64,000 nucleotides of DNA, taken from Diphasiastrum complanatum (taxonomy: Eukaryota; Streptophyta; Lycopodiopsida; Lycopodiales; Lycopodiaceae). Numbering within the stretch: position 1 is the stretch's first letter; each line of letters starts with the position of its first letter. Shown one piece after another: positions 1-64,000 of this stretch. The stretch lies in assembly GCA_029204225.1 (NCBI GenBank), contig CM055092.1, positions 87,344,537 to 87,408,536 of the forward strand, given 5' to 3'. Both the position numbers and the translations under genes were made by a program. Below the pieces are notes generated by a model. That model searched no databases, was not told the origin of the DNA, and saw only the letters and a list, made by a program, of their open reading frames with translations.

Positions 1-81
1 CTTCCACGAGAATGGAAATATGAGCGCCAACTACCTATTGGAATGAAAAAATGAGCGGCAACTTATTACTCTATTATTTTT

Positions 82-707
82 TTGATGATGACATTATATC
101 ATCTACATGTGGATATCCCTATTGATTTGGCACCTTTGCAGAGAAGAGGAGGCAAAGGAGTTCAAATATCTGCTGAAGATCGTTCTCGTTACAGGGCAGA
201 AGGAAAGAAAAATTTGGATTTGTGGACAGATGGAACATTATATCCACAAGATCCAAGCACTTTGACACATTCCACATTCTCTTCAATAACTCATTTAGTT
301 ACATGGATATGCAATGGGCATAGTGGATTACTAGAATATTGTGAAAGATTGCAAAACCATGGAAAACAACTTTATAAAAATAAAGTTCACTTTTTAGAAG
401 GTGAGTTAATTTGGATATCCTCTTATTGTCAGAATAGAGATTGTCATCTCCAAAAGACGTTAGAAGAAAATGAACAACTTAAAAAAAATAATGAATCATT
501 ACAGAAGATAACAATCAATATCAAATCAGAACTAGAGCAAATGCAATCAGTCTTACAGTCTATTTGTATTGAAAACTTACAATTACTGAAGGATGTGGAT
601 TTGACAAAGAAGAAGGCTAAAAGTAAGAAGCGAAATTGACAAAGTTGCAAGGATATTCAAACACTTTCAAAAAGAGGTTATCAAAATAGAAGGATCTGTG
701 CATTCAA
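82..707 (+). pseudogene. First visible exon of a transposase-like gene, coiled-coil N-terminal part
   Basis: Open frame of 185 codons up to a TGA at 637-639. The last third (from about residue 120) is rich in E, K, L, N and Q with heptad spacing and reads as a coiled coil; the first part has no motif I recognise. The frame runs in phase across a GT-AG intron (donor GT at 708, acceptor AG ending at 798) into the next exon, so this is the upstream part of the gene continuing to 2723. Beyond about position 620 a different frame looks more protein-like (also E/K-rich), so a small indel probably sits near the TGA. The true 5' end may lie outside the window. Function unknown. Confidence 0.5.
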
Positions 708-798
708 GTAAGCATATTCTGAATTTTGTAAGTTTTTCAATGACATTTGGATTTAATTTCAGCTATGGTGATATTTAAACTATCTGTTTTTTTTGCAG

Positions 799-2723
799 AT
801 CTGCATTAGTAGCTCCTCGGAATATTAAAGACAATGCTTCACCAGGAATGTCATTGGGCACAATATTGACTTGCAAATCCACTGAGCGTATCACGATGAA
901 CAATAGGATTTCAAATGTAAAGTGTAAAATAGCAAAGTCTTTGATGGTGGACATTCAAAATTTTTTAGATAAGACTATAGTTCAAGGTGCTTGTGATTTT
1001 GCAGGTATTAGCAGGGAAGCATATGCAATAATATTTAAACTAATTAGAGAAGCTTTTAGGCAAGTTCAAATTAGAAAAGTCCCAATCCCTAGGACATATC
1101 ACTTGAAGAAAGAGAGGGATACATTAAACATAGGTATGCATAAGATCACTGGAACTCTATTTCATATTGAGGAGGTGTATGAAATTAATGGAAGATCGAT
1201 ATTCTATAATTCATCAAACAATTTATTTGTTGATTACTTGTCGAGATACATCATCACATTCTATGATATAACCTATGAAAAGGTGAATGACAAAATAATC
1301 ATAGTACTAAAGTTAGATGAGTCAGAAATTGTGAAAGGGCAGAAGATGGAGAGGGTTAGTATAACTCTCATGAATGGTGCTCTATCACAAACATAGAACC
1401 AAGAAGATTACAGATTTAGTGTCTAGTCAGAAAATGATATATGGTGGTTGGCAGCATTTCAGGTAACTAGCCTCATTATTACATTACATTCACTGAATAG
1501 TATTAATACATTGTAAACTAAGTCTGATTAATTCTTTGGACATGTGCTGAAAGAGGATCATGATATATTATCATGGATATTCTCAAGGACATCTTATCCT
1601 AGGATCATCAAGGACCATATGGATGGAGGACTTCTCAATGTTCCAGGAGTTAGAGACTTCAATGTTGAATGGCACTTAGCAGGTGATTTGAAAACATTGA
1701 AATGTATGTATAATATCTCTCACGGTGCTACATCAAAACACCCTTGTTTGCACTGCATGAAAATGGCAAAAGATGTAACTAGGAGTACAAGAATTACTAG
1801 AGAATATGCAGATCCAAACTGGAAGCCTGTGCTGCCTATCCCCTTAAAAAATGTGCATGTTTGCACTCTTCATGCAGAAGTTAGATTAATAGAAAAGATC
1901 ATTTATCTTCATATAGTTTTTGCTTGGAATACTAAGCCAGCATCATTAGCAAAGGAAGCTATCTCTCGATTAGAAGATGTTTTATCAAAAGCAGAACTCC
2001 ATAAAGGACATGTCAAAATTTGAAAAGATGAAAAGCTTTCAGGAAAGAATGGGAACATGCCAACTAAGCCAAGCATAGGAGGAGCAAAGCACATCGTTTT
2101 CTATCAAATCATACTGGTAAGGCTTCTAATATTCAACACTTAGTCTGGACAGATATTATTACTGCCACTCAAGACTTCGAGAAAGACGGTAAAACCAGAG
2201 TACTAAAAGTTGATGTATGGAAAAAGCTTGATAGTATGATTGCTATTTTAAGAAAAGAAAAATACTCTGATATTGATAAGAAAGCTGTCAAAAGGACTTG
2301 TGTCGAGTTTGTTATTGCAATATCAAAAGCATGGGGAGAAGATCACATCACTCATTACATGGTTAGTATAAAATTTTCAAAATGCTTTCAAATTTTCATA
2401 TATATTTAGATCCAAACATAAGACTAACATTATGATTTTGACATATGCAGCACATACTAAGAGATCATACATCATTTTTTGCAAATACATATGGAAGCTT
2501 GAGTGTATGGTCATCACAAGGGACGGAGAAGTCACACTGGCAAGCACAAGCAACATTTTATCGAAATACACAACATGGAGGAACCAATGAAAAACAAAAC
2601 TACATTTGTCAATTGTTTCAGTGGTTCTACCGAAGAGTTCAGATTCGACATATAACAAATTCCACACAATACAACAAGTTTAGAAAAGCATGCAAGTTCA
2701 TACAGGAAGAGAAAATTAGATGA
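799..2723 (+). pseudogene. Transposase-like gene body, multi-exon and decayed
   Basis: Exons at 799-1461, about 1535-2361 and 2451-2723, with GT-AG introns (for example GT at 2362 and AG ending at 2450). Recognisable blocks, in order: HLAGDLKTLKCMYN; a C-x2-C in SKHPCLHCMK; a conserved-looking stretch around 2030-2100; and, after the last intron, WSSQGTEKSHWQAQ followed by an HGG. This layout resembles large transposon-derived families in which a CxxC, a late E/H motif and HGG sit in an RNase H-like transposase; I cannot name the superfamily. Decay is clear: TAG at 1394-1396 and 1425-1427, TGA at 2021-2023, and frame changes near 1397 and 2090. It converges on the minus-strand gene ending at 2844. 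KDZ-type and RAG1-like alternatives were considered and neither is proved. Confidence 0.5.
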
Positions 2724-2843
2724 TTGCTGAGTAGAAGATCATCATGACAGGTTCAGAATTGCTTTGCAAATTCATTGAACAAGAGAGGAGAAATACCCAA
2801 TATAAATGTATTGATTGTATTATACCAAAATACAAAGTGTCAA

Positions 2844-4060
2844 CTATTCATCATCAGATCTTGTATCAGATTCTATGTTAGTATTGTCATGAAGAAATTC
2901 TCTTCTAGCGTATGCATCTAATAGATGTGCATTATCCTTATTTCCACTAAGCTCAATATAAGTGGAATACAATGAATAATGGGAGCTCCTTAAAGGAACA
3001 TTCCCATCAGTAAAGCCTAAAATGTTCAAAACATAAGATCTTTTGACAAAAATGATCTTATTTGTTTTAACAAATTTATGTCCTCCTAGATAAAATGATA
3101 AAGCTTTAACTGCTATTATAAGACTCTCCCCGACTGGGCTCAGCTTGGAATGAGCAACACAGATCTCATTCTTTAGGAAATGCCTAAGATAGTGGCCCAG
3201 TCCACTGTCCCTCTGGAACGAGGATGCGTATTGTCTGAAACCACCTCGTCTTGCAACAAAATCATCTATTATGATAGCATCCTGCAATAGGAAATATATT
3301 AGCAAAAATACATTCAGTGATTGAAAACATTCAAATGCAAGGAAGATTAAACACTTACACATTCTTCATCATCAGCAACAACCAGATCAGGATGATTAAT
3401 AGAATGACCACGTACTGAAGTGGAATCATTAGTGAAGTGCATTAATGATGGATGAGGGAAGCCCATATGGGATTGAAATGCTGTGAATTCTTCATCGAAT
3501 GGTCTACCTCGCCCATCCTCAGCTATATTTGATAAAGTCTTATTCAGACATTCTTCACCAGTCATAAGACCCTCCTCATCATCAAAATCAATACCAGCAA
3601 CAAGGTCATCTGTATCAAAATCTACAAAGTTGGAGAATTCGGAAATTGTGCCGAATAATAAACATAGAACCTCATCCTCACGATAGTAAAAAAATTTCCA
3701 TAAATCAGCAGTAGTAAAATATACATTGTCACAATACGGACACATTGAACTACTTTTGAAAAGATCAAACAATTTGGTGAACATTCTATCCAGTCTATGT
3801 CTAAAAGCTGGGAAGAAATGAACAAGATCAGTATAATGCATGTACTGGAGTGGACCTATGGAGAAAACAGACTTGCTAAGTATATCTTTGAATCTGACAT
3901 AATGTTCATAAAATACGTCAGAATTTGGTTGTGCAGTCCTGAAGATATGTAGATATGGCCTGAATAGACTGTGGAAGTAGTCTAGGTTTTCAATAATCCC
4001 AAATTCACTCAGAAATGAACTCAAGCCTGATTCTCGTGAGGATGACGAAGAAGAGGCCAT
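2844..4060 (-). CDS. Intact two-exon orphan gene, unknown function
   Basis: Exon 1 is 4060-3359 and exon 2 is 3281-2844, separated by a 77-bp GT-AG intron (GTAAGT donor, pyrimidine tract, CAG acceptor); phase is kept, giving about 379 residues without stops. The start at 4060 is preferred over the in-frame ATG at 4108 because it sits in a strong plant context (GCCATGGC) and opens with a serine run. Visible features: a CPYC pair at about residue 120, an aromatic-rich helical N-terminal half, a long acidic middle (D/E-rich, about residues 155-190), a basic C-terminal half and an acidic tail. No family recognised. It is the only gene in the left block without disruption, and diverges from the H3-Ulp1 gene across about 680 bp. 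It may be an accessory protein of the same mobile element. Confidence 0.65.
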
Positions 4061-4076
4061 GGCAGTAACATGAATA

Positions 4077-4590
4077 TCGCACTTGTGCGCGCGGGAGAAT
4101 TGAAGCAAAACTAACTATCAAAATGGCACAGAAGATGGATATGTACGGCAGATAGATACAGAATATCGCACCTGTGCGCGACTAGGTATAGTTGCAAGCA
4201 AACGGACAGCAATGAGCGCACAAAAGCGATATGTCGCGAATTTTGAGAACGGAAAAGGTAAAAAATCAATCGGTTTTCGTGCCATTTGTACTAAATTTTT
4301 GCACGTATGGTCACCGAACTTAGGACACTGTAATGACGCGTGTTCATTCAATTGCTTAGAAACACGTGTCACTCTCGCATTCGATTGTACAAATCCCACA
4401 CATGTAATGTGATAGGGTGACACATGTCGCTCTCGCATTTGTCCATACAACGTCCACACGTGTGACATGACATTCTTTCACAGGTGCGAACCCTGATATA
4501 AAATCACAAATTTTGATGAATTTTTTTCACTTTTTGTTTCACTCCATATATCGCATTTGTGCGCGCCCTTCACAATCGCACTTGTGCGTC
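4077..4590. repeat. Five dispersed near-palindromic TCGCACTTGTGCG motifs
   Basis: Copies at 4077-4092, 4166-4180, 4214-4230 (inverted, more diverged), 4551-4566 and 4576-4590. Consensus TCGCAYYTGTGCGCG, an imperfect dyad (CGCAC..GTGCG). Two lie just upstream of the minus-strand gene, two about 155-190 bp upstream of the plus-strand gene. I noticed no copies elsewhere in the window, although near its start there are two short GAGCGCCAAC / GAGCGGCAAC boxes. Confidence 0.7.
4361..4466 (+). repeat. Imperfect direct repeat with G-box cores
   Basis: Two diverged copies of a unit that begins ACACGTGTCACTCTCGCATT and ends near a CACAYGT box; the second starts at about 4420. The CACGTG hexamers are self-complementary and are the core of plant bZIP/bHLH sites. 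Located in the shared divergent control region. Confidence 0.5.
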
Positions 4591-4743
4591 TTTTCTCAAA
4601 TCTAATCGTTCTCTCTGATATTCGGCTCACACAGGTCTGATATACCATACATTTTGTCCGTACATAGTGGTCATCTGCGAGTTCTTTATCATCCCTCCCT
4701 TCTCATCCTAACCTTCACGCACAAGTCCGCTATCACATAGTAC

Positions 4744-5498
4744 ATGCCCATGGATAGGAGAAAGCAGACAAGGAGAGACTTCTTCTCTCCTGGCTCATCC
4801 TCATCTCCTGCGGTTGCCATCACACCACCTGCTAGATCTAGAACGTGCAACCACAGCAGGTGGCTCTCTGAGATACGCAAGTATCAGAGGTCAACAACTC
4901 AGTTGATCCCAAGAGCTCCATTCTACCGTGCTATCCGGAACATAACAAAAAATGATCTCGGACAGCACGTTAGATTCACACCGAGTGCTCTTCAGTGCCT
5001 CAGGAGGCTGCTGAAGATTATATTAGCCTTTTTTTTGAGGATTCTTTTTTGCTTGCCATCCATACCAAGAGGGTTACCATATTGCCCAAGGATTTTTAGC
5101 TTTTGATGAGAATGAGAAATAGGTATTGTAGGTTACATGTATCTCAGCCTGTTGCTCCTAGACCAACTCCTGTAGATAGGACTAATCTTCCTACGAAGTA
5201 TCCTAGGAAGCAGACAGCCCCCAAGTGTGCTCCTAAGAAAGTGGAGCCTAACCCTTTAGATTCTGTGAAGTCTATCCCAGAATCCATTGTAGATAACGCT
5301 GTTGTTGATAATGCTGTAAATATAGCTACCTCTATTTTGGATACTCCTATAATTGCTATAAATACTACACATCCACCTCCTCTTCCTCCTCCCAATTTTT
5401 ATACATATATAGATTCGAATGATTATCTTAAATTTGAGAAAGACATATCGGATGCTATAGATACAATTGATACTCCTTTTTGTTTTAGACTAGTTTAG
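4744..5498 (+). pseudogene. Histone H3-fold domain (CENH3-like variant) with proline-rich linker; 5' part of H3-Ulp1 gene
   Basis: Starts at ATG 4744 or, in better context, ATG 4750. After a short basic tail (RRKQTRRDFFSP) the alphaN/alpha1 region reads EIRKYQRSTTQLIPRAPF, then a loop-1 stretch one residue longer than canonical H3 before the RF pair, then [11 protein letters not shown]. One base is missing between 5001 and 5004; the shifted frame continues the fold as QEA-type alpha2 (EAAEDY), loop 2 ([15 protein letters not shown]) and alpha3. A TAG at 5097-5099 sits where H3 has Q (KDxQLA). The frame then runs into a basic, proline-rich linker to 5498. EAAEDY, LIP and KDF plus the longer loop 1 recall plant CENH3, but RF rather than RW is H3-like. 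H3 packages DNA in nucleosomes; CENH3 marks centromeres. Shift and stop point to a pseudogene here. Confidence 0.82.
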
Positions 5499-6492
5499 TA
5501 TTAATTTTAGAGTTCTAGATTGTCTGGATCTCAAAGACAAACGGGCTTCTATCAGTGATCCTGTGATAGAGTCCGGGCTTACACTCTTGAAATATGACAT
5601 TGCAAGAGATTCATCAAATGAGTTGCTAGTGTAGAGTAACTTCCTGCTTCAGGCCTTCAAGGAGAACAATGACACATTGTCATAGTGTCTGACAAGTGGA
5701 TTCACACCAGCAACAAAGTATCTACTCATACCTTATCATACGAAGTAAGTTATATTAAATGCTTCTTGATGTTTTATGCATTAACATTGGCATTGTCAAT
5801 GAAAATAGTTCTCACAATTGCAACTAAATAAATTTCAATCTTATTTTGCAGTGACCACTGGAGTTTAAACATGATCTCTATTAAGAGATCTGTAAATAAT
5901 ATTATTAAATGTTTTTATGTCAAGATGAATTCGACAAGAAATACGCATAAGGATGTAGATATATACATTTCATATCTAAGTAAATATATTCCTACAGACA
6001 TTCCCCATTCCGTGGATTGGCAGATCGTCAGCTTGGAGGTAAACTCTGTCTTTCTTAATAGCATTTTGAAATCAATATTCTAATAAAATATTTTCAATCT
6101 AATTCATTCTATTTCATAATTGATTTCTTGTGTGCTGAATTATTTTGCAGTCACCCAAGCAAAATGATTCATTCAGCTGTGGGTGGTACACATTGTACAA
6201 TGCCAAGTTGTTTTTTGAGTGGTTCAACCTTCAACAAGATGTTCATATTTCTAAGGTAATAAATTCTGTTTATTCTTATTTTGGAATCATGATTAGTTTT
6301 CTATTCTGGTGATGTTATTGGCCATTACTAATACATAAATGTTCTATTTTGCAGTTTACACAACCTGAGTACACATCAAGCCAGGTGTACAGATTTAGAC
6401 AAGAAATTATCCTGAGTATACTGGCTAGGCCAAGGCTTCAGCCTCCCGTTATTGATGATGGTGCAAAGGATGATGTAGTTGTACTAAATTAA
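5499..6492 (+). pseudogene. Ulp1-like (C48) cysteine protease domain, 3' part of H3-Ulp1 gene
   Basis: Exons: up to 5744, 5852-6038, 6151-6255 and 6355-6492 (TAA), all GT-AG and in phase. The catalytic His is in NDHWSL just after the first intron; the catalytic block QNDSFSCGWYTLYNAKLFF has Gln six residues before Cys, as in the family. The acidic member of the triad is not evident (the expected place reads FYVKMNS). C48 proteases cleave SUMO-type tags in the nucleus, and Ulp1 domains are frequent passengers or partners of plant and fungal DNA transposons. In-frame TAGs at 5632-5634 and 5683-5685 look like former CAG codons; one frame change occurs near 5490. No intron or promoter is visible between the H3 fold and this domain, so they are read as one gene. 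Confidence 0.8.
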
Positions 6493-6669
6493 GATAAAAA
6501 AAAATATAGATAGCATAGAACAAAAATACATGTATGTCTTCATAAAAAAATATCCATTGATGTATCAAATGTTGCTCCAGTTTATAAATTTGGGAGCACA
6601 AAATACATGTACAGATGCCCAACTTGGGCTTTCATTTATTGAATAAAAGAGTGTATACACAGACTTTTA

Positions 6670-7874
6670 CTAAAGACGAACACTAGCACTTGAGAAAAAA
6701 TCAACAAATGTATGCAATGAGATAAACCAACTTAGATGAACAATTTTCGAGCCTGTGCTTATCTTCATAGCATTTATTGAGAACTCCTCTAATGGGTGGA
6801 AGTTGATGCGTGGCAAACACAGCTTGGTTAGGATCGTAAGTTTGGGCATTAGGGTCAACCACTTGAGCATTAGGATCATACACATAATAAACAACTGTCT
6901 CAGTGGTGTACCCTGGTTGAGTGGTGTCTTCCACATAATAAGTTGTCGGATCGATGGTATTGGGATCAAGATAGTGGACAACTTGTTGTGGAATAGGTTG
7001 ATTAACAACGAACTATTGACATGGTGGATACTGATTGGGTGCAGTTGGTCGTGGTTGATAGATGCCTTGTCGCGGCATGGACTATTGTGGATTGTAAGCA
7101 CAATGTTGCCGATAAATGGGTCAGGGGTCCACTAGATAATGGTGTCTCAGTCGGGGACATTCATTGGCAGTGTGGTTTTGTGAATAGATAGAAAAAATTC
7201 TTGCTGGAAAAAATTTATCAGCAATATTTTTCATGTTGGTTTGGAAATCAGTAGCGAGTTTATCCATATGGGTTTGTTGAGCTTTCTGCCAAGTTTCCAT
7301 TTGTTGTAAAAGTTTGGAGGATTGGGTGGTATTTTTGAACTTTTGTTGATTAAGACGGTCTAGATTTTTTGATTTCTTTTCTCTGTGATCAAAGTCCTCA
7401 TTGGACCCCTCATCTTCTTCTCGGATGACATCAGTAATTACATCCTTAAGTTGATCATAAATGTCAACTGATTTTAGTTCTTGGCGGATATTTTTAGGAA
7501 GTCCAACTAGGAATAGTTTGATGGCCATTCTTTCGATGATATTTTCATCAGTACATTCTACCTTGAGACGTTTAAAACGCTCAATGTAGCTTCTAACAAA
7601 CTCTTTGAGATGCATCTTAATATGTGTGATTTGGATAAATGGGTCTGAGTCGATTTAGAAGGTTTGAAACACTTGATGAGAGCATCCTTGAGGGTAATCC
7701 AAGAAGCAAGATCAGGAGTTTCAAGGTTGAGATACCACTTTTGATAGTATCATAGAGCACCATAGGGAATAGTCTGAGCTTTTCAGTTTTATAGGTGTCT
7801 CCATAGAAGCGGCTTGTATTATCAAAGTCTTGGAGAAATCCAACTTGATCAGATTCTCCATCGTACTTTGGCAC
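6670..7874 (-). pseudogene. Ty3/gypsy gag remnant
   Basis: Minus strand, three frames. The 5' part (7874-7617) reads as retrotransposon gag (PKYDGESDQVGFLQDF); the middle (7615-7121) holds the C-terminal gag helices (FLVGLPKNIRQEL), an acidic EED stretch and a degenerate zinc-knuckle (HTANECP); the rest (7101-6690) is a P/Q/Y-rich tail with a second Cys-His cluster (NKCYEDKHRLENC). Gag forms the virus-like particle that packages element RNA. Frame breaks near 7617 and 7110 make it non-functional. The RT of a gypsy element at 8.45-9.62 kb lies upstream of this gag on the same strand, the wrong order for one element, so the two come from different insertions or a rearrangement. Confidence 0.7.
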
Positions 7875-8449
7875 ATCGATTCGTGGGATTTTGCGTTCTA
7901 GTCGTGGAGGAGCAGGATTGGAAGATTCAGCACAATCTCAAGAGATGATGCAGTATGAGGGGTAGAAAAACAGAACATGTGATCAATATAGTACTATACT
8001 TGGCCAAAAAAGGTCAAAAAGACAATTTTCTTGCATAATAGGAGATTTTGACAAAAAATGGAGTTTTTCGTAGTAATAGAATTTGTAGACAAAGATAGAA
8101 ATCATGGACAGGCTGAAAAATAAATTTACAGTATCTGCGAATTCTGGTAGAGTCTTTCCATTGTAAAATAATATTTTTGTTAGTTTTTTGGAATTTTTTT
8201 CAGGGGATGGAATGGGCAAGGGAGGGTGCAAGGAATCGTTCATTTTGTGGGCAATTTTGTGGTCTGGTCAGGAATTTTTGATACGGAGGCTTGTTGGACA
8301 GGTAAGGTAAATAGTGAAAAAAATGATGTTCCTGGCAAAAACAATGAAGATCCTTTGTGTCTAGCATGAAAAGCTTTTCATTTTTCAATACCATACTTCA
8401 TAGTGTATGTTAGATATGTACTGGTTTGTGCCTCCACGGAAGTGACAAC
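7875..8449. other. Non-coding stretch, probably gypsy leader or LTR debris
   Basis: No credible coding region. The short minus-strand frames here lack motifs. Position directly 5' of the gag remnant suggests untranslated leader or decayed LTR, but I see no TG...CA pair or primer-binding site. Confidence 0.3.
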
Positions 8450-9620
8450 CTCGATTGACTCTTCCACTTTGTCGACTACCTTGCATGAATCAAGCCACAC
8501 ACACTGACAATGTGCGTCGCTCTATTCAGGTCTCTTAATCTCTTCCTTGAGATCACTATAAATTACAATAAAGCTCATTTGATGCAATATCCAAGGTAGT
8601 GCATCAATGACCACATTTTCCTTCCCTCTTCGGAAGGGAATTTTCAAATAAAACTCTTGCATCAACTCGGCCCACTGAGCCTAGCGGCCCATTTCTATAT
8701 GGTTGAGTGCACAAGTACTTCAAAGTATGAAGGTCAGTATACACGTAAAATTTGGCACCATAAAAATAATGTCACTACACCATCAACACATGTATAATTG
8801 CATATAACTCCTGCCCATGTGTGGGATATCTTTGTTGTGCTTGCTACAATTTCTTACTTTTAGAGGCTATTAGTCTACCTTCCTGAGTCAACATTGCACC
8901 CATGGCAATGCCACTAGCATCTGTCTCTAGGTAAAAAGGTTTATGGGTATCAACAATCTTGAGTGTTGGAGCTGTGGCAAGAGTCTCCTTCAAGCTATCA
9001 AAACTATCTTGAGCCTCAACATCCCAACAAACCAGAGTGTGGTTCTTTCATAACTGATCCATTAAAGAGCAACTATCCTGGACTAGTTCAAAATGAACCA
9101 TTGGTAGATCTTGCAAAATTCTAGGAAAGTTTATAATTGACAAATATTGACTGGTCTTGGCCACTTCTTGACCCAAATACTTGACACTAGTCTTTCATAA
9201 CTAGGTCTTCTAAACATTCGCAAACAAGGCTATTTTTTGTAGCTTGCCAAATACAGTCTGGAGATGACTTTCGTGCTACACCACCATCTTACTATAGAAC
9301 AATATGTCATTAACAAAATTGACAAGAAAATTTCCCATGTAGTCACGTAAGACATCATTCATGAGCATCGTGAACATGGCAGGTGCATTGGTTAACCCAA
9401 ACGACATAACCAAAAACTCATAATTTGTCCAAAACGGATTCAGAAGGCGGTTTTTATTTGATGATACTCACTTTTGAGATCTATCTTACTGAAAATGGTT
9501 GTCTCCTACAATGCATACAATAGATTATCAATCATGGGCATTAAAAATCTGTTGTTTACAATTCAATCTCATGTAAACCATGCACATCCGAGAACTACCA
9601 TCTGTTAAAAATTCACAATT
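8450..9620 (-). pseudogene. Ty3/gypsy reverse transcriptase and RNase H remnant
   Basis: Heavily broken minus-strand pol. In order (5' to 3', high to low coordinates): the RT segment with FSKIDLKS near 9480; the palm with [17 protein letters not shown] near 9400, and FVNDIL near 9310 where an active enzyme has F/Y-x-D-D, so the first catalytic Asp is lost; a connection region near 9050-9200; RNase H with FYLETDASGIAMGAML near 8930 and HYFYGAKFYVYTDLHTLKYL near 8730. Many stops and shifts; no single long frame survives. It copied element RNA into DNA in a virus-like particle when intact. Confidence 0.75.
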
Positions 9621-11454
9621 CTAGCTTGACTGGTTTTGGTCATATGACTTGTATATAGCCAAACAGTCACTATGTGGCATCTCACACGTTCCGAATAGCC
9701 TATGATACCTTTCATAATGATATTCTCAAGTTTATCAAAGTGATAGCACCTTGAGAATGAGTCTAGATCCAAGAGAGAGAAAATATGAGCTATTTTTGGT
9801 AATTTTTACATTGTTGAGGGATCTCCATGATTACAAACCTAACTTGATAGGGATGCAAGATCCACTTAAAATAGCATTAGGGAGGGTTAGGGCTGCTCAT
9901 ACTTGCTCAGATCCAAGATGGATCATGTATATATATGTGATGATCTATCACTCAAGCAATTATGTGATTTTCCTCTCATACTGGTACAATTTCTCTCTAT
10001 GTTTGTAATTCTTTGAGTGCTTGTGATTTATAATTATTATTGGATTGAATGTGAGTCCCCAAGGGTATCTAGTGACTTGGAAAGGGTATCCTTTTCTAAT
10101 GCTACCTAGGATTGCTAGGCATTGTGGAAGTCATACCCAGAGATTTTCATCGATGATCAACAACTTATCAAAAGAGGGAAGGATTGTGAGATGCCAGCTG
10201 GGATCTAACATACTCTTAGCACGACTAGTTACTAGGGCCTGAGGGCCATGGCATTGGCTAGGGCCAAAAAATAGGATGGACACTAGGGAGATACGTTGGG
10301 TTTGGTGCATCATTGGCAGTGACCCAGCGTGACTGCTTGATAGGATGTCAGTAGGTAGAGTTGTGACTGTATGGACCCTAGTTGTCAATAGCGGAAATGA
10401 CTCTGTTGGACAAGCGGCCAGTTGGCAGTACAGAAGGTGACTATGTGTGTCACAAGTCTATGATGGGGCATGGGGATGGTGTCCTAGAGTCATGCACTAA
10501 TTGCGGTTAGTAGAGTTCATAGAACCTCGAGGACTGATTACCCGTTGCATGGCAGCCATGTGCGCCTATCCTAGAATAGTAATCAAATAGACCCAAGAGG
10601 AGGGGCCCTAGGGTTGGGTGGGTTGTTGTACACACCAGCCATCAGAGTTTGGAGAGCTCTTGGAGATTGAAGTGCAACACTACTTGCAAATATATATTCA
10701 AATTGGGAGGATCTTGCAGGAGTTGGAGTTGCAAGAAGTACAATTCTACAACTGAGGCAAACTGCGCGAGTGTGTGTCATGCAATAAAAAATTCTTGTGG
10801 ATGAAAAACATGTTAGAAGAACTTAAGATTGACTACACATTAATGTTTTGTTATAATGATAATCAAAGTTAATTTTTTATGATGATAATTAGGTATGTTT
10901 GTTCCTAGCAAAAATCCTGATTCTACATCCATGTTGTGGTTTAATAGAACTTAATCTAAGATTATACTCAATTACGTTCATGCTTGTTATGACCAAAGTA
11001 TTGCCAAAACAATGCTTGGAATTCTTAAGGAAACTAATAGGAATAGGAGAAATTTAATTAGCTATGGCATACTATGAAGTGAGAGAAGGTTTGTTGCCCT
11101 ATTGTGACACTTCACAATAGGTGGTTACAAATCTCAAAAGCCATGCTGACATACTTTCTTGACATGTTAATCCTACACGATGCAATTTTTTTAACTTGAA
11201 TATAAGTGAATATAATGAGAGAGCCACATGATGATTCTTGCCTTTCTGGCCTTGATTGTTCTTGATTCCTGTTTTCTTCTTGTGATCCATTGTACAAGCA
11301 AGGTCTACATACCGGCAATTGATTTGTGACAAATAAGACAAGAAAAATGGATTCCTCCAAGTCAAAGTCCTGCCTTCAAGCATAGTTCTCTGACTTGATC
11401 AGCCTATTTGTTGCATTCTTTGTTTTTTTATTTTCTCATGATTTGAAGGCCCCT

Positions 11455-11526
11455 GCATAAATGCAAAGCTAACCATCACCTTATATATTTGCATAAATGC
11501 AAAACTAACCATCACCTTGTATATTA
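11455..11526 (+). repeat. Two-copy 36-bp tandem repeat
   Basis: Unit GCATAAATGCAAARCTAACC... occurs at 11455 and again at 11491, with three or four differences. Contains the dyad GCATAAATGC. Confidence 0.7.
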
Positions 11527-14500
11527 TAAGAGAGGAAGGTCCGAAGTGAGAGTGGACGTCCAAAATATATTAGCTCTTCAATCTCCTATGCGTGATGCGG
11601 CATTCCTCCTCTCTCCACACCTCTAGTATGCGAGTCTACCTCTGCAACTTTCTCAGAACAGGAAGAAACCACACTAGAGCATGACGATAGGTCGTTGGTG
11701 CTTATCGATAACAAAAGAAGGAACAATTACACAAAATTCATTTCAGCGAGGTGCTTCTCTCGTAGCTGTGCACTATTTGAAGAGAATAATGACTGCAAGC
11801 GCAGCAAGATGAAATGTGTTGCTCAATTTGGGTTAACTTGGTTTAGTCCAGACCCATACCATCACGATAGATAGCAACATTTAACAGGGTTGGGTCAGTT
11901 GGTTACCTTGGCATTCAAAGTTTCTTTGGCCCTACGTCCTACCCCCCTTGGAAACAAAGTTGCATTATTCTAGCGACTATATTCTGTATTGCTCCTCCAA
12001 ATTTGACGAGGTCCTACAAGAGATTATTCAGTTTTGTATAGTGTATTTTTTGCATAGAATGATATCTGCTATTCCTTGATATTCGTGGAATCGACAGCAA
12101 CTATCAAATTTATGATATCGATGGCAACGGTAAGCGCTTTTCATGCTAACCTGTAAATGGATAATAAATCCAAACTCGATTTTTACCTCATGTCCGCTTA
12201 CAAACTTCTAACATCAAGATTACGTGTAGAATCGAACTTTCTGCATGAATGTGAAATAGACAGAAACTGTAACTTATTTCTCATCACATTTTCCCATATA
12301 TTCCTCATACCTCGTGGCAACCGGCACACTGAGCTACAATGAAGCAACGAAGAAGGATCTCAACATCTGTAAAATAAATGACGCTGAATGAAGTACTCTT
12401 ATAAGTGCTCCTACGCGTTCCTTCCACTAAAAAAAAACCATACATGTTATTTCATTCAAGTCAACAAATAACAGAACAAAACTAGTTAGCACGATTAAAT
12501 GAATAAGTTATAACATTCTCATAGCTTACGAGAAATAATTTTGCTAAGTTTGTCAGACAGGTTACATGACGAGAAGTATTATAAACCATAGATTCATAAC
12601 TTATGAAGAGGAATGCAGTTTCCTCAGTAAATTAACCCTGGTCACAAAAAACGTAAATTAAGCCCGGTTCACTGGATTTGCTGAAAGATGAGAAGTATGA
12701 GCATGGCAAATGTGAAGGACTGAAGTATAGGTTGTCTAGATATGATCTCGTGTTTCTGGTTCAGGATATCAAAGTAAGCAAGCTACCTAGATGTTGTACT
12801 GTGTACAATAGATTGCTAAGGAATATCAGGGGAGTGAACAAGCTATATACCTGCATATTGCGGACTAGGCTGTGCGTAAGATTCCGACCTCTCAGCGTCT
12901 CCTCTTCAGCATTGCCAAACACACGTCTAGTTCCTGTGACACCAGAATATATCCATTGTTAGGAAACTGCTATTTTGTGCCTCAGATTGCTTCACCTTTG
13001 CTGCTTACAACACGTTAAATGTATCACTCAGAAATAGGATTGCTACATCTACGACCTGTATACGGGAGAAACACAGACTTCTGCCACTCCAAAATCCTAG
13101 AGAAGAAAATATATCAAACCAACCGCTAAAAGAGACAACTGGAGAACAGACCTCATCAAGATTGATATTAAACCCAGTTCGATTGCAACATCTCCGAGTT
13201 CCAACAGTCGGCTAGGCCTCTTGCGCAAACACTTAGTCCAGGAAAATCAACGCATTCGGTGGTATCGTCGTTATAGAAATTTCCTTAGAAGGCGTTGGAA
13301 AAAACAACATAAAAATATTTTGAACTTGTTCAGGCTTCTTTTTACGAAATGATGCTACTGGATCCAGGTTAACCAAGTACAGTAGCCTGACAACACTGTC
13401 GAAATCTTCCCAATAGCCGCAACGTCACTTCTGCTTCTCATCATTGAGACCTTACACCATATCTGGAGAAAATGACGTCCCAATGTAGCTGTGGACGAAA
13501 GTTAAGTTCTAAATAAAAATACTTCCACCTGAACAATGAGACAGTCACGATGAGTGCGTTGTCACATTGGTAAACTAGTATAGAAACATCAGCCATTCAA
13601 TTATAGTAACCACAGGAATTGAGTTTCTGCTAGCACACGGCACCTGTTTGTACTTTATCTAACTGGTGTTTATCTGTAAACTTCTACAGTTTAATCATAA
13701 GTCTGTAGACACTTCTGAGACGGACGCTACTTGTATTCAAGACAACATTTTCTTTAATCTCTACCTCACAGGTCGTTTCAGACACTTACTCTTCAGGCAA
13801 CTGCTGTCGTCTGAAATATCAACTCGCTCATGACTAGCTGATATCTGATTTCGAGTTGGAAACAAGGGAACCTGGAAACGCGACGTTGATATGAGACTTC
13901 AAACAAGGTATGCTTAGCATAAATTACGAGAGGTTCATTCTAGAGGCTAGGTCACAGGTGTACAAAGTTATTTTGTCAATGTCAAGCAAAACGGTACTGT
14001 GCTTGTCCTTCCTTACATCAGCAATCTGCTCCAATGTGCTCCATTTGCAGCGGTTTAGGTCATCCGATTCTTAGCACTACAATGCCTAACTCTGGCTATG
14101 AAGCCTGCTCACGATAAGAGGAGTGGGATATTATTTCCTTCTGTTATAGCTTAGTTTCTATCCAATATGGTTCAGATGTTATTCGTGGTAGTCACGAATA
14201 TGCAGATAGAAATGCAGTGACTACACTCTGTTGTTTATTGATGATTGATCTTTAATGTGTTTTCTTGATATATTGCATTTCTTTCCATGTGACTGGGCAG
14301 TGGCCAGCAAGCAAGATGTGTACACTCTGATTTCTACATTAAAATATAATCTACATAATCAAGAAACATATTTACATGGCAAGAGCAAAACAGACAGAAT
14401 AGAGAAGAAGAAAGATGATCTTAAATAAGCTCATTACATTGTAAAATGAGAAACGTATACATCAGCTGAACTCTGTTTTTTCCCTTGTAATGGCTGGCAA

Positions 14501-14690
14501 GTAGAGGATGATCCAAATTATTAGGCTGGAGTAGATTGGTGAGGTCAACAAACATACACCCATTTTGCTTGACATCAAGAATAGTAAATACAGACAAACA
14601 GTTGACACTGCTGAAAAGTTCAAGCTAGTGGATGTACGTACTAAGAAGTTATCAAGACATTTGAGATTAAATGGCATGGTCATTGACTGG

Positions 14691-14878
14691 TTCTAGGCTA
14701 TAGAAAAAGAGGCATGCAGTTTTCATGTACTTCAGTAGAGTGGCCACGGTCTAGATTCCCCTGTTTCCATTCAAAATCCGACAGTTCTAGGATATAGAAA
14801 AAGAGGCATGCAGTTTTCATGTACTTCATTAGAGTGGCCACGGTCTAGATTCCCCTGTTTCCATTCAAAACCCGACAC
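14691..14878 (+). repeat. 94-bp tandem duplication
   Basis: The segment starting TTCTAGGCTATAGAAAAAG at 14691 is repeated at 14785 (TTCTAGGATATAG...), with only about four mismatches over 94 bp. High identity marks a recent local duplication in otherwise featureless DNA. Confidence 0.85.
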
Positions 14879-17800
14879 CAGAGGTTAGATACGGACGTGT
14901 ATGCGGCCTGAGCATTCTTCGCAGTTAAAGTATCATTTCGCGATGAATGACACTGCTATTGTATGTAGCCTCCTCAGTTTTCCTTCACAACGAATGTATA
15001 AAGTAATCCATCTCAGTTTTTGTAAAAAGTATCACGATGAGAACTACATGGCCGAAATGTGAAAGATCTGCAAAAGCAAGCAACAATGTATCAAAAAGCA
15101 CTGTAATCGTATGGCAAGCCCTTTAAGGGACACCACTACAAACAAACAAACCATCAAACCGGCCATGAGGTTCTTAATACATGCCTCTTAAATAGACATT
15201 TTAGTTTGAAAGTACCGGTGTAAATCAATATGGCTAATTTGGACAATACAGTTCAATATTCAAACGTTCAAACGCTATTCCTTCAAACGTTCATGAATCA
15301 TAAGGTGGACTAATTCAAATGCAAGAGTGTTTACATTGACGACGTAAGTCTGGGTAACTTTTTCAGCTTGAAATGATACGTCACCTTTAGGCTTTCCATC
15401 CACATAGAGAGATTTCAAATTGCTATGTACTGGAAATGCTATGTCACCTTTTACTATTCATATGTGAAGAGTTTTTAGAAAGTATTTGTACAATGACTCA
15501 TTTCTTAGAAAGTATGTCTACATGACTCATATGTTGCCTTTGTTTTGCCTTTAAAAGTCATGGTGCGCAATTCACCTGTGTAATGCAACAACATCCAAGA
15601 TTCATTCTATTACTTATCAACTATACAGCATTCTTTGCATACAATGCTTACAAACATGGCAGATCCATGCCCCTTAGAGTCTAGAGCACAAGGCTCTCTG
15701 CGGTGACTAAAGTTTGAGCATGTGTCTTCCTAGCCAAAATTAATAAATTCTCACATGTTTATTCTTTGTTTTACAGCTTAGCATTTCGTAGATTACATAT
15801 GCAAAAAATTTGAATAACTTTCAACTTTATAGGTTGTGTCATGTGGCCATGTATTTAATAATATACTAGCTTCTATATGTCGGAGTGCAAGGTTGGCAAG
15901 AAGAAGCTGTACTTAAAGCTAGGGCATTTTTTAGGACACCTGTCGCACACATATCTAACTCATATCTTTCATGAAATAGTTTTCCAACTTAGATAAGGTG
16001 TGAATTCAACTTCAAATGTTAGCATATGTTTGTTCCTTAATCCTCGTATTATTCATCTTATAAATAACTAGAATAATGCATATTCATCTTTTCACTAACT
16101 TGTCCTTTACTTTTCAAACTAGAAACAATTTAAAATAGAAACAACCTCCATGCAACATTATGATCATATCTATTTTATTTTGTGTGAATATATACGTTGT
16201 ACATTCGTAATGCTAGATGCTCATTTTTCGTTTATATTTTGCAGTCCCACCTTTATAAATGAAATTTTATGTCATGATGATTGGTGACCCAAAGGATCGA
16301 AATTCACTTCAATTTGCTTTTACCCTTTGACCCAAGCGCAAGTTTGTAATAGACTTTGTTCTGCTTTGGTTGGTTGACCCACGACAAGTTCGATATGAAC
16401 TCCGGTCTGATTCATCCCGTCAACCCAAGTCAAGGTCGAAATCCAAACTGTGTAAAGACTTGAGTATTTATGGAAACAACGTAAAAGCTTGAATATTTAT
16501 GCAAAGTTGATAGAATGCAAAAATGAATTACAAGGCAATTCTAACACTTTCGTACAGTGTGCCCTCCGATTGTCACTCTGAAGTAACTACCAGGTGGGAA
16601 GGCCCTTGAGGTATGATGACCTTCCGCTGCTCTAAATTAGGTCTACACTAGGAGGAGGTCAAGGCTCAAACATTAACTAAAAAACACCTTGACTCCACCT
16701 TACAAATTAACAAAGTAAAAGTCAAAAAATTAGGGAAAGAATAAACACTCTATATGCTCTTGAGATAATAAAATGCTACAAAATGTACAACCTCTAATAT
16801 TATCTTGACCTTGTCTCTCATATAAGGTGCACATTTCTTGCTACAAACAAATCAAATATAATAATTTTGCACGCAAATGCTTCATGTCACGTTGACACCA
16901 TGACTGAAATCTGATGTTCCTCACGCGCTTCTCATCTCAGATCATTATACTAACATGTCATAAAACCAGATGCATCTTCTCGCTAGAAAGTTTTTGGAAC
17001 TCTCACCTTTGAAGCAAACTCTCATCTAATTGCAGAACGTGCAGCTCGTTTGGTGTATCATATTAATATTAATTACTTTCCTAACTAGAGTAAACGGGTG
17101 AACTTTATTTATACTGCACGAATAAGTAGCAGAATCTCACAAACAATCGTTTAACTTCTAATTAAATGTAATCAACCCTTTTTGCAGGTAGATAATTTTA
17201 CGTCATAAAATGGAAAAGCATTTAGCAATTCCCAATCAAATTTAAGAAATAAACTTTTTTAATGTTTTCATCGTTGCGCAAGCAACAGGTTACACCGTTA
17301 CAGCAAGAAGAACGGGCAATGTGCTACAACCGATAGATTGACTTCAAATTATTCAACCAAAATTTGAAGCACGAACTTCGAAGTATCTAGAGTTTGAAAA
17401 GCAGTGCGTGAAGCTCACCTCCTGGAAAGGAACTATAACCGTATAACGTGGCCTATTTTAAACCAGTCTTGCCCAGAATGGAATATGTCAAATATTTTTT
17501 CGAGGGCTTCTAGACATTTGTACGTCACTAGTAGACTCACTCTTGCGCTAATAATCTAAGAAGTGCCCTAGTTGTAGATAATACTATTCTTATTCACTGC
17601 TAGAAACAGGCGATAGGAAACACAAGTTTATGACGGTCCACAATTCAACTTACCAGTAAGTGAAGCATCACCGATAGATCTGAAAAGGAGAACACATACA
17701 AGTTATCGCTATGCGAACCAATTGTGCCGCTGCATTACTTTCCGCATCGAAGATCACTGATAACTTGTAAGTGATGTCTCCTAGCTGACACCAGAAGAAA

Positions 17801-19213
17801 CTCCAGATGCGGTACTGACTCACACAGATAGCCAAGCAAATTGATTCCCCAGAAATAGTCAAGTTCACAACCTTGAAAGTTGAAAAGACAAAGCATGCGT
17901 GACTTATCATTTGTTGTCAAATACAACATGCGTTACATGCCCATTGCCCTAAAACGGAAATAGAAGTCTAAAACGCAAAGCAGACATCAATGATCATCTA
18001 TCAGTTCTTTTCCTTATCTCGATTACTTATCATCTTTTGTGAAATACGAAATGGCTTAAAGTGGAAACCGAAATAAAATAGTAAGTGGAGATGCATGACC
18101 CGTAGTTATAAAATTCGCACTTCTGCGTAGAAATGATGATCCTCCGAACAGGTTCACGAAGCTTCACAGGAGTGGGGGGCAGAAGAACCTTTCAGTCTAT
18201 GTGTCGTCACAGCGAGCAATAGAGAAAATAAAGAGAGAAGAAATGAGTTGGGAAATGGTAATCCGTAGTTGCGCGTGCCGTCGATTAACTACAAAGGGCA
18301 ACTCCGGAGAAGACCCTGGGTCCTTGACATACTGATACAACAAGCTTCAGTAACCTAACCACTCTTGATTTGTCACGTCGGCTTAGTATCCTCATCTGTA
18401 TGTAAGCAGATGGGGAAGATGTCATGTCATTGGGTAATGACTCTTGTGAACACAGAGTACTCATGTCGCCGTCAACTTTTCTCTTCGTCCTTTTGTTTTC
18501 CTTTTGTAGATATTTTCGTCCTTTCAGAATGGATGGAACCATGGTAATTGGTAATATTAGGTGTATTTTGAGTTTCAGGCATTTAGGTGAGATCAGGTTT
18601 GGTTTGACAAAAGTAGTCCTGTCACAGCTAGTCCATATTCCCCATTCCCCACTCCCGAATTCAGGGTGGAGACTGCTTCTTCAGGCCTGCACTTTGAATC
18701 CTTCCTAGCTTCAATAAAATTTCGGCATACAAATCAGCCTGTAAAAGGGTTCAATGGTCAGATGAAGTCTCACAATGACAGAGTTTACTTAATGCCCTTC
18801 ATAAAAAACAATTATAAACTGATGATTACTCTTACATTTATAATAATAAGAGAGCAGTTTTAGATATTGTAGGTTTATTCATGTGCTTAACTGAAGAAAT
18901 CCAGTAGGAATTATTGGACATTCAAACGTCCAACTAAGGTATAATGATGAAAGTCAATTTGACCTCTTCAAACCCAAGTCTATGAATTTCTTTCAAAACA
19001 CATGCATGTCCTTGGATCTCCGTGGAATAAATGATGGCGATAATGTAATGTAGATGTTTCCTCCAACCTGAGTTTCATAAAAATTTGAAGAACAAACAAA
19101 TAATCTCCAAATACCAAATAATTACACTCTTATAAGAAAACTTTAATGTATTATGGGCCCGGTAAGGATTTCAAAAAACATTTGGGCGAGGATTTTAGAA
19201 CGATCTTGGGCAA

Positions 19214-19281
19214 ATGACATTATGCTCGATAAAGTGTCATAGGCGAGGCCCGGACACTTTATCAAGAGGGCATAATGTCAT
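19214..19281. repeat. Inverted repeat / hairpin
   Basis: Left arm 19214-19238 (begins ATGACATTATGC, ends TAAAGTGTC) pairs with right arm 19253-19281 (begins GACACTTTATC, ends GCATAATGTCAT) around a 14-base GC-rich loop; the right arm has a four-base bulge. This could be a small foldback element or a structured transcript. It lies just upstream of a copia 3' end. Confidence 0.7.
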
Positions 19282-19430
19282 CTACCTAGCTCATTTCACT
19301 GTATAATGCATATTGTTGCGTTTTCACAAGACCATTATGCAATATAATATGCATTTGAAAAACATAATTAATGTTTTCAAAGCTGAGCGCTTCTTTCACA
19401 GGGCCATTAAGAAGATTCTTTTGGTTGCCT

Positions 19431-19922
19431 TCATTCGTTGTCCAGAGGTTGTGGTTTGTGGATCGTCGCGGTTTGCGGTTTGTTAAAGTCTACGGTTTGT
19501 CGGCCTTCGTTATCTTCGTTGTTTGTATGTGTCGTGGTGCGGTTGTGGTAGTGGTGGTTTGCGATTTGCGATTCATAAGCTAGCAATGTTTTGTGGGTAG
19601 AAACTTGAAGTTTTTTCAGCTCCCTCTCAAAGCCTGGTAGTTTTATGATTCCTAGACTCGCACGCTGCTTCTCAAACATTGTCTTGTCAAGAGGCTTGGT
19701 AAAAATATCAACCACCATCTGCCTTGTTGGAACAAACTCGGTCTTGAGCTTGTCTTTCTCAACTAGATCCCTTATCAGATGATACTTCATAGCAATGTGT
19801 TTCATTTTGGAATGAAACACGGGATCCTTCGTCAGGTGTATGGAAGATGTGCTATTCAAATACAAGATCAGCAAATCGTCAGTGTTCTCTCCTAGTCCGA
19901 GCCATGTAAGCGCATTGGCCAT
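19431..19922 (-). pseudogene. Copia RNase H C-terminal part (minus-strand element, family A)
   Basis: Uninterrupted 163-codon frame with the copia RNase H signature: STSSIHLTKDPVFHSKMKHI, then IRDLVEKDKLKTEFVPTRQM and VDIFTKPLDK, then the family tail LGIIKLPGFERELKK. RNase H removes the RNA template during reverse transcription. It is the 3' end of a minus-strand element running back to 21946; the N-terminal RNase H part upstream is broken. The tail after residue 110 is H/T/N-rich. The same tail occurs in the copies at 25.0-25.2 kb and 57.6-58.1 kb. Confidence 0.8.
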
Positions 19923-20132
19923 CTTGGTTGCTGCAACGTACTCTGCTTTGCAAGATGATTGTGTACTAATTGTCTGTTTCTTGTTGATCCAAAGAACAGC
20001 TGCATTCGCTGCTATGGTGTAGCCTCCTGAAACACTCTTGCAGTCGTTGTTTATAGATGCCTAGCTTCCATTGGTGAAGGATCTCACCCGAAGCTCTGCA
20101 TCTTGAGAAAAATAAAAACCATAGTCCTTTCT

Positions 20133-21051
20133 CTATTTCAGGTATCCTGGATTAATGTTGAACTGGCTCATTCTGAATACTATGTAAGCAATGTCTGGTT
20201 GTGTGTTGTCTACCAAATACATTAATGAACCAATAAGCCTTCTATAAGACTTTTGCAGCATAACTTCTTGCTTTGCATCGTCTCTGGGATAGTCTTCATT
20301 TGTCAACACTATTCCAGGAACCATTGGAGTGTTCACTCCCTTGCAATCTGCCATCTAAAAATCATCAATTATCTTCCGAATATATCTTGATTGGTGTAGA
20401 TATAATTTCTCACCTTCAAGTTCTTTGTCAATCTATAAGCCTAGGTAGCATCTTGCTTCTCCTAGATCTGATATCTCAAAGTGTCTTGAAATATCTTATT
20501 TCACCTATGCAATCACTGTGTCACTCTTTGACAGAATCAATGTGTCATCAACGTAGACACCGATAATAATAATTTCAGCATCTATGACTTTCACATAGAC
20601 GTTGTAATCAGCCATTAAAGGCTGGAAGTCTAAGGATCTAAGTTTGTGATCCTTCTTCTTGTACCACTTCCCGACAGATTGTTTCAGTCCATAGATGCTC
20701 TTGCGCATCCTACAGGCATAGTCAGCAAATGACTTGCAGGTAAAACCTGGCAGTTGCTCCATGTAGATTTCTTTCTTTAGATCTCCATGCAAAAAATGAT
20801 ATCTTCTCGTCTATAATATGGATGTTCAAACTATAGGATGCTGCATATGTGAACAATATGTGTAGTGATGTATGCTTGACTACAGGAGAAAAAGTATCAG
20901 TGTAGTCAATACCATATTTTTGTGAGAAACCCTTTGCAACTAGCCTGGCCTTGTATTTTGATACATTGTCGTCTGGTCCATATTTGTCTTTGTAAACCCA
21001 TTTACATTTGAAAGTCTTCTTGTTTGATGGCATAGATTTGAGATCCCACAC
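20133..21051 (-). pseudogene. Copia reverse transcriptase (minus-strand element, family A)
   Basis: Three overlapping or adjacent frames. 21051-20722 has the RT start (FKCKWVYKDKYGPDDNVSKY, KARLVAKGFSQKYGIDYTDT); 20792-20505 has CRMRKSIYGLKQ and the catalytic GVYVDDTLIL (YVDD at about 20544-20555); 20354-20133 has the connection (RRLIGSLMYLVDNTQPDIAY). Frame changes near 20780 and 20370 separate them. The YVDD box itself is intact. Confidence 0.8.
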
Positions 21052-21057
21052 ATCGTT

Positions 21058-21658
21058 CTACTTCGTGGAGTTGTTCTTATATGGGCTGTTGATATCTTCT
21101 TCATATGTCTGTGGTTCATCACCGAATCCACATAAGTCTTCTTGAGTTGAGGATGAATTGTCTAGTATAAATCTAACAGGTTGTCTTCTCTCTCTACTAG
21201 ATCTCATTGGAGGCGGTGCGGGTGCGGTGACTGCTTTGTCTCTGTCTCTTTTGTTGATAGCAGAATCATCGTGCATCGCAGGTGTTCTGTACGAGCTGCA
21301 TATCGGGCTATTTGCCATCTGAACTATTACTCAGTTCATCTGTAATTCTAACATCTTCATCTTGATGCTTAGGGTCCGCTCCCTTTGTCAATGTCGGTAG
21401 GTTGTAGTACTGCTTGCCAAGAATCTCAGAGCTAACTGAATCTTCGTTAGACATCATTTTTGCTTCATCAAATTTGACATCTCTGATAGTTTTGATTTGA
21501 TTAATCTCTGACAGATAGATCATGTAGTATGGTGAATGTGTGTCATATCCTACAAGGTAACCCAATTTGACATTTTCATCCAACTTCTTGCGAATCTTGT
21601 CAAGAATGTATGCATGCGCTACACATCTAAAGTGGGACTGCATGCTCCGTGACGGCAT
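21058..21658 (-). pseudogene. Copia integrase C-terminal and linker region (minus-strand element)
   Basis: Frames 21658-21308 and 21318-21058. The first holds the integrase C-terminal motif KLDENVKLGYLVGYDTHSPY and IRDVKFDE; the second is the variable linker before RT (RSSRERRQPVRFILDN). The catalytic integrase core and the protease are absent: the next thing upstream is gag, so roughly 2 kb of pol has been deleted. Confidence 0.7.
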
Positions 21659-21682
21659 TATGCAAAGAAAGGAATAGGTTAT

Positions 21683-21946
21683 TTATGTTTTTGATGAATA
21701 TTGTGAGATCTTTACCATTCCGTGTAGGTACGTGATTTGATCTTTCAAATGCATAATTTGGCTGCATGATCTAGTCTTCAATCTTGACTTCAACACATCC
21801 CAAAGTTCTTGTGGATTTGATTTTGATGAGAGATCGAGAGTAATGTTGTCTTTGATGGAGGAGGATATGACAGCTACTACTTTATCATTTTTCTCCTTCC
21901 ATTCGCGAAGCTCTTTTCTAAAGAAACAAAATGTTTCGAGCCACAA
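21683..21946 (-). pseudogene. Copia gag fragment (minus-strand element, family A)
   Basis: Frame of 87 codons with gag motifs (REWKEKNDKVVAVISSSIKD, SNPQELWDVLKSRLKTRS). Directly joined to integrase C-terminal coding downstream, which fixes an internal deletion. Its upstream edge abuts a plus-strand RNase H tail (about 21905-21965) and then a plus-strand gag, so the 5' end is a rearranged junction. Confidence 0.65.
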
Positions 21947-22009
21947 AGCTTTGCTATTATGAGCTTTACCTGGATCTTTCCAGACAACCCAAACATTGCT
22001 AGCAAAAGA

Positions 22010-22570
22010 TTTGGAGATGACACTCGAAAAGGTTGTGATCGAGATTCGATAAGAAGTTGAAGCTCGTGAGCACCTTGATCACAAGAATGCCTCTAACCAA
22101 GCTCTATATAGCAACAAAGAGAAGCCAAAGAAGCAGTTCAAGCCTAAGAGAGAGTCAAATCGAAGACAGGATCAAGACCAGCAAATAGAGGAAGCCAGCA
22201 AAGGTAGATGGAAGAACAAAATAAAGCCGAGATAGTAGAATGGCGACAAGAAAGTATGTGTGAGATGCAAACATGAAGGACATATTGTCAATTTGTGTTG
22301 GTTGAATCCAAAGATTGAGTGTATCCATTGTCACAAGAAGGGTCATGCAGCCATGGACTACTACCAAAACCCGAGGAACAAGCAGCCTCAAGGCAAACGG
22401 ACAATAATAGTTCATCCTACATTGAAGATCTAGAAAGCTCAAAGATAGGTGAAGAAAGGTTGAAGAACAAAAATTTGACAACCTACTTATGTATAGATGT
22501 GTGTGCAGCCTCGACATTTGGACACACATGAGGTGATCTTGATTCAGGAGCAAGCTCTCGCTTTGTTACC
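22010..22570 (+). pseudogene. Copia gag C-terminus, zinc knuckles and protease remnant
   Basis: Gag C-terminal frame (KPKKQFKPKRESN) followed by two CCHC knuckles: VCVRCKHEGHIVNLC, intact, and IECIHCHKKGHAAMD, whose last Cys is Tyr here while the 61-kb copy keeps it. The knuckles bind element RNA. The protease active site region near 22540 reads LIQEQALA instead of DSGA-type because of a shift. Several frame changes. Confidence 0.65.
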
Positions 22571-22582
22571 TCAAGACAAATA

Positions 22583-23258
22583 ATGTCTGATTTTCGAGTG
22601 CTAAGATCCATCAAGATACATAGTTCTTGGAGATGGATCAAGACATCAGGTGAATGGCATTGGTTCACTATGGATCTATACAAACAGCAGAGACAAAAGG
22701 TTAGAAGATATTATGTTTGTATCCACACTACAGCAAGACTTGCTATCAGTCACAAGAATAGCAAACACTGGGATGCGTGTGATATTTTCGAACAAAACAT
22801 GCAACGTCGTTGATGTCAGCACCAATACGCTGATCATGCAAGGAAGATGAAAGGGCGACCTGTATCATTTGAAGGTACGTCTACCCATAGACCAAGCACA
22901 CCAAGCTCACGAATCTATAGATGTTCTATGACACAGGAGACTATGCCACATGAACTCAATGACATTGTATCAAACAAGCCAATGTGAATCTATCATAGGA
23001 GTCAGCATCTTGAATGCAACCAATTTGACAACCTGTAATGCGTGCATGAAAGAGAAGATGTCCCAAAATCCATTCACCAGAGACTCCTACAAAACAACAA
23101 AGATTTTGGAGCTAGTACATTTGTACATCTGTGGACCTTTCGATGTGATCTCAGTAGGAGGCTCAAAGTATTACATCACCTTCATTGATGACCACAACAA
23201 GTTTGCCATAGTCTACTTCATACACAACAAGTCAGATCCTTGGAATTCGAGCCACTGA
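22583..23258 (+). pseudogene. Copia GAG-pre-integrase and integrase N-terminus
   Basis: The 22650-22850 frame has NGIGSLWIYTNSRDKRLEDI; 22950-23258 holds the HHCC-type zinc region (CNACMKEKMS) and the first part of the integrase core (LELVHLYICGPFDVISVGGS, FIDDHNKFAIVYF). The first catalytic Asp is replaced (HLYICGP where HADICGP is usual; Asp to Tyr). Coding stops being integrase at about 23235 and continues as RT, so the rest of the core is deleted. Confidence 0.7.
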
Positions 23259-23631
23259 TAACTGATTCCAATGTTTATGTAAGGATCACAGATGGAGAGA
23301 TCATCATTGTTGCTGTGTATGTGGATGACACCTTGATACTATGCAGAAGCGATGAGCTAATTGCCGAAGTGAAGAGCGAAATCTCAAAACATTTTGAGAT
23401 AACAGACCTAGGCGAAGCTAGATGTTATGTAGGCTTGCAAATCGACCGCAACTATGACAAAGGAAAGCTATACCTTCATCAATCCAGATATATCTAGAAA
23501 ATCCTTGATGATTTTGAAAAGACATATTGCAAAGGGGCAAATACCCCAATGCTTGCAGGAACAATTTTGACAAACGAAGATTATTTGAGGACTGAAGAAG
23601 AGAAAGAGATAATGCAGCACACACCTTATAG
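23240..23631 (+). pseudogene. Copia reverse transcriptase palm, left part
   Basis: Frame with VAVYVDDTLILCRSDELIAE (YVDD at about 23318-23329), then HFEITDLGEARCYVGLQ and LYLHQSRYI. A stop at 23495-23497 follows. The frame is cut at TPYS by insertion of a solo LTR; the continuation (RRLIGLVMYLVDNTHPNIAY) resumes at 24429. Confidence 0.8.
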
Positions 23632-24423
23632 TGTGAGAAATTGGCAAAAATCTTTCTTGGTATTTTGTGTGATAGAAGTTTGTAAGTGAATCTCACATGT
23701 GTGGAGGATGTTCCCACATGTGGAGAATTGTAAAGTAAATCAACATGTTTGATATAGGGGTCTCATAGAATTTCACAGTCAAGCATTTAGGTGTAGGATG
23801 TTGATAGGGTCAAATTTGGCATAGATGGCAAATTATCCATTTCCACTTGTAATGCCACTATTGAGCCAAAATAGAGTAGGAGGCCAAACTTGTGCCAATT
23901 AGAGTGTAGACAAGTGTAATGCTTTTGTTTGATGAAGTTTAAGAGGTCCAATAGAATTTAGAGCTGGAACTATGAGTGGTCCAATAGAATTCGAGGTTTG
24001 CTTGAAAATGGTCCAATAGAATTTAGAGGTGCATAAATCAATGGTCCAATAGGATTAAGAGGTGGCAAAGTGTGGTCCAATCATAGTTAAGCATAGTGGT
24101 AGCTCGTGGATCTACTAGTATCATTGTACTCCTCATTTGGATCTAATTGATTTTGAGATTGAGTGGATTTTGAGTGTAAGTGATTTTCTAGCTTTCTCTC
24201 TCTACCCGAGGAGAGCAGCTTGTTCTTACTTAGAACACTTTTGGAACACTTCCTACATGTGTGAGTGAGAGTTGGAAGTGATTGAATGCATGTAGTAGTG
24301 TGTTTTTGCCATAGAATCAAAGATAGATCTTGAATCTCAATCTAGTCTTGATCTTGGTGCATTTACACACATTAGGAGATCACAAGTACATGTTGTGGAC
24401 AGTCCACACGTGTGAAATCAGCA
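23632..24423 (+). mobile_element. 792-bp solo LTR inserted in copia RT
   Basis: Begins TGTGAGAAATTGG and ends GAAATCAGCA (TG...CA). It is flanked by a perfect 5-bp duplication TATAG at 23627-23631 and 24424-24428. Removing the insert plus one TATAG restores the host frame as PYRRLIG, which fixes both ends. It holds no coding region, as expected for a solo LTR left by LTR-LTR recombination. Internally it carries five GGTCCAAT(AGAATT) boxes. Orientation assigned only by the TG...CA convention, so strand is uncertain. Confidence 0.88.
23946..24088 (+). repeat. Five GGTCCAATAGAATT boxes inside the solo LTR
   Basis: Boxes spaced about 29-36 bp near 23946, 23976, 24010, 24041 and 24074; the first three are near-perfect GGTCCAATAGAATT, the last two diverge after GGTCCAAT. 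CCAAT-containing spaced boxes in an LTR could be promoter elements (U3). Confidence 0.6.
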
Positions 24424-24428
24424 TATAG

Positions 24429-25225
24429 GAGGTTGATTGGATTAGTGATGTATCTAGTAGATAACACACACCCCAACATAGCTTATGTCGTGTTCAGGAT
24501 GAGCCAGTTCAACACCAACCCAGACTGGACACACTGAAAAATTGCCAAGTAAATCCTACACTACCTTCAGGAGATGAAGGATTATGGGCTGTGTTATTCT
24601 CATGATGCAGGATTCTAAATGCACTTCTACAGCGATGCAAGTTAGGCGTCACTCAAGGACAACTATCAAAGTGTCTCAGGAGGGTGCACCATTGTAGCAA
24701 GAGCAACAATTCTTTGGTTCAACAAGAAGCAGAGCATTATAGCTCAGTCATCCTACGATGCAGAATACGTTGCAGCCATGAAGATGGCCAACGCACATGG
24801 CTCAGACAGTTCCTTGACGAACTAGGTAAGAACAACAGAGAGCCTTTGATTTTGCAGATGGATAATACTTCTGCAATACACTTGACGAAGGAACCATATT
24901 TCACTCGATAATGAAACACATTGCAATTAAATACCATTTGATAAGAGACCTAGTCAAAAGAAATGAGTTGAAGACCAACTTCATTTGAACGAAGCAAATG
25001 GTGGCATACCTCTTCACCAAGGCCTTAGACAAAGGATTGTTTGAGAGATTGAGGAAGAGTTTGGGAGTTCAAAAGCTACCATGCTTTGAGAGAGAGCTGA
25101 AGAAACAAAACATTTCAAGCCACAAAGCTTTGTTAGCTTTTGAGCTCAAGTCTGTAGAAATGCAAGGGAGCTTCCCGAGCATGAAGACCAAAGCTTCGAG
25201 GACTAAAGACCTGATGGTCAAATGA
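24429..25225 (+). pseudogene. Copia RT connection and RNase H, right part
   Basis: Resumes at RRLIGLVMYLVDNTHPNIAY, then MSQFNTNPDW, a stop-interrupted middle, RNase H (QSIIAQSSYDAEYVAAMKMA), DNTSAIHLTKEPYF, and the tail LGVQKLPCFERELKKQNISS ending at 25225. Stops near 24537 and 24550 and shifts at about 24670 and 24830 show decay. Confidence 0.75.
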
Positions 25226-25391
25226 CTGAAGGATACCCAAACTCACAGAAGAATGTTCATGGATCAAAAAAAGCTCAATGGCGAGGACGAAAGCATAAGA
25301 AGACGCGAAAGACGAAGAAGACATAAAGACCGAAAGGTGGCAGATCTTCACTCTCCAAAGTACAAAGGAGATCGAGAAAGTAAAAGGAGGA

Positions 25392-25960
25392 TGTCACTCC
25401 TACATAGACCATTAGGATACCGTTGGACGTGCCTAACCAGCCATCCTTATAATCCCTGATCAGCTTAAACATGTTCTCTCTACCCATCGATATAAACAGA
25501 TTGAGAACGAGAGGATCTATTGAACATCATATAGATTTGCTAGAACATCAATTTTGTGGAATGCCTAGCCGATGTCTAGAAGTCTTCTAGCAAACGAGAT
25601 AGTTTATGATTCGTGAGAGACATAGATTCTCTCACGCTGACGCGTTGTGTGGGTTTGTCACAACAGCGCTCAAGAAACTCACTGATAATACAATAGATGT
25701 TATGTAGATGCCTTTCTTGTCTTGAATATTATTGAATGTCTTGATGTTAGAATGTTTTATGTTCGTAATCAGTTGTTTACTACTCATTCTACACACTGGT
25801 TTGTCTTGCTGAATGTATCAACAGTGTCTGTCTACACTTTGGAGGATTGTAGATTTGATCTAGCAAGCAGTATCTAGCAGACAGAATCCAATCACACTCG
25901 GGCTTTGCATCGCTGGTTCAGCGCATTACACATTACGAATCAACTCTCTTCATTTTCCAA
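25392..25960 (+). mobile_element. Probable 3' LTR of the plus-strand copia
   Basis: Starts TGTCACTCCTACATAG directly after a polypurine tract. Interior is related to the LTR at 56.7-57.4 kb, sharing a GTGAGAGA...TTCTCTCACG inverted repeat and the following CGCRTTG...GGRTT stretch. The right edge is uncertain, because from about 25950 the sequence reads as gag on the opposite strand. Confidence 0.55.
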
Positions 25961-26655
25961 CAGTGGCTTGCATCTCTTCAGTCCCGTCCACACAAGGCCA
26001 TAGTGCTTCTCCTCTTAGGATAAGCGATGTCTTCACTTTTCAGGCTAAATAGTTTGACCCACCTGTCTGAAGAATGGTGTATATCTTGATTGAATGTTGC
26101 TTATAGTTGCCATTGTAATTAGTAAGCGAGACAGTTTGTGATTTGTGAGAGACATAAATTTTCTCACACCGACGCGCTGTGTGGGTTTGTCACAACAGCG
26201 CTCAAGAAATTCACTGATAATACAATAGATGCTATGTAGATGTTTTTCTTGTCTTGAATAATATTGAATGTCTTGATGTTAGAATGTTATTAGTTCATAA
26301 TCAGTTGTCTACTACTCATTCTGCACACTAGTTTGTCTTGCTGAATGTATCAGCAGTGTCTATCTACGCTTTGGAGGATTGTGGATCTGATCTAGCAAGC
26401 AGTAGCTAGCAGACATAATCCAATTCCATTCGGGCTTTGCATCGGTGGTTCAGATCATTACACATTACGAATCCACCCTCTTCATTTTCCAACATTGGCT
26501 GGCATCTCTTTGGTCCCGCCCACCCAAGGCCATAGTGCTTCTCCTCTTAGGATAAGCGATGTCTTCACTTTGCAGGCTAAATAGTTTGACCCATCTGTTT
26601 GAAGAATGGTGTATATCTTTGATTGAATGCTGCTTATAGTCGCCATTGTAATTTA
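25595..26655. repeat. Tandem duplication of a 532-bp LTR/gag chimera
   Basis: Two copies, 25595-26123 and 26127-26655, with obvious high identity. Each unit begins with LTR-like DNA in plus orientation (GTGAGAGACATA..TTCTCTCAC) and ends with the start of a copia gag in minus orientation (MATISN.. and, in the first copy, LILRGEALWPCVDGTEEMQA). Because the same inverted junction is in both, the chimera formed first and was then duplicated. Confidence 0.8.
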
Positions 26656-26789
26656 CAATGTTTCAACTTGAATAAGGCTCTTTGGTTGTTATAAATCTGG
26701 TCTTAAAACCTTTTGGGCTTTGACTTGTCAAACTCAGGTTCTAAGAACCTTATGGGCTCTGACTTGTCAAGTTGTTGCCTTGATACCAC
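26570..26789 (-). mobile_element. 5' end of a minus-strand copia: gag start, leader and primer-binding site
   Basis: Reading the minus strand from 26797: LTR end TTCCAACA, then GTGGTATCAAGGCAAC, matching the initiator tRNA-Met primer site, a leader of about 135 bases, and an ATG near 26647 opening MATIS. The leader has a two-copy repeat of about 43 bp around GACTTGTCAA. Belongs to copia family A or a close relative. Confidence 0.6.
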
Positions 26790-27972
26790 TGTTGGAATCT
26801 AGAAAGGTTTTAATTTTTGATTTCACTGAAGGAATTTGAATGTCGGATAGAGATAGATAAGCTCTGACTTTCATCCGATATTGTGATCAGTCAGTGAGCA
26901 ATGAGCTTCCTGTGATCTTGCTATTTGGGATATGTTGTTCTCTAACAGATTTTTGATATGCCTAGATAGAGTTGAGGTCTTAATTTTAGTTACTATTGTT
27001 AATTAAGATCTATCATCTTCCAAGTTGTAGATAGACACTGTTGACCTACTACCATTAGAAAAAATTTGAGCACAAAAGGGGCCTTTCAAAAAGATACTTT
27101 TTATTTTTTTCTCAAAAGTTTCTTTCACATGGTTCAATCGAAATTGTTGGAAGTAAATCTGGTTTGTCAATGTCTGGCTAGATCTACTCACAATGTGGTG
27201 TAGTATAGAGAGGATCGTGCACTTTCTAAGTTTCTACCAAGCTTCAGATGGAGTGAAAAAATAGAAAACAATGATGAAGCACTAAGGTTTACCCAACTAG
27301 TGCTCAAAATAGGAATGAAACTAACTAAGATGACAAAATACAAAACCCTACTAAGGCTTACCCAACTAGCAAGGTGACTAAATTAAATCCTAGATTAACA
27401 CCCAAAGGGAATTAGAATGGAAGATTGTGGCTAACTTATAATCAATCAACAAAATACATGCCACAATACAAACCAAGACCCGAGCACTTTCCCTCAAGCT
27501 ATGCACCTTCCCAAAGGGAACACAAATGAAATAGAGAGATAATCTCAAAAATAGAGAACTTGATAGCTTAATCTCAAAAGTGTTATTTACATGGCAAATA
27601 CCTCTCCCTTTATGGCAAGGAGAGTCTTCCATAAGTATCCACTAACTTATGGGACTAATCTATTTCTAGCCTTTCTAGAACTTCTAGCTTAGGATTTAGA
27701 ACTTCTAACTTAGGATTTAGAACTTCAAAGTTTCTTAACATATGAAAACTTAAGATAAAATGTTTCTAATCTTGAGTTTCCCAAGTCTAAATTCTAAATC
27801 TAAGTTTAAGCTATTTTATTATTTTTTAAGCTTCTAATCATGGGCTTCCAAACACATGCCATGGTAGAAGCTTATTACTAGACACTCGTACGTGGACTTA
27901 CAAAACACATGCCACAGAGTTTTATTACTCTATTTTTTTAAAGTTTGTTTTGTGTTAGCACAGATGCTAACA
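26790..27972 (-). mobile_element. Probable LTR region between two retroelement pieces
   Basis: Bounded on the plus strand by TGTTGGAATC (26790) next to a primer-binding site and by TGCTAACA (27972) next to a purine-rich tract (GGAGGGGGATAA on the minus strand). Both limits have the sequence of LTR ends, but they may belong to two different LTRs. Interior has no coding; several short repeats of ACTTCTAACTTAGGATTTAG near 27680-27730. Confidence 0.45.
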
Positions 27973-27984
27973 TTATCCCCCTCC

Positions 27985-28810
27985 TTATTGGACTGGTGGC
28001 CCCACACCAATCGAAACTTTTTCATCCTGGACCTTTTGAGCTTCTTGGAGGCGTGTTTGTTGGCGGATCTGATAGATTTTATTGCCAATGTCTTCCATCA
28101 TTTGCCAATGCAATTTATTGGAGGAAAGGTAGTTGTTTGTAGTAATGCAGCATGCCTTGCAAGAAGCCGTGGATCTTTCATACTTCCACCATATCGACGT
28201 ACAATGCGGAAGTGAGGGCGGCACAGTAATAAAGGCGGGCCACATTGATGTGATCTGTTTCTGTCTGCAATGGCTTATTGATATCAATGGCAATTGGTGG
28301 GAGGCCTCTATCCCAATAGCCATTGAGTTCTGCCAAGAAAGCAACCAAGCCGCAATTATCTGCAAAGTAGCACACATCTCGATCCGGGTTGCCATGATGT
28401 TTCTGGTGAAAAACATGACAATTGGTAATCATGTCGTCTGCGGGATTCTCCGTATGTACACCAGTTAGCTTGGGCCAATAAATCTTGTTTTTCCACTTTG
28501 TGGTGGAAAATGGTTCTCTACGTGCCACCAGGTAATAATATGGATTGATGCGCATGTATGTCGAGGCTTCGAGATATCGCTCCATGGATGTTTTGCTTCG
28601 CAAGAAGAGTTGGTGTCGCGAAGCAGGTTGTGGATCCAAGAGTTTAACTGCTTTCTTGTGAGTCTTGTAGTGATCCAGGTTGGGTAGGGTGTACCCGCTG
28701 CGTTCCTTAGGTTGGTATTTTTGTATAAACTCCTGGGAGATGAGTTGCTCTTTGCTCGGTTCAGTTGGAGAGATCCGGTGTTGTATTGTGGGAGCTTCAG
28801 CAGCTAAGGC
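27985..28810 (-). pseudogene. Gag-like ORF of an LTR element lacking recognisable pol (copy 1)
   Basis: Frame 28639-28178 (153 codons) with ERYLEASTYMRINPYYYL, GVHTENPADDMI, and WDRGLPPIAIDINKPLQTE followed by VARLYYCAA; a related frame continues to about 27985. It lies just before a polypurine tract and TGTTAGCA LTR end. A second copy with the same blocks and the same PPT/LTR junction is at 55.7-56.6 kb. No zinc knuckle, protease or RT is seen, so this looks like a gag-only, non-autonomous family; an unrelated captured gene is possible. Confidence 0.5.
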
Positions 28811-29189
28811 ATGTTCAAGTTAGGGGTCTGGTTCAGGAGAGAGGGGAGGAATTTGGGTTCCTTCAAGAATAGCTGGTGGTGCAAAATCATTGAAATCGGC
28901 CATTTTCAGTTGTTCCTTCATAGCGGAACGTGTGGCTTGGGCATCTGCGACAGTCTCGTCTCATTTAGTTGTGATGTTGTCAATGACGGTTTGCATGTCA
29001 GATATTTTCAGCTGAAGTTGGCTTTGTAGATGGCTGAGCATCTGTTGCTACTGTTGATTGTATGTGGTGAGGTTATCGATCTATCATCCTCTTTTTCCAA
29101 GGTATCCTCCTCTTCTGATTTGCCCCTCCACCTGACTAAAAATTCTCGAAGCACTCTTATAAGGGAAGCTCCTTAGATCCTGCTTACAA
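28811..29189. other. No clear coding
   Basis: Short frames on both strands without family motifs. On the minus strand it would be the 5' part of the gag-like ORF or its leader. Confidence 0.3.
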
Positions 29190-29679
29190 GTCCTAAACAC
29201 AAAAGGATAACACATTGTGGAGAAACTACCCAACCAAGTAGAAGCATACAATCAATCTCTAGAAGCCTCACCCCTAAGTTAAGGAACAAGAAGCATGAAT
29301 GTAGAGTGAGAGCCTGGCAATGAATCAAGAACCATGATGAGGAGTAGGGCAAGTTCGGTCCTCTTATATAGAGCCTAATGCATTCTGGGCACATAGCCAT
29401 GCATAGCCCTATGTTTTCTATACATAGATTTACCTAGAATAGAGTCCTATGCATGGGCCAACCATTCATAGAATTGTATTGATAACTCTACACATGCATA
29501 CATTGTCTCATTACCTTGTCTAAACTCCACTTAGTGTGTTCTGGGCCTCACAAGGATATTAGTTACTTTCAGGTCACGTCCAGTATGACGTGGCATAACT
29601 AACAGCTTGTTTCAATGGAGTACCATGTATCCAAGACTAGGAGTATATTGTATCCTATGTACTGGTCATGGACATAACA
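29190..29679 (-). mobile_element. Chromovirus 3' LTR (partial assignment)
   Basis: Minus strand: purine tract AAGGAGGGAAGAA followed by TGTTATGTCCATGACCAG, so an LTR starts at 29679 and runs left. The left limit is not clear; 29190 is approximate. It directly follows the chromodomain frame that ends at 29708. Confidence 0.5.
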
Positions 29680-29707
29680 TTCTTCCCTCCTTAAACTGTT
29701 TCTATCC

Positions 29708-30010
29708 TTAGAAACTAAAATTCGAGAAATTCTTCTTTATGCTATCAACTCTCTCCCATAAATCATCATCCTCAGTACGACCCTTCCACCGAATTAAGCA
29801 CTCAGAGATAGAACAATTTCTCAGTTGTTTATCTCTGGTTCTGAGCACTTTCTTAGGTTCCAAAGGTACACTAAGCGACAAATCTTCCAAATGGGATAAA
29901 TCCTCTTCCGATCCAACTGTATCACCATCATGTAAACTTAGTTTCAAGTGACTTACATGAAACACTGGGTGTGCAGTCGATTTTCCTTGAAGATCGAGTT
30001 CATACGCCAA
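29708..30010 (-). pseudogene. Chromovirus integrase C-terminus with chromodomain
   Basis: Frame of 100 codons: the integrase tail (HPVFHVSHLKLSL) and then a chromodomain-like end (CLIRWKGRTEDDDLWERVDS, then NFSNF). This is the hallmark of gypsy chromoviruses, whose chromodomain steers integration to particular chromatin. An aromatic cage position is altered (DDLWE for DATWE type). The integrase core between this frame and 30090 is shortened. Confidence 0.8.
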
Positions 30011-30089
30011 AGAACCAATTCTACGTACAATCCTGAAAGGTCCAGAATAATGGATAGATAGCTTATAATGCTTCCTTGTACGTAATGTC

Positions 30090-30353
30090 TTAGAATGTTT
30101 TGACTGGTATGAATGCAGCTAACTTAGTTAACCGATCCACTACAACCCAAATAGAATCATTTTGTCGTTGGGTCTTTTTAAGTCCAACTACAAAATCCAT
30201 AGATATGCTTTCCCATTTCTTATCTGGGATATCTAACGGATGCAACAAGCCACCAGCCTTATGGCGTTCAGCCTTCGCTAGTTGACAGGGCTTGCATTTA
30301 ACAATATATGACTCGACATACGGCTTGAGCTTTGGCCAATAAAATTTTCTCAC
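30090..30353 (-). pseudogene. Chromovirus integrase zinc-binding and core start
   Basis: Reads KFYWPKLKPYVESYIVKCKP with C-x2-C (CKPCQLAKAE) of the H2C2 finger, then GLLHPLDIPDKKWESISMDF and WVVVDRLTKLAAFIP. First catalytic Asp is in SMDF. The frame is cut at 30353 by unrelated palindrome-rich DNA, removing the His pair and everything upstream. Confidence 0.8.
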
Positions 30354-30355
30354 AA

Positions 30356-30720
30356 CTAGAAAACTCTGTGTTTATCCACGCGAGACCCGACACTTAGTCT
30401 ATTTTCTGAGATTTCGTTTGTGTGGAACATCCACGCGTGGATTATCCACGCCAAAAAAAATTTGAACATGCCTCCGGCCAGTCTACCGGTGTTTTTCTGA
30501 CATGGCGCCGAAAAATTTATGCGTGTGGATAATCCACGCAAAATTGAATTTTGAAAATTCCGACAACTGTTTGGGAGGGAAGGTTGGCGGCGTCGGAAAG
30601 CAGTTTTGGCATGGATAATCCACACAAATTTTAGCTTGTTCACCGGACGAGACTGGAAGTTAAAGATATCCACGCGTGGATATCTTCTATGTGGATTATC
30701 CACGCATTTTTTTTTTGTTT
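30356..30720. repeat. Cluster of short palindromes (TATCCACGCGTGGATA type)
   Basis: At least six copies of an ATCCACGC box, most arranged as dyads: near 30371, 30430 (ATCCACGCGTGGATTATCCACG), 30524 (GTGGATAATCCACGC), 30611, 30669 (TATCCACGCGTGGATATC) and 30692 (GTGGATTATCCACGC). GC-rich relative to its surroundings. It truncates a chromovirus integrase, so it probably arrived as, or with, an insertion. A 125-codon minus-strand frame across it is judged accidental. Confidence 0.7.
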
Positions 30721-30918
30721 TTGTTTTTTGCATGTTGATAATAACATGAAATTAGTTAGATAAATATATTTCTAAAGTGAATTATATTATGATTAGGCCA
30801 TATATATATTTTTTTCTGAAGTGAATTATATTATGATGAGGTTTTTTTTTTTTTTGCATGTTCATAATGAAATGGAATTAGTTAAATAAATATTTTTCTA
30901 AAGTGAATTATATCATGG
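30719..30918 (+). repeat. Imperfect AT-rich tandem repeat
   Basis: Unit of about 131 bp: the stretch from TTTTTGCATGTT through TAAAGTGAATTATAT occurs at 30719 and again at 30850, with an extra partial CTGAAGTGAATTATATTATG between. Directly follows the palindrome cluster. Confidence 0.6.
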
Positions 30919-31479
30919 TGTTTCTAGATAATTGGGATTTTTGACGAGGGCGGCCACCTGCTTTTATAAGACAGTTGACTCGAGCTACCAAGAGGGTAAT
31001 TATGCATGATCTAAGGCTTTGAGAGCCAGGGGTTTAGAGTCTACCCTAATGGCACTCTACCTAATCTCATATTCGAGATCATTTGATATGTATTGAGAGC
31101 TCATTTTGTACATACTTCGAGAGATTATCAAGAGACAGTGATTTTGGCAAGTTTTCTCTTTAATGAGGAATTGATGAATGATGAATGTGACATTTTTTGT
31201 GTCTAATGAATAGATCTGAATCTGAACAAAGTATTATACTTTCCATGTGTGTGACAGGATGTGAAGATCAATTATTTCTAGTTTTATTGTGGTGTTCAAA
31301 ATCCTTTGCCAATTAGATGCAAAATAGGTTGAATTGTATGCCAGTTTTCTATCTATTAGATATAAGTGAAACCTTATCTTTCGACTCACGATCATCTTTT
31401 CACTTACGACCATAAATGAGACTCTATTTTGGCTAAATAACAATCATTTAAAAGCATTGCAAGAATCAATTTCATTCAG
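30919..31479. other. No gene seen
   Basis: AT-rich spacer between the palindrome/tandem block and the CACTA gene set; no motif recognised on either strand. Confidence 0.4.
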
Positions 31480-31484
31480 AATTG

Positions 31485-33257
31485 CAATAATCAATTTTTA
31501 TTCAGAATTACAAGAATCAATTTCATCAGCAACAGCATCTTGTAATTCATCTCCTCTTAGATGATTTTCATCATCACTCTCACTTTCAAAAATTATTTCA
31601 TCATCTTGACTATTATAATTTCTATTCTCAACATCTATGGAAGTGGGTGTTTCAAGTATGGTTTGACGATTTATTACATCTCTAGGTAGTTCATCTCATA
31701 GTTAAAATGAAGGTTTTCCATTTCATTCTCAACATTTGCACTCTCAAATACTCGTCGTGAACGTGGTTCAACTTGAGCTACACACCACCATATCTTGTTT
31801 AGTCGATCTGGTTGAAAAAACACCTGCAAAAATCACTATTTTAGAACATATCAAAAACTCAAATACTGAAGTCACTTGCAATAAAATGAAAAACATTATA
31901 ACATAGCATGTGCACCTGCTCACAGTGACGAGGCAACACCAATGTGTCAAAGGACTCCATGCTCAATGTTTTTGATAAATCAATCGCAAAAAATCCACTG
32001 GGATCCAATTTTACGGTTGCATTTGGCCCTCTACAAACTACCTTGAACCATTTCACATCAAATAAAAAATAGTGTCCACTTTCACCAAATGACACATCAT
32101 AAATATTTTGTATAGTTCCTACGTATTCTATATCTCCTGAGATGGGATTCCGATCTTGTGCACTGCTTTGACTTTCTTGTTGGAAAGATGCTATTACACC
32201 ACAATCGTGTGTGCGTCTCTTGTTATCAATCCTTTCAACACGAAAGTGGAAACCAAAAGCCCATATAGCATTATACATTTTGCACTGCCACATGACAAAC
32301 ATGAATCTCATAAATAATCATTGTGAATGAACATGGTGTCTCAAAATGATTAAACAAATATTGTTATAAACAAGAATGTTCTAATAATAAAGTATCTAAA
32401 GAACAATACCTTCCATTCGCATCCTCTTGCAAAGTCCCATTCTGTGTTTGATATTTTTTATTCCTCTTTTGTTGCTTTTTGTAATGTGTCATGCATCCAC
32501 TCTATAGTGCATTGCTTGGGCAATGGCTCAAGATCATGTGAACTTGAGGCCATGTGTCTACCTCTATTCTGTCGTTGGCGCTTTCTAGACAAGGCCCTTT
32601 CTTTTTTTTCTTCTTCATATAGGTCTAACCATTTATCCATAACTCCACAATTATAAAGCATGAATGTAGAAATTTTTTCTTGTTGGAAGGGTGCCAACCT
32701 ATGGACCTTTCCCATCCCTTGAGATTTTTCACTAGTTATCTCTTCGGCTTCCTCATCATGCCACAGTAGTGGAGCAGATGGATGTAGTTGGTGCAAAATT
32801 TCAGTAACATAAAAGAGAGAGATTCATGTACTAACCATCCCTTTGACATGCTACCTTCAAGCCTTGCCTTTTGACGCACAAAATCTTCTAAGACTTTCAT
32901 GTACATTTTCATAAAGAACATCCACCTAGTCACAAACGGTTAAAAATAAGTGTTTTATTTAATGAGTTCATGTATCAATTGATTTAGTTTAAATACACAT
33001 GCAAAAGATAATTTATGCACTTATACCTAGTGTGCACTAGACTAGCAATAGAAACTTCTTCAACCAAGTGCACCAATAAATGCACTTGTGAGTCCATGAT
33101 GGAAGTCGGAAAATATCTCTCAAACATGCACACAATCTCCACCATATCCTCATGTCTCTTGCGAAGATCCAGCTCACGGAATTCTTTTGAACACATCCAT
33201 CTACAACATATTCAATCCATTTTATGTCTATTTGAATTTCCAATCAATAAATACTAA
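31485..33257 (-). CDS. CACTA transposon gene, DUF4218 and DUF4216 part
   Basis: Exons in the plant CACTA order. 33196-32984 has the DUF4218 start (MVEIVCMFERYFPTSIMDSQ, then VHLLVHLVEE); 32933-32736 continues (YMKVLEDFVRQKARLEGSMS, KGWLVHES). 32796-32458 is a basic linker (KVHRLAPFQQEK). 32311-31859 is DUF4216 (IEYVGTIQNIYDVSF, HYFLFDVKWFKV, DPSGFFAIDL). The last exon to about 31485 has WWCVAQVEPRSRRVF and a D/E-rich tail. Introns separate the blocks with plausible AG/GT ends. These domains always accompany TNP2 transposase in plants and are probably part of the mobility machinery. It shows little visible decay apart from possible breaks at exon edges. Confidence 0.72.
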
Positions 33258-33287
33258 ATAGAAAAATGCACCAAGGACATGTAAATA

Positions 33288-35411
33288 CCTGACAATGATT
33301 GATAGTTTGTATATGATCTCACAAATATCTTTTGACAAGCACCCACGAATTGACAATGGATAGATGAATTGAATCATTTTTAGCCAATCATGAGATTTGA
33401 GACCTTGCAACTTTCCATTCACTGTGAATGATGACCGTAGAGAATGGGCAAAAGTAGTTGGTGTTCTAATGTCATGAATTATGGAGTGCACATGGTTAAG
33501 CTCCTCCTTAGTGAATGTCCAAGGTACTTTTGGAGCATGATCTTCACCATCCTTTATCCAATATTCTTTTTTGGTGTCTGATTCTTTTGGGTCGTGCCTT
33601 GCAGCAATGGTATCTTTTTCACCAATCAAGTGTTTCCAAATAGATTCACCCACATTTTTAAATATGTGCATGGGATCAAGTAGGTGATTAATCAAAAGGT
33701 TATTCCAATATTCCAAACGATGAAATATAGATAATCTTTTCATACCATCAATTGACTTTGCTTGGAGATTCCTCCCATAGTATTCGCCAATCTTTCACGG
33801 ACATCCTCTTTGGAGGCATCTCTCTCTCAACTGTTCCTCCAAAACCTCTTCTATGAGTGTCTCTGAATGGATGGCCTTCATGAAGTATTTACGATGATTT
33901 TCATAAACCACTTTTTTGAGACTAAAAGAGTATCTTTCCACAAGATTTGGCCCGCACAAAAACAAGCATTTTTTCCAGCCGTTTGAAAGCTTGCCCAACA
34001 AATGGATACTATCAATCACTACTAAAAAAAGTATATGTCAAAGAATAATCATAGCCATTGTAGTATATCATGTAAATGTCAAGAATTACTAGTTGTATGT
34101 AACTGTAAACAAACTCCTATGTACACAAGATAGACATTGTTTGAATGATTAACTGAGCATTCACCTAATCCTGGATAGTCATGTATTGTCCACATTACAA
34201 TGGCATGTAGTGTAAACTCCCTCTCATGTAAGGGGCACGAAATGTCATATGCTTTTATCCCCTTCCACAAATCTTCCAACTTGTCAATAAGCGGCTAAAG
34301 ATACACATCCATGTTCTTAACCTTGCGTTGGCCAGGAATTAAAAGTGCCAACATAATGTGTCTCTTTTTTGTACTCAACCAAGGAGGAATATTCTAATTT
34401 ACCAAGCAAACAGGCTAAATGGACCACGTAGTTGCTCGTACACCAAAGGGGTTCACACCATCTGTTGCAAGACCAAATCTCACATTTCTTGACTCATTGG
34501 CAAAGCTTGGATACTCTTTGTTGATTTGTTTCCATGCAGGTGAATCTGAAGGTAGCCTCATCATCCCATCCGTAGAGGTATGGTGTGCATGTTAGTCCAT
34601 AAGTTGTGCAAGAGATTTACAATGAAATAAACATTGCAATCGTGGAATTACCGAAAAATGTCATAAAACTTTGCACAGGATGGTTGCCCCTTGCAAATGA
34701 TCTCTATATCGAGGAGTATCACAAATGGGACATTTCTTGAGTGATTCGTACCTTCTTCGATATAAAATACAATCTTTTAGACATGCATGATATTGCTTGT
34801 AGTCCATCCCGATGTTAGTCAACATCTTTCATGCCTCATCTCTTGTCTTAGGCATGACATTTCCTTCCGAGAGAATTTTGTTTTAAAATAGTCTATACAT
34901 GACAAAAGAAGTCATTGTAAAAAACATATCACTCGATGTCCAGATTGTAAATTTTGTTTCAAAGCAAAAATGACAAGTAGATGAAAAAAATTTACTCAAA
35001 TAATGATGTGAAGCTTTGGTCACTCCATCTATATCTGGCTTGAAGATTTAATAGAAGTAGAGAAGTCGCCAAACGAGATGTCTTTACTCCAGGATACAAT
35101 GCGGTCTTTGATTCTTCTCGCAATTTTCTTTCTTCTTTAGACAAAAGTGCCTCCTCATCTTGTTCATTGTGTCTAGCTGCAATATTGCTCTCGTACATAT
35201 CATCCAACATGTCTCCCATGACTGCAAATTCATCATTTATTGGAAGCTCATTTTCATCGTTGGAACTTGTTTGCGAAGAAGTAGATCTAGATGAACTAGA
35301 TTCAGATGCATTAGTCTCTTGATTAATGCGCTCATCAATTTCCATCATCTCTTTTAAACCTTCATGTAGACGATGAGGTAATTGCTTTATATGTGGACCG
35401 TTGTATTGCAT
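33288..35411 (-). CDS. CACTA TNP2-type transposase
   Basis: Collinear blocks on the minus strand: 35411-34992, S/D/E-rich start and TALYPGVKTSRLATSLLLLN; about 34860-34685, KMLTNIGMDYKQYHACLKDC then YRRRYESLKKCPICDTPRYR (C-x2-C); about 34500-34390, RNVRFGLATDGVNPFGVRAT; 34279-34145, EFTLHAIVMWTIHDYPGLGE; 34019-33795, GWKKCLFLCGPNLVERYSF; 33743-33288, LLDPMHIFKNVGESIWKHLI and GKLQGLKSHDWLKMIQFIYP. These match the TNP2 family that cuts and pastes CACTA elements. Introns lie between blocks; stops near 34420 and 34296 suggest some decay. No CACTA terminal repeat was identified. Confidence 0.75.
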
Positions 35412-35499
35412 TCGTCATCTACGTCGATCGTTACGAGAATTATTGTCTCCAACACTAAATGAGGATGAAGAATCCTATATGTCAAAATAACAAGAAGTA

Positions 35500-35896
35500 G
35501 GCTGAAACAATGCTTGATAAACATTTCCTCCCAATACTTGATAGATCTAAATGTTGCATATGAATATAAATTACCTCTTAGTTTAAAAAGTATGCACATA
35601 CCAATGTATCTATTAGACAAATTTGTCTTTTCAGCTTGTTAACATTCAATGAACTCAAAGACAAATAATGCTCCTAACATTTAATCTAGACAAATGATGA
35701 ATAATGCTCCTAACATTTGACATATTTAATGACACAAATCAAATACAATCAAGGTACATGGATTATACATCTCTACATATCAAAAAAATTTAAATCTTCA
35801 CATTTGACTTATTGTCTTTTGCAGTAGAGGATGGTTGAAACTATACTTGATGAACAATTCCTCCCCAAACCTGATAGATATAGTGGCACAGACCAT
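35500..35896 (-). repeat. Duplicated 3' end of the SET-domain gene
   Basis: 35500-35560 and 35838-35896 match each other (GAAACWATRCTTGATRAACA start; the following CTTGATAGAT stretch). On the minus strand they encode YWEEMFIKHCF and RFGEELFIKYSF. The lower copy is a broken partial duplicate of the SET C-terminus. Confidence 0.6.
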
Positions 35897-36911
35897 TACA
35901 TAAGTGTCCTTTACATTCCTAGTAAAATATTCTTCTTTTCCATTGGTGCGTTCTTCAAAATCACAATTCATCAATAGAGGGTGGCCAATGGAACTATTTA
36001 TATATGCAGCAATGTTTCCATGCACATCTGGCCGTCCATCAATCTATGTACGATTTGCCCTTGAGATATTGCTTACTTGCATGCGTTGCTCCTCTAAAGA
36101 ACAAGCATTTGAATTGGTGACGACACAAAGCATGCCAATCACCCCAATTGTATTGAGGTCCTGCATATGGCATCAATGTCACAACACTATTTACAGGGAC
36201 CTCAATACTACTCAATGCAAAAAGGCCCAAACCAGCCTCAGGAAAGTGTTCACTAGGCATGATCATGTACATTCGACCCTTGTACATAAATGGTGTTCCA
36301 TTTAATGGTAATGGTGATCGGAGTGGCCAACACGAATATCTACTTCTAATAAAAGTTTTTACTAATGGTTGCAAGCTAGGTAGAAGAGGAAGGTCAGACA
36401 AAGAACCTAGAATGTCTTTTGACACATCAACAGTGCATAGTAATTTGCAATTATCTTTCAAACTAGTCATAATACATCTAAGATGTGTTCTCTTTTTTAA
36501 AGGGGTGGTCAAGTTTGTGGAATCCACGTGGAGTATTGTGGAGGACTCATGTGCAACATCTAGGATAGGTGTGGTTGGGTGGTAAGAATGTTCTAGAGAT
36601 TTGGAGACATGGATTGAATCACAAGGCATTGATGAACTAATTATATCATGCAAGGGGTCATCATCAACAAGAGCATCATCTAGGACCAATGATGATCCAA
36701 AATCAATATTCATGTGATTTATCCTATCAATAATATTCTCGATCTCTCTTTCAAGACTTTTTCTTGAAACCAACTTATGGTCCTTCTTCTCTTGTTGGAA
36801 GATGAGTTCCACAAAAAGCCCAAATGTTTTTTGGGCTTTTTTGTGGAACTCATCTTCCAATAAAAAACATTTGAACCACGCCTTTAACGAAAGAAAACAA
36901 GGACTACACAC
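35798..36911 (-). pseudogene. SET-domain (lysine methyltransferase-like) gene next to CACTA transposase
   Basis: Frame 36911-36039 (290 codons) then 36025-35798, separated by one small frame change after KGKSYID. The first 200 residues are unfamiliar (helical, then D/S-rich). The C-terminal half reads as a SET domain: PEAGLGLFALSSIEVP (SET-N), TLMPYAG (Y/G cofactor pocket), GNIAAYINSS and MNCDF (the N-H/S...NC pseudoknot), then DTYVMVCATISIRFGEELFI (IxxGEEL catalytic loop). SET enzymes move methyl from S-adenosylmethionine to lysine, usually on histones or chloroplast proteins. Same strand and immediately 5' of the CACTA transposase. I cannot assign the subgroup; the frame break suggests pseudogene unless an intron or sequencing error explains it. 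Confidence 0.68.
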
Positions 36912-36953
36912 CTTCCTAGAATTGGGAGTGTTGGTTACCTTTAACTCTTTTGT

Positions 36954-36954
<1 letters not shown>

Positions 36955-37025
<71 letters not shown>
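36955..37025 (+). repeat. (CT)n microsatellite
   Basis: About 35 perfect CT dinucleotides just 5' of the SET-domain frame (GA on its coding strand). Confidence 0.97.
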
Positions 37026-37028
<3 letters not shown>

Positions 37029-37070
37029 CGTGAATGAGTCTATTATGGGTGATTGAATATGGAAATCAAG

Positions 37071-37235
37071 ATTAACTACATCTAATCATTCTATTTGGAT
37101 TTTTTCTTTTAGAAGCAAGTGAGAGATTAACTTCATCTAATCATTCTATTTGGATTTTTCCTTTTAGAAGCAAGTGAAAGATTAACTTCATCTATTCTAT
37201 TTGGATTTTTCCTTTTAGAAGCAAGTGAGAGATTA
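37071..37235 (+). repeat. 55-bp tandem repeat, three copies
   Basis: Unit begins ATTAACTTCATCTAATCATT and ends GAAGCAAGTGARAG; starts at 37071, 37126 and 37181, the third lacking 4 bp; a partial fourth begins at 37232. Confidence 0.85.
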
Positions 37236-37887
37236 ACTTCAAAGTATCATGGCACTCGTCATATCGCTCAATATTTATTGGCCAAACTATACTTGAAGTG
37301 TCATAAGGGTCAAAGATTAAAGCATTTTCAAAAAACACTTTAAAGACTTTACCTTTCGTACTCTTGGATTCTCTGTGTGCACTCCATTGGCCCAAATATG
37401 ATCGTTGACGATCCTCCTTGTCCGAATCCTAAGGCCTTCTGGTCCAATAATCCAATTGCAAATTGCACAAATTCTTTCAATGTCATTCAAGTGAAAATTG
37501 ACAAATTCTAACATGTGACGTATTGTAACATGTGACAAAAATTGACAAAATAGTCTTTGTACATTTAGTGCAGTTTCAACCTTCATTTATGATGGAGTGG
37601 TGTCTTGGCTTTCCAAAGAGCAATATACTATATCCAAAGAGCAAATCGGATTACATCACTATTACAAATAAAAAAATTATGACATAAATCAATATACATA
37701 CATGTGATGGATCAATAGGCAGTCTACGTCGACTGATGGAAGAGCTTGAAGATGAACCAGTCAATAGTTGTTCATTGCACTTCAGTCTTGATTGCTCCTT
37801 TTTTCTATGATAGAGCTCAATTCTTTTTTCTTTTTCTAAATCACATAGAGGTACGATAATTTTCCTAAAATTCATAATTCCAATCAA
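37192..37887 (-). other. Minus-strand frames of unknown family upstream of the SET gene
   Basis: Frames 37887-37651 (basic, ends with a serine run SSSSSS and ISRRRLPID), 37586-37317 (ICAICNWIIGPEGLRIRTRR, HIWANGVHTENPRV) and 37395-37192 (FDPYDTSSIVWPINIERYDE). The last two look like real protein in overlapping frames and could be 5' exons of the SET-domain gene or another CACTA passenger. No known domain recognised. Confidence 0.35.
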
Positions 37888-38112
37888 ATGTCATTGTAAG
37901 AATAAATTTGCAAGAAAAATTATACACTCATATTCAAATAACAAATAAAGTGCAATTGATGTCAATATCAATAACAATATATACATGTTGTTGCGATCAT
38001 GAGATGAATCGCTATATGATGATGATGGCATTGTCGATGACATATACACACTATAACCAGCTACTCTATACCACATCATAAGTAATATTATGAGACCGTA
38101 TGTTCTGAACAA

Positions 38113-39160
38113 ATATAATAAAATTTGTTAAAGACATACCAACATCTAATCCATGTATATTCTACTTATGCTTAATCTAATATTCTAGTAACATTGCTAT
38201 CAAGAAAATTGCTTGGGTGGGACAACACATGACGAGCAATCAAAATGAGGTTCATACTGACAAATGTTAGACATCAGTAGATAGTGCGTGCAGGCCTATC
38301 TCAACTAATTTAAAGACCACATAGCAGTCAATGTTCGAAGCTCTCAGTTTAAACTCTTGTCTAAGATGAGTGATGATCTCAAGGTAAATCTCTTTGGATT
38401 GGCCTAGTGTGCCATGGTATCTCATGACGAGCAATATGCATTCGCCCTTTCTATCTATGGTTGCTTTGTATGCAAGAAATCACACCATTGATCAACATCT
38501 TTATTACAATGCTAAATGATATTTCAACTAATTACTATGATTTCATATAAGGTTATATAGGTCACACACCAACAATTAAAAAGATTTATCATATAGGTCA
38601 CATATCACTAAGGTCCTCAATATAACATAAATGCTTTTGATCACGAATCTAAATGACCCCATGCAACCATTTAAAAGGCCACATGACAAAAGCAAAAAAA
38701 AATTATTTGAACATGTAATTATGTCATCAAATTATATCAAATCTATGACACCTAGATTATTAATAAACTAAATGTTTTATGGCATCACCAATCTGACATA
38801 ATATTATGTCATAAAATCTTAAAAAACTTGTCAAATTACTTGTTTAATAATGATATGTACTATTTCTTATCTCATGATTTTGTCTTGTATGTCAAATCTC
38901 GAGAAAAATAAAATTTATAACAATATAAAACTAGTTTTAGCAATTAAATACTACCGTAATGATCTTTGAGTTAATTTTTTTACATTCCATCATATTAAAA
39001 AAATATATTTTATGTAAAATCCTCAATAAAATATTCTCATAAAATCTAGAAAAGATTAATCGTAAACTCTTAACCTTTATTGTTTTGTGATTGTTTACTT
39101 TGTGGTTTACAAGTAAGTTTAATCTCAATTTAATTAAATCTTTGATTCAATTTTGTAGAG
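38113..39160. other. AT-rich spacer without genes
   Basis: No open frame with a motif on either strand; strongly AT-rich from 38.5 kb on. The right limit of the CACTA element should lie in or near here, but I see no terminal repeat. Confidence 0.4.
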
Positions 39161-39268
39161 AGGCTCTACAACTTCAAGTGTTCGTGATGTGGGAGAAAAT
39201 GTGGAAGCGTGGAAGAGTACGTGAATGAAAGCGAAGGGGAGTTTGAAAATGTGGACACCAACGTACAC

Positions 39269-39871
39269 CTACAAGATGAAGGAGGCGAGGAGGGAAGAAG
39301 TGATGATGAGCTTTGCAATCCAAAATGCATCCTTGAGGCTTTGAAGCACATTTCGCCTGCATTCGTTCTGATAGTTGACTGGCAAACCTAGGACAAACTG
39401 CCATAATGCCAACTTCGCATCGAATGATGGAACCCTATTCCATAGGTCCATGAATTTCTAGATATAAGAGTCTAAAATTTTTGTACCCATCTTGCAGTTT
39501 CCGAACTTTAGGTAGTAGTTCACATCATCAGCTACTATGAAAGTTTTCTTGAAAACTTCCGCAAACGCATCCCATGTAGTTGGCTTCAGCGGTAAATCTC
39601 GCCACCATGATGACGCTTTGCCGCGTAAGAACAACACGACACTTTCAATTTTCTTCTCATCAGAAACACCATGTAGACTGAAGTAACTACTCCACTTGGC
39701 CAGCCAGTCCTCGACGACCTCAGGTTTCTTCTCCTTCTTCTCTCCCGAATAAATCTCCAGTTGAAAACCGAGATTGGGTGAAGACATCAATTTGATTTGA
39801 TTCGAAAGAACCTCCAGTTGCTGATCTCTAATCTGATTACGATTATTCATGTCATTTAGTGTCGTACTCAA
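39269..39871 (-). pseudogene. Ty3/gypsy gag fragment (second element)
   Basis: Frame 39871-39458: QLEVLSNQIKLMSSPNLG, then YSGEKKEKKPEVVEDWLAKW, FLRGKASSWWRDLPLKPTTW and FGNCKMGTKILDSYI, all gag capsid features. A stop then a second frame to 39269 continues (DLWNRVPSFDAKLALWQFVL). A related but distinct gag is in the element at 41.6-42.3 kb, so this is another insertion on the same strand. Confidence 0.72.
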
Positions 39872-40235
39872 CTATTGACAAATCACCATATAAGATGGTG
39901 CACCTGGATTTGCAGCCTGATTTGAAGTTTCTTTGGCCATCTCGATGTATCTATCCTGAAAATTACTAAATTTAGTTAATATCAAATCAACTCATAGTAA
40001 AGTACTGGTGACCAAAAAACTAACTGAAATTGACTCCAGTATGGTCAAATCACTATTTTTAGTCAATTTCATAGATATTACAAGAAATTGGAAAAAACTA
40101 AAATTTTGAATTTTTGCACTTTTAATATTTTTTTAAAATTTTACGTTTTCTAAAAATTCATAGAAAATCACAGTCAATTTTTAAACAATCGAAATCAAAA
40201 ATTCGATTCACTGTTCGATTCTTAATTTTACTTCA

Positions 40236-41135
40236 TTAATGTCCATTAGACATGCAAAAGACATGCGACATTAAACTGATTTTTGACTTTACGAAAATTT
40301 TATGTAAAAATTCAGTGTTACCAAAATTGTAGTCACACTTTGACTCATTGGCAAAGAGCTTTTCCCTTATTAGGATGTCCAAGACAATCCTAAGATGCTC
40401 TTTATGTTCCGCCAAAGTCTTACCAAACACTATGATATCATCTAAGAATACCACTATGAATCTTCTCAAATATGGACTGAACAGATCAGTCATCATCTGT
40501 TGGAAAGTTGTCAGTGTATTGGTCAAATCAAAAGGCAACACCAAAAATTCGTAGTGACCAAAGCGAGTTCGAAGTTCGCTTTTTGGTATATCTTCTACCT
40601 TAATGTGTATCTGATGGTAGTCCTATCTTAGATCTATCTTGGTAAAGTACCCAGCACCACCAAGATAGTCTGTTAGATCATCCCTCCACGGTAGTGGATA
40701 TCTATTCTTAAAGGTTACCTTATTCAATTTCTTATAGTCAACGCAAAACCTTATAGTCCCATCCTTCTTGGCAACCAGAACCACTGGTGATGCCCATGGA
40801 GACTTACTAGATTGTACCCACCTCTTTTTCAGGTAATCATGTACCTGCCTACTTACCTCAGCCTCTTCCGATGCACTCATCCTATAAGGATGTTGTGCGA
40901 TTGGAATTGCTCTAGGTATTAGGTCAATTTTATGATTAATTGTCCTTTCTGGTGGTAAACCTATAGGAAGGTCTAAAAAAACATCATTGAAATCATGCCT
41001 AAGTTTATTATAGGCTTCAAATTTTATAGTGTTTTCACTGGGTATATTCATGACATCTATGTTAAGTTCTTCATCATTGCAGCAAATGATATCATTATGA
41101 AAACATAAATAAACTTTAAAATCAGAATTCTTCAT
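40236..41135 (-). pseudogene. Ty3/gypsy reverse transcriptase
   Basis: 41135-40623: the pre-RT and fingers ([65 protein letters not shown]). 40544-40236: palm (FDLTNTLTTFQQMM, RRFIVVFLDDIIVFG with the catalytic LDD, HLRIVLDILIREKLFANESK). A frame break of about 80 bp separates them. Coding ends after KIFVKSK; RNase H and integrase are missing. Confidence 0.85.
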
Positions 41136-41611
41136 AATAGAATTAAGTTCATGTTTAGAATAAGGGTTAACATTTTTGTGTCAACACTTAAGCTAGCCTT
41201 GATCTTAATTAAAGAATTCTTATGCATAAAAGATAAAGATTTTTCAACAAAATCAATTCTCAATGATTTGTTCTTATCAAAATGTCGTTGTTGCCTAAGA
41301 ACAATATCTACATTAGCTAATTGAACAGCATGGAATTCTAGTTTTTCAGAGTAATCCTGAATGTGCAATTCTACATCAGGAACAATAAAATCCATCAAAT
41401 CGGAATTACTTCCTGATGCCATTGTCACACGGTATTTTTTCTCACTTTTTTTGGTGGGAAGGTTTAGCGTCTGTGCCAAATTTACATTAATAAAGTTATG
41501 AGTGGATCTTGTATCAAAAAGGACATCAACAATTTGATCTTTAACTTTACCTTTAATGCAAATAAGGTCATTAGGTCCAAAAACTAAAGAACTAAGAAAA
41601 CATACATCCAT
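41132..41611 (-). pseudogene. Ty3/gypsy protease (retropepsin-like)
   Basis: Frame of 159 codons with the retropepsin fold read as VDVLFDTRSTHNFINVNLA and LANVDIVLRQQRHFD. The usual DSGATHNFI / DTGSTH active-site loop is DTRSTH: the Asp stays, the following Gly is Arg, which should destroy activity. Overlaps the RT frame start by four bases. Confidence 0.75.
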
Positions 41612-41630
41612 CTCATTACTTCGAGATAGA

Positions 41631-42266
41631 TTACCTGAGGTAGAAGTTGGTTTTTTGATGCAATCTCATGCAAGCCATTGCACTTGAAGCACAGGTTCTT
41701 CTTACGAGCTTCAGCTTTATCAATGCCACTTTGATGGTTTTAATAGTTTTCTTGGCATTCTTAGGATTGTTGGAATTGGGATGTGCTTCACTAACAGCTT
41801 CCCTATCCTTCCTCTTAAATTGACAATTTTTTTTCTGCTCATTAGGCTGTTGACCCCTAGGTAGGTGGCTTAGGTGTGTGATCCAAGTATTTTGCAGCCC
41901 TAATAGCATCTTCTTAGGCGGAATGTCACTATAGAGTGGATTCAGGTACTTATGAAAATTTTGAATAGATTGTTCCAAACCTTTACTCATGGTTAGATGA
42001 CTCAACTTTTGGAAGTGTTCATAGTCATCTAAATGTGGTAGAAAATAATCCCTAAAAAGCTTGCAAAAATTGTCCCATATACAAGGTTGATTGCCTTTTG
42101 CAACTAAGTCATCCCACAAAACTAAGGCTCTTCCTTCAAAGAACATGGTGACAATGGATAACTTTTCATATTTAGGGAATTGGTTCATGGCAAAGTATTT
42201 GTTCCAAACATTTAGCCAAAAACTTACCACTTGTAAGTTCCTATCTTTCTTCTCCCCCTTAAACAC
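41631..42266 (-). pseudogene. Ty3/gypsy gag
   Basis: Frame of 211 codons: VVSFWLNVWNKYFAMNQFPK, MFFEGRALVLWDDLVAKGNQ, IWDNFCKLFRDYFLPHLDDY, LEQSIQNFHKYLNPLYSDIP. A basic C-terminal tail leads to one Cys-x2-Cys (CFKCNGLHE in an alternative frame). Same strand and order as protease and RT, so gag-PR-RT at 42.27-40.24 kb are one truncated element. Confidence 0.8.
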
Positions 42267-42930
42267 TTTTACGGGAGGTGGAACTACATGCTTCTTCTGA
42301 TTGGCTAACCTAGACTCTAAGTCTTGGTCTCTCAGATTAGTTTCAAGAAGCTATTTATTAGTGGTTTGAATTTGTTGGTATAAAAGTTCAAGAGCTTGTG
42401 CCACATTGGATGGGTTTGATAGATCAAATGTTGAGTTTCAATTGGTTTGATCCATTGGGGTTGCTTGTCCGTTTTCCTAGTATGCAAATACAACAACAAG
42501 TGCTCAAATTAGAATGATAGAAATGTTCGAATCTTACATCCAATGCAAATAAAAAGCATTTACTTCTTAATCTTATTGTTTGTAAGCTCCATCCAAGCCT
42601 ACTATTTGCAAGCTCAATCCAAGCTTAAGAGGAAAACAACAAGAAGTTACATTTGCTTTAATCCAAAGCAAAAATAAAAACCAAATCTTTATGTAAACTT
42701 CAATTAACTAATCCAAGCTAATTTTTACATAAAGTTCTCATTCCAATTCCATTTCCATTTGTCATTTTAAAAGAAATCAAAATTTTCATATTTCTCACTA
42801 TTCTAGATCTCCAAATCCATGAAATTAGTGTCTATAAATCTAAAAACAGTCTAGAAAAATTCTCGAACAATTCATGAACAAATCTCAAAAAATGAAAAGA
42901 GACACGAAAAAAACTCGAAAAACAGCATGA
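42267..42930. other. Leader-like spacer
   Basis: No coding. On the minus strand this would be the 5' leader or LTR debris of the gypsy element; no primer-binding site was recognised. AT-rich. Confidence 0.3.
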
Positions 42931-42932
42931 AC

Positions 42933-44010
42933 AAAACTAGAAAAGATCTCAAAAAGACAAGAAGAAATCTTGAAAATGGAGACACACACGAAAGACACAC
43001 AAAAAATGGAGACACACACGAAAGAAGCTAGAAAAATTGCCAAACAAAACTAAAAAACGAAACGGAACAAAACAACGAAAAAAAACTAGAAAGGCTAGAA
43101 AAAGAACGAAATCGCGAAGAAAACTTGAAAAAAAAGTCACAAAAAACTGGAAAACAAAAAGTCACAAAAAAGACCTAGAAAAAGATAAAGTGGCGAAGAA
43201 AACTAGAAACGATCTCGAAAAGACAAGAAGAAATCTCGAAAATGAAGACACACACGAAAGACACACAAAAAATGGAGACATGCATGAAAGAAACTATAAA
43301 AATTGGCAAACAAAACTAGAAAACGAAACGACGCAAAAAATGAAAGGCACAAAAAAGAACGAAGTCACGAAGAAAACTTGAAAAAAAAGAAGTCGCAAAA
43401 AATTGAAAAAGAAAAAGTCATTAAAAAGAGCTAGAAAAAGATAAAGTGACGAAGAAAACTAGAAAAGATCTCAAAAAGACAAGAAGAAATCTTGAAAATG
43501 GAGACACACACGAAAGACACACGAAAAATGGAGACACACATGAAAGAAACTATAAAAATTGTCAAACAAAACTAGAAAACGAAACGATACAAAAAATGAA
43601 AAAAAAAATGAGAAAGGCTCGAAAAAGAACGAAGTCACGAAGAAAACTTGAAAAAAAGAAGTCGCGAAAAACTGAAAGAAAAAGTCGTTAAAAAGAGCTA
43701 GAAAAAGATAAAGTGGCGAAGAAAACTAGAAAAGATCTCAAAAAGACAAGAAGAAATCTCGAAAATAGAGACACTTACAAAAGACACTAGAAAATTTGCC
43801 AAACAAAACTAGAAAACGAAATGACGTGAAAAATGAAAAAAAAAAACGAGAAAGGCTCAGAAAAGAACAAAGTCATGAAGAAAACTTGAAAAAGAAAAAG
43901 ACGCGAAAAACTGGAAAAGAAAAAGTCGCAAAAAAGAGCTAGAAAAAGTTAAAGTGGCAAAGAAAACTAGAAAAGATCTCAAAAAGACAAGAAGAAAACG
44001 TGCAAAAACT
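42933..44010 (+). repeat. Purine-rich tandem array (unit about 241-267 bp, five starts)
   Basis: The marker AAAACTAGAAAAGATCTC occurs at 42933, 43199, 43455, 43722 and 43963. The plus strand is almost all A/G with scattered C. Units contain the sub-blocks GAAGAAATCTYGAAAATGGAG and GACACACACGAAAGACACAC, the latter doubled in the first copies. Frames through it (114 and 81 codons, K/R/N/E/T-rich) repeat with the DNA and are judged artefacts of composition. Confidence 0.85.
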
Positions 44011-44243
44011 CAAAACAAAGTGGTATCGATTTTTTTTTTCTTGTTTTTTTTTCCATCAGATTCGAAGGCTCTGGGGAGATGTTGGTGCATTCGAAATTGC
44101 AATCAGAGATTTCGGGCCAGTCGAGATTGGAGTTAAGATATTCAGTCAAGAATTGATCGAATTGCCTTGGTTGAGATCTGATCACGTGCTTTGGTCGAGG
44201 TCTGACGCAAAGCCTCCAGTCGAGATCTGACAGAATTCTCTGG

Positions 44244-44946
44244 TTGAGATTCAAATGGAATGTTGCGGATGATGACTACTTCATGATGAATGAGGTACAA
44301 GCAAGTGTTCAATCATCTTCTATACTTAATGAGGCTTTGTCATTCATTGAATACTTGTCTAATGAGATTGAACAAGCTGAAGAATTAATTGAAAAAGATG
44401 TATTTCAATTAATGAACCAAGAATCAAAGGAATGCAATGTCTTTGATCCAGTTACATCTAATGGTAATCAAGATAGTGAGATTGAAGTTTCGGCATATCT
44501 TGAAGATGATTCAGTTTTGTTTCTTCCTAATCATGATCGTGATTGTGAAGATGATCCACAAATTGAAGAATGGACAAAAGCGGTTGAATCATGTCATCAA
44601 CTCCTACAACAAGCACAATCTAACTTGTTTGAAGGTGAATATTTAAGTGCTAAACAAGAATGTTGTGAGCTTGTGAGATAATTGAAGTGTCAAATGATCC
44701 AAGTATCCTTGAAGTGTTTTTACAAGCACTAAAGCAATGGATGGTCAACTACACAGTTGTGAAGCAGATTGAAGATCTTGACTACATACTTGGAGCGAAC
44801 GTAACTATTGGAGTACCGCATTTCAATAGTTACATAATGTTGTTATATATGCAGTTATACTTTACCAAAGGTAAAAGTAGAATCGGAAAGCTATTTTGGC
44901 AAATATTGTTTTTGTTGGGAGTTATGAAAAAGGGAGTAGGGTAATC
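44244..44946 (+). CDS. Unknown acidic ORF pair
   Basis: Frame 44244-44681 (145 codons): acidic, with many D/E and Q and an EQAEELIEKDVFQL helix; then 44687-44944 (85 codons) after a stop, hydrophobic and aromatic-rich at the end. Neither has a motif I know. A purine tract ending GGGGGAGTA near 44980 suggests a retroelement 3' end. Could be a remnant of element-specific coding, or spurious. Confidence 0.3.
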
Positions 44947-45311
44947 TACTTCTAGAAATATAAACTAGTCATTAAGGGGGAGTATTAGAATATTAATGTC
45001 AAGTTTATATTGTTGTACAGTTACTTTGAATTGTTATTTGTCGAGTATGGTGTGCTCACAATATTTAATAATGGTAATAGGCCTAAATGTCATGTATAAT
45101 ACCAAAGGGTGCAAATAGCCCCTATACACAGTTTTCTATTCATTGTCTTGTTCATTCAATAGAGAGGAGTAAAGAAGATTGTAACGGCTATGCTGTGTCT
45201 TATTCTTCATGTCTGATTTCTCTGTCGTGATCCTAGTTCATTGGTAAATGGATTAGATGAGTGATGATTACGCGCATTGAATGTGATTGCTTCTAATTAC
45301 TATAATCCCCT

Positions 45312-46077
45312 TTAAGTTATCCAATAATCTACACCATTGAGAGCAGGAATATGAGCTTGTGTAAATTGTCTTTTAATCACACATTGATCACAAAGATCAT
45401 TGAAGTCATTAGACTTGTACTCACCTCCACTATCTGATCTTAGGACTTTGATCTTCCTACTTGTCTGATTTTCAACCAATGCTTTGAAGCTCTTGAAATT
45501 GTCAAATGCATCCAATTTCTTCTTCAAGAAGTAGATCCATGTCTTATGTGACATATCATCAATAAAGGTCATGAAATATAAGGCTTTACCTAAGGACATG
45601 CTCCTCATAGGCCTGCATAAATCTGTGTGGATTAAATCCAAGATGTTCTTTGCTCTTGCAACACCACCTTTATTGAACTTCTCTCGATGTTGCTTCCCAT
45701 ATACACATGATTCGCACATCGGTTTCAAGTGGTCTCTATAGTAGGCAATCTGTTACCATCTCCAATTTCCTCATCAAACTGAGACTTGCTAAGTTCAAGT
45801 GACCAAGCCTCTTATGCCACAACTCAGTTTGTGATGGAATGGATGATACAAGTCCATGTTGCCCCTTGATTGTAGCATTCAACCTGTACAATTTTGTATT
45901 GGGCTCCCTTACTCCATCCGCAATAACTCTGAACTTTTGGTTCACATCCTTCACAAAGCAATGATCATGGGAAAATTCTACTTTCAACTTTTGATCAGTA
46001 ATGACTCCAACATAAAGTAGATTTTTCTTCAAACCTGGTACATAAAGTACCTCCTTGATCAATCCTGCTTTTGCCAT
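45312..46077 (-). pseudogene. Copia integrase (family B), truncated
   Basis: GAG-pre-integrase (KFRVIADGVREPNTKLYRL, then ELWHKRLGHLNLASLSLM with the HHCC histidines) followed by CESCVYGKQHREKF (cysteines) and the core: DLIHTDLCRP with the first Asp and KVLRSDSGGEYKSNDF with the second. The catalytic Glu is lost because coding ends at PALNGVDYWIT. RT and RNase H are absent from this copy. Confidence 0.8.
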
Positions 46078-46410
46078 CAGGTAGTTGGATTGAAACGGTG
46101 CCTATCCCCTTGATCTTGCACACATCACCATTTGCTTGTGAAATGGATGTTCTATTATCCAACACTTTCAAGCTACTGAACCAATTCTTGTTACTTGTCA
46201 TGTGTCTTGTGGCTCCTGAGTCAATATACCATGTTTGATCATCTTGATTAAATGACAATGTAGATATGAAGATGCTAAAGTATTAAATCTCACTCTCATC
46301 GACAAGTTTACCTACTTGCTTTGGTTTTCCCTTGTCTTGTTTCGCCAAGAATTTGCGACATTCACTCTTCCAATGGCCCTTTTTACCACAATGGAGACAC
46401 TTGCCTTTCG
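45995..46410 (-). pseudogene. Copia protease and zinc knuckle (family B)
   Basis: Protease frame 46258-45995 with an intact WYIDSGATRHMTS active site and KGIGTVSIQLPDGK. Upstream (46410-46347) is an intact CCHC knuckle, CLHCGKKGHWKSEC, followed by KFLAKQDKGK. Both modules look usable, although frame breaks lie between them. Confidence 0.8.
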
Positions 46411-47135
46411 TCTTGGTCTTACTGGAAGATCTCTCATCCTCCTGAGTCTTGGAAAATTGCTATTTAGACTTTTTCTTGCCCTTGCCCTTGCCCTTCCCTT
46501 GTTTTGGCGTGTCGCAAGTGCCTGATTGTCAGTATTTTGACGTCTAGCTTTCACCATTTCTCATCGTTGCTCTTTTGGCATCAAGATTCGTATGAGCTCG
46601 TCAAAGGTTGGCAATCTTTCTCTTGATGCTATTCCACTCACAAACATCTGATAGGGTTCTGCAATGCCACACAATGCATTGTGCACCGGCTCCACATCAC
46701 ATGTATGCGCTCACCAATAGAATGCAGTTCATCCCTCATTGTCTTGATTCTGGTCATGTACGTCTAAATGTGTTCTCCTTGTTCCATTCGGGCACTATTC
46801 AACTTTGACTTCAGAATCATGATTCTAGACAGATTTGACGTCTCAAACTGCTCCTTTAGCACATCCCATGCCTGTCTGGGTGTAACAGCATCACAAATGT
46901 GGGTAATGATGTGATCCTTCAATGATAGGTTCATGAAGGTCAAAGCTTTTCTTATTTTTTTGTCGAATACTTTGATATTCACTTCATTTGGTGGCCTTCT
47001 CTCATCACCTGTGACAACTTCCTACACGTCTTTCTCCATTAGTATGTTTTTCATTTTGAATTTCCACACTGCATAGTTGGAAATCCCGTCCAATTTGCTA
47101 CTTTCACTCAAAATGGACTCTCCCATGTTTGTCAT
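46411..47135 (-). pseudogene. Copia gag (family B)
   Basis: Starts at ATG 47135 (MTNMGESILSESSKLDG), then ISNYAVWKFKMKNILMEKD, MNLSLKDHIITHICDAV, TPRQAWDVLKEQFETSNLS and RIMILKSKLNSARMEQGEHI. A stop at the end of the last block (46764) and one near 47023 break it. Very close in plan to the gag of the 49.6-54.6 kb element. Confidence 0.75.
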
Positions 47136-48260
47136 CGCAAAATTGCTTGAAACTTCTGCTGTAGGCTGAAAGCAGTATGCTGAGGCCAACTGTGACATCA
47201 TAAGTTGAAAATAATGACCTGTACTTTTTCCCTTACCAGGCCACTCGCCGCTTTTCCACCAATTTGAAAGCCAGATCGGTGTCGCTTTCTAAAATGCACT
47301 CAGTCATCAACTCCCAACTACGTGCCCAATGGAATGGTGAAATCACTTTTGGCACACTCTGAACACTTTCTCCGCTGCAATCACTCTGTTTTGCTATATT
47401 GTACTTGCAGGTATAGTCCGGGCATCCTTCGTTTGGAGGTTGTAGCCTTGCATTTGGGTCAAAACGGACAAAGGACCCAAAAATAGGGATTTACCTTGTT
47501 TTTGAACTGTTTCTTCCTTTGAAGAAATCTTGCCCTTCAAATCGAATTTAACCAGTCGGACCCCTTCACTAGCTTTCAAAGTGAAGATTTTTAATACAAT
47601 TGAAGGCCATTTTGCGTTTCAGGCCACTTCATGGCCATTTCACATTAAATCCAATGGTTTTCCATGATCGGACGATCCACATCACTCTTGATACCATTGA
47701 TTTTATGTGGAGAAGATCTAATGGCTATGAACCATTTTGAGCATCTCTCACGACTTCCTCCCATCTTCTTTTTTCCTTCTTCTCTCCTTACCAGCTATGG
47801 TGGCCTCATTTAAATGCTTATGGCTCCACGGATGAAACGCGGCTGTCCACGACCACTTCAGATCTTCTAGAACTGATTAGGGTGCCCTCCTCTAGATTCT
47901 CACAACTTTCAAAATGATTTAGAATGGAAAGAAATTTTTGATTTTGTGCTCCCAAACCCTAGACCAGGGTTTTTTACACAAATCTATTCTTGGCTTTCTA
48001 TGCACACTGACTGCAAACACCAAATAGCCTTCCTTCGAAATTTCAAAATTTTGTTTGTTGAGGTTCTGATTCAGCCGACAACTCTTGTCTCTGAATCCTC
48101 ACACAGTCTCAAGCTCACCAAGCTTCTGTGTGCTAAACTCTCTGCACCAGTGGTTCTCCTTCCGTCTTCAACCCGCCGTAAACCCTGAACTCTCAGAAGA
48201 CAATTCTCCCGAGGCTCTCTTCAATGGCGATGTTGTACTGTATACACTCCCTATATGGAT
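47136..48260 (-). mobile_element. Long 5' leader of copia family B
   Basis: About 1.1 kb between the LTR/primer site and the gag ATG, without recognisable coding. Unusually long for copia; it may contain extra inserted DNA or an additional degenerate ORF. Confidence 0.45.
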
Positions 48261-48270
48261 CTGATACCAA
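48261..48270 (-). other. Primer-binding site (initiator tRNA-Met) of copia family B
   Basis: Minus strand reads TTGGTATCAG directly after the LTR end, the standard plant copia PBS core (TGGTATCAGAGC). Confidence 0.75.
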
Positions 48271-48271
48271 C

Positions 48272-48541
48272 TTAGAATTTGCTTTGAACAGGAACACAGA
48301 TCATGCTACACAGTAGCACAAAATGAAAACACTCTCCACAACAAACTCACATAGCAATTGTATTTCTCAAAATGAAATTACACTGTACATATAGTTGTTC
48401 ACTCAGGCAACCCATGCATGACCCAGGTTGCCGTTGACGGGACGCGTGTCCTGTTGACTTGCCTCATGGCGAGGCCAACTGATCCTTATTGACTGGTAGG
48501 ACCCACAGTACAATAGCACAGTGATTCTACTTTAATTCTAA
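48272..48541 (-). mobile_element. 5' LTR of copia family B (270 bp, non-canonical ends)
   Basis: Minus strand runs from TTAGAATTAAAG to CAAATTCTAA: an 8-bp inverted repeat TTAGAATT / AATTCTAA in place of TG...CA. The start is confirmed by a related LTR at 62680, where it follows a polypurine tract (AAGGGAGAGAGA), and the end by the adjoining primer-binding site. Confidence 0.7.
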
Positions 48542-48544
48542 CTA

Positions 48545-49360
48545 TCTCAACTGAGGAATTCCAGTCCCATTTCGACCAAAGACCTTCATCAAGATCTCAA
48601 CCGGAGCCACTCGTCAAGATCTCGACCGAAGATTTTTTCAGAAGTACTTCAAAGAGCCATCATATAAAATCTCGACTGAAGCAAGATGACGACGACCATA
48701 AATACCATGACAACGACATCATTCATACCTCAACGAAGTGTGAATACTAGAGTTTCTTGCAACTATCTGCTGGCGATCGTGCTACTTCCATGTTCGATTT
48801 TGGCACTCTTCTGTTACATCCATCCATCCTTGGCTACACACTACATCCACCGAGTTTTTGCCATCCTAGTTTAGTTTAATCACCATACAGAGTGCCATCA
48901 CCAACCATTCCAAACCTAACATCGCCGATAGACGAACCATTTTTTTGAAACTTTTTGCACACCTGAGGGGTAGTGTCATGTGAGTATAAATCACGCTCTC
49001 GTTACACTATTGAGAACATCATCAACACCAGTCTCACAACCACTATGTTTTTCTACTTCCTTCACCACCTACACCATTATATTACCACAGTTCTCCATCT
49101 TTTCCATCTCTCCAACATTCCCATACTCAACCGGCATATCCACATCTTGTCCTTTCAACCACCTACTTAACCCCTTCTACTCTACCATTCTAAACACATT
49201 TCTCCTTCCCTACTCGACCGACGCCTTCACTTGCCTCCTCGATCTACACCTTTACTTGCCATCTCGACTGGAGCCTTCTAGTCCAATCTTGACTATTATC
49301 ATCAGCTTCCATCTCGACCGACGTCATCAGCTTTCATCTTGACCGACACCTTTCTAGTCT
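48545..49360. other. No gene; clustered TCTCGACCG boxes
   Basis: Repeated box (A)TCTCGACCGAAG / ATCTTGACCGAC near 48594, 48630, 48670 and at least five more between 49215 and 49345. The inverse box (GTCGAGATCTGAC type) is clustered at 44118-44250 on the other side of the copia element. Short frames here have no family motif. Confidence 0.5.
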
Positions 49361-49622
49361 TGTTAATAATTAGATATACAACATCAAGCATTCACCATAA
49401 GCAATCACCACAAGAAGGCGGAAGAAGAACACGCACTATCACTCTATCACCCTACATCATACAGAATGTAAAATGTACAAATAAACCTTGAACCCTGATA
49501 GAGAGAGAAAACCTACGAGTAGACTAATAGACTAGCCTATGACCATTGACAGCTGGTCACAACTGTCAACATTAATGTGCATCGTAAACAGTAACAATGA
49601 AGTTTATCATTGATTTCTAACA
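49361..49622 (-). mobile_element. 3' LTR of copia family C (262 bp)
   Basis: Minus strand: after the RNase H end and purine tract (ATTGAGGGAGAG), the LTR starts TGTTAGAAATCAATG at 49622 and ends TTATTAACA at 49361. Short LTR typical of copia. No matching 5' LTR is visible beyond 54.55 kb. Confidence 0.65.
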
Positions 49623-49913
49623 CTCTCCCTCAATGATAAAATTACATTTTTCTATCCCTAATAGAGTACGAAACCTCTCAAATTTACATTTGCCTAATGA
49701 CTTAGTAAAAATATCTGCCATTTCATCTTCAAATTTACAAAAAACAAGATCAATGGCTCCATCAAGAATTTTCTCTCGAACAAAATGGTAGTGTATTTTG
49801 ATGTGCTTGGTTCGAGCATGTAAAACTGGATTTTTGGCAAGGTGAATGCAACTTTGATTATCGCAAGATATAGTAGTCGTATCCACCTGTGGTTGACCTA
49901 AATCCACAAGCAA
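49617..49913 (-). pseudogene. Copia RNase H C-terminus (family C)
   Basis: Frame with ISCDNQSCIHLAKNPVLHAR, TKHIKIHYHFVREKI and EDEMADIFTKSLGKCKFERF, then RTLLGI. It ends at the polypurine tract. N-terminal RNase H (DASWAGDTDDR type) is broken in the next 150 bp upstream. Confidence 0.85.
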
Positions 49914-50073
49914 TCTTTGTAACCATACCGCTTCTTGTGTAGCATTGCTAGGTGCTCGATATTCGGCTTCCGTCTATGATAAGGCTACCGTAGGTTGCTT
50001 TTTGCTGCTCCATGAAATTGCAGCTGTACCATAACTGAATGTGTGACCACTGGTAGATCTTCTATCATCAATA

Positions 50074-50647
50074 TTACCTGTCCAATCGGCATCTGTATAA
50101 TACTAACATTGGCGCTTCAGGATGATCATACTTCAAACCAAAATCCAATGTCCCTCGAATGTATCTGAGAATACGTTTAGCAGACTTCCAGTGTGCTTGA
50201 CTAGGATCTTGCATAAATTGACTTAGAATGTAAAGATTGGGATCGACATCACTCTTTATCATTTCCCTTTGCTTGAAGTGTTCATCAATGCAAGAGTACC
50301 AGGCCTGTGGTGCTTGCTTCAATCCGTAAATGGCTTTGTTGAGCTTACAAACGAGATGCTCTCTCCCTGGCTCAACAAATCCTTGAGGTTGTACTAAGTA
50401 CACCTCTTCATCCAACACTCCATTAAGAAAAGCAGATTTAACATCCTTTTGCTGGATCTTCCAACCATAGAAAGAAGAAATAGCAATGATAGAACGTATA
50501 GTTACCATCTTAGCTACGGTTGCGAAGGTTTCTTCAAAATCAATACCTTCCTGCTGCTCAAATCCTCTCGCAACCAACCATGCTTTATACTTGTTGAGTT
50601 GCCCATCAGCTCCATATTTGATCGTATATCCATTTGCAAGTGATAGG
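50074..50647 (-). pseudogene. Copia reverse transcriptase (family C), palm deleted
   Basis: Frame with VARGFEQQEGIDFEETFATV, QQKDVKSAFLNGVLDEEVYL, KLNKAIYGLKQAPQAWYSCI, then a jump from DPNLYI to FMQDPSQAHWKSAKRILRYI. The region that should hold YVDD is missing, so this RT is dead by internal deletion. The upstream end (CKWIY, GADGQLNKYKA) is cut by a solo LTR at 50648. Confidence 0.85.
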
Positions 50648-51302
50648 TGTGAAAATTGTCAACATTTCCTAGCTAGTTTGAGGCCTAAATTGGCTAAAAT
50701 TGTAAATAGTTTTGGTTCTGGAGTTTCACACGTGTGAACCAGGCCACAATGTTTTTATTTACTGTATTTTTTCAGTATGATGAAGTGTCAAACTTCATAC
50801 CCTTCAAAATGAGACCATTTTGATGTATTTTGGTCATATAAGCCATTTTTAGCTATTTTTCCTATATAGGGAATATCTAGGGTCAAGTACCTTCTAGAGA
50901 GAGGAGAGAGAGTCATCTTCCTCATCCATAAATAGTAGGGAAGTCGTGGAGAACAGGTTGGAGAAACCTTTTGTATGCTTCATTGAGATCAATAGATCAT
51001 TGTCATTGTTTCTTCCTCCATTGAGAGCATTGTTGTGTGTATTGTCTTCAAGCTATTGTGTATGATCTTAGGTGCTTTCCAAAAGTGATAGGCTGATGTA
51101 TTATGGACTGTATAATGCTATTTTGGGCCGCACTTGATGTTTATGGAAGTTTCCATTTGTGATAAATGCTTTTTGATCAAGTTCTTTGCATTCTAGGTAG
51201 CATAGAATGTGTTGCCAATTCCTAGCTTATGTAGTTTGGAGTGCAAGCATTCAAGCCAATGATCTTGGAGTTTAGATCCACTTAGGATCTGTATTTTTCA
51301 CA
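50648..51302. mobile_element. 655-bp solo LTR inserted in copia RT
   Basis: Begins TGTGAAAATTGTC and ends TATTTTTCACA; the ends form an inverted repeat TGTGAAAA / TTTTCACA. Perfect 5-bp duplication ATAGG at 50643-50647 and 51303-51307. Removing the insert plus one ATAGG restores the host frame (minus strand MPITCKW). Shares CACACGTGTGAA and its first bases (TGTGA) with the 792-bp solo LTR at 23.6 kb, so they may be distant relatives. Strand unknown. Confidence 0.9.
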
Positions 51303-51787
51303 ATAGGCATCTTACCATCAGGTAGCTCAACCAAGTTCCACATTGTATTTTTCGATATAACTTCCAGTTCTGTTTCCATAGCTTCACGCCACTCCTTGTG
51401 CTCCTTTGCTTTATCAAAAGTTTTTGGTTCTTGAGCCTTGAGCACAGAATCTATTAGGGCTAGATTCATCTCCAATCTTGCAAGAGGTTTTTGATTTCTA
51501 CTTGATCTTCTAAGCTCTCCCTGCTCACTTGATTCGGGAGTATCTCCCTTATTAGCATCACTTGTTACTAACAAGTACCACTTAGGCACTCTCCTAGGAA
51601 TCTCATTATTGACCCTGCCTTTTTCCATTGGCTCTTCCATATCAACACCAACTTCTTTCTTCACTTGCACTTTAGCTTTATCATCAAAGGGATCAATTGT
51701 CAATTTTATTTGGTCATTTTGACCCATCTCATCAAAAGTAGCATCTTTGGAAATCACGATCTTTTGTGCATTTGTGTCATACATCAT
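51303..51787 (-). pseudogene. Copia integrase-RT linker (family C)
   Basis: Frame with AQKIVISKDATFDE, acidic spacer, GELRRSSRNQKPLARLEMNL and EPKTFDKAKEHKEWREAMET then WNLVELPDGKMPI: the conserved run into RT. The 62.1-62.5 kb plus-strand fragment has the same blocks. Confidence 0.8.
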
Positions 51788-51843
51788 ATATGCCTTGGCT
51801 CTTTCATCATATCCAAGGAAAATACACTTAACAACTTTTGCAT

Positions 51844-52583
51844 CTAGCTTCTTTCGTTTTTCATCAGGTACATGAGCGTAAACATCACAACCAAATATTC
51901 ATAAATGAGAAACATTAGGTTTCTTTCCAGTAAAGCTTCGTAAGGTGTCTTACCCTCCACAGACTTCGTAGGACACCGATTCAAGATACGAGTAGTTGTG
52001 TTGCATGCTTCTGCCCAAAAAGTATTTGGCAAACCCTTGCTCTGAAACATTGCCCTAGCCATCTCCACAATGGATCTGTTTTTCCGTTTTGCAACTCCAT
52101 TCTGTTGTGGTGAATAGGGTGTAGTGGTTTGTCTCTTGATCCCCTGATCATTGTAGAAATTTCTAAACTCTGTTGAAAAATACTCACCGCCACCATCTAA
52201 TTTAAGGGTCTTAATATAACAACCTGTTTGTTTTTCAACTAGAGCCTTGAACTCTCTAAACTTGGCAAAAGCATCAGATTTCTTGCTTATGAAATAAATC
52301 GAGATATGTCTACTATATTCATCAATGAATGTGATGAAATAGTAACAACCACTAATGGACCTAGTTTGTATTGGTCCACACAGATCACTATGAACAAGAT
52401 CAAGAATGTCATTGGCTCTTCTTGCTTCATCTTTGGAAAATCTCTCTCTATGCTGTTTTCCAAAATGCAACCCTCAAAAATTTTTCCTTCAAAAGAGATA
52501 TCAGGCAATCCAACAACTAGATTACCTCTTTTAAGGATTTACAAGCTTTGAGCACTAATATGACCAAACCTTTGATGCCAAAG
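51844..52583 (-). pseudogene. Copia integrase (family C), catalytic Glu changed
   Basis: Frame 52470-51844 (208 codons): HFGKQHRERFSKDEA, LDLVHSDLCGPIQTRSISGC (first Asp), IKTLKLDGGGEYFSTEFRNF (second Asp), then PQQNGVAKRKNRSIVEMARA where the third catalytic residue of the D,D-35-E triad is Lys instead of Glu. WAEACNTTTRILNRCPTKSV follows. The HHCC part (LWHQRFGH) lies at about 52583-52550. Integrase would insert element DNA; this copy could not. Confidence 0.85.
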
Positions 52584-52605
52584 ATCACTTCGACTATCAA
52601 CAGTG

Positions 52606-52795
52606 ATGTTGTGTCGTCGATATAGCATAGGGGTTCGTCATTGGGAGAGGCAATCTCGCCTTCACCTACATAGCAAGAATAGAGAGGGAGATGAGAGAGA
52701 GGAGAAAGAGAGTGCAGAGAGGGAGAGAGAGAATGCCTAGGCTGAGAAAGGCTTTGGGGCTTGAGCGCCTACCCAAGGCTATTCTATCCCAATGT

Positions 52796-52893
<98 letters not shown>

Positions 52894-53310
52894 ATTAAGA
52901 AGAGAATGGAAGATGATACAATACAAAGGAAATGACTCTCTCTTATAGATTTTAGAGGTGAGCCTCCTTTACTCTCATTGGCCACTTCATTGGGCAAGGA
53001 TTCTAATCCAAGCCTTTCAAAGAAACACAACTTAAATCTAATGGTGCTAAGAAAACACAAGGGCACTCACATGATTCTGACTGAGAATACAAGTGCATAC
53101 TAGTCTGCAAGGGTTTGTTCTCAGATTAAAATTTTGCAAAAAAAACCCCAAAAAATTAACTTTTTTCAATATTTTTTGAGTTTCCTAGGGAAGTAGCTCT
53201 CGCAGCTTGGTGAGCGGGTGAATCTGACTGAGATAAAAGTGCATACCACTCTGCGAGGGTTTGTTCCCAAAAAATCCTAAAATTTTGTAAAAAAAACCCA
53301 AAAAAATGCT
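52606..53310. mobile_element. Foreign ~700-bp segment with GA microsatellite inside copia family C
   Basis: Bounded by a 22-bp near-identical direct repeat (52584-52605 and 53311-53332, one mismatch). It carries a GA-rich part, the (GA)n tract, and two related blocks at about 53071-53155 and 53217-53310 sharing CTGACTGAGA and AGGGTTTGTTC. It interrupts between protease and GAG-pre-integrase coding; the flanking 40 bp on the left still look copia-like. Insertion, unequal recombination or template switching are all possible. Confidence 0.45.
52798..52889 (+). repeat. (GA)n microsatellite
   Basis: About 46 GA dinucleotides without interruption, inside a broader GA-rich stretch from 52676. Confidence 0.97.
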
Positions 53311-53332
53311 ATCACTTTGACTATCAACAGTG

Positions 53333-53790
53333 CTTATATGCTTTATCTTCCCGTTGGCTAACTTCACTGGTACCACTCCAACTCCTTTAACAGATAGCAA
53401 TTTGCCATCAGCTTGTCCAACTTCATCACCATTGTCAGTTTTCTTGAGTTTTGAAAACCACTCTTTCCTTGAAGTCATGTGCTTGGATGCACCACTATCA
53501 ATGTACCAGGTATCCTTGGCTTCATCACTTGTCATTAATGCTATAATGAACAATTTTGAACTCTCACCTGTATCATCTTCATACTGATCATCATCATATT
53601 GATGTTGATCAGTATGATTGTCTTCATAATAATAGTCATCAAATTGATGTTGATCAGCATAATTTTCTGCTTGCCATTTGTCTTTTCTTTGTTCCATCTC
53701 CTTCTGTTTCTTGAAGCATTCACGCTCCCAGTGACCAGGTTTGTTGCAATACCTACAATTTCCAGGTTTATTTTGTTTTGAATAATCGTG
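53333..53790 (-). pseudogene. Copia zinc knuckle and protease (family C)
   Basis: Zinc knuckle near 53770-53710 (CRYCNKPGHWERECFKKQKE), then an insert rich in D, Y, H and Q with a repeated DQHQ-DD-YYEDN pattern (about 53680-53570), then the protease with an intact WYIDSGASKHMTS and VKGVGVVPVKLANGKIKHI. The D/Y-rich insert is a short protein-level tandem repeat. Confidence 0.8.
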
Positions 53791-53856
53791 TCCTTGACCT
53801 CGGTCTTGATTCCAATTACTTCGATTCGGACTATCATTGACTTTCTCATGAAATTG

Positions 53857-54552
53857 TTAAAATGATCCTCGACTTGAGTTTCCTCCTCTCGATTGATACT
53901 TTCCACGGCCAAATCTTCCACCTCGTCCTCTAACTACAAGAGCTTGGTCAAAGCTCCTGTTACGGTGATTCAAGTTCTCTTGACGTTGCTCTTCTTGCAA
54001 AAGCAATCCGCCTAGTTCTTCATAGGTTGGAAGATTTTCTCTTGTGGCTATACTCATCACAAACATCTAATGTGACTCACTCAGACTATTCAATGTCAAT
54101 TGCACGATCTCACGATCTTGTACTCACTCTCCAACTGCTGCTAACTGATCACGGATCGCTTTGATCTTCAATATGTGATTGGCAATAGTTGCACCATCAT
54201 CCATCCGCAATGTATGCAACTTTGTCTTTAGAAATAGTATTCGAGATGTATTTGTCGTTTCAAACAATGCCTTCAATGTATCCCACGCTTCTTTTGGTCC
54301 TTCTGAATTTGAAATATAGGGAATAATTGCATCTCTAACTGATAAGTTAATGACATTTTGGGCTTTTCGTCTTGTCCTATCAAATGTCCGCGGATCTTCT
54401 TCAATCACTGGCCTTGTCTCTTCACCTGTCACGATCTCCCATAGCTCCTTTCCCATCAAAATGTTCTTCAGTTTGAATTTCCAAACTGCATAGTTATCGG
54501 CACCTTTCAATTTGCTTGACTCATTAAGGACACTCTCGCTTAAAGTTGCCAT
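53857..54552 (-). pseudogene. Copia gag (family C)
   Basis: Starts MATLSESVLNESSKLKGAD at ATG 54552, then NYAVWKFKLKNILMGKELWE, VRDAIIPYISNSEGPKEAWD, LFETTNTSRILFLKTKLHTL to VGE at 54124. After one break the frame 54066-53857 continues (ENLPTYEELGGLLLQEEQRQ, then an RGRGGRFGRGKYQ glycine-arginine patch). Good overall integrity apart from that break. Confidence 0.85.
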
Positions 54553-54622
54553 TATTGGAGAGATGAGTCTGGATCACAAAATTTATTCACAACATAGAAC
54601 CGTAAATTTTTGGTTGTACACC

Positions 54623-54874
54623 TGATATCGGTACGACGCGCGGGTGCATGACTGCTCGGGATTCTCTTTACCTCTGGCACATTGCTTCGATATTGGTACT
54701 GATATGTGATATCGGTATGACGCGCGGATGTACGACTGCTCTTGATTTTCTTCACCTCTGGCGCGTCGATCCGATATTGGTATGAATATGCTATATCTGT
54801 ATGATGCACGTATGTATGACTGCTCAAGATTTTTCCTACCTCTCACGTGTCGATCCAATATTGGTAAAGATTAA
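54623..54874 (-). repeat. 84-bp tandem repeat, three copies, in copia family C leader
   Basis: Starts at 54623, 54707 and 54791 (TGATATCGGTACGACGCG type), increasingly diverged to the right. It is open on the minus strand, so two frames of 91 codons appear with a repeated SYIRASYRY block; these are probably by-products. Confidence 0.8.
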
Positions 54875-55689
54875 AAATAGAGGGAATATAAGAATTTTCA
54901 GAGGAAATATTCTAGATTCCCCACTTCGGCGCGGCAGCATCTCTTTGCAAAGATTCCAAAATGTGTGATCATTCAAAAGATAGAGATTAGTAATGTGAAA
55001 AGTATGAAGCCTTCTAACTCTGAATGGTAGTACTAGACATTGTCCAGTGTAATTTGTGGTACTCCAAACAGACAAATGCAAAATCAAGAAAGAAGAAAGC
55101 TAATCCACATCTACATTCCACATTGCAATAAAGAAATCGGGAAATCATATTAATCCACAACCACAACAAGGAAATCAAAGCATGTTCATAGAAATTTCAC
55201 TCAAGACAATAGCCATGAACAAGGAAATTCTCAATTGCCAATAACTCGTGGAGGATCTTCTTCATTCATACAAGTAAAATAAAAATACAATAAAAGCTCC
55301 CTCACAAGAGAGGGGGGCCCTTAAATAAGCAAGAGGGCTGCCCATGTGGAACCTAAGTGGAATTCCACTAGTTTAGAAATTACAAGTGGAAATAGCTCTT
55401 CCACTAGAGGTCACCATCAAAAGGTGGCTCACTCTACTTTATTTATGAGGGTTCTACATTTATTTACATTGCCTAGGAATGTCACTAGCTCCTACATGGT
55501 CGTTCTGTCTATGGGATTCACCATGTAAGCTCACATAGAAACAACCTGTAATCCTAGCTAGTAATCCTCGGCTCTCAATTTCTTCCTGCTCTCCTCCTTC
55601 TGAGACCTCCTCGGTCTTGGGTGAGAGATTCTCTGTGTTTCAACTGGGCTCAGCATGTAGGGGATTCTCTAGAATCTGCTAACATTATC
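54875..55689 (-). mobile_element. LTR-like region of the gag-only family (copy 2)
   Basis: On the minus strand a polypurine tract (TAGGGGTGGATAA) is followed by TGTTAGCAGATTC at 55684, so an LTR starts there and runs left; its other end was not located. No coding in this stretch. Confidence 0.45.
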
Positions 55690-56603
55690 CACCCCTAATC
55701 TATTGCAAGACCCACTGCAACACATGTAAGATGATGTCGTTTCGCTTGGCACTTGGAAAAGCGTGGATCTTCTTTCGCTTCCATAAAACTAGGTGCTTAT
55801 TGGCTACAAAAATTGTTCCACAAAATTGGAAATCTCTCAATGGCCTCTACACCCACCCCGTTTGAGAACCTCCAGCAATTCCTACTCGCCTTGTCATCTT
55901 GTTGTCTGTTTTCGCTCGCTCATTTTTCTCCCTAGGGCTTCGAATACTTGGAAGCGGAGCTTACTTCCATATTTTAGTGGTCCCAAGTATTCACGTATCT
56001 TTTCAATGAAGCCCATTTCTTGCCAATCCTCTATCATGCTGACATACCAAGATGACATGAAGGCCCCGTCCTGTAGTAAAGCCGAGCCATCATTTCATGG
56101 TCGTCCTCCGATTGGAGAGCCACATTGGGATTGATCCTTATTGGATCCAAGCCACGATCCCAAAAACATTCTTGCTGCATCAGAAAGGCCATCGATCGGC
56201 AATACTCGGTGCTTTCTCATATGCACAGATCAGCGTTAGTCTTATACTTGTGCCCAAAATCTAACAGTTGTAGCCTCAGCTTATCCAAGGAGATATTGTT
56301 TGAGATTTCTAGAATCATCGGCCAGTCTACCACTTTGACCCGTGGTCGCTCTGCAGGCCAGAGATTTCTCTGTTTGAGCGGCATGTAGAAGAGATCAGTT
56401 CTTTTCTATGCCGGTGCCCTCAAATATTCTTGCAGCCACCTATTATCCCTGAGAGCTTTATTTTGCCACTCAGGTTGTGGTTGCAGTGCCACAATGATCT
56501 CAGCCCTTGTGGAATATTGGCTTCGATCGATCTCTTCTTTGCCTCCTCTCATGTTGGGAGGATATTTCCTTTTGAACTTTTTAGATTCCTTGGTATTTGC
56601 CAT
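55690..56603 (-). pseudogene. Gag-like ORF of an LTR element lacking recognisable pol (copy 2)
   Basis: Starts MANTKESKKFKRKYPPNMRG at 56603, then EYLRAPA, and after a stop NLWPAERPRVKVVDWPMILE, WDRGLDPIRINPNVALQSED and MARLYYRTGPSC. These blocks align with copy 1 at 28.0-28.6 kb (WDRGLPPIAIDINKPLQTE, VARLYYCAA). Both end at the same kind of purine tract and TGTTAGCA LTR start. The basic N-terminus suits RNA binding. No known domain. Confidence 0.55.
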
Positions 56604-56738
56604 ATTTCCTCTTGGCCTAGTAGGTGAGACGGCCCTATGTCATTGTGGTGGCCTTGCTAAATAATCATCTAGGGCCTTAGTGTCCGTATCACTTTCCTTA
56701 GCCCACTCGCTTGTAGATGGCTCAACTGTTCCCGTATC

Positions 56739-57446
56739 TGTTGAGAATCGTGCGTTGCTCCGAAACGACTGATGAGAATCATTAGAAGAAAATTCACAAA
56801 ACATTCGCGACTCTCTTTCAAGATTCGGATGGAGTTCAGATGCGTTCGCTGGGCACTGCCAGCTGAAACACTCCTACAATCCTCCAGAGAGTAGTCAATT
56901 ACTACTGATCTACGTTCATAAAATTAATACAGCATTCGACTTAATTTCACCCAAGGCGCGAAATTCAAAGGGAACAAGAAAACTCAGACATATGAAAATA
57001 AACAGCATAAGCATTCAACATCCAAGATCAGACATGACTAGAAAATAATCTATATTAATTTTTTCTGATTTCTTCAGGACACTACATGCGAATCCAAGCA
57101 ATGCGTTGGCGTGAGAGAAGCACGGTTCTCTCACGAGTAGTAGTCTCACTTCACTAGTGGACAATTGGATCTTCTGATCCTAGACAGAATTATCTTCTCA
57201 CACGCAGGCAGAGCTTCTGTCAATGTTCGTCTTGATTGCTTACTAGCATCAGACTTCTTCAGTGTCTCTTCTCTTACTTACACTCTGCGTATCCTGTTCT
57301 GAAATATGTCAAGTATTATCCAGTAAGTATGGTCTCTCTATGTAAACCTAAGATTAGAGTGATTATACATCTACAACTAATCAGGAAATTACAAGAGTGG
57401 CAGATTAGCCATGACCTAGGAAGTATCTGCTGGCGTCATGCCATCA
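56739..57446 (-). mobile_element. 3' LTR of copia family A copy at 56.7-62.2 kb
   Basis: Plus strand runs TGTTGAGAATCG ... GTCATGCCATCA (TG...CA). The first 118 bp are repeated at 62039-62156, on the far side of the element, which defines the left limit well; the right limit at 57446 is a best guess. Contains the same GTGAGAGA...TCTCTCACG inverted repeat as the LTR at 25.4 kb. Confidence 0.65.
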
Positions 57447-57624
57447 GGTCAGATCTCTGTACTTCTGGGTACTTGCGTAATCTTTGGTGGTACTCCTTGG
57501 AGCACGAGGACAGAACGGGTTTCGTTTCCACCATTAGTTTTGTTTACCTCGTTTGTCTTTCTCTCTTGCTGGACCGCAACAGACTCTCATTTGTGGATCC
57601 TTCGTGTTCTCAAACCGTTCATCT

Positions 57625-58095
57625 TCACGAACCATTCGTGTTTGCAAACCATTCATCTTCATCTCCATTGACTTTTGTGTTTGTGAAACTCTTCGTGTTT
57701 TGTGTCTCCAGATGTTCGAGTTTGTGAACATCTTCGTCAGGTGAAGGGCTGAAAGCTAGCAAGGCTTTGTAATCAAAAACACTTTGTTTCTTCAGCTCTC
57801 TCTCAAAGCATGGTAGCTTTATGATCCCGAGACTGCTCCCTTGTCTCTCAAAGAGCCCTTTGTCCAGAGCTTTAGTGAAGATGTCAGCAACCATATCTTT
57901 CGTTCCTATGAAGGTGGTTTGCATTATCTTTCTTTCAATCAGATCCCTAATCAAATGATACTTGATCGCAATGTGCTTCATTCTTGATGGAACACATGAT
58001 CTTTCGTCAGGTGTATCGCAGAGGTGTTGTCCATCTATAGGACCAATGGCTTGTTCCTTGTTTCGTCCAATTTGTCCAGTAACTGCTTTATCCAA
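57625..58095 (-). pseudogene. Copia RNase H C-terminus (family A, third copy)
   Basis: Frame of 156 codons: SRMKHIAIKYHLIRDLIERK, KDMVADIFTKALDKGLFERQ, SSLGIIKLPCFERELKKQSV, then a long D/E/N-rich tail. The tail is longer than in other copia families and is shared, diverged, by the 19.4-kb copy. Confidence 0.8.
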
Positions 58096-58269
58096 ATTAT
58101 TTTGTTGGCCATCTTCATTGCTGCTACGTACTCTACTTCGTAGGACAACTCAGCTACAATGGTCTGCTTCTTGATGACCCAAAGAATTGCTGCTCTTGAT
58201 ACAATGGTGCATCCTCCTGAGACGCTTTTACAGTCGTCCTTGAGAGATGCCTAGCTAGCATCGCTGTAG

Positions 58270-59350
58270 GAAAGTATTCTGACCTGCACCATGACAATAA
58301 CACAAGCCATAATCCCTCGTTAATTGAAGATATTGCAAAATTCATTTTGCAATATGGATTCGTGTAGAATTGGTTCATCCTGAATACTGCATAAGCAATA
58401 TCAGGACGTGTGTCAGCCTCTTAGAGGGTGTGAGCTACATTTGTTCTCTTTCTTCCTCAATCTTTGGACAATCGTCATTTGTTAGCACCATGCCTATGAG
58501 CATTGGAGTATTCGCTCATTTGCAGTTCAGCATCCCAAAGTCCTCTAGGATCTTTTGGGTGTATTTGGACTGGTGAAGGTAGAACTTGCCTCTCTCAGAG
58601 TCCCTTTCAATTTGTAAGCCTAGGTAACACCTGGTTTCTCCCAGATCCACTATCTCGAAATGTTTCGAGATATCTATCTGTATTTCAGCAATTAGCTACT
58701 CACTCCTGCTAAGTATCAGAGTGTCATCCACATATACAGCCACTATGATGATCTACCCATCTGTAACTCTGACATACACATTGGTGTCAGCCAACAGAGA
58801 CTTGAATCCCAATGATTTTAGGGCCTGATCCTTCTTTTTGTACCATTGTTGGGCTAATTGCTTCAGACCGTAGATGCTTCTATGCATTCTGCATACATAG
58901 TCAGGAAGTGAATTCGAGACAAATCCTGGGGGTTGATCCATGTAGTCCTCTTCGTCTAATTTCCATGCAGGAAGGTTGTCTTCTCGTCCACAATGTGGAT
59001 CCTGAGGTCATAAGCTGCTGCATATGCAAACAACAGACATAGGGATGAATGTTTGACGACAGGAGAGAAGGTTTCAGAGTAGTCAATAGTTTATCTCTGA
59101 GAGAAACCCTTCGCTACCAGTCTTTCCTTGTATTTCGTCACACTTTCGTCTGGTCCATATTTGAGTTTGAAAACCCATTTGCATTTGACAGTCTTGCGCT
59201 TATGAGGTAATGGCTCCAATGTCCATATCTGGTCTCCATCTCTTCGTTCATGACTCGGATCCATTTGTCCTTTTTTGGACCTTTAATCACCTCCTTTGCC
59301 ATTGAACCCGCAGAATTATTCTGATGTGGAAGCTGAGCTACCTGGCACAA
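58270..59350 (-). pseudogene. Copia reverse transcriptase (family A, third copy)
   Basis: Fragments of RT in several frames: 59350-59138 (KGPKKDKWIRVMNEEMET then NGFSNSNMDQTK), 58941-58753 (PPGFVSNSLPDYVCRMHRSI, YGLKQLAQQWYKKKDQALKS), and YVDDTLILSR at about 58734-58705 with YVDD intact. The 58.3-58.6 kb stretch holds the connection. Stops and shifts every 100-250 bp. Confidence 0.8.
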
Positions 59351-59359
59351 ATCTTGCTG

Positions 59360-60660
59360 GCACTCTTCGTGGTCTTGTCAACCTTCTGGGAGATCCTCCT
59401 GGAATAGCTATGCCTTTGTCCTTGTCTACTCTGTTCAGTTTGGAACCATCTTGGTTTACAGGAACTGCGGCGGCATGTTGCCTCTCGAATCTTTCTTCAT
59501 CTGATTCGTTGCTCGAATGGGAGACGACTCAAAAATCTTCGTTCTCGTGTTTTTCCTCTGCTCCCTCTGACATTGGCGGCAGGTCATAGTACTGTCTTTC
59601 TAGAACTTCATAGCTAACATGGTCTTCATTGGCCATTGTCCTGCTCTCGTCGAATTTGACATCCCTCACTATTTTCACAGTGTTCGTGACTGGCATGTAG
59701 ATTCTGTAGTATGACGAATTATTGTCATAGCCTACCAGAAATCCTTGCTCGACTTTCTCATCAAGCTTCTTGCAAACCTTATTAAGAATATGTGCATATG
59801 TTGCATAGCCAAATATTCTGACGTGAGACAGGTTGGGTTTTCTACCCCATCATAGCTCATGTGGTGTCGTGTGAGGAACACCAGATTTACTTGTCCCATT
59901 TTGGATGTATGTGGCTGTAGCTACGGCTTCAGCCCACAGTGCCCTTGGAGCTTTTGAGTATGCCATCATGCATCTGGCTGCTTCCATCAGGGTCCTGTTC
60001 TTTCGTTCATCAACACCATTGTGCTACGATGTGTAGGCTGCAGTTCTTCTGTGAATGATGCCACGATCATTGCAGAAGTAAGTGTAAAGCGATTCGAGAT
60101 ATATTCGCCACCTCGACCTGTTTTGATCTGTTTCACCTTGCTGTCTGTGCATCTCTTAGCCCAATTCACATATTCTATGAATTTATCGGGTACTTCAGAA
60201 TTATCTGAATAAAATACACTCTGGCAAACTTGCTATAATCATCAATGAGGGTTATATAGTATTTTGAACCTCCTACTGAGATCACGTTGAATGGACCGCA
60301 GATGTCAGCGTGCACCAGCTCCAGAATCTTTGTCGTTCCATAGGAGTCTTTGACGAATGGTGTGCATGACATCTTGCCTTTCAAACAAGCATCAGAGGTG
60401 GTCGAACTGGTTGCATTCGAGATGATGGCCCCTGTTATTGCTCCATGTTGACTTGCTTGGTAGAGTGCCATTGAGTTCATGTGGCAGAGTCTTATGTTCC
60501 ACAAAGTGTCTGGAAAGTTGTCATGGGTCTGATGCATTTGATCTTTAGGTAGGAACACTTTTAGATGATATAGCTTGCCCTTCCTTTTGCCTTGAGCAAT
60601 GAGAGTGTTGGTGTTGGCATCAATCACGTTGCATGCTTTCTTAGAAAATGTCACACGCAT
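59360..60660 (-). pseudogene. Copia GAG-pre-integrase, integrase and linker (family A, third copy)
   Basis: 60660-60175 has MRVTFSKKACNVIDANTNTL, RLCHMNSMALYQASQ, CLKGKMSCTPF and LELVHADICGPFNVISVGGS (first Asp kept). 60169-59987 has KTGRGGEYISNRF where the second catalytic Asp is Gly, followed by NERTGP-type sequence with the Glu. 59990-59640 reads WAEAVATATYIQNGTSKSG, KLDEKVEQGFLVGYDNNSS and IVRDVKFDESRTM. 59640-59360 is the linker. It is the most complete integrase of this family in the window. Confidence 0.78.
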
Positions 60661-60833
60661 CCCTGCATCTGCTATTCTTCCTACAGAGTCGGCACAAACA
60701 GAACGTCTTCGAGTCGTCTGTCTCTGTCGTTGGTGTTGAGCCAGAGTGAACCAATACCATTCACTTGATGTCTGGATCCATCTCCAAGAACTATGAATCT
60801 TGAGGGATCTGCACTTCTGAAATCAGACATGAT

Positions 60834-61926
60834 TCATCTTGATGTCACAAAGTGCGAGGTGGCTTCTGAATCCAAGATCACCTCGTGTGTGTCAGACGTT
60901 GATGCTACACACACATCTTCACAGATGTAGGCGGTTGAAAAATTTTTGTTCGTTTTTTCTTCGCCCATCTTTGAGCTCTCGGGCTCCTCGACATAGGAAG
61001 AACTATAATCATTCTCCTGTCTATTTTGTACTGATCTGTTTCTTGGGTTTTGGTGGCAATCCATGGCTGCATGACCCTTCTTATGGCAATGGATACACTC
61101 AATCTTGGGATTGAGCCAGTAGGTATCTACTGTATGCCCGTCTCTTCTGCATCTCATGCAGGTCTTCTTGTGTGCATCTTGTCATTTCGACCTCCCTTTG
61201 GTCGTCTAGTTGCTTTTGCTGGTCTCCTCTACTTGCTGGTCATGATCCTGCCTCTGATTCGACTCCCTCTTAGGCTTGAATTGTTTTTTTGATTTTTCTC
61301 TGTTGCTGTAGAGTGTCTGGTCAAAACCATCTTTGTGATAAAGATGCTCTCTGGCCTCGACTTTCTCTCGAATCTCGACAATCACCTTTTCGAGGTTCAT
61401 GGTAGGATCTTTCGCGAGCAGGGTTCGTGTCGTCCAGAAAGATCTAGGTAGGGCTCTCAACAGATATGTGAGCTGCTTATCAGCTGATACTACATTCTCT
61501 GCTCCTGAGTTGTGTAGTCATAGAAATAGATCCTTCATCTTTCTCACGAAAGAGGTGAGGTCTTTTTCATCCCACTGCAGATTCGTCAACTGCTCTTCCA
61601 GCATCATAATCTGACTTTTTGATTTCATTAAAATCTTGTGAGCAGTGCATCCCACATTTCCTTAGCTTTGGAGAGTGTAGCCAGGTCAAGTGTAAGGCTA
61701 TCTTCGATGGAAGATGATAGCAAAGCTACTGCCTTGTCATTTTTCTCGTTCCATTCACGTAGCTTTTGCCTATTGTCGTAGGCATTTCTTCTATGCCATC
61801 CACCCAAGAGAAGAGTCCTTTGCCCTTGAGTATCAAATATGTCTTAACTTTCCAGGCTAGAAAGTTAGATCCTGAAGAATTAAGTATAGTGTAGATCTTG
61901 CTCTGCATGTTGCTGATTGAAGCCAT
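60834..61926 (-). pseudogene. Copia gag, zinc knuckles and protease (family A, third copy)
   Basis: Gag starts MASISNMQSKIYTILNSSGS at ATG 61926 and breaks into another frame near 61780. 61460-61206 is the gag C-terminus (NLEKVIVEIREKVEAREHL, KKQFKPKRESNQRQDHD). 61157-60834 has two knuckles: the first CMRCRRDGHTVDTY (last Cys to Tyr), the second CIHCHKKGHAAMDC intact, then the protease EVILDSEATSHFVTS, where the DSGA Gly is Glu. Confidence 0.8.
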
Positions 61927-62022
61927 TGCTTCTTGAAGTCTATTTTCTTGTTGATGGTTGATTGTCTGAACGCTCGGCCTCTTGCATTTGCTAGCTTCTT
62001 GGCTATGTCAGAATATGGCAAG

Positions 62023-62156
62023 GTGGCTCTGATACTACTATTGAGAATCGTGCATTGCTCTGATATGACTGATGAGAATTGTGAGAAGAAAACTCACAAA
62101 ACATTCGCGACTCTCTTTCAAGATTCGGATGGAGTTCAAATGCATTTGCTGGGCAC
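62023..62156 (-). mobile_element. Primer-binding site and truncated 5' LTR of the 56.7-62.2 kb copia
   Basis: Minus strand GTAGTATCAGAGCCACC just inside 62038 is the tRNA-Met primer site with one mismatch. LTR sequence occupies 62039-62156 and matches 56739-56858 closely, then ends abruptly against a plus-strand copia fragment, so the rest of the LTR is gone. Confidence 0.75.
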
Positions 62157-62633
62157 CTGACAGGAAGCTCCCTAAGTGGTTTGAGAGATTGTTGAAGAGC
62201 CACGACATGGATGACTTTCCAGGATCATCTAGCCAGGGAGAGCTACGAAGATCAACAAGAAAGAAGACACAACCTGAGAGGTATGAAGCAAATTATGCTC
62301 TCTTATCTAGTATTATTCAAAGCAAAGAACCTTCGACTTTTGGTGAAGCGAAGGGTGATGACATTTGGGTCAAGGCCATGGGAGAGGAGATGGAGTCAAT
62401 TGCTAAGCATAGCACATGGGACTTAGTAGAACCACCAGTTGGCAAGAAACCCATTGGTTGCAAATGGGTATACAGGACTAAGTACCATGTAGATGGAAGT
62501 ATAACAAAGCACAAGGCAAGATTGGTGATCAAAACAACTAGCTGATATTTTCACTAAGCCACTTGTTGGAAAAAAGTTTGATAAGTTTAGATCAAAGCTT
62601 GCGGTACTTAAAGTTTGTTGACTTTAAAGCTAT
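62157..62633 (+). pseudogene. Copia pol fragment, linker fused to RNase H end (family B-like)
   Basis: Reads GELRRSTRKKTQPERYEANY, EPSTFGEAKGDDIWVKAMGE, WDLVEPPVGKKPIGCKWVYR and HKARLV, then jumps at about 62528 to SKQLADIFTKPLVGKKFDKF and RSKLAVLKVC (stop 62621-62623). About 1.5 kb of RT and RNase H has been deleted at the junction. Followed by a polypurine tract and an LTR of family B. Confidence 0.8.
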
Positions 62634-62679
62634 GTATATGACTGTATAAAAAGTAGACTCTACTTTAAGGGAGAGAGAT

Positions 62680-62802
62680 AGAATTAAAGTAGAATCACTA
62701 TGTTACTGTACTGTGGGTCCTATCAGTTGATAAGGATCAGTTGGCCTTGCCACGAGGCAAGTCAACGGGACACACGTCCTGTGAACGGCAACCTGAGAGG
62801 TA
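62680..62802 (+). mobile_element. Truncated 3' LTR, copia family B
   Basis: Starts TAGAATTAAAGTAGAATCAC after AAGGGAGAGAGA and matches the minus-strand LTR at 48272-48541 for about 120 bp, including GTACTGTGGGTCCTA and GAGGCAAGTCAAC. It diverges after GGCAACCTG. Confidence 0.75.
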
Positions 62803-63400
62803 AACTAAATGAGATTGTGGATCAGATCTTGCATATTCACTAACAATCATGTCCTTGATTGTTCTTGGGCATTCCAAGCATCAAGAGAGGTGTATTTCTT
62901 GATTCTTGGGATGCTAGAATGATGTTAGGTAGTTAGCTTTCTTTATTCTTTTTTTGTTGTGTGGATTAATCTTGATATTGTATTGTTTCCTGATTTTTTA
63001 GAGTAGTTTAGTAGACAAATTTGTAGATTGCTCTCATAATCAGAACGCTAATCTGTTGAACAAGGATTGGTTACATGGCTTATAAATGCATGTAGCTGGA
63101 GTGAACGAAACTATTTCATCTCACTAACAGGATGGGAATATAGATGTTGAATGGAAAAATAATGGAAATGTAGTGAAAATGGAAATGTAGCGAAAGTGTC
63201 GCATTTTTCGCACATTTTGCGAAGACAATGGGTTTACAGTTGGAAGAAATGTAAACAATGTCACAAATTTTGCTACAACGCATATGGGTGAAGAATGCGA
63301 AGGTGCAAGTGTCGCAAATTTTGCAAACTTCGGTGGAAATGATTGGACTTGATCTTTAGAGACTGGATAGAATGTGAATAGTATCAAAAATTAGTCACAG
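62803..63400. other. Spacer without genes
   Basis: No motif-bearing frame. Contains repeats of the short string GTCGCAAATTTTGC / GTCGCATTTTTCGC near 63198-63320. Confidence 0.35.
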
Positions 63401-63402
63401 TA

Positions 63403-63973
63403 GCACTTCACCCTTGAGCCATTTACTCGAGTATCAAGTACATGTCCTTCAAGATCGGCAAACGGAAGTGATCCTTTGTTAAAAACTTCTATGACCTTGT
63501 AAGGTCCCATCCATCTGGTATGTAATTTCTTAGGAGTCCCCTCATTTGATTTTTAGTTTTTTTAATGGATTGGTCAAAAATTTCTTTTCTTTCAACTTGA
63601 ACTCATTCCATCTCGATTAATGAAAGACGATCCTCCTCCAGTTGCGTCAAAATATCATCCACTCCTGGAGACTATCGTGTTCATCCATTCACTCTTCATT
63701 ACTAATGCGAAACGTCGGAACTTCAAATTCTATTGGAAGAATGGGATGCATTCCATACACAAGATAGTATGGAGTCTACCTAGTTGTGATCTTTTCGGCA
63801 TATCTGCATGCCCATAAGACAGATGGTAACTTCTGATCCCAATAAGAAGAATGTGTTTCTGTTAGTTTATTCAAAATTTTACACAAAATTTCGTTTGCCC
63901 GTTCCGTAAGCCCATTCACTTTTGGATTATATGGAGTGGTTTGGCAATGCATAATAGAAAAGTATGACAACAT
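63403..63973 (-). pseudogene. Ty3/gypsy integrase C-terminal part, truncated by window edge
   Basis: 63973-63776 reads CQTTPYNPKVNGLTERANEI (integrase core third block with the catalytic Glu in TERANE), then THSSYWDQKLPSVLWACRYA. Further down (63775-63403) broken frames give TPYYLVYGMHPILPIEFEVP, then WMGPYKVIEVFNKGSLPFAD and VNGSRVKCYC, the gypsy integrase tail. Stops lie near 63690 and 63600. The rest of pol should lie to the right of the window. Confidence 0.8.
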
Positions 63974-64000
63974 GGCCTCGATGGTCTGATTAAGGAAATG

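Follow-up and report, generated by a model that had tools for sequence, protein, structure and literature searches.

A histone H3 fold joined to a Ulp1-type protease in an accessory gene of a DNA transposon from Diphasiastrum complanatum

Results

Gene organization of the locus

The analysed sequence, hereafter called the window, is a stretch of 64,000 nucleotides (C1:87344537-87408536) from the 1.74 Gb genome of Diphasiastrum complanatum. Positions 4744-6492 of the window belong to a decayed copy from a TIR DNA transposon family with many members. They hold a gene of four exons, separated by GT-AG introns, that encodes a histone H3 fold and a Ulp1-type protease (H3-Ulp1). The features found at this end of the window are compiled in Table 1.

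Table 1. Features of the transposon copy in the window
Feature	Position	Strand	Remarks
Broken gene, putative DDE-like transposase	1..2720	+	Conserved in other copies; named from position and motifs
Gene A (MASSSSSSRES...)	2847..4060	-	Divergent from H3-Ulp1; no Pfam match
Divergent non-coding region	4061..4749	.	Four near-palindromes TCGCAYYTGTGCG at 4077, 4166, 4551 and 4576
H3-Ulp1 exon 1	4750..5744	+	Short tail, H3 fold, linker, N-terminal Ulp1 half
Histone H3 fold (alpha N, alpha 1-3)	about 4855-5133	+	Pfam PF00125 3.2e-24; PDB; AF2/Foldseek for copy C7
Linker in exon 1	about 5134-5480	+	
Ulp1 domain, N-terminal half in exon 1	from about 5500	+	
Exon 2	5852..6038	+	Ulp1 catalytic His (DHW); MNS where the usual Asp stands
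Exon 3	6151..6255	+	Gln and catalytic Cys block QNDSFSCGWY
Exon 4	6355..6492	+	Includes the stop codon
Gene B remnant	6670..6775	-	Window 6676-6775 matches element 7979-8078; no match beyond

The H3 part of the window copy, read as an X-joined piece, gave the Pfam Histone match listed in Table 1 and matched H3 chains in the PDB with an E-value of about 4e-17. The joined exons from 5503 to 6492 matched Peptidase_C48 (E 4.6e-9) and the Ulp1-like SUMO protease 6dg4 in the PDB (E 7.5e-4). The first-pass annotation of this DNA had proposed that a single gene combines an H3 fold with a Ulp1-type protease, and the sequence blocks of both domains that it named, including NDHWSL and QNDSFSCGWY, were all recovered where it had placed them. 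The gene lies where that annotation put it, but translation in the family starts with the ATG at 4750 and not at 4744. Likewise, H3 and linker do follow each other without an intron, but the Ulp1 domain already begins within exon 1. The damage had been described as a 1-base shift together with TAG codons; four such codons are present (5097, 5496, 5632 and 5683), but the frame breaks number two (near 5000 and near 5496-5503). The linker frame runs over 132 codons without a stop, and only 1 of 2000 base shuffles of positions 5101-5495 was stop-free.

The element and its termini

The termini of the element are sharp in aligned copies and consist of an inverted repeat of 35 b, CATTAGAGGAGTTCTCAATATCAAAAAGACCCTTT. 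Many dispersed copies are bounded on either side by terminal inverted repeats, as in cut-and-paste TIR DNA transposons, in line with the earlier suggestion that the gene is carried by a mobile element. When the inner 33 bases were searched for in the genome with at most 2 mismatches, 981 forward and 1030 reverse matches, i.e. 2011 termini, were obtained, compared to 0 + 0 for the reversed control. The complete copies C5, L031 and L032 measure about 9.25-9.45 kb, and the order within the element is TIR, putative transposase (+), gene A (-), H3-Ulp1 (+), gene B (-), TIR. It is virtually certain that the fusion sits in a transposon gene.

For the window copy, the left inverted repeat was located about 320 b to the left of the window (C1:87344217; TIR match at C1:87344219). 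On the right, 1.2 kb of the element, its inverted repeat included, is missing past position 6775, where gag-like sequence adjoins, and a search for the TIR within the window gave no match. The motifs of the putative transposase, LKLDESEIVKGQK and GDLKTLKCMYN...CLHC, were judged by eye. Besides H3 and C48, none of the element proteins matched Pfam at E <= 0.001, and this includes any recognised transposase family. Gene A is present in copy L032 as open ORFs of 355 and 173 aa. The idea that the C-terminus of gene B is ubiquitin-like was dropped; the fold model of gene B, with a pLDDT of 34, is uninformative.

The near-palindrome of the divergent non-coding region occurs in 1-4 copies in each of the eight elements or part-elements scanned, and the looser pattern CGCAN2-4TGCG is found on average 0.09 and 0.14 times per base shuffle in the two elements that were shuffled.

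Intact copies encode both domains in one frame

Intact relatives of the damaged window copy, which the first-pass annotation had advised to look for, are present elsewhere in the same genome. Once three GT-AG introns are removed, copies C7, C5 and C11 each give an uninterrupted gene, of 470, 470 and 473 aa respectively, and the spliced product of C7, a single polypeptide, matches both Pfam Histone (1e-27) and C48 (1.1e-10). In nine copies other than the window copy that were translated, a stop is always located just before the start MDRR, and exon 1 of seven of them is a single open frame that leads from the start through H3 and linker to IPYHT inside Ulp1. Among these nine, the tail is interrupted by a stop in C17 and C8, and C1b is shorter through a deletion. 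Judging from their reading frames, intact copies very probably make H3-Ulp1 as one protein.

With the 327-aa exon-1 protein as query, the genome search returned 9917 first-look candidates, the best 122 of which were scored. All 122 gave an alignment in one frame that starts no later than residue 10 and ends no earlier than residue 311, with stops read through and at 84-100% identity, which together with the Pfam matches upholds the one-gene claim. According to the table of scored copies, the match is free of stops in 24 of them and interrupted by stops in the other 98; since the best candidates were scored, a smaller fraction is intact in the family at large. The stops of decayed copies in this table are, by general impression, mostly TAG, as would be expected from C-to-T decay at CAG, which is a CHG site. 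Downstream of 30 H3 copies examined, exon 2 was found in 29, exon 3 in 28 and exon 4 in 25 cases; several of the H3-Ulp1-linked copies lack the catalytic Cys or carry stops in exons 2-4.

The 122 scored copies of this family (family 1) are distributed among all of C1-C24 and show no clustering on the megabase scale of the family-2 group on C3 described below. Four family-1 copies are grouped within 0.33 Mb at C3:57.6-57.9.

Two other readings of the locus were excluded: two separate genes, as H3, linker and the first part of Ulp1 share one frame in the intact exon 1, and a single freak pseudogene, as the genome holds many copies with intact ones among them. Database searches were directed at a possible origin outside the genome and at homologues. 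The C7 exon-1 protein gave 8 pattern matches and 0 confirmed relatives in IMG/VR, where a virus origin was looked for, and the window gene had no DNA match in phage records. For the joined window protein, a query from a broken copy, no homologue was found at E <= 0.001 among 4386 candidates.

A second family carries the same fusion

A second element beside copy C6 contains a related, broken gene with tail, H3, linker, Ulp1 and introns at the same places. Its parts match Pfam Histone (3.1e-19) and C48 (4.4e-5; 23.9 bits, above the cut-off). In a BLASTP comparison of the joined proteins, residues 1-465 of family 1 align with residues 1-495 of this second family at 29% identity (E 2.6e-61), with 44/84 identical positions in H3, 31/112 in the linker and 67/218 in Ulp1; for gene B, the identity between the families is 49%. 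As the same colinear fusion is found in both, it is most simply older than their split. The H3 tree joins the two families weakly (80/29).

The family-2 H3 piece gave 4763 first-look candidates, and the 150 that were scored are 78-100% identical over residues 1-92 or more of 98. Nine of these 150 are listed as combining a match without a stop with an open frame of at least 330 aa. In copy L053, a single TAG interrupts the common frame of H3, linker and the N-terminal half of Ulp1. Of the 150 scored pieces, 38 map to C3, at 18.5-21.4 or 29.97-30.16 Mb, and 34 of these are stop-free. The one copy read from this cluster, L055, consists of H3 followed by unrelated repetitive sequence and has no Ulp1. 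We think that H3 without Ulp1 is a derivative.

Constraint along the protein

Pairwise dN/dS values were calculated for 20 open family-1 copies, which were chosen for their openness (L043 and L045 were left out); the values include post-insertion decay. The ratios were 0.28 for residues 1-15 (resampled 5-95% range 0.02-1.55), 0.72 for residues 16-35 (0.39-3.83), 0.25 for H3 (0.13-0.44), 0.61 for the linker (0.41-1.33) and 0.27 for the N-terminal half of Ulp1 (0.13-0.49), with wide resampled ranges throughout. By this measure the H3 and Ulp1 ends look constrained in family 1 and the linker much less so.

These values bear on the reading that the gene is passive cargo, i.e. that pieces of captured host genes were co-amplified with no function for the element. 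Captured genes are common in plant transposons, according to sections of a review (PMC13317346), and the 98 scored copies with stops fit this reading. Against it stand the colinear four-exon fusion kept in two deeply diverged families, the 24 of 122 scored copies without stops, the three fully open spliced genes and the dN/dS of 0.25-0.27 at both ends of the protein versus 0.61 in the linker. We regard passive cargo as highly improbable.

The histone part

By profile and by structure, the H3 part belongs to the histone H3 fold. In the AF2 model of C7, alpha N spans residues 35-47 (block means of 72-78 pLDDT), alpha 1 residues 55-70, alpha 2 residues 78-105 and alpha 3 residues 113-130 (block means of 91-97 pLDDT), and the model matches nucleosomal H3 in Foldseek, so that the structure search proposed in the first-pass annotation did return a histone fold. 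With the window H3 region as query, in its broken form and over the full protein length, 0 of 16 candidates reached E <= 0.001; with a shorter protein, 256 of 308 did. Among the 120 matches listed, the identity to H3/CENH3 proteins was 43-56%, and all of these proteins match Pfam Histone. According to the alignment, R83, H113, K115, R116, T118, K122, D123 and L126 of H3 are kept in family 1. We take these residues to be DNA contacts or part of the H3-H3' interface. Entry of the H3 part into nucleosomes appears somewhat more probable than not.

The tails of both families can be aligned to that of H3. Family 1 reads D-R2-R3-K4-Q5-T6-R7-R8-D9 and family 2 reads A1-R2-T3-K4-(Q/E)5-T6-(A/T)7-R8-L9; the family-2 variants ARTKQTAR, ARTKETAR and ARTKQTTR are near-canonical H3 tails. 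In the 20 open copies of family 1, K4 is present in 19 and K9 in none, position 9 being Asp or, once, Asn, and in 17 of the 20 K4 is the only lysine within the first 38 residues. All four family-2 copies read (C6, its near-duplicate C226, L053 and L055) have K4 and L9. An equivalent of K27 or K36 was not found in the tail of the transposon histone.

The residue at position 9 raises the possibility of a dominant inhibitor, in which a hydrophobic or acidic residue at the K9 place would poison an H3K9 methyltransferase in the manner of K-to-M histones, with the protease being secondary. Leucine at this place in 4/4 family-2 copies would suit such a role. The Asp or Asn found in 20/20 family-1 copies speaks against it, and we know of no strong inhibition caused by leucine at K9. 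We consider this a very improbable main function.

The first-pass annotation had also pointed to plant CENH3, and here the evidence is divided. Loop 1 is longer than in H3 by one residue in family 1, just as had been noted for the window copy, and by four in family 2. The Gln of the alpha-1 PFQR position is absent from both families, EAAEDY and KDF are features of family 1, and the CENH3-typical Trp behind loop 1 is present in family 2. These features speak for the likeness, but the near-canonical tails of family 2 and the Phe that family 1 has in place of the Trp do not, and the trees group the transposon histones neither way. In trees of H3 and CENH3 based on 136 and 96 columns, they form separate, very long branches, and no tree made here groups them with CENH3. 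In a topology test, p-AU was 0.375 when both were held with plant CENH3 and 0.166 when held with canonical H3, so neither placement is rejected. P0050, a separate CENH3-like host protein, is placed beside plant CENH3 (support 95/68 and 90/78), which also speaks against a CENH3 affinity of the transposon histones. The tails of the transposon histones recall canonical H3 and their loops recall CENH3.

A centromere-directed histone that mimics CENH3 and brings the element or the protease to centromeric chromatin could account for the altered loop 1 and alpha 1, the EAAEDY and KDF blocks or the Trp, the p-AU of 0.375 and the clustering of family-2 H3 pieces on C3 (38/150 scored). It is at odds with the tails of family 2, with the Phe of family 1, with the absence of a grouping with CENH3 in any tree and with the distribution of the 122 scored family-1 copies over all of C1-C24, which are unclustered at that scale. 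We judge such a mimic to be unlikely.

The protease part

The intact C7 protein scores 42.2 bits against the C48 profile, compared to a curated cut-off of 20.7, and a profile of both families matches SUMO proteases in the PDB (best 7.5e-6). The His, Gln and Cys of the protease are kept in both families, and the place of the catalytic Asp is occupied by Asn (MNS) in both; the roles of His, Asp, Gln and Cys are presumably those assigned here. Since Asn takes the place of the triad Asp, the protease could be weak or merely a SUMO binder, and our claim is limited to a C48 fold with a Cys-His site, i.e. a putative SUMO protease. Papain-type enzymes work with Asn. The Ulp1 part may likewise work with Asn or may be weak. 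The Ulp1 half encoded by exon 1 is not folded in the AF2 model of C7, as expected with exons 2-4 absent.

Discussion

Comparison with known systems

Neither our protein searches, with the broken window copy as query, nor the open-licence papers searched revealed a transposon-encoded H3 or an H3-Ulp1 fusion; the first-pass annotation had likewise known of no described protein with this architecture. We know of no transposon with a gene for an intact core histone that appears to be under selection, or for one joined to a SUMO-type protease. Within the one plant genome, the protein records and the open-licence papers covered here, the H3-Ulp1 protein appears to be new.

Compared to canonical H3 and CENH3, the transposon histone has the full H3 fold and, in family 2, a near-canonical tail, but it differs by the loss of K9 and nearly all other tail lysines, by the longer loop 1 and by the C-terminal protease. 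With Ulp1/SENP proteases (MEROPS C48) it shares a C48 score above the cut-off and the His, Gln and Cys; it differs from them by Asn for the triad Asp and by the histone at the N-terminus.

Transposons fight silencing with DNA-binding proteins. VANC proteins are described, in portions of PMC5735166, as binding short repeated motifs in the non-coding parts of their own elements and causing hypomethylation there, and some VANC-type genes with a Ulp1 domain are called KIU in passages of PMC13317346. The KIU and VANC genes of Vandal, a non-TIR MULE, resemble H3-Ulp1 in being transposon accessory genes, in the Ulp1 domain (KIU) and in the repeated short motif of the non-coding sequence. For the TCGCAYYTGTGCG repeats, an ordinary promoter role is as likely as that of a VANC-like bound motif. 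The systems also differ: the word "histone" occurs 0 times in the main text of the review (PMC13317346), and the H3-Ulp1 element has 35-b TIRs and other genes without a Pfam match. Our claim is one of working alike and not of membership.

Helentron-Cq-32A of Culex likewise carries histone-derived sequence in a mobile element, but in the parts of PMC4067079 consulted here these are pieces of H4 and H1/H5, disrupted in eight copies by stops and frame shifts. In the present element, the H3 fold is in frame with the protease in 122/122 scored copies, and 24 are stop-free.

Ginger1 is, like our element, a TIR DNA transposon with a C48 protease, but its Ulp1 or OTU domain is fused to an integrase-like transposase, and no histone is mentioned there (PMC2836005, in extracts). 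H3-Ulp1 may alternatively be read as a targeting or integration factor, in which an H3-H4 dimer would dock the integration complex on a given chromatin state and the protease would deSUMOylate transposase or repair proteins. The conserved H3 fold and the TIRs shared with a putative transposase are consistent with this, as is the role in transposition that has been proposed for the Ulp1 or OTU domains of Ginger1 transposases in the same extracts. Against it, the protease is here joined to a histone, the loss of K9 with K4 kept would not be predicted by mere docking, and target-site duplications of a consistent length were not seen in five two-ended copies, only L031 having a 3-b repeat (TCA). 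We regard a targeting factor as a rather unlikely alternative, though less so than a CENH3 mimic.

A proposed role in anti-silencing

In plant transposon silencing, H3K9 methylation is joined to non-CG methylation via CMT enzymes, as laid out in sections of PMC10398659. The element may use its own histone to evade or rewrite this silencing of its DNA. The protein encoded by the accessory gene, a histone H3 fold followed by a basic, Pro-rich linker and a Ulp1/C48 protease, would act as follows. Its H3 part would pair with host H4, enter nucleosomes and thereby bring the protease to chromatin. Once incorporated, the tail would retain the K4 region and could not be methylated at K9, where it has Asp or Asn in family 1 and Leu in family 2. 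Silencing factors bound to chromatin would lose SUMO, or a different ubiquitin-like tag, to the tethered protease. The loop between H3K9 methylation and CHG methylation would thus be attacked twice on the element, by the K9-less histone and by the protease, and would be broken. H3-Ulp1 would then correspond in function to the VANC proteins of Vandal. In favour of this account we count the fusion shared by two families, the signs of constraint, the tails with K4 kept and K9 absent, the H3 residues kept in family 1, the His, Gln and Cys of the protease, the apparent prevalence of TAG among the stops of decayed copies and the precedent of VANC.

Of the readings considered, anti-silencing accommodates the most observations, and we give this account as a whole about an even chance of being right. 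That anti-silencing is the main role of the protein seems slightly less probable than that. A more specific version is tentative and rather doubtful: a transposon-owned H3 variant that keeps K4, is unable to carry marks at K9, K27 or K36 and is fused to a deSUMOylase could form an unsilenceable nucleosome that strips SUMO-dependent silencers and has aided the spread to at least a thousand copies, with the family-2 H3 later freed and multiplied into a chromosomal cluster of standalone K9L histones. Some observations speak against anti-silencing. The tail may have lost its lysines through decay alone (dN/dS of 0.72 for residues 16-35). Asn stands at the place of the catalytic Asp, an H3 copy without Ulp1 exists, and some copies have lost the Cys. 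The first-pass annotation had suggested that such a protein could edit chromatin at the insertion sites of the element, a conjecture that is plausible.

If the H3 part does enter nucleosomes, the protein would be a selfish histone variant and a natural tool for testing the loop of H3K9 and CHG methylation as well as the role of SUMO in silencing, and it could explain the rise of such elements to more than a thousand copies. It would also provide a concrete chromatin address for the Ulp1 domains that recur in plant transposons.

Structure of the element and its surroundings

The divergent promoter of the element, located between gene A and the H3-Ulp1 gene, contains a repeated near-palindrome, which occurs at similar positions in the divergent promoter of other copies. 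The protein encoded by gene B is 49% identical between family 1 and family 2; neither a Pfam family at E ≤ 0.001 nor a usable AF2 fold was obtained for it. The broken right side of the window copy is directly adjoined by gag-like ORFs. Further mobile-element remains and an A-rich tandem array, in which one frame is open over 135 codons (window 42974-43381), are listed below.

Features of the element and of the window (L021, L029 and L031, loci that carry gene B)
Feature	Location	Strand	Remarks
Near-palindrome TCGCAYYTGTGCG	window 4077, 4166, 4551, 4576		within 4061-4749
Gene B	L031:895-1746	+	conserved element protein
Gene B	L021:1937-2788	-	as above
Gene B	L029:3173-4033	-	as above
gag-like ORFs	window 6780-7937	-	zinc knuckle; by eye
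Copia-type pol pieces	window 19431-20060, 50074-52473, 60175-60822	-	by eye and self-similarity
CACTA (tnp2-like) remains	window 33228-35414	-	ORFs; by eye
A-rich tandem array	window 42929-43997		unit ~241-267 b

Decay of the H3-Ulp1 copies and clustering of family-2 H3 pieces

By an approximate reading of the table of scored copies, most stops within decayed copies of the H3-Ulp1 exon are TAG, which suggests C-to-T decay at CHG sites.

Family-2 H3 pieces lie densely at 18.5-21.4 and 29.97-30.16 Mb of chromosome contig G000:C3, which, by manual count from the scored table, together hold 38 of the 150 scored pieces (4763 first-look candidates). Of these 38, 34 are stop-free by the same count. 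L055, the only piece of this cluster that was read, is an H3 whose tail reads ARTKQTARLT; behind it lies repetitive sequence and no Ulp1. The C3 cluster might mark a centromere, or it might be an array or a histone gene that has been set free.
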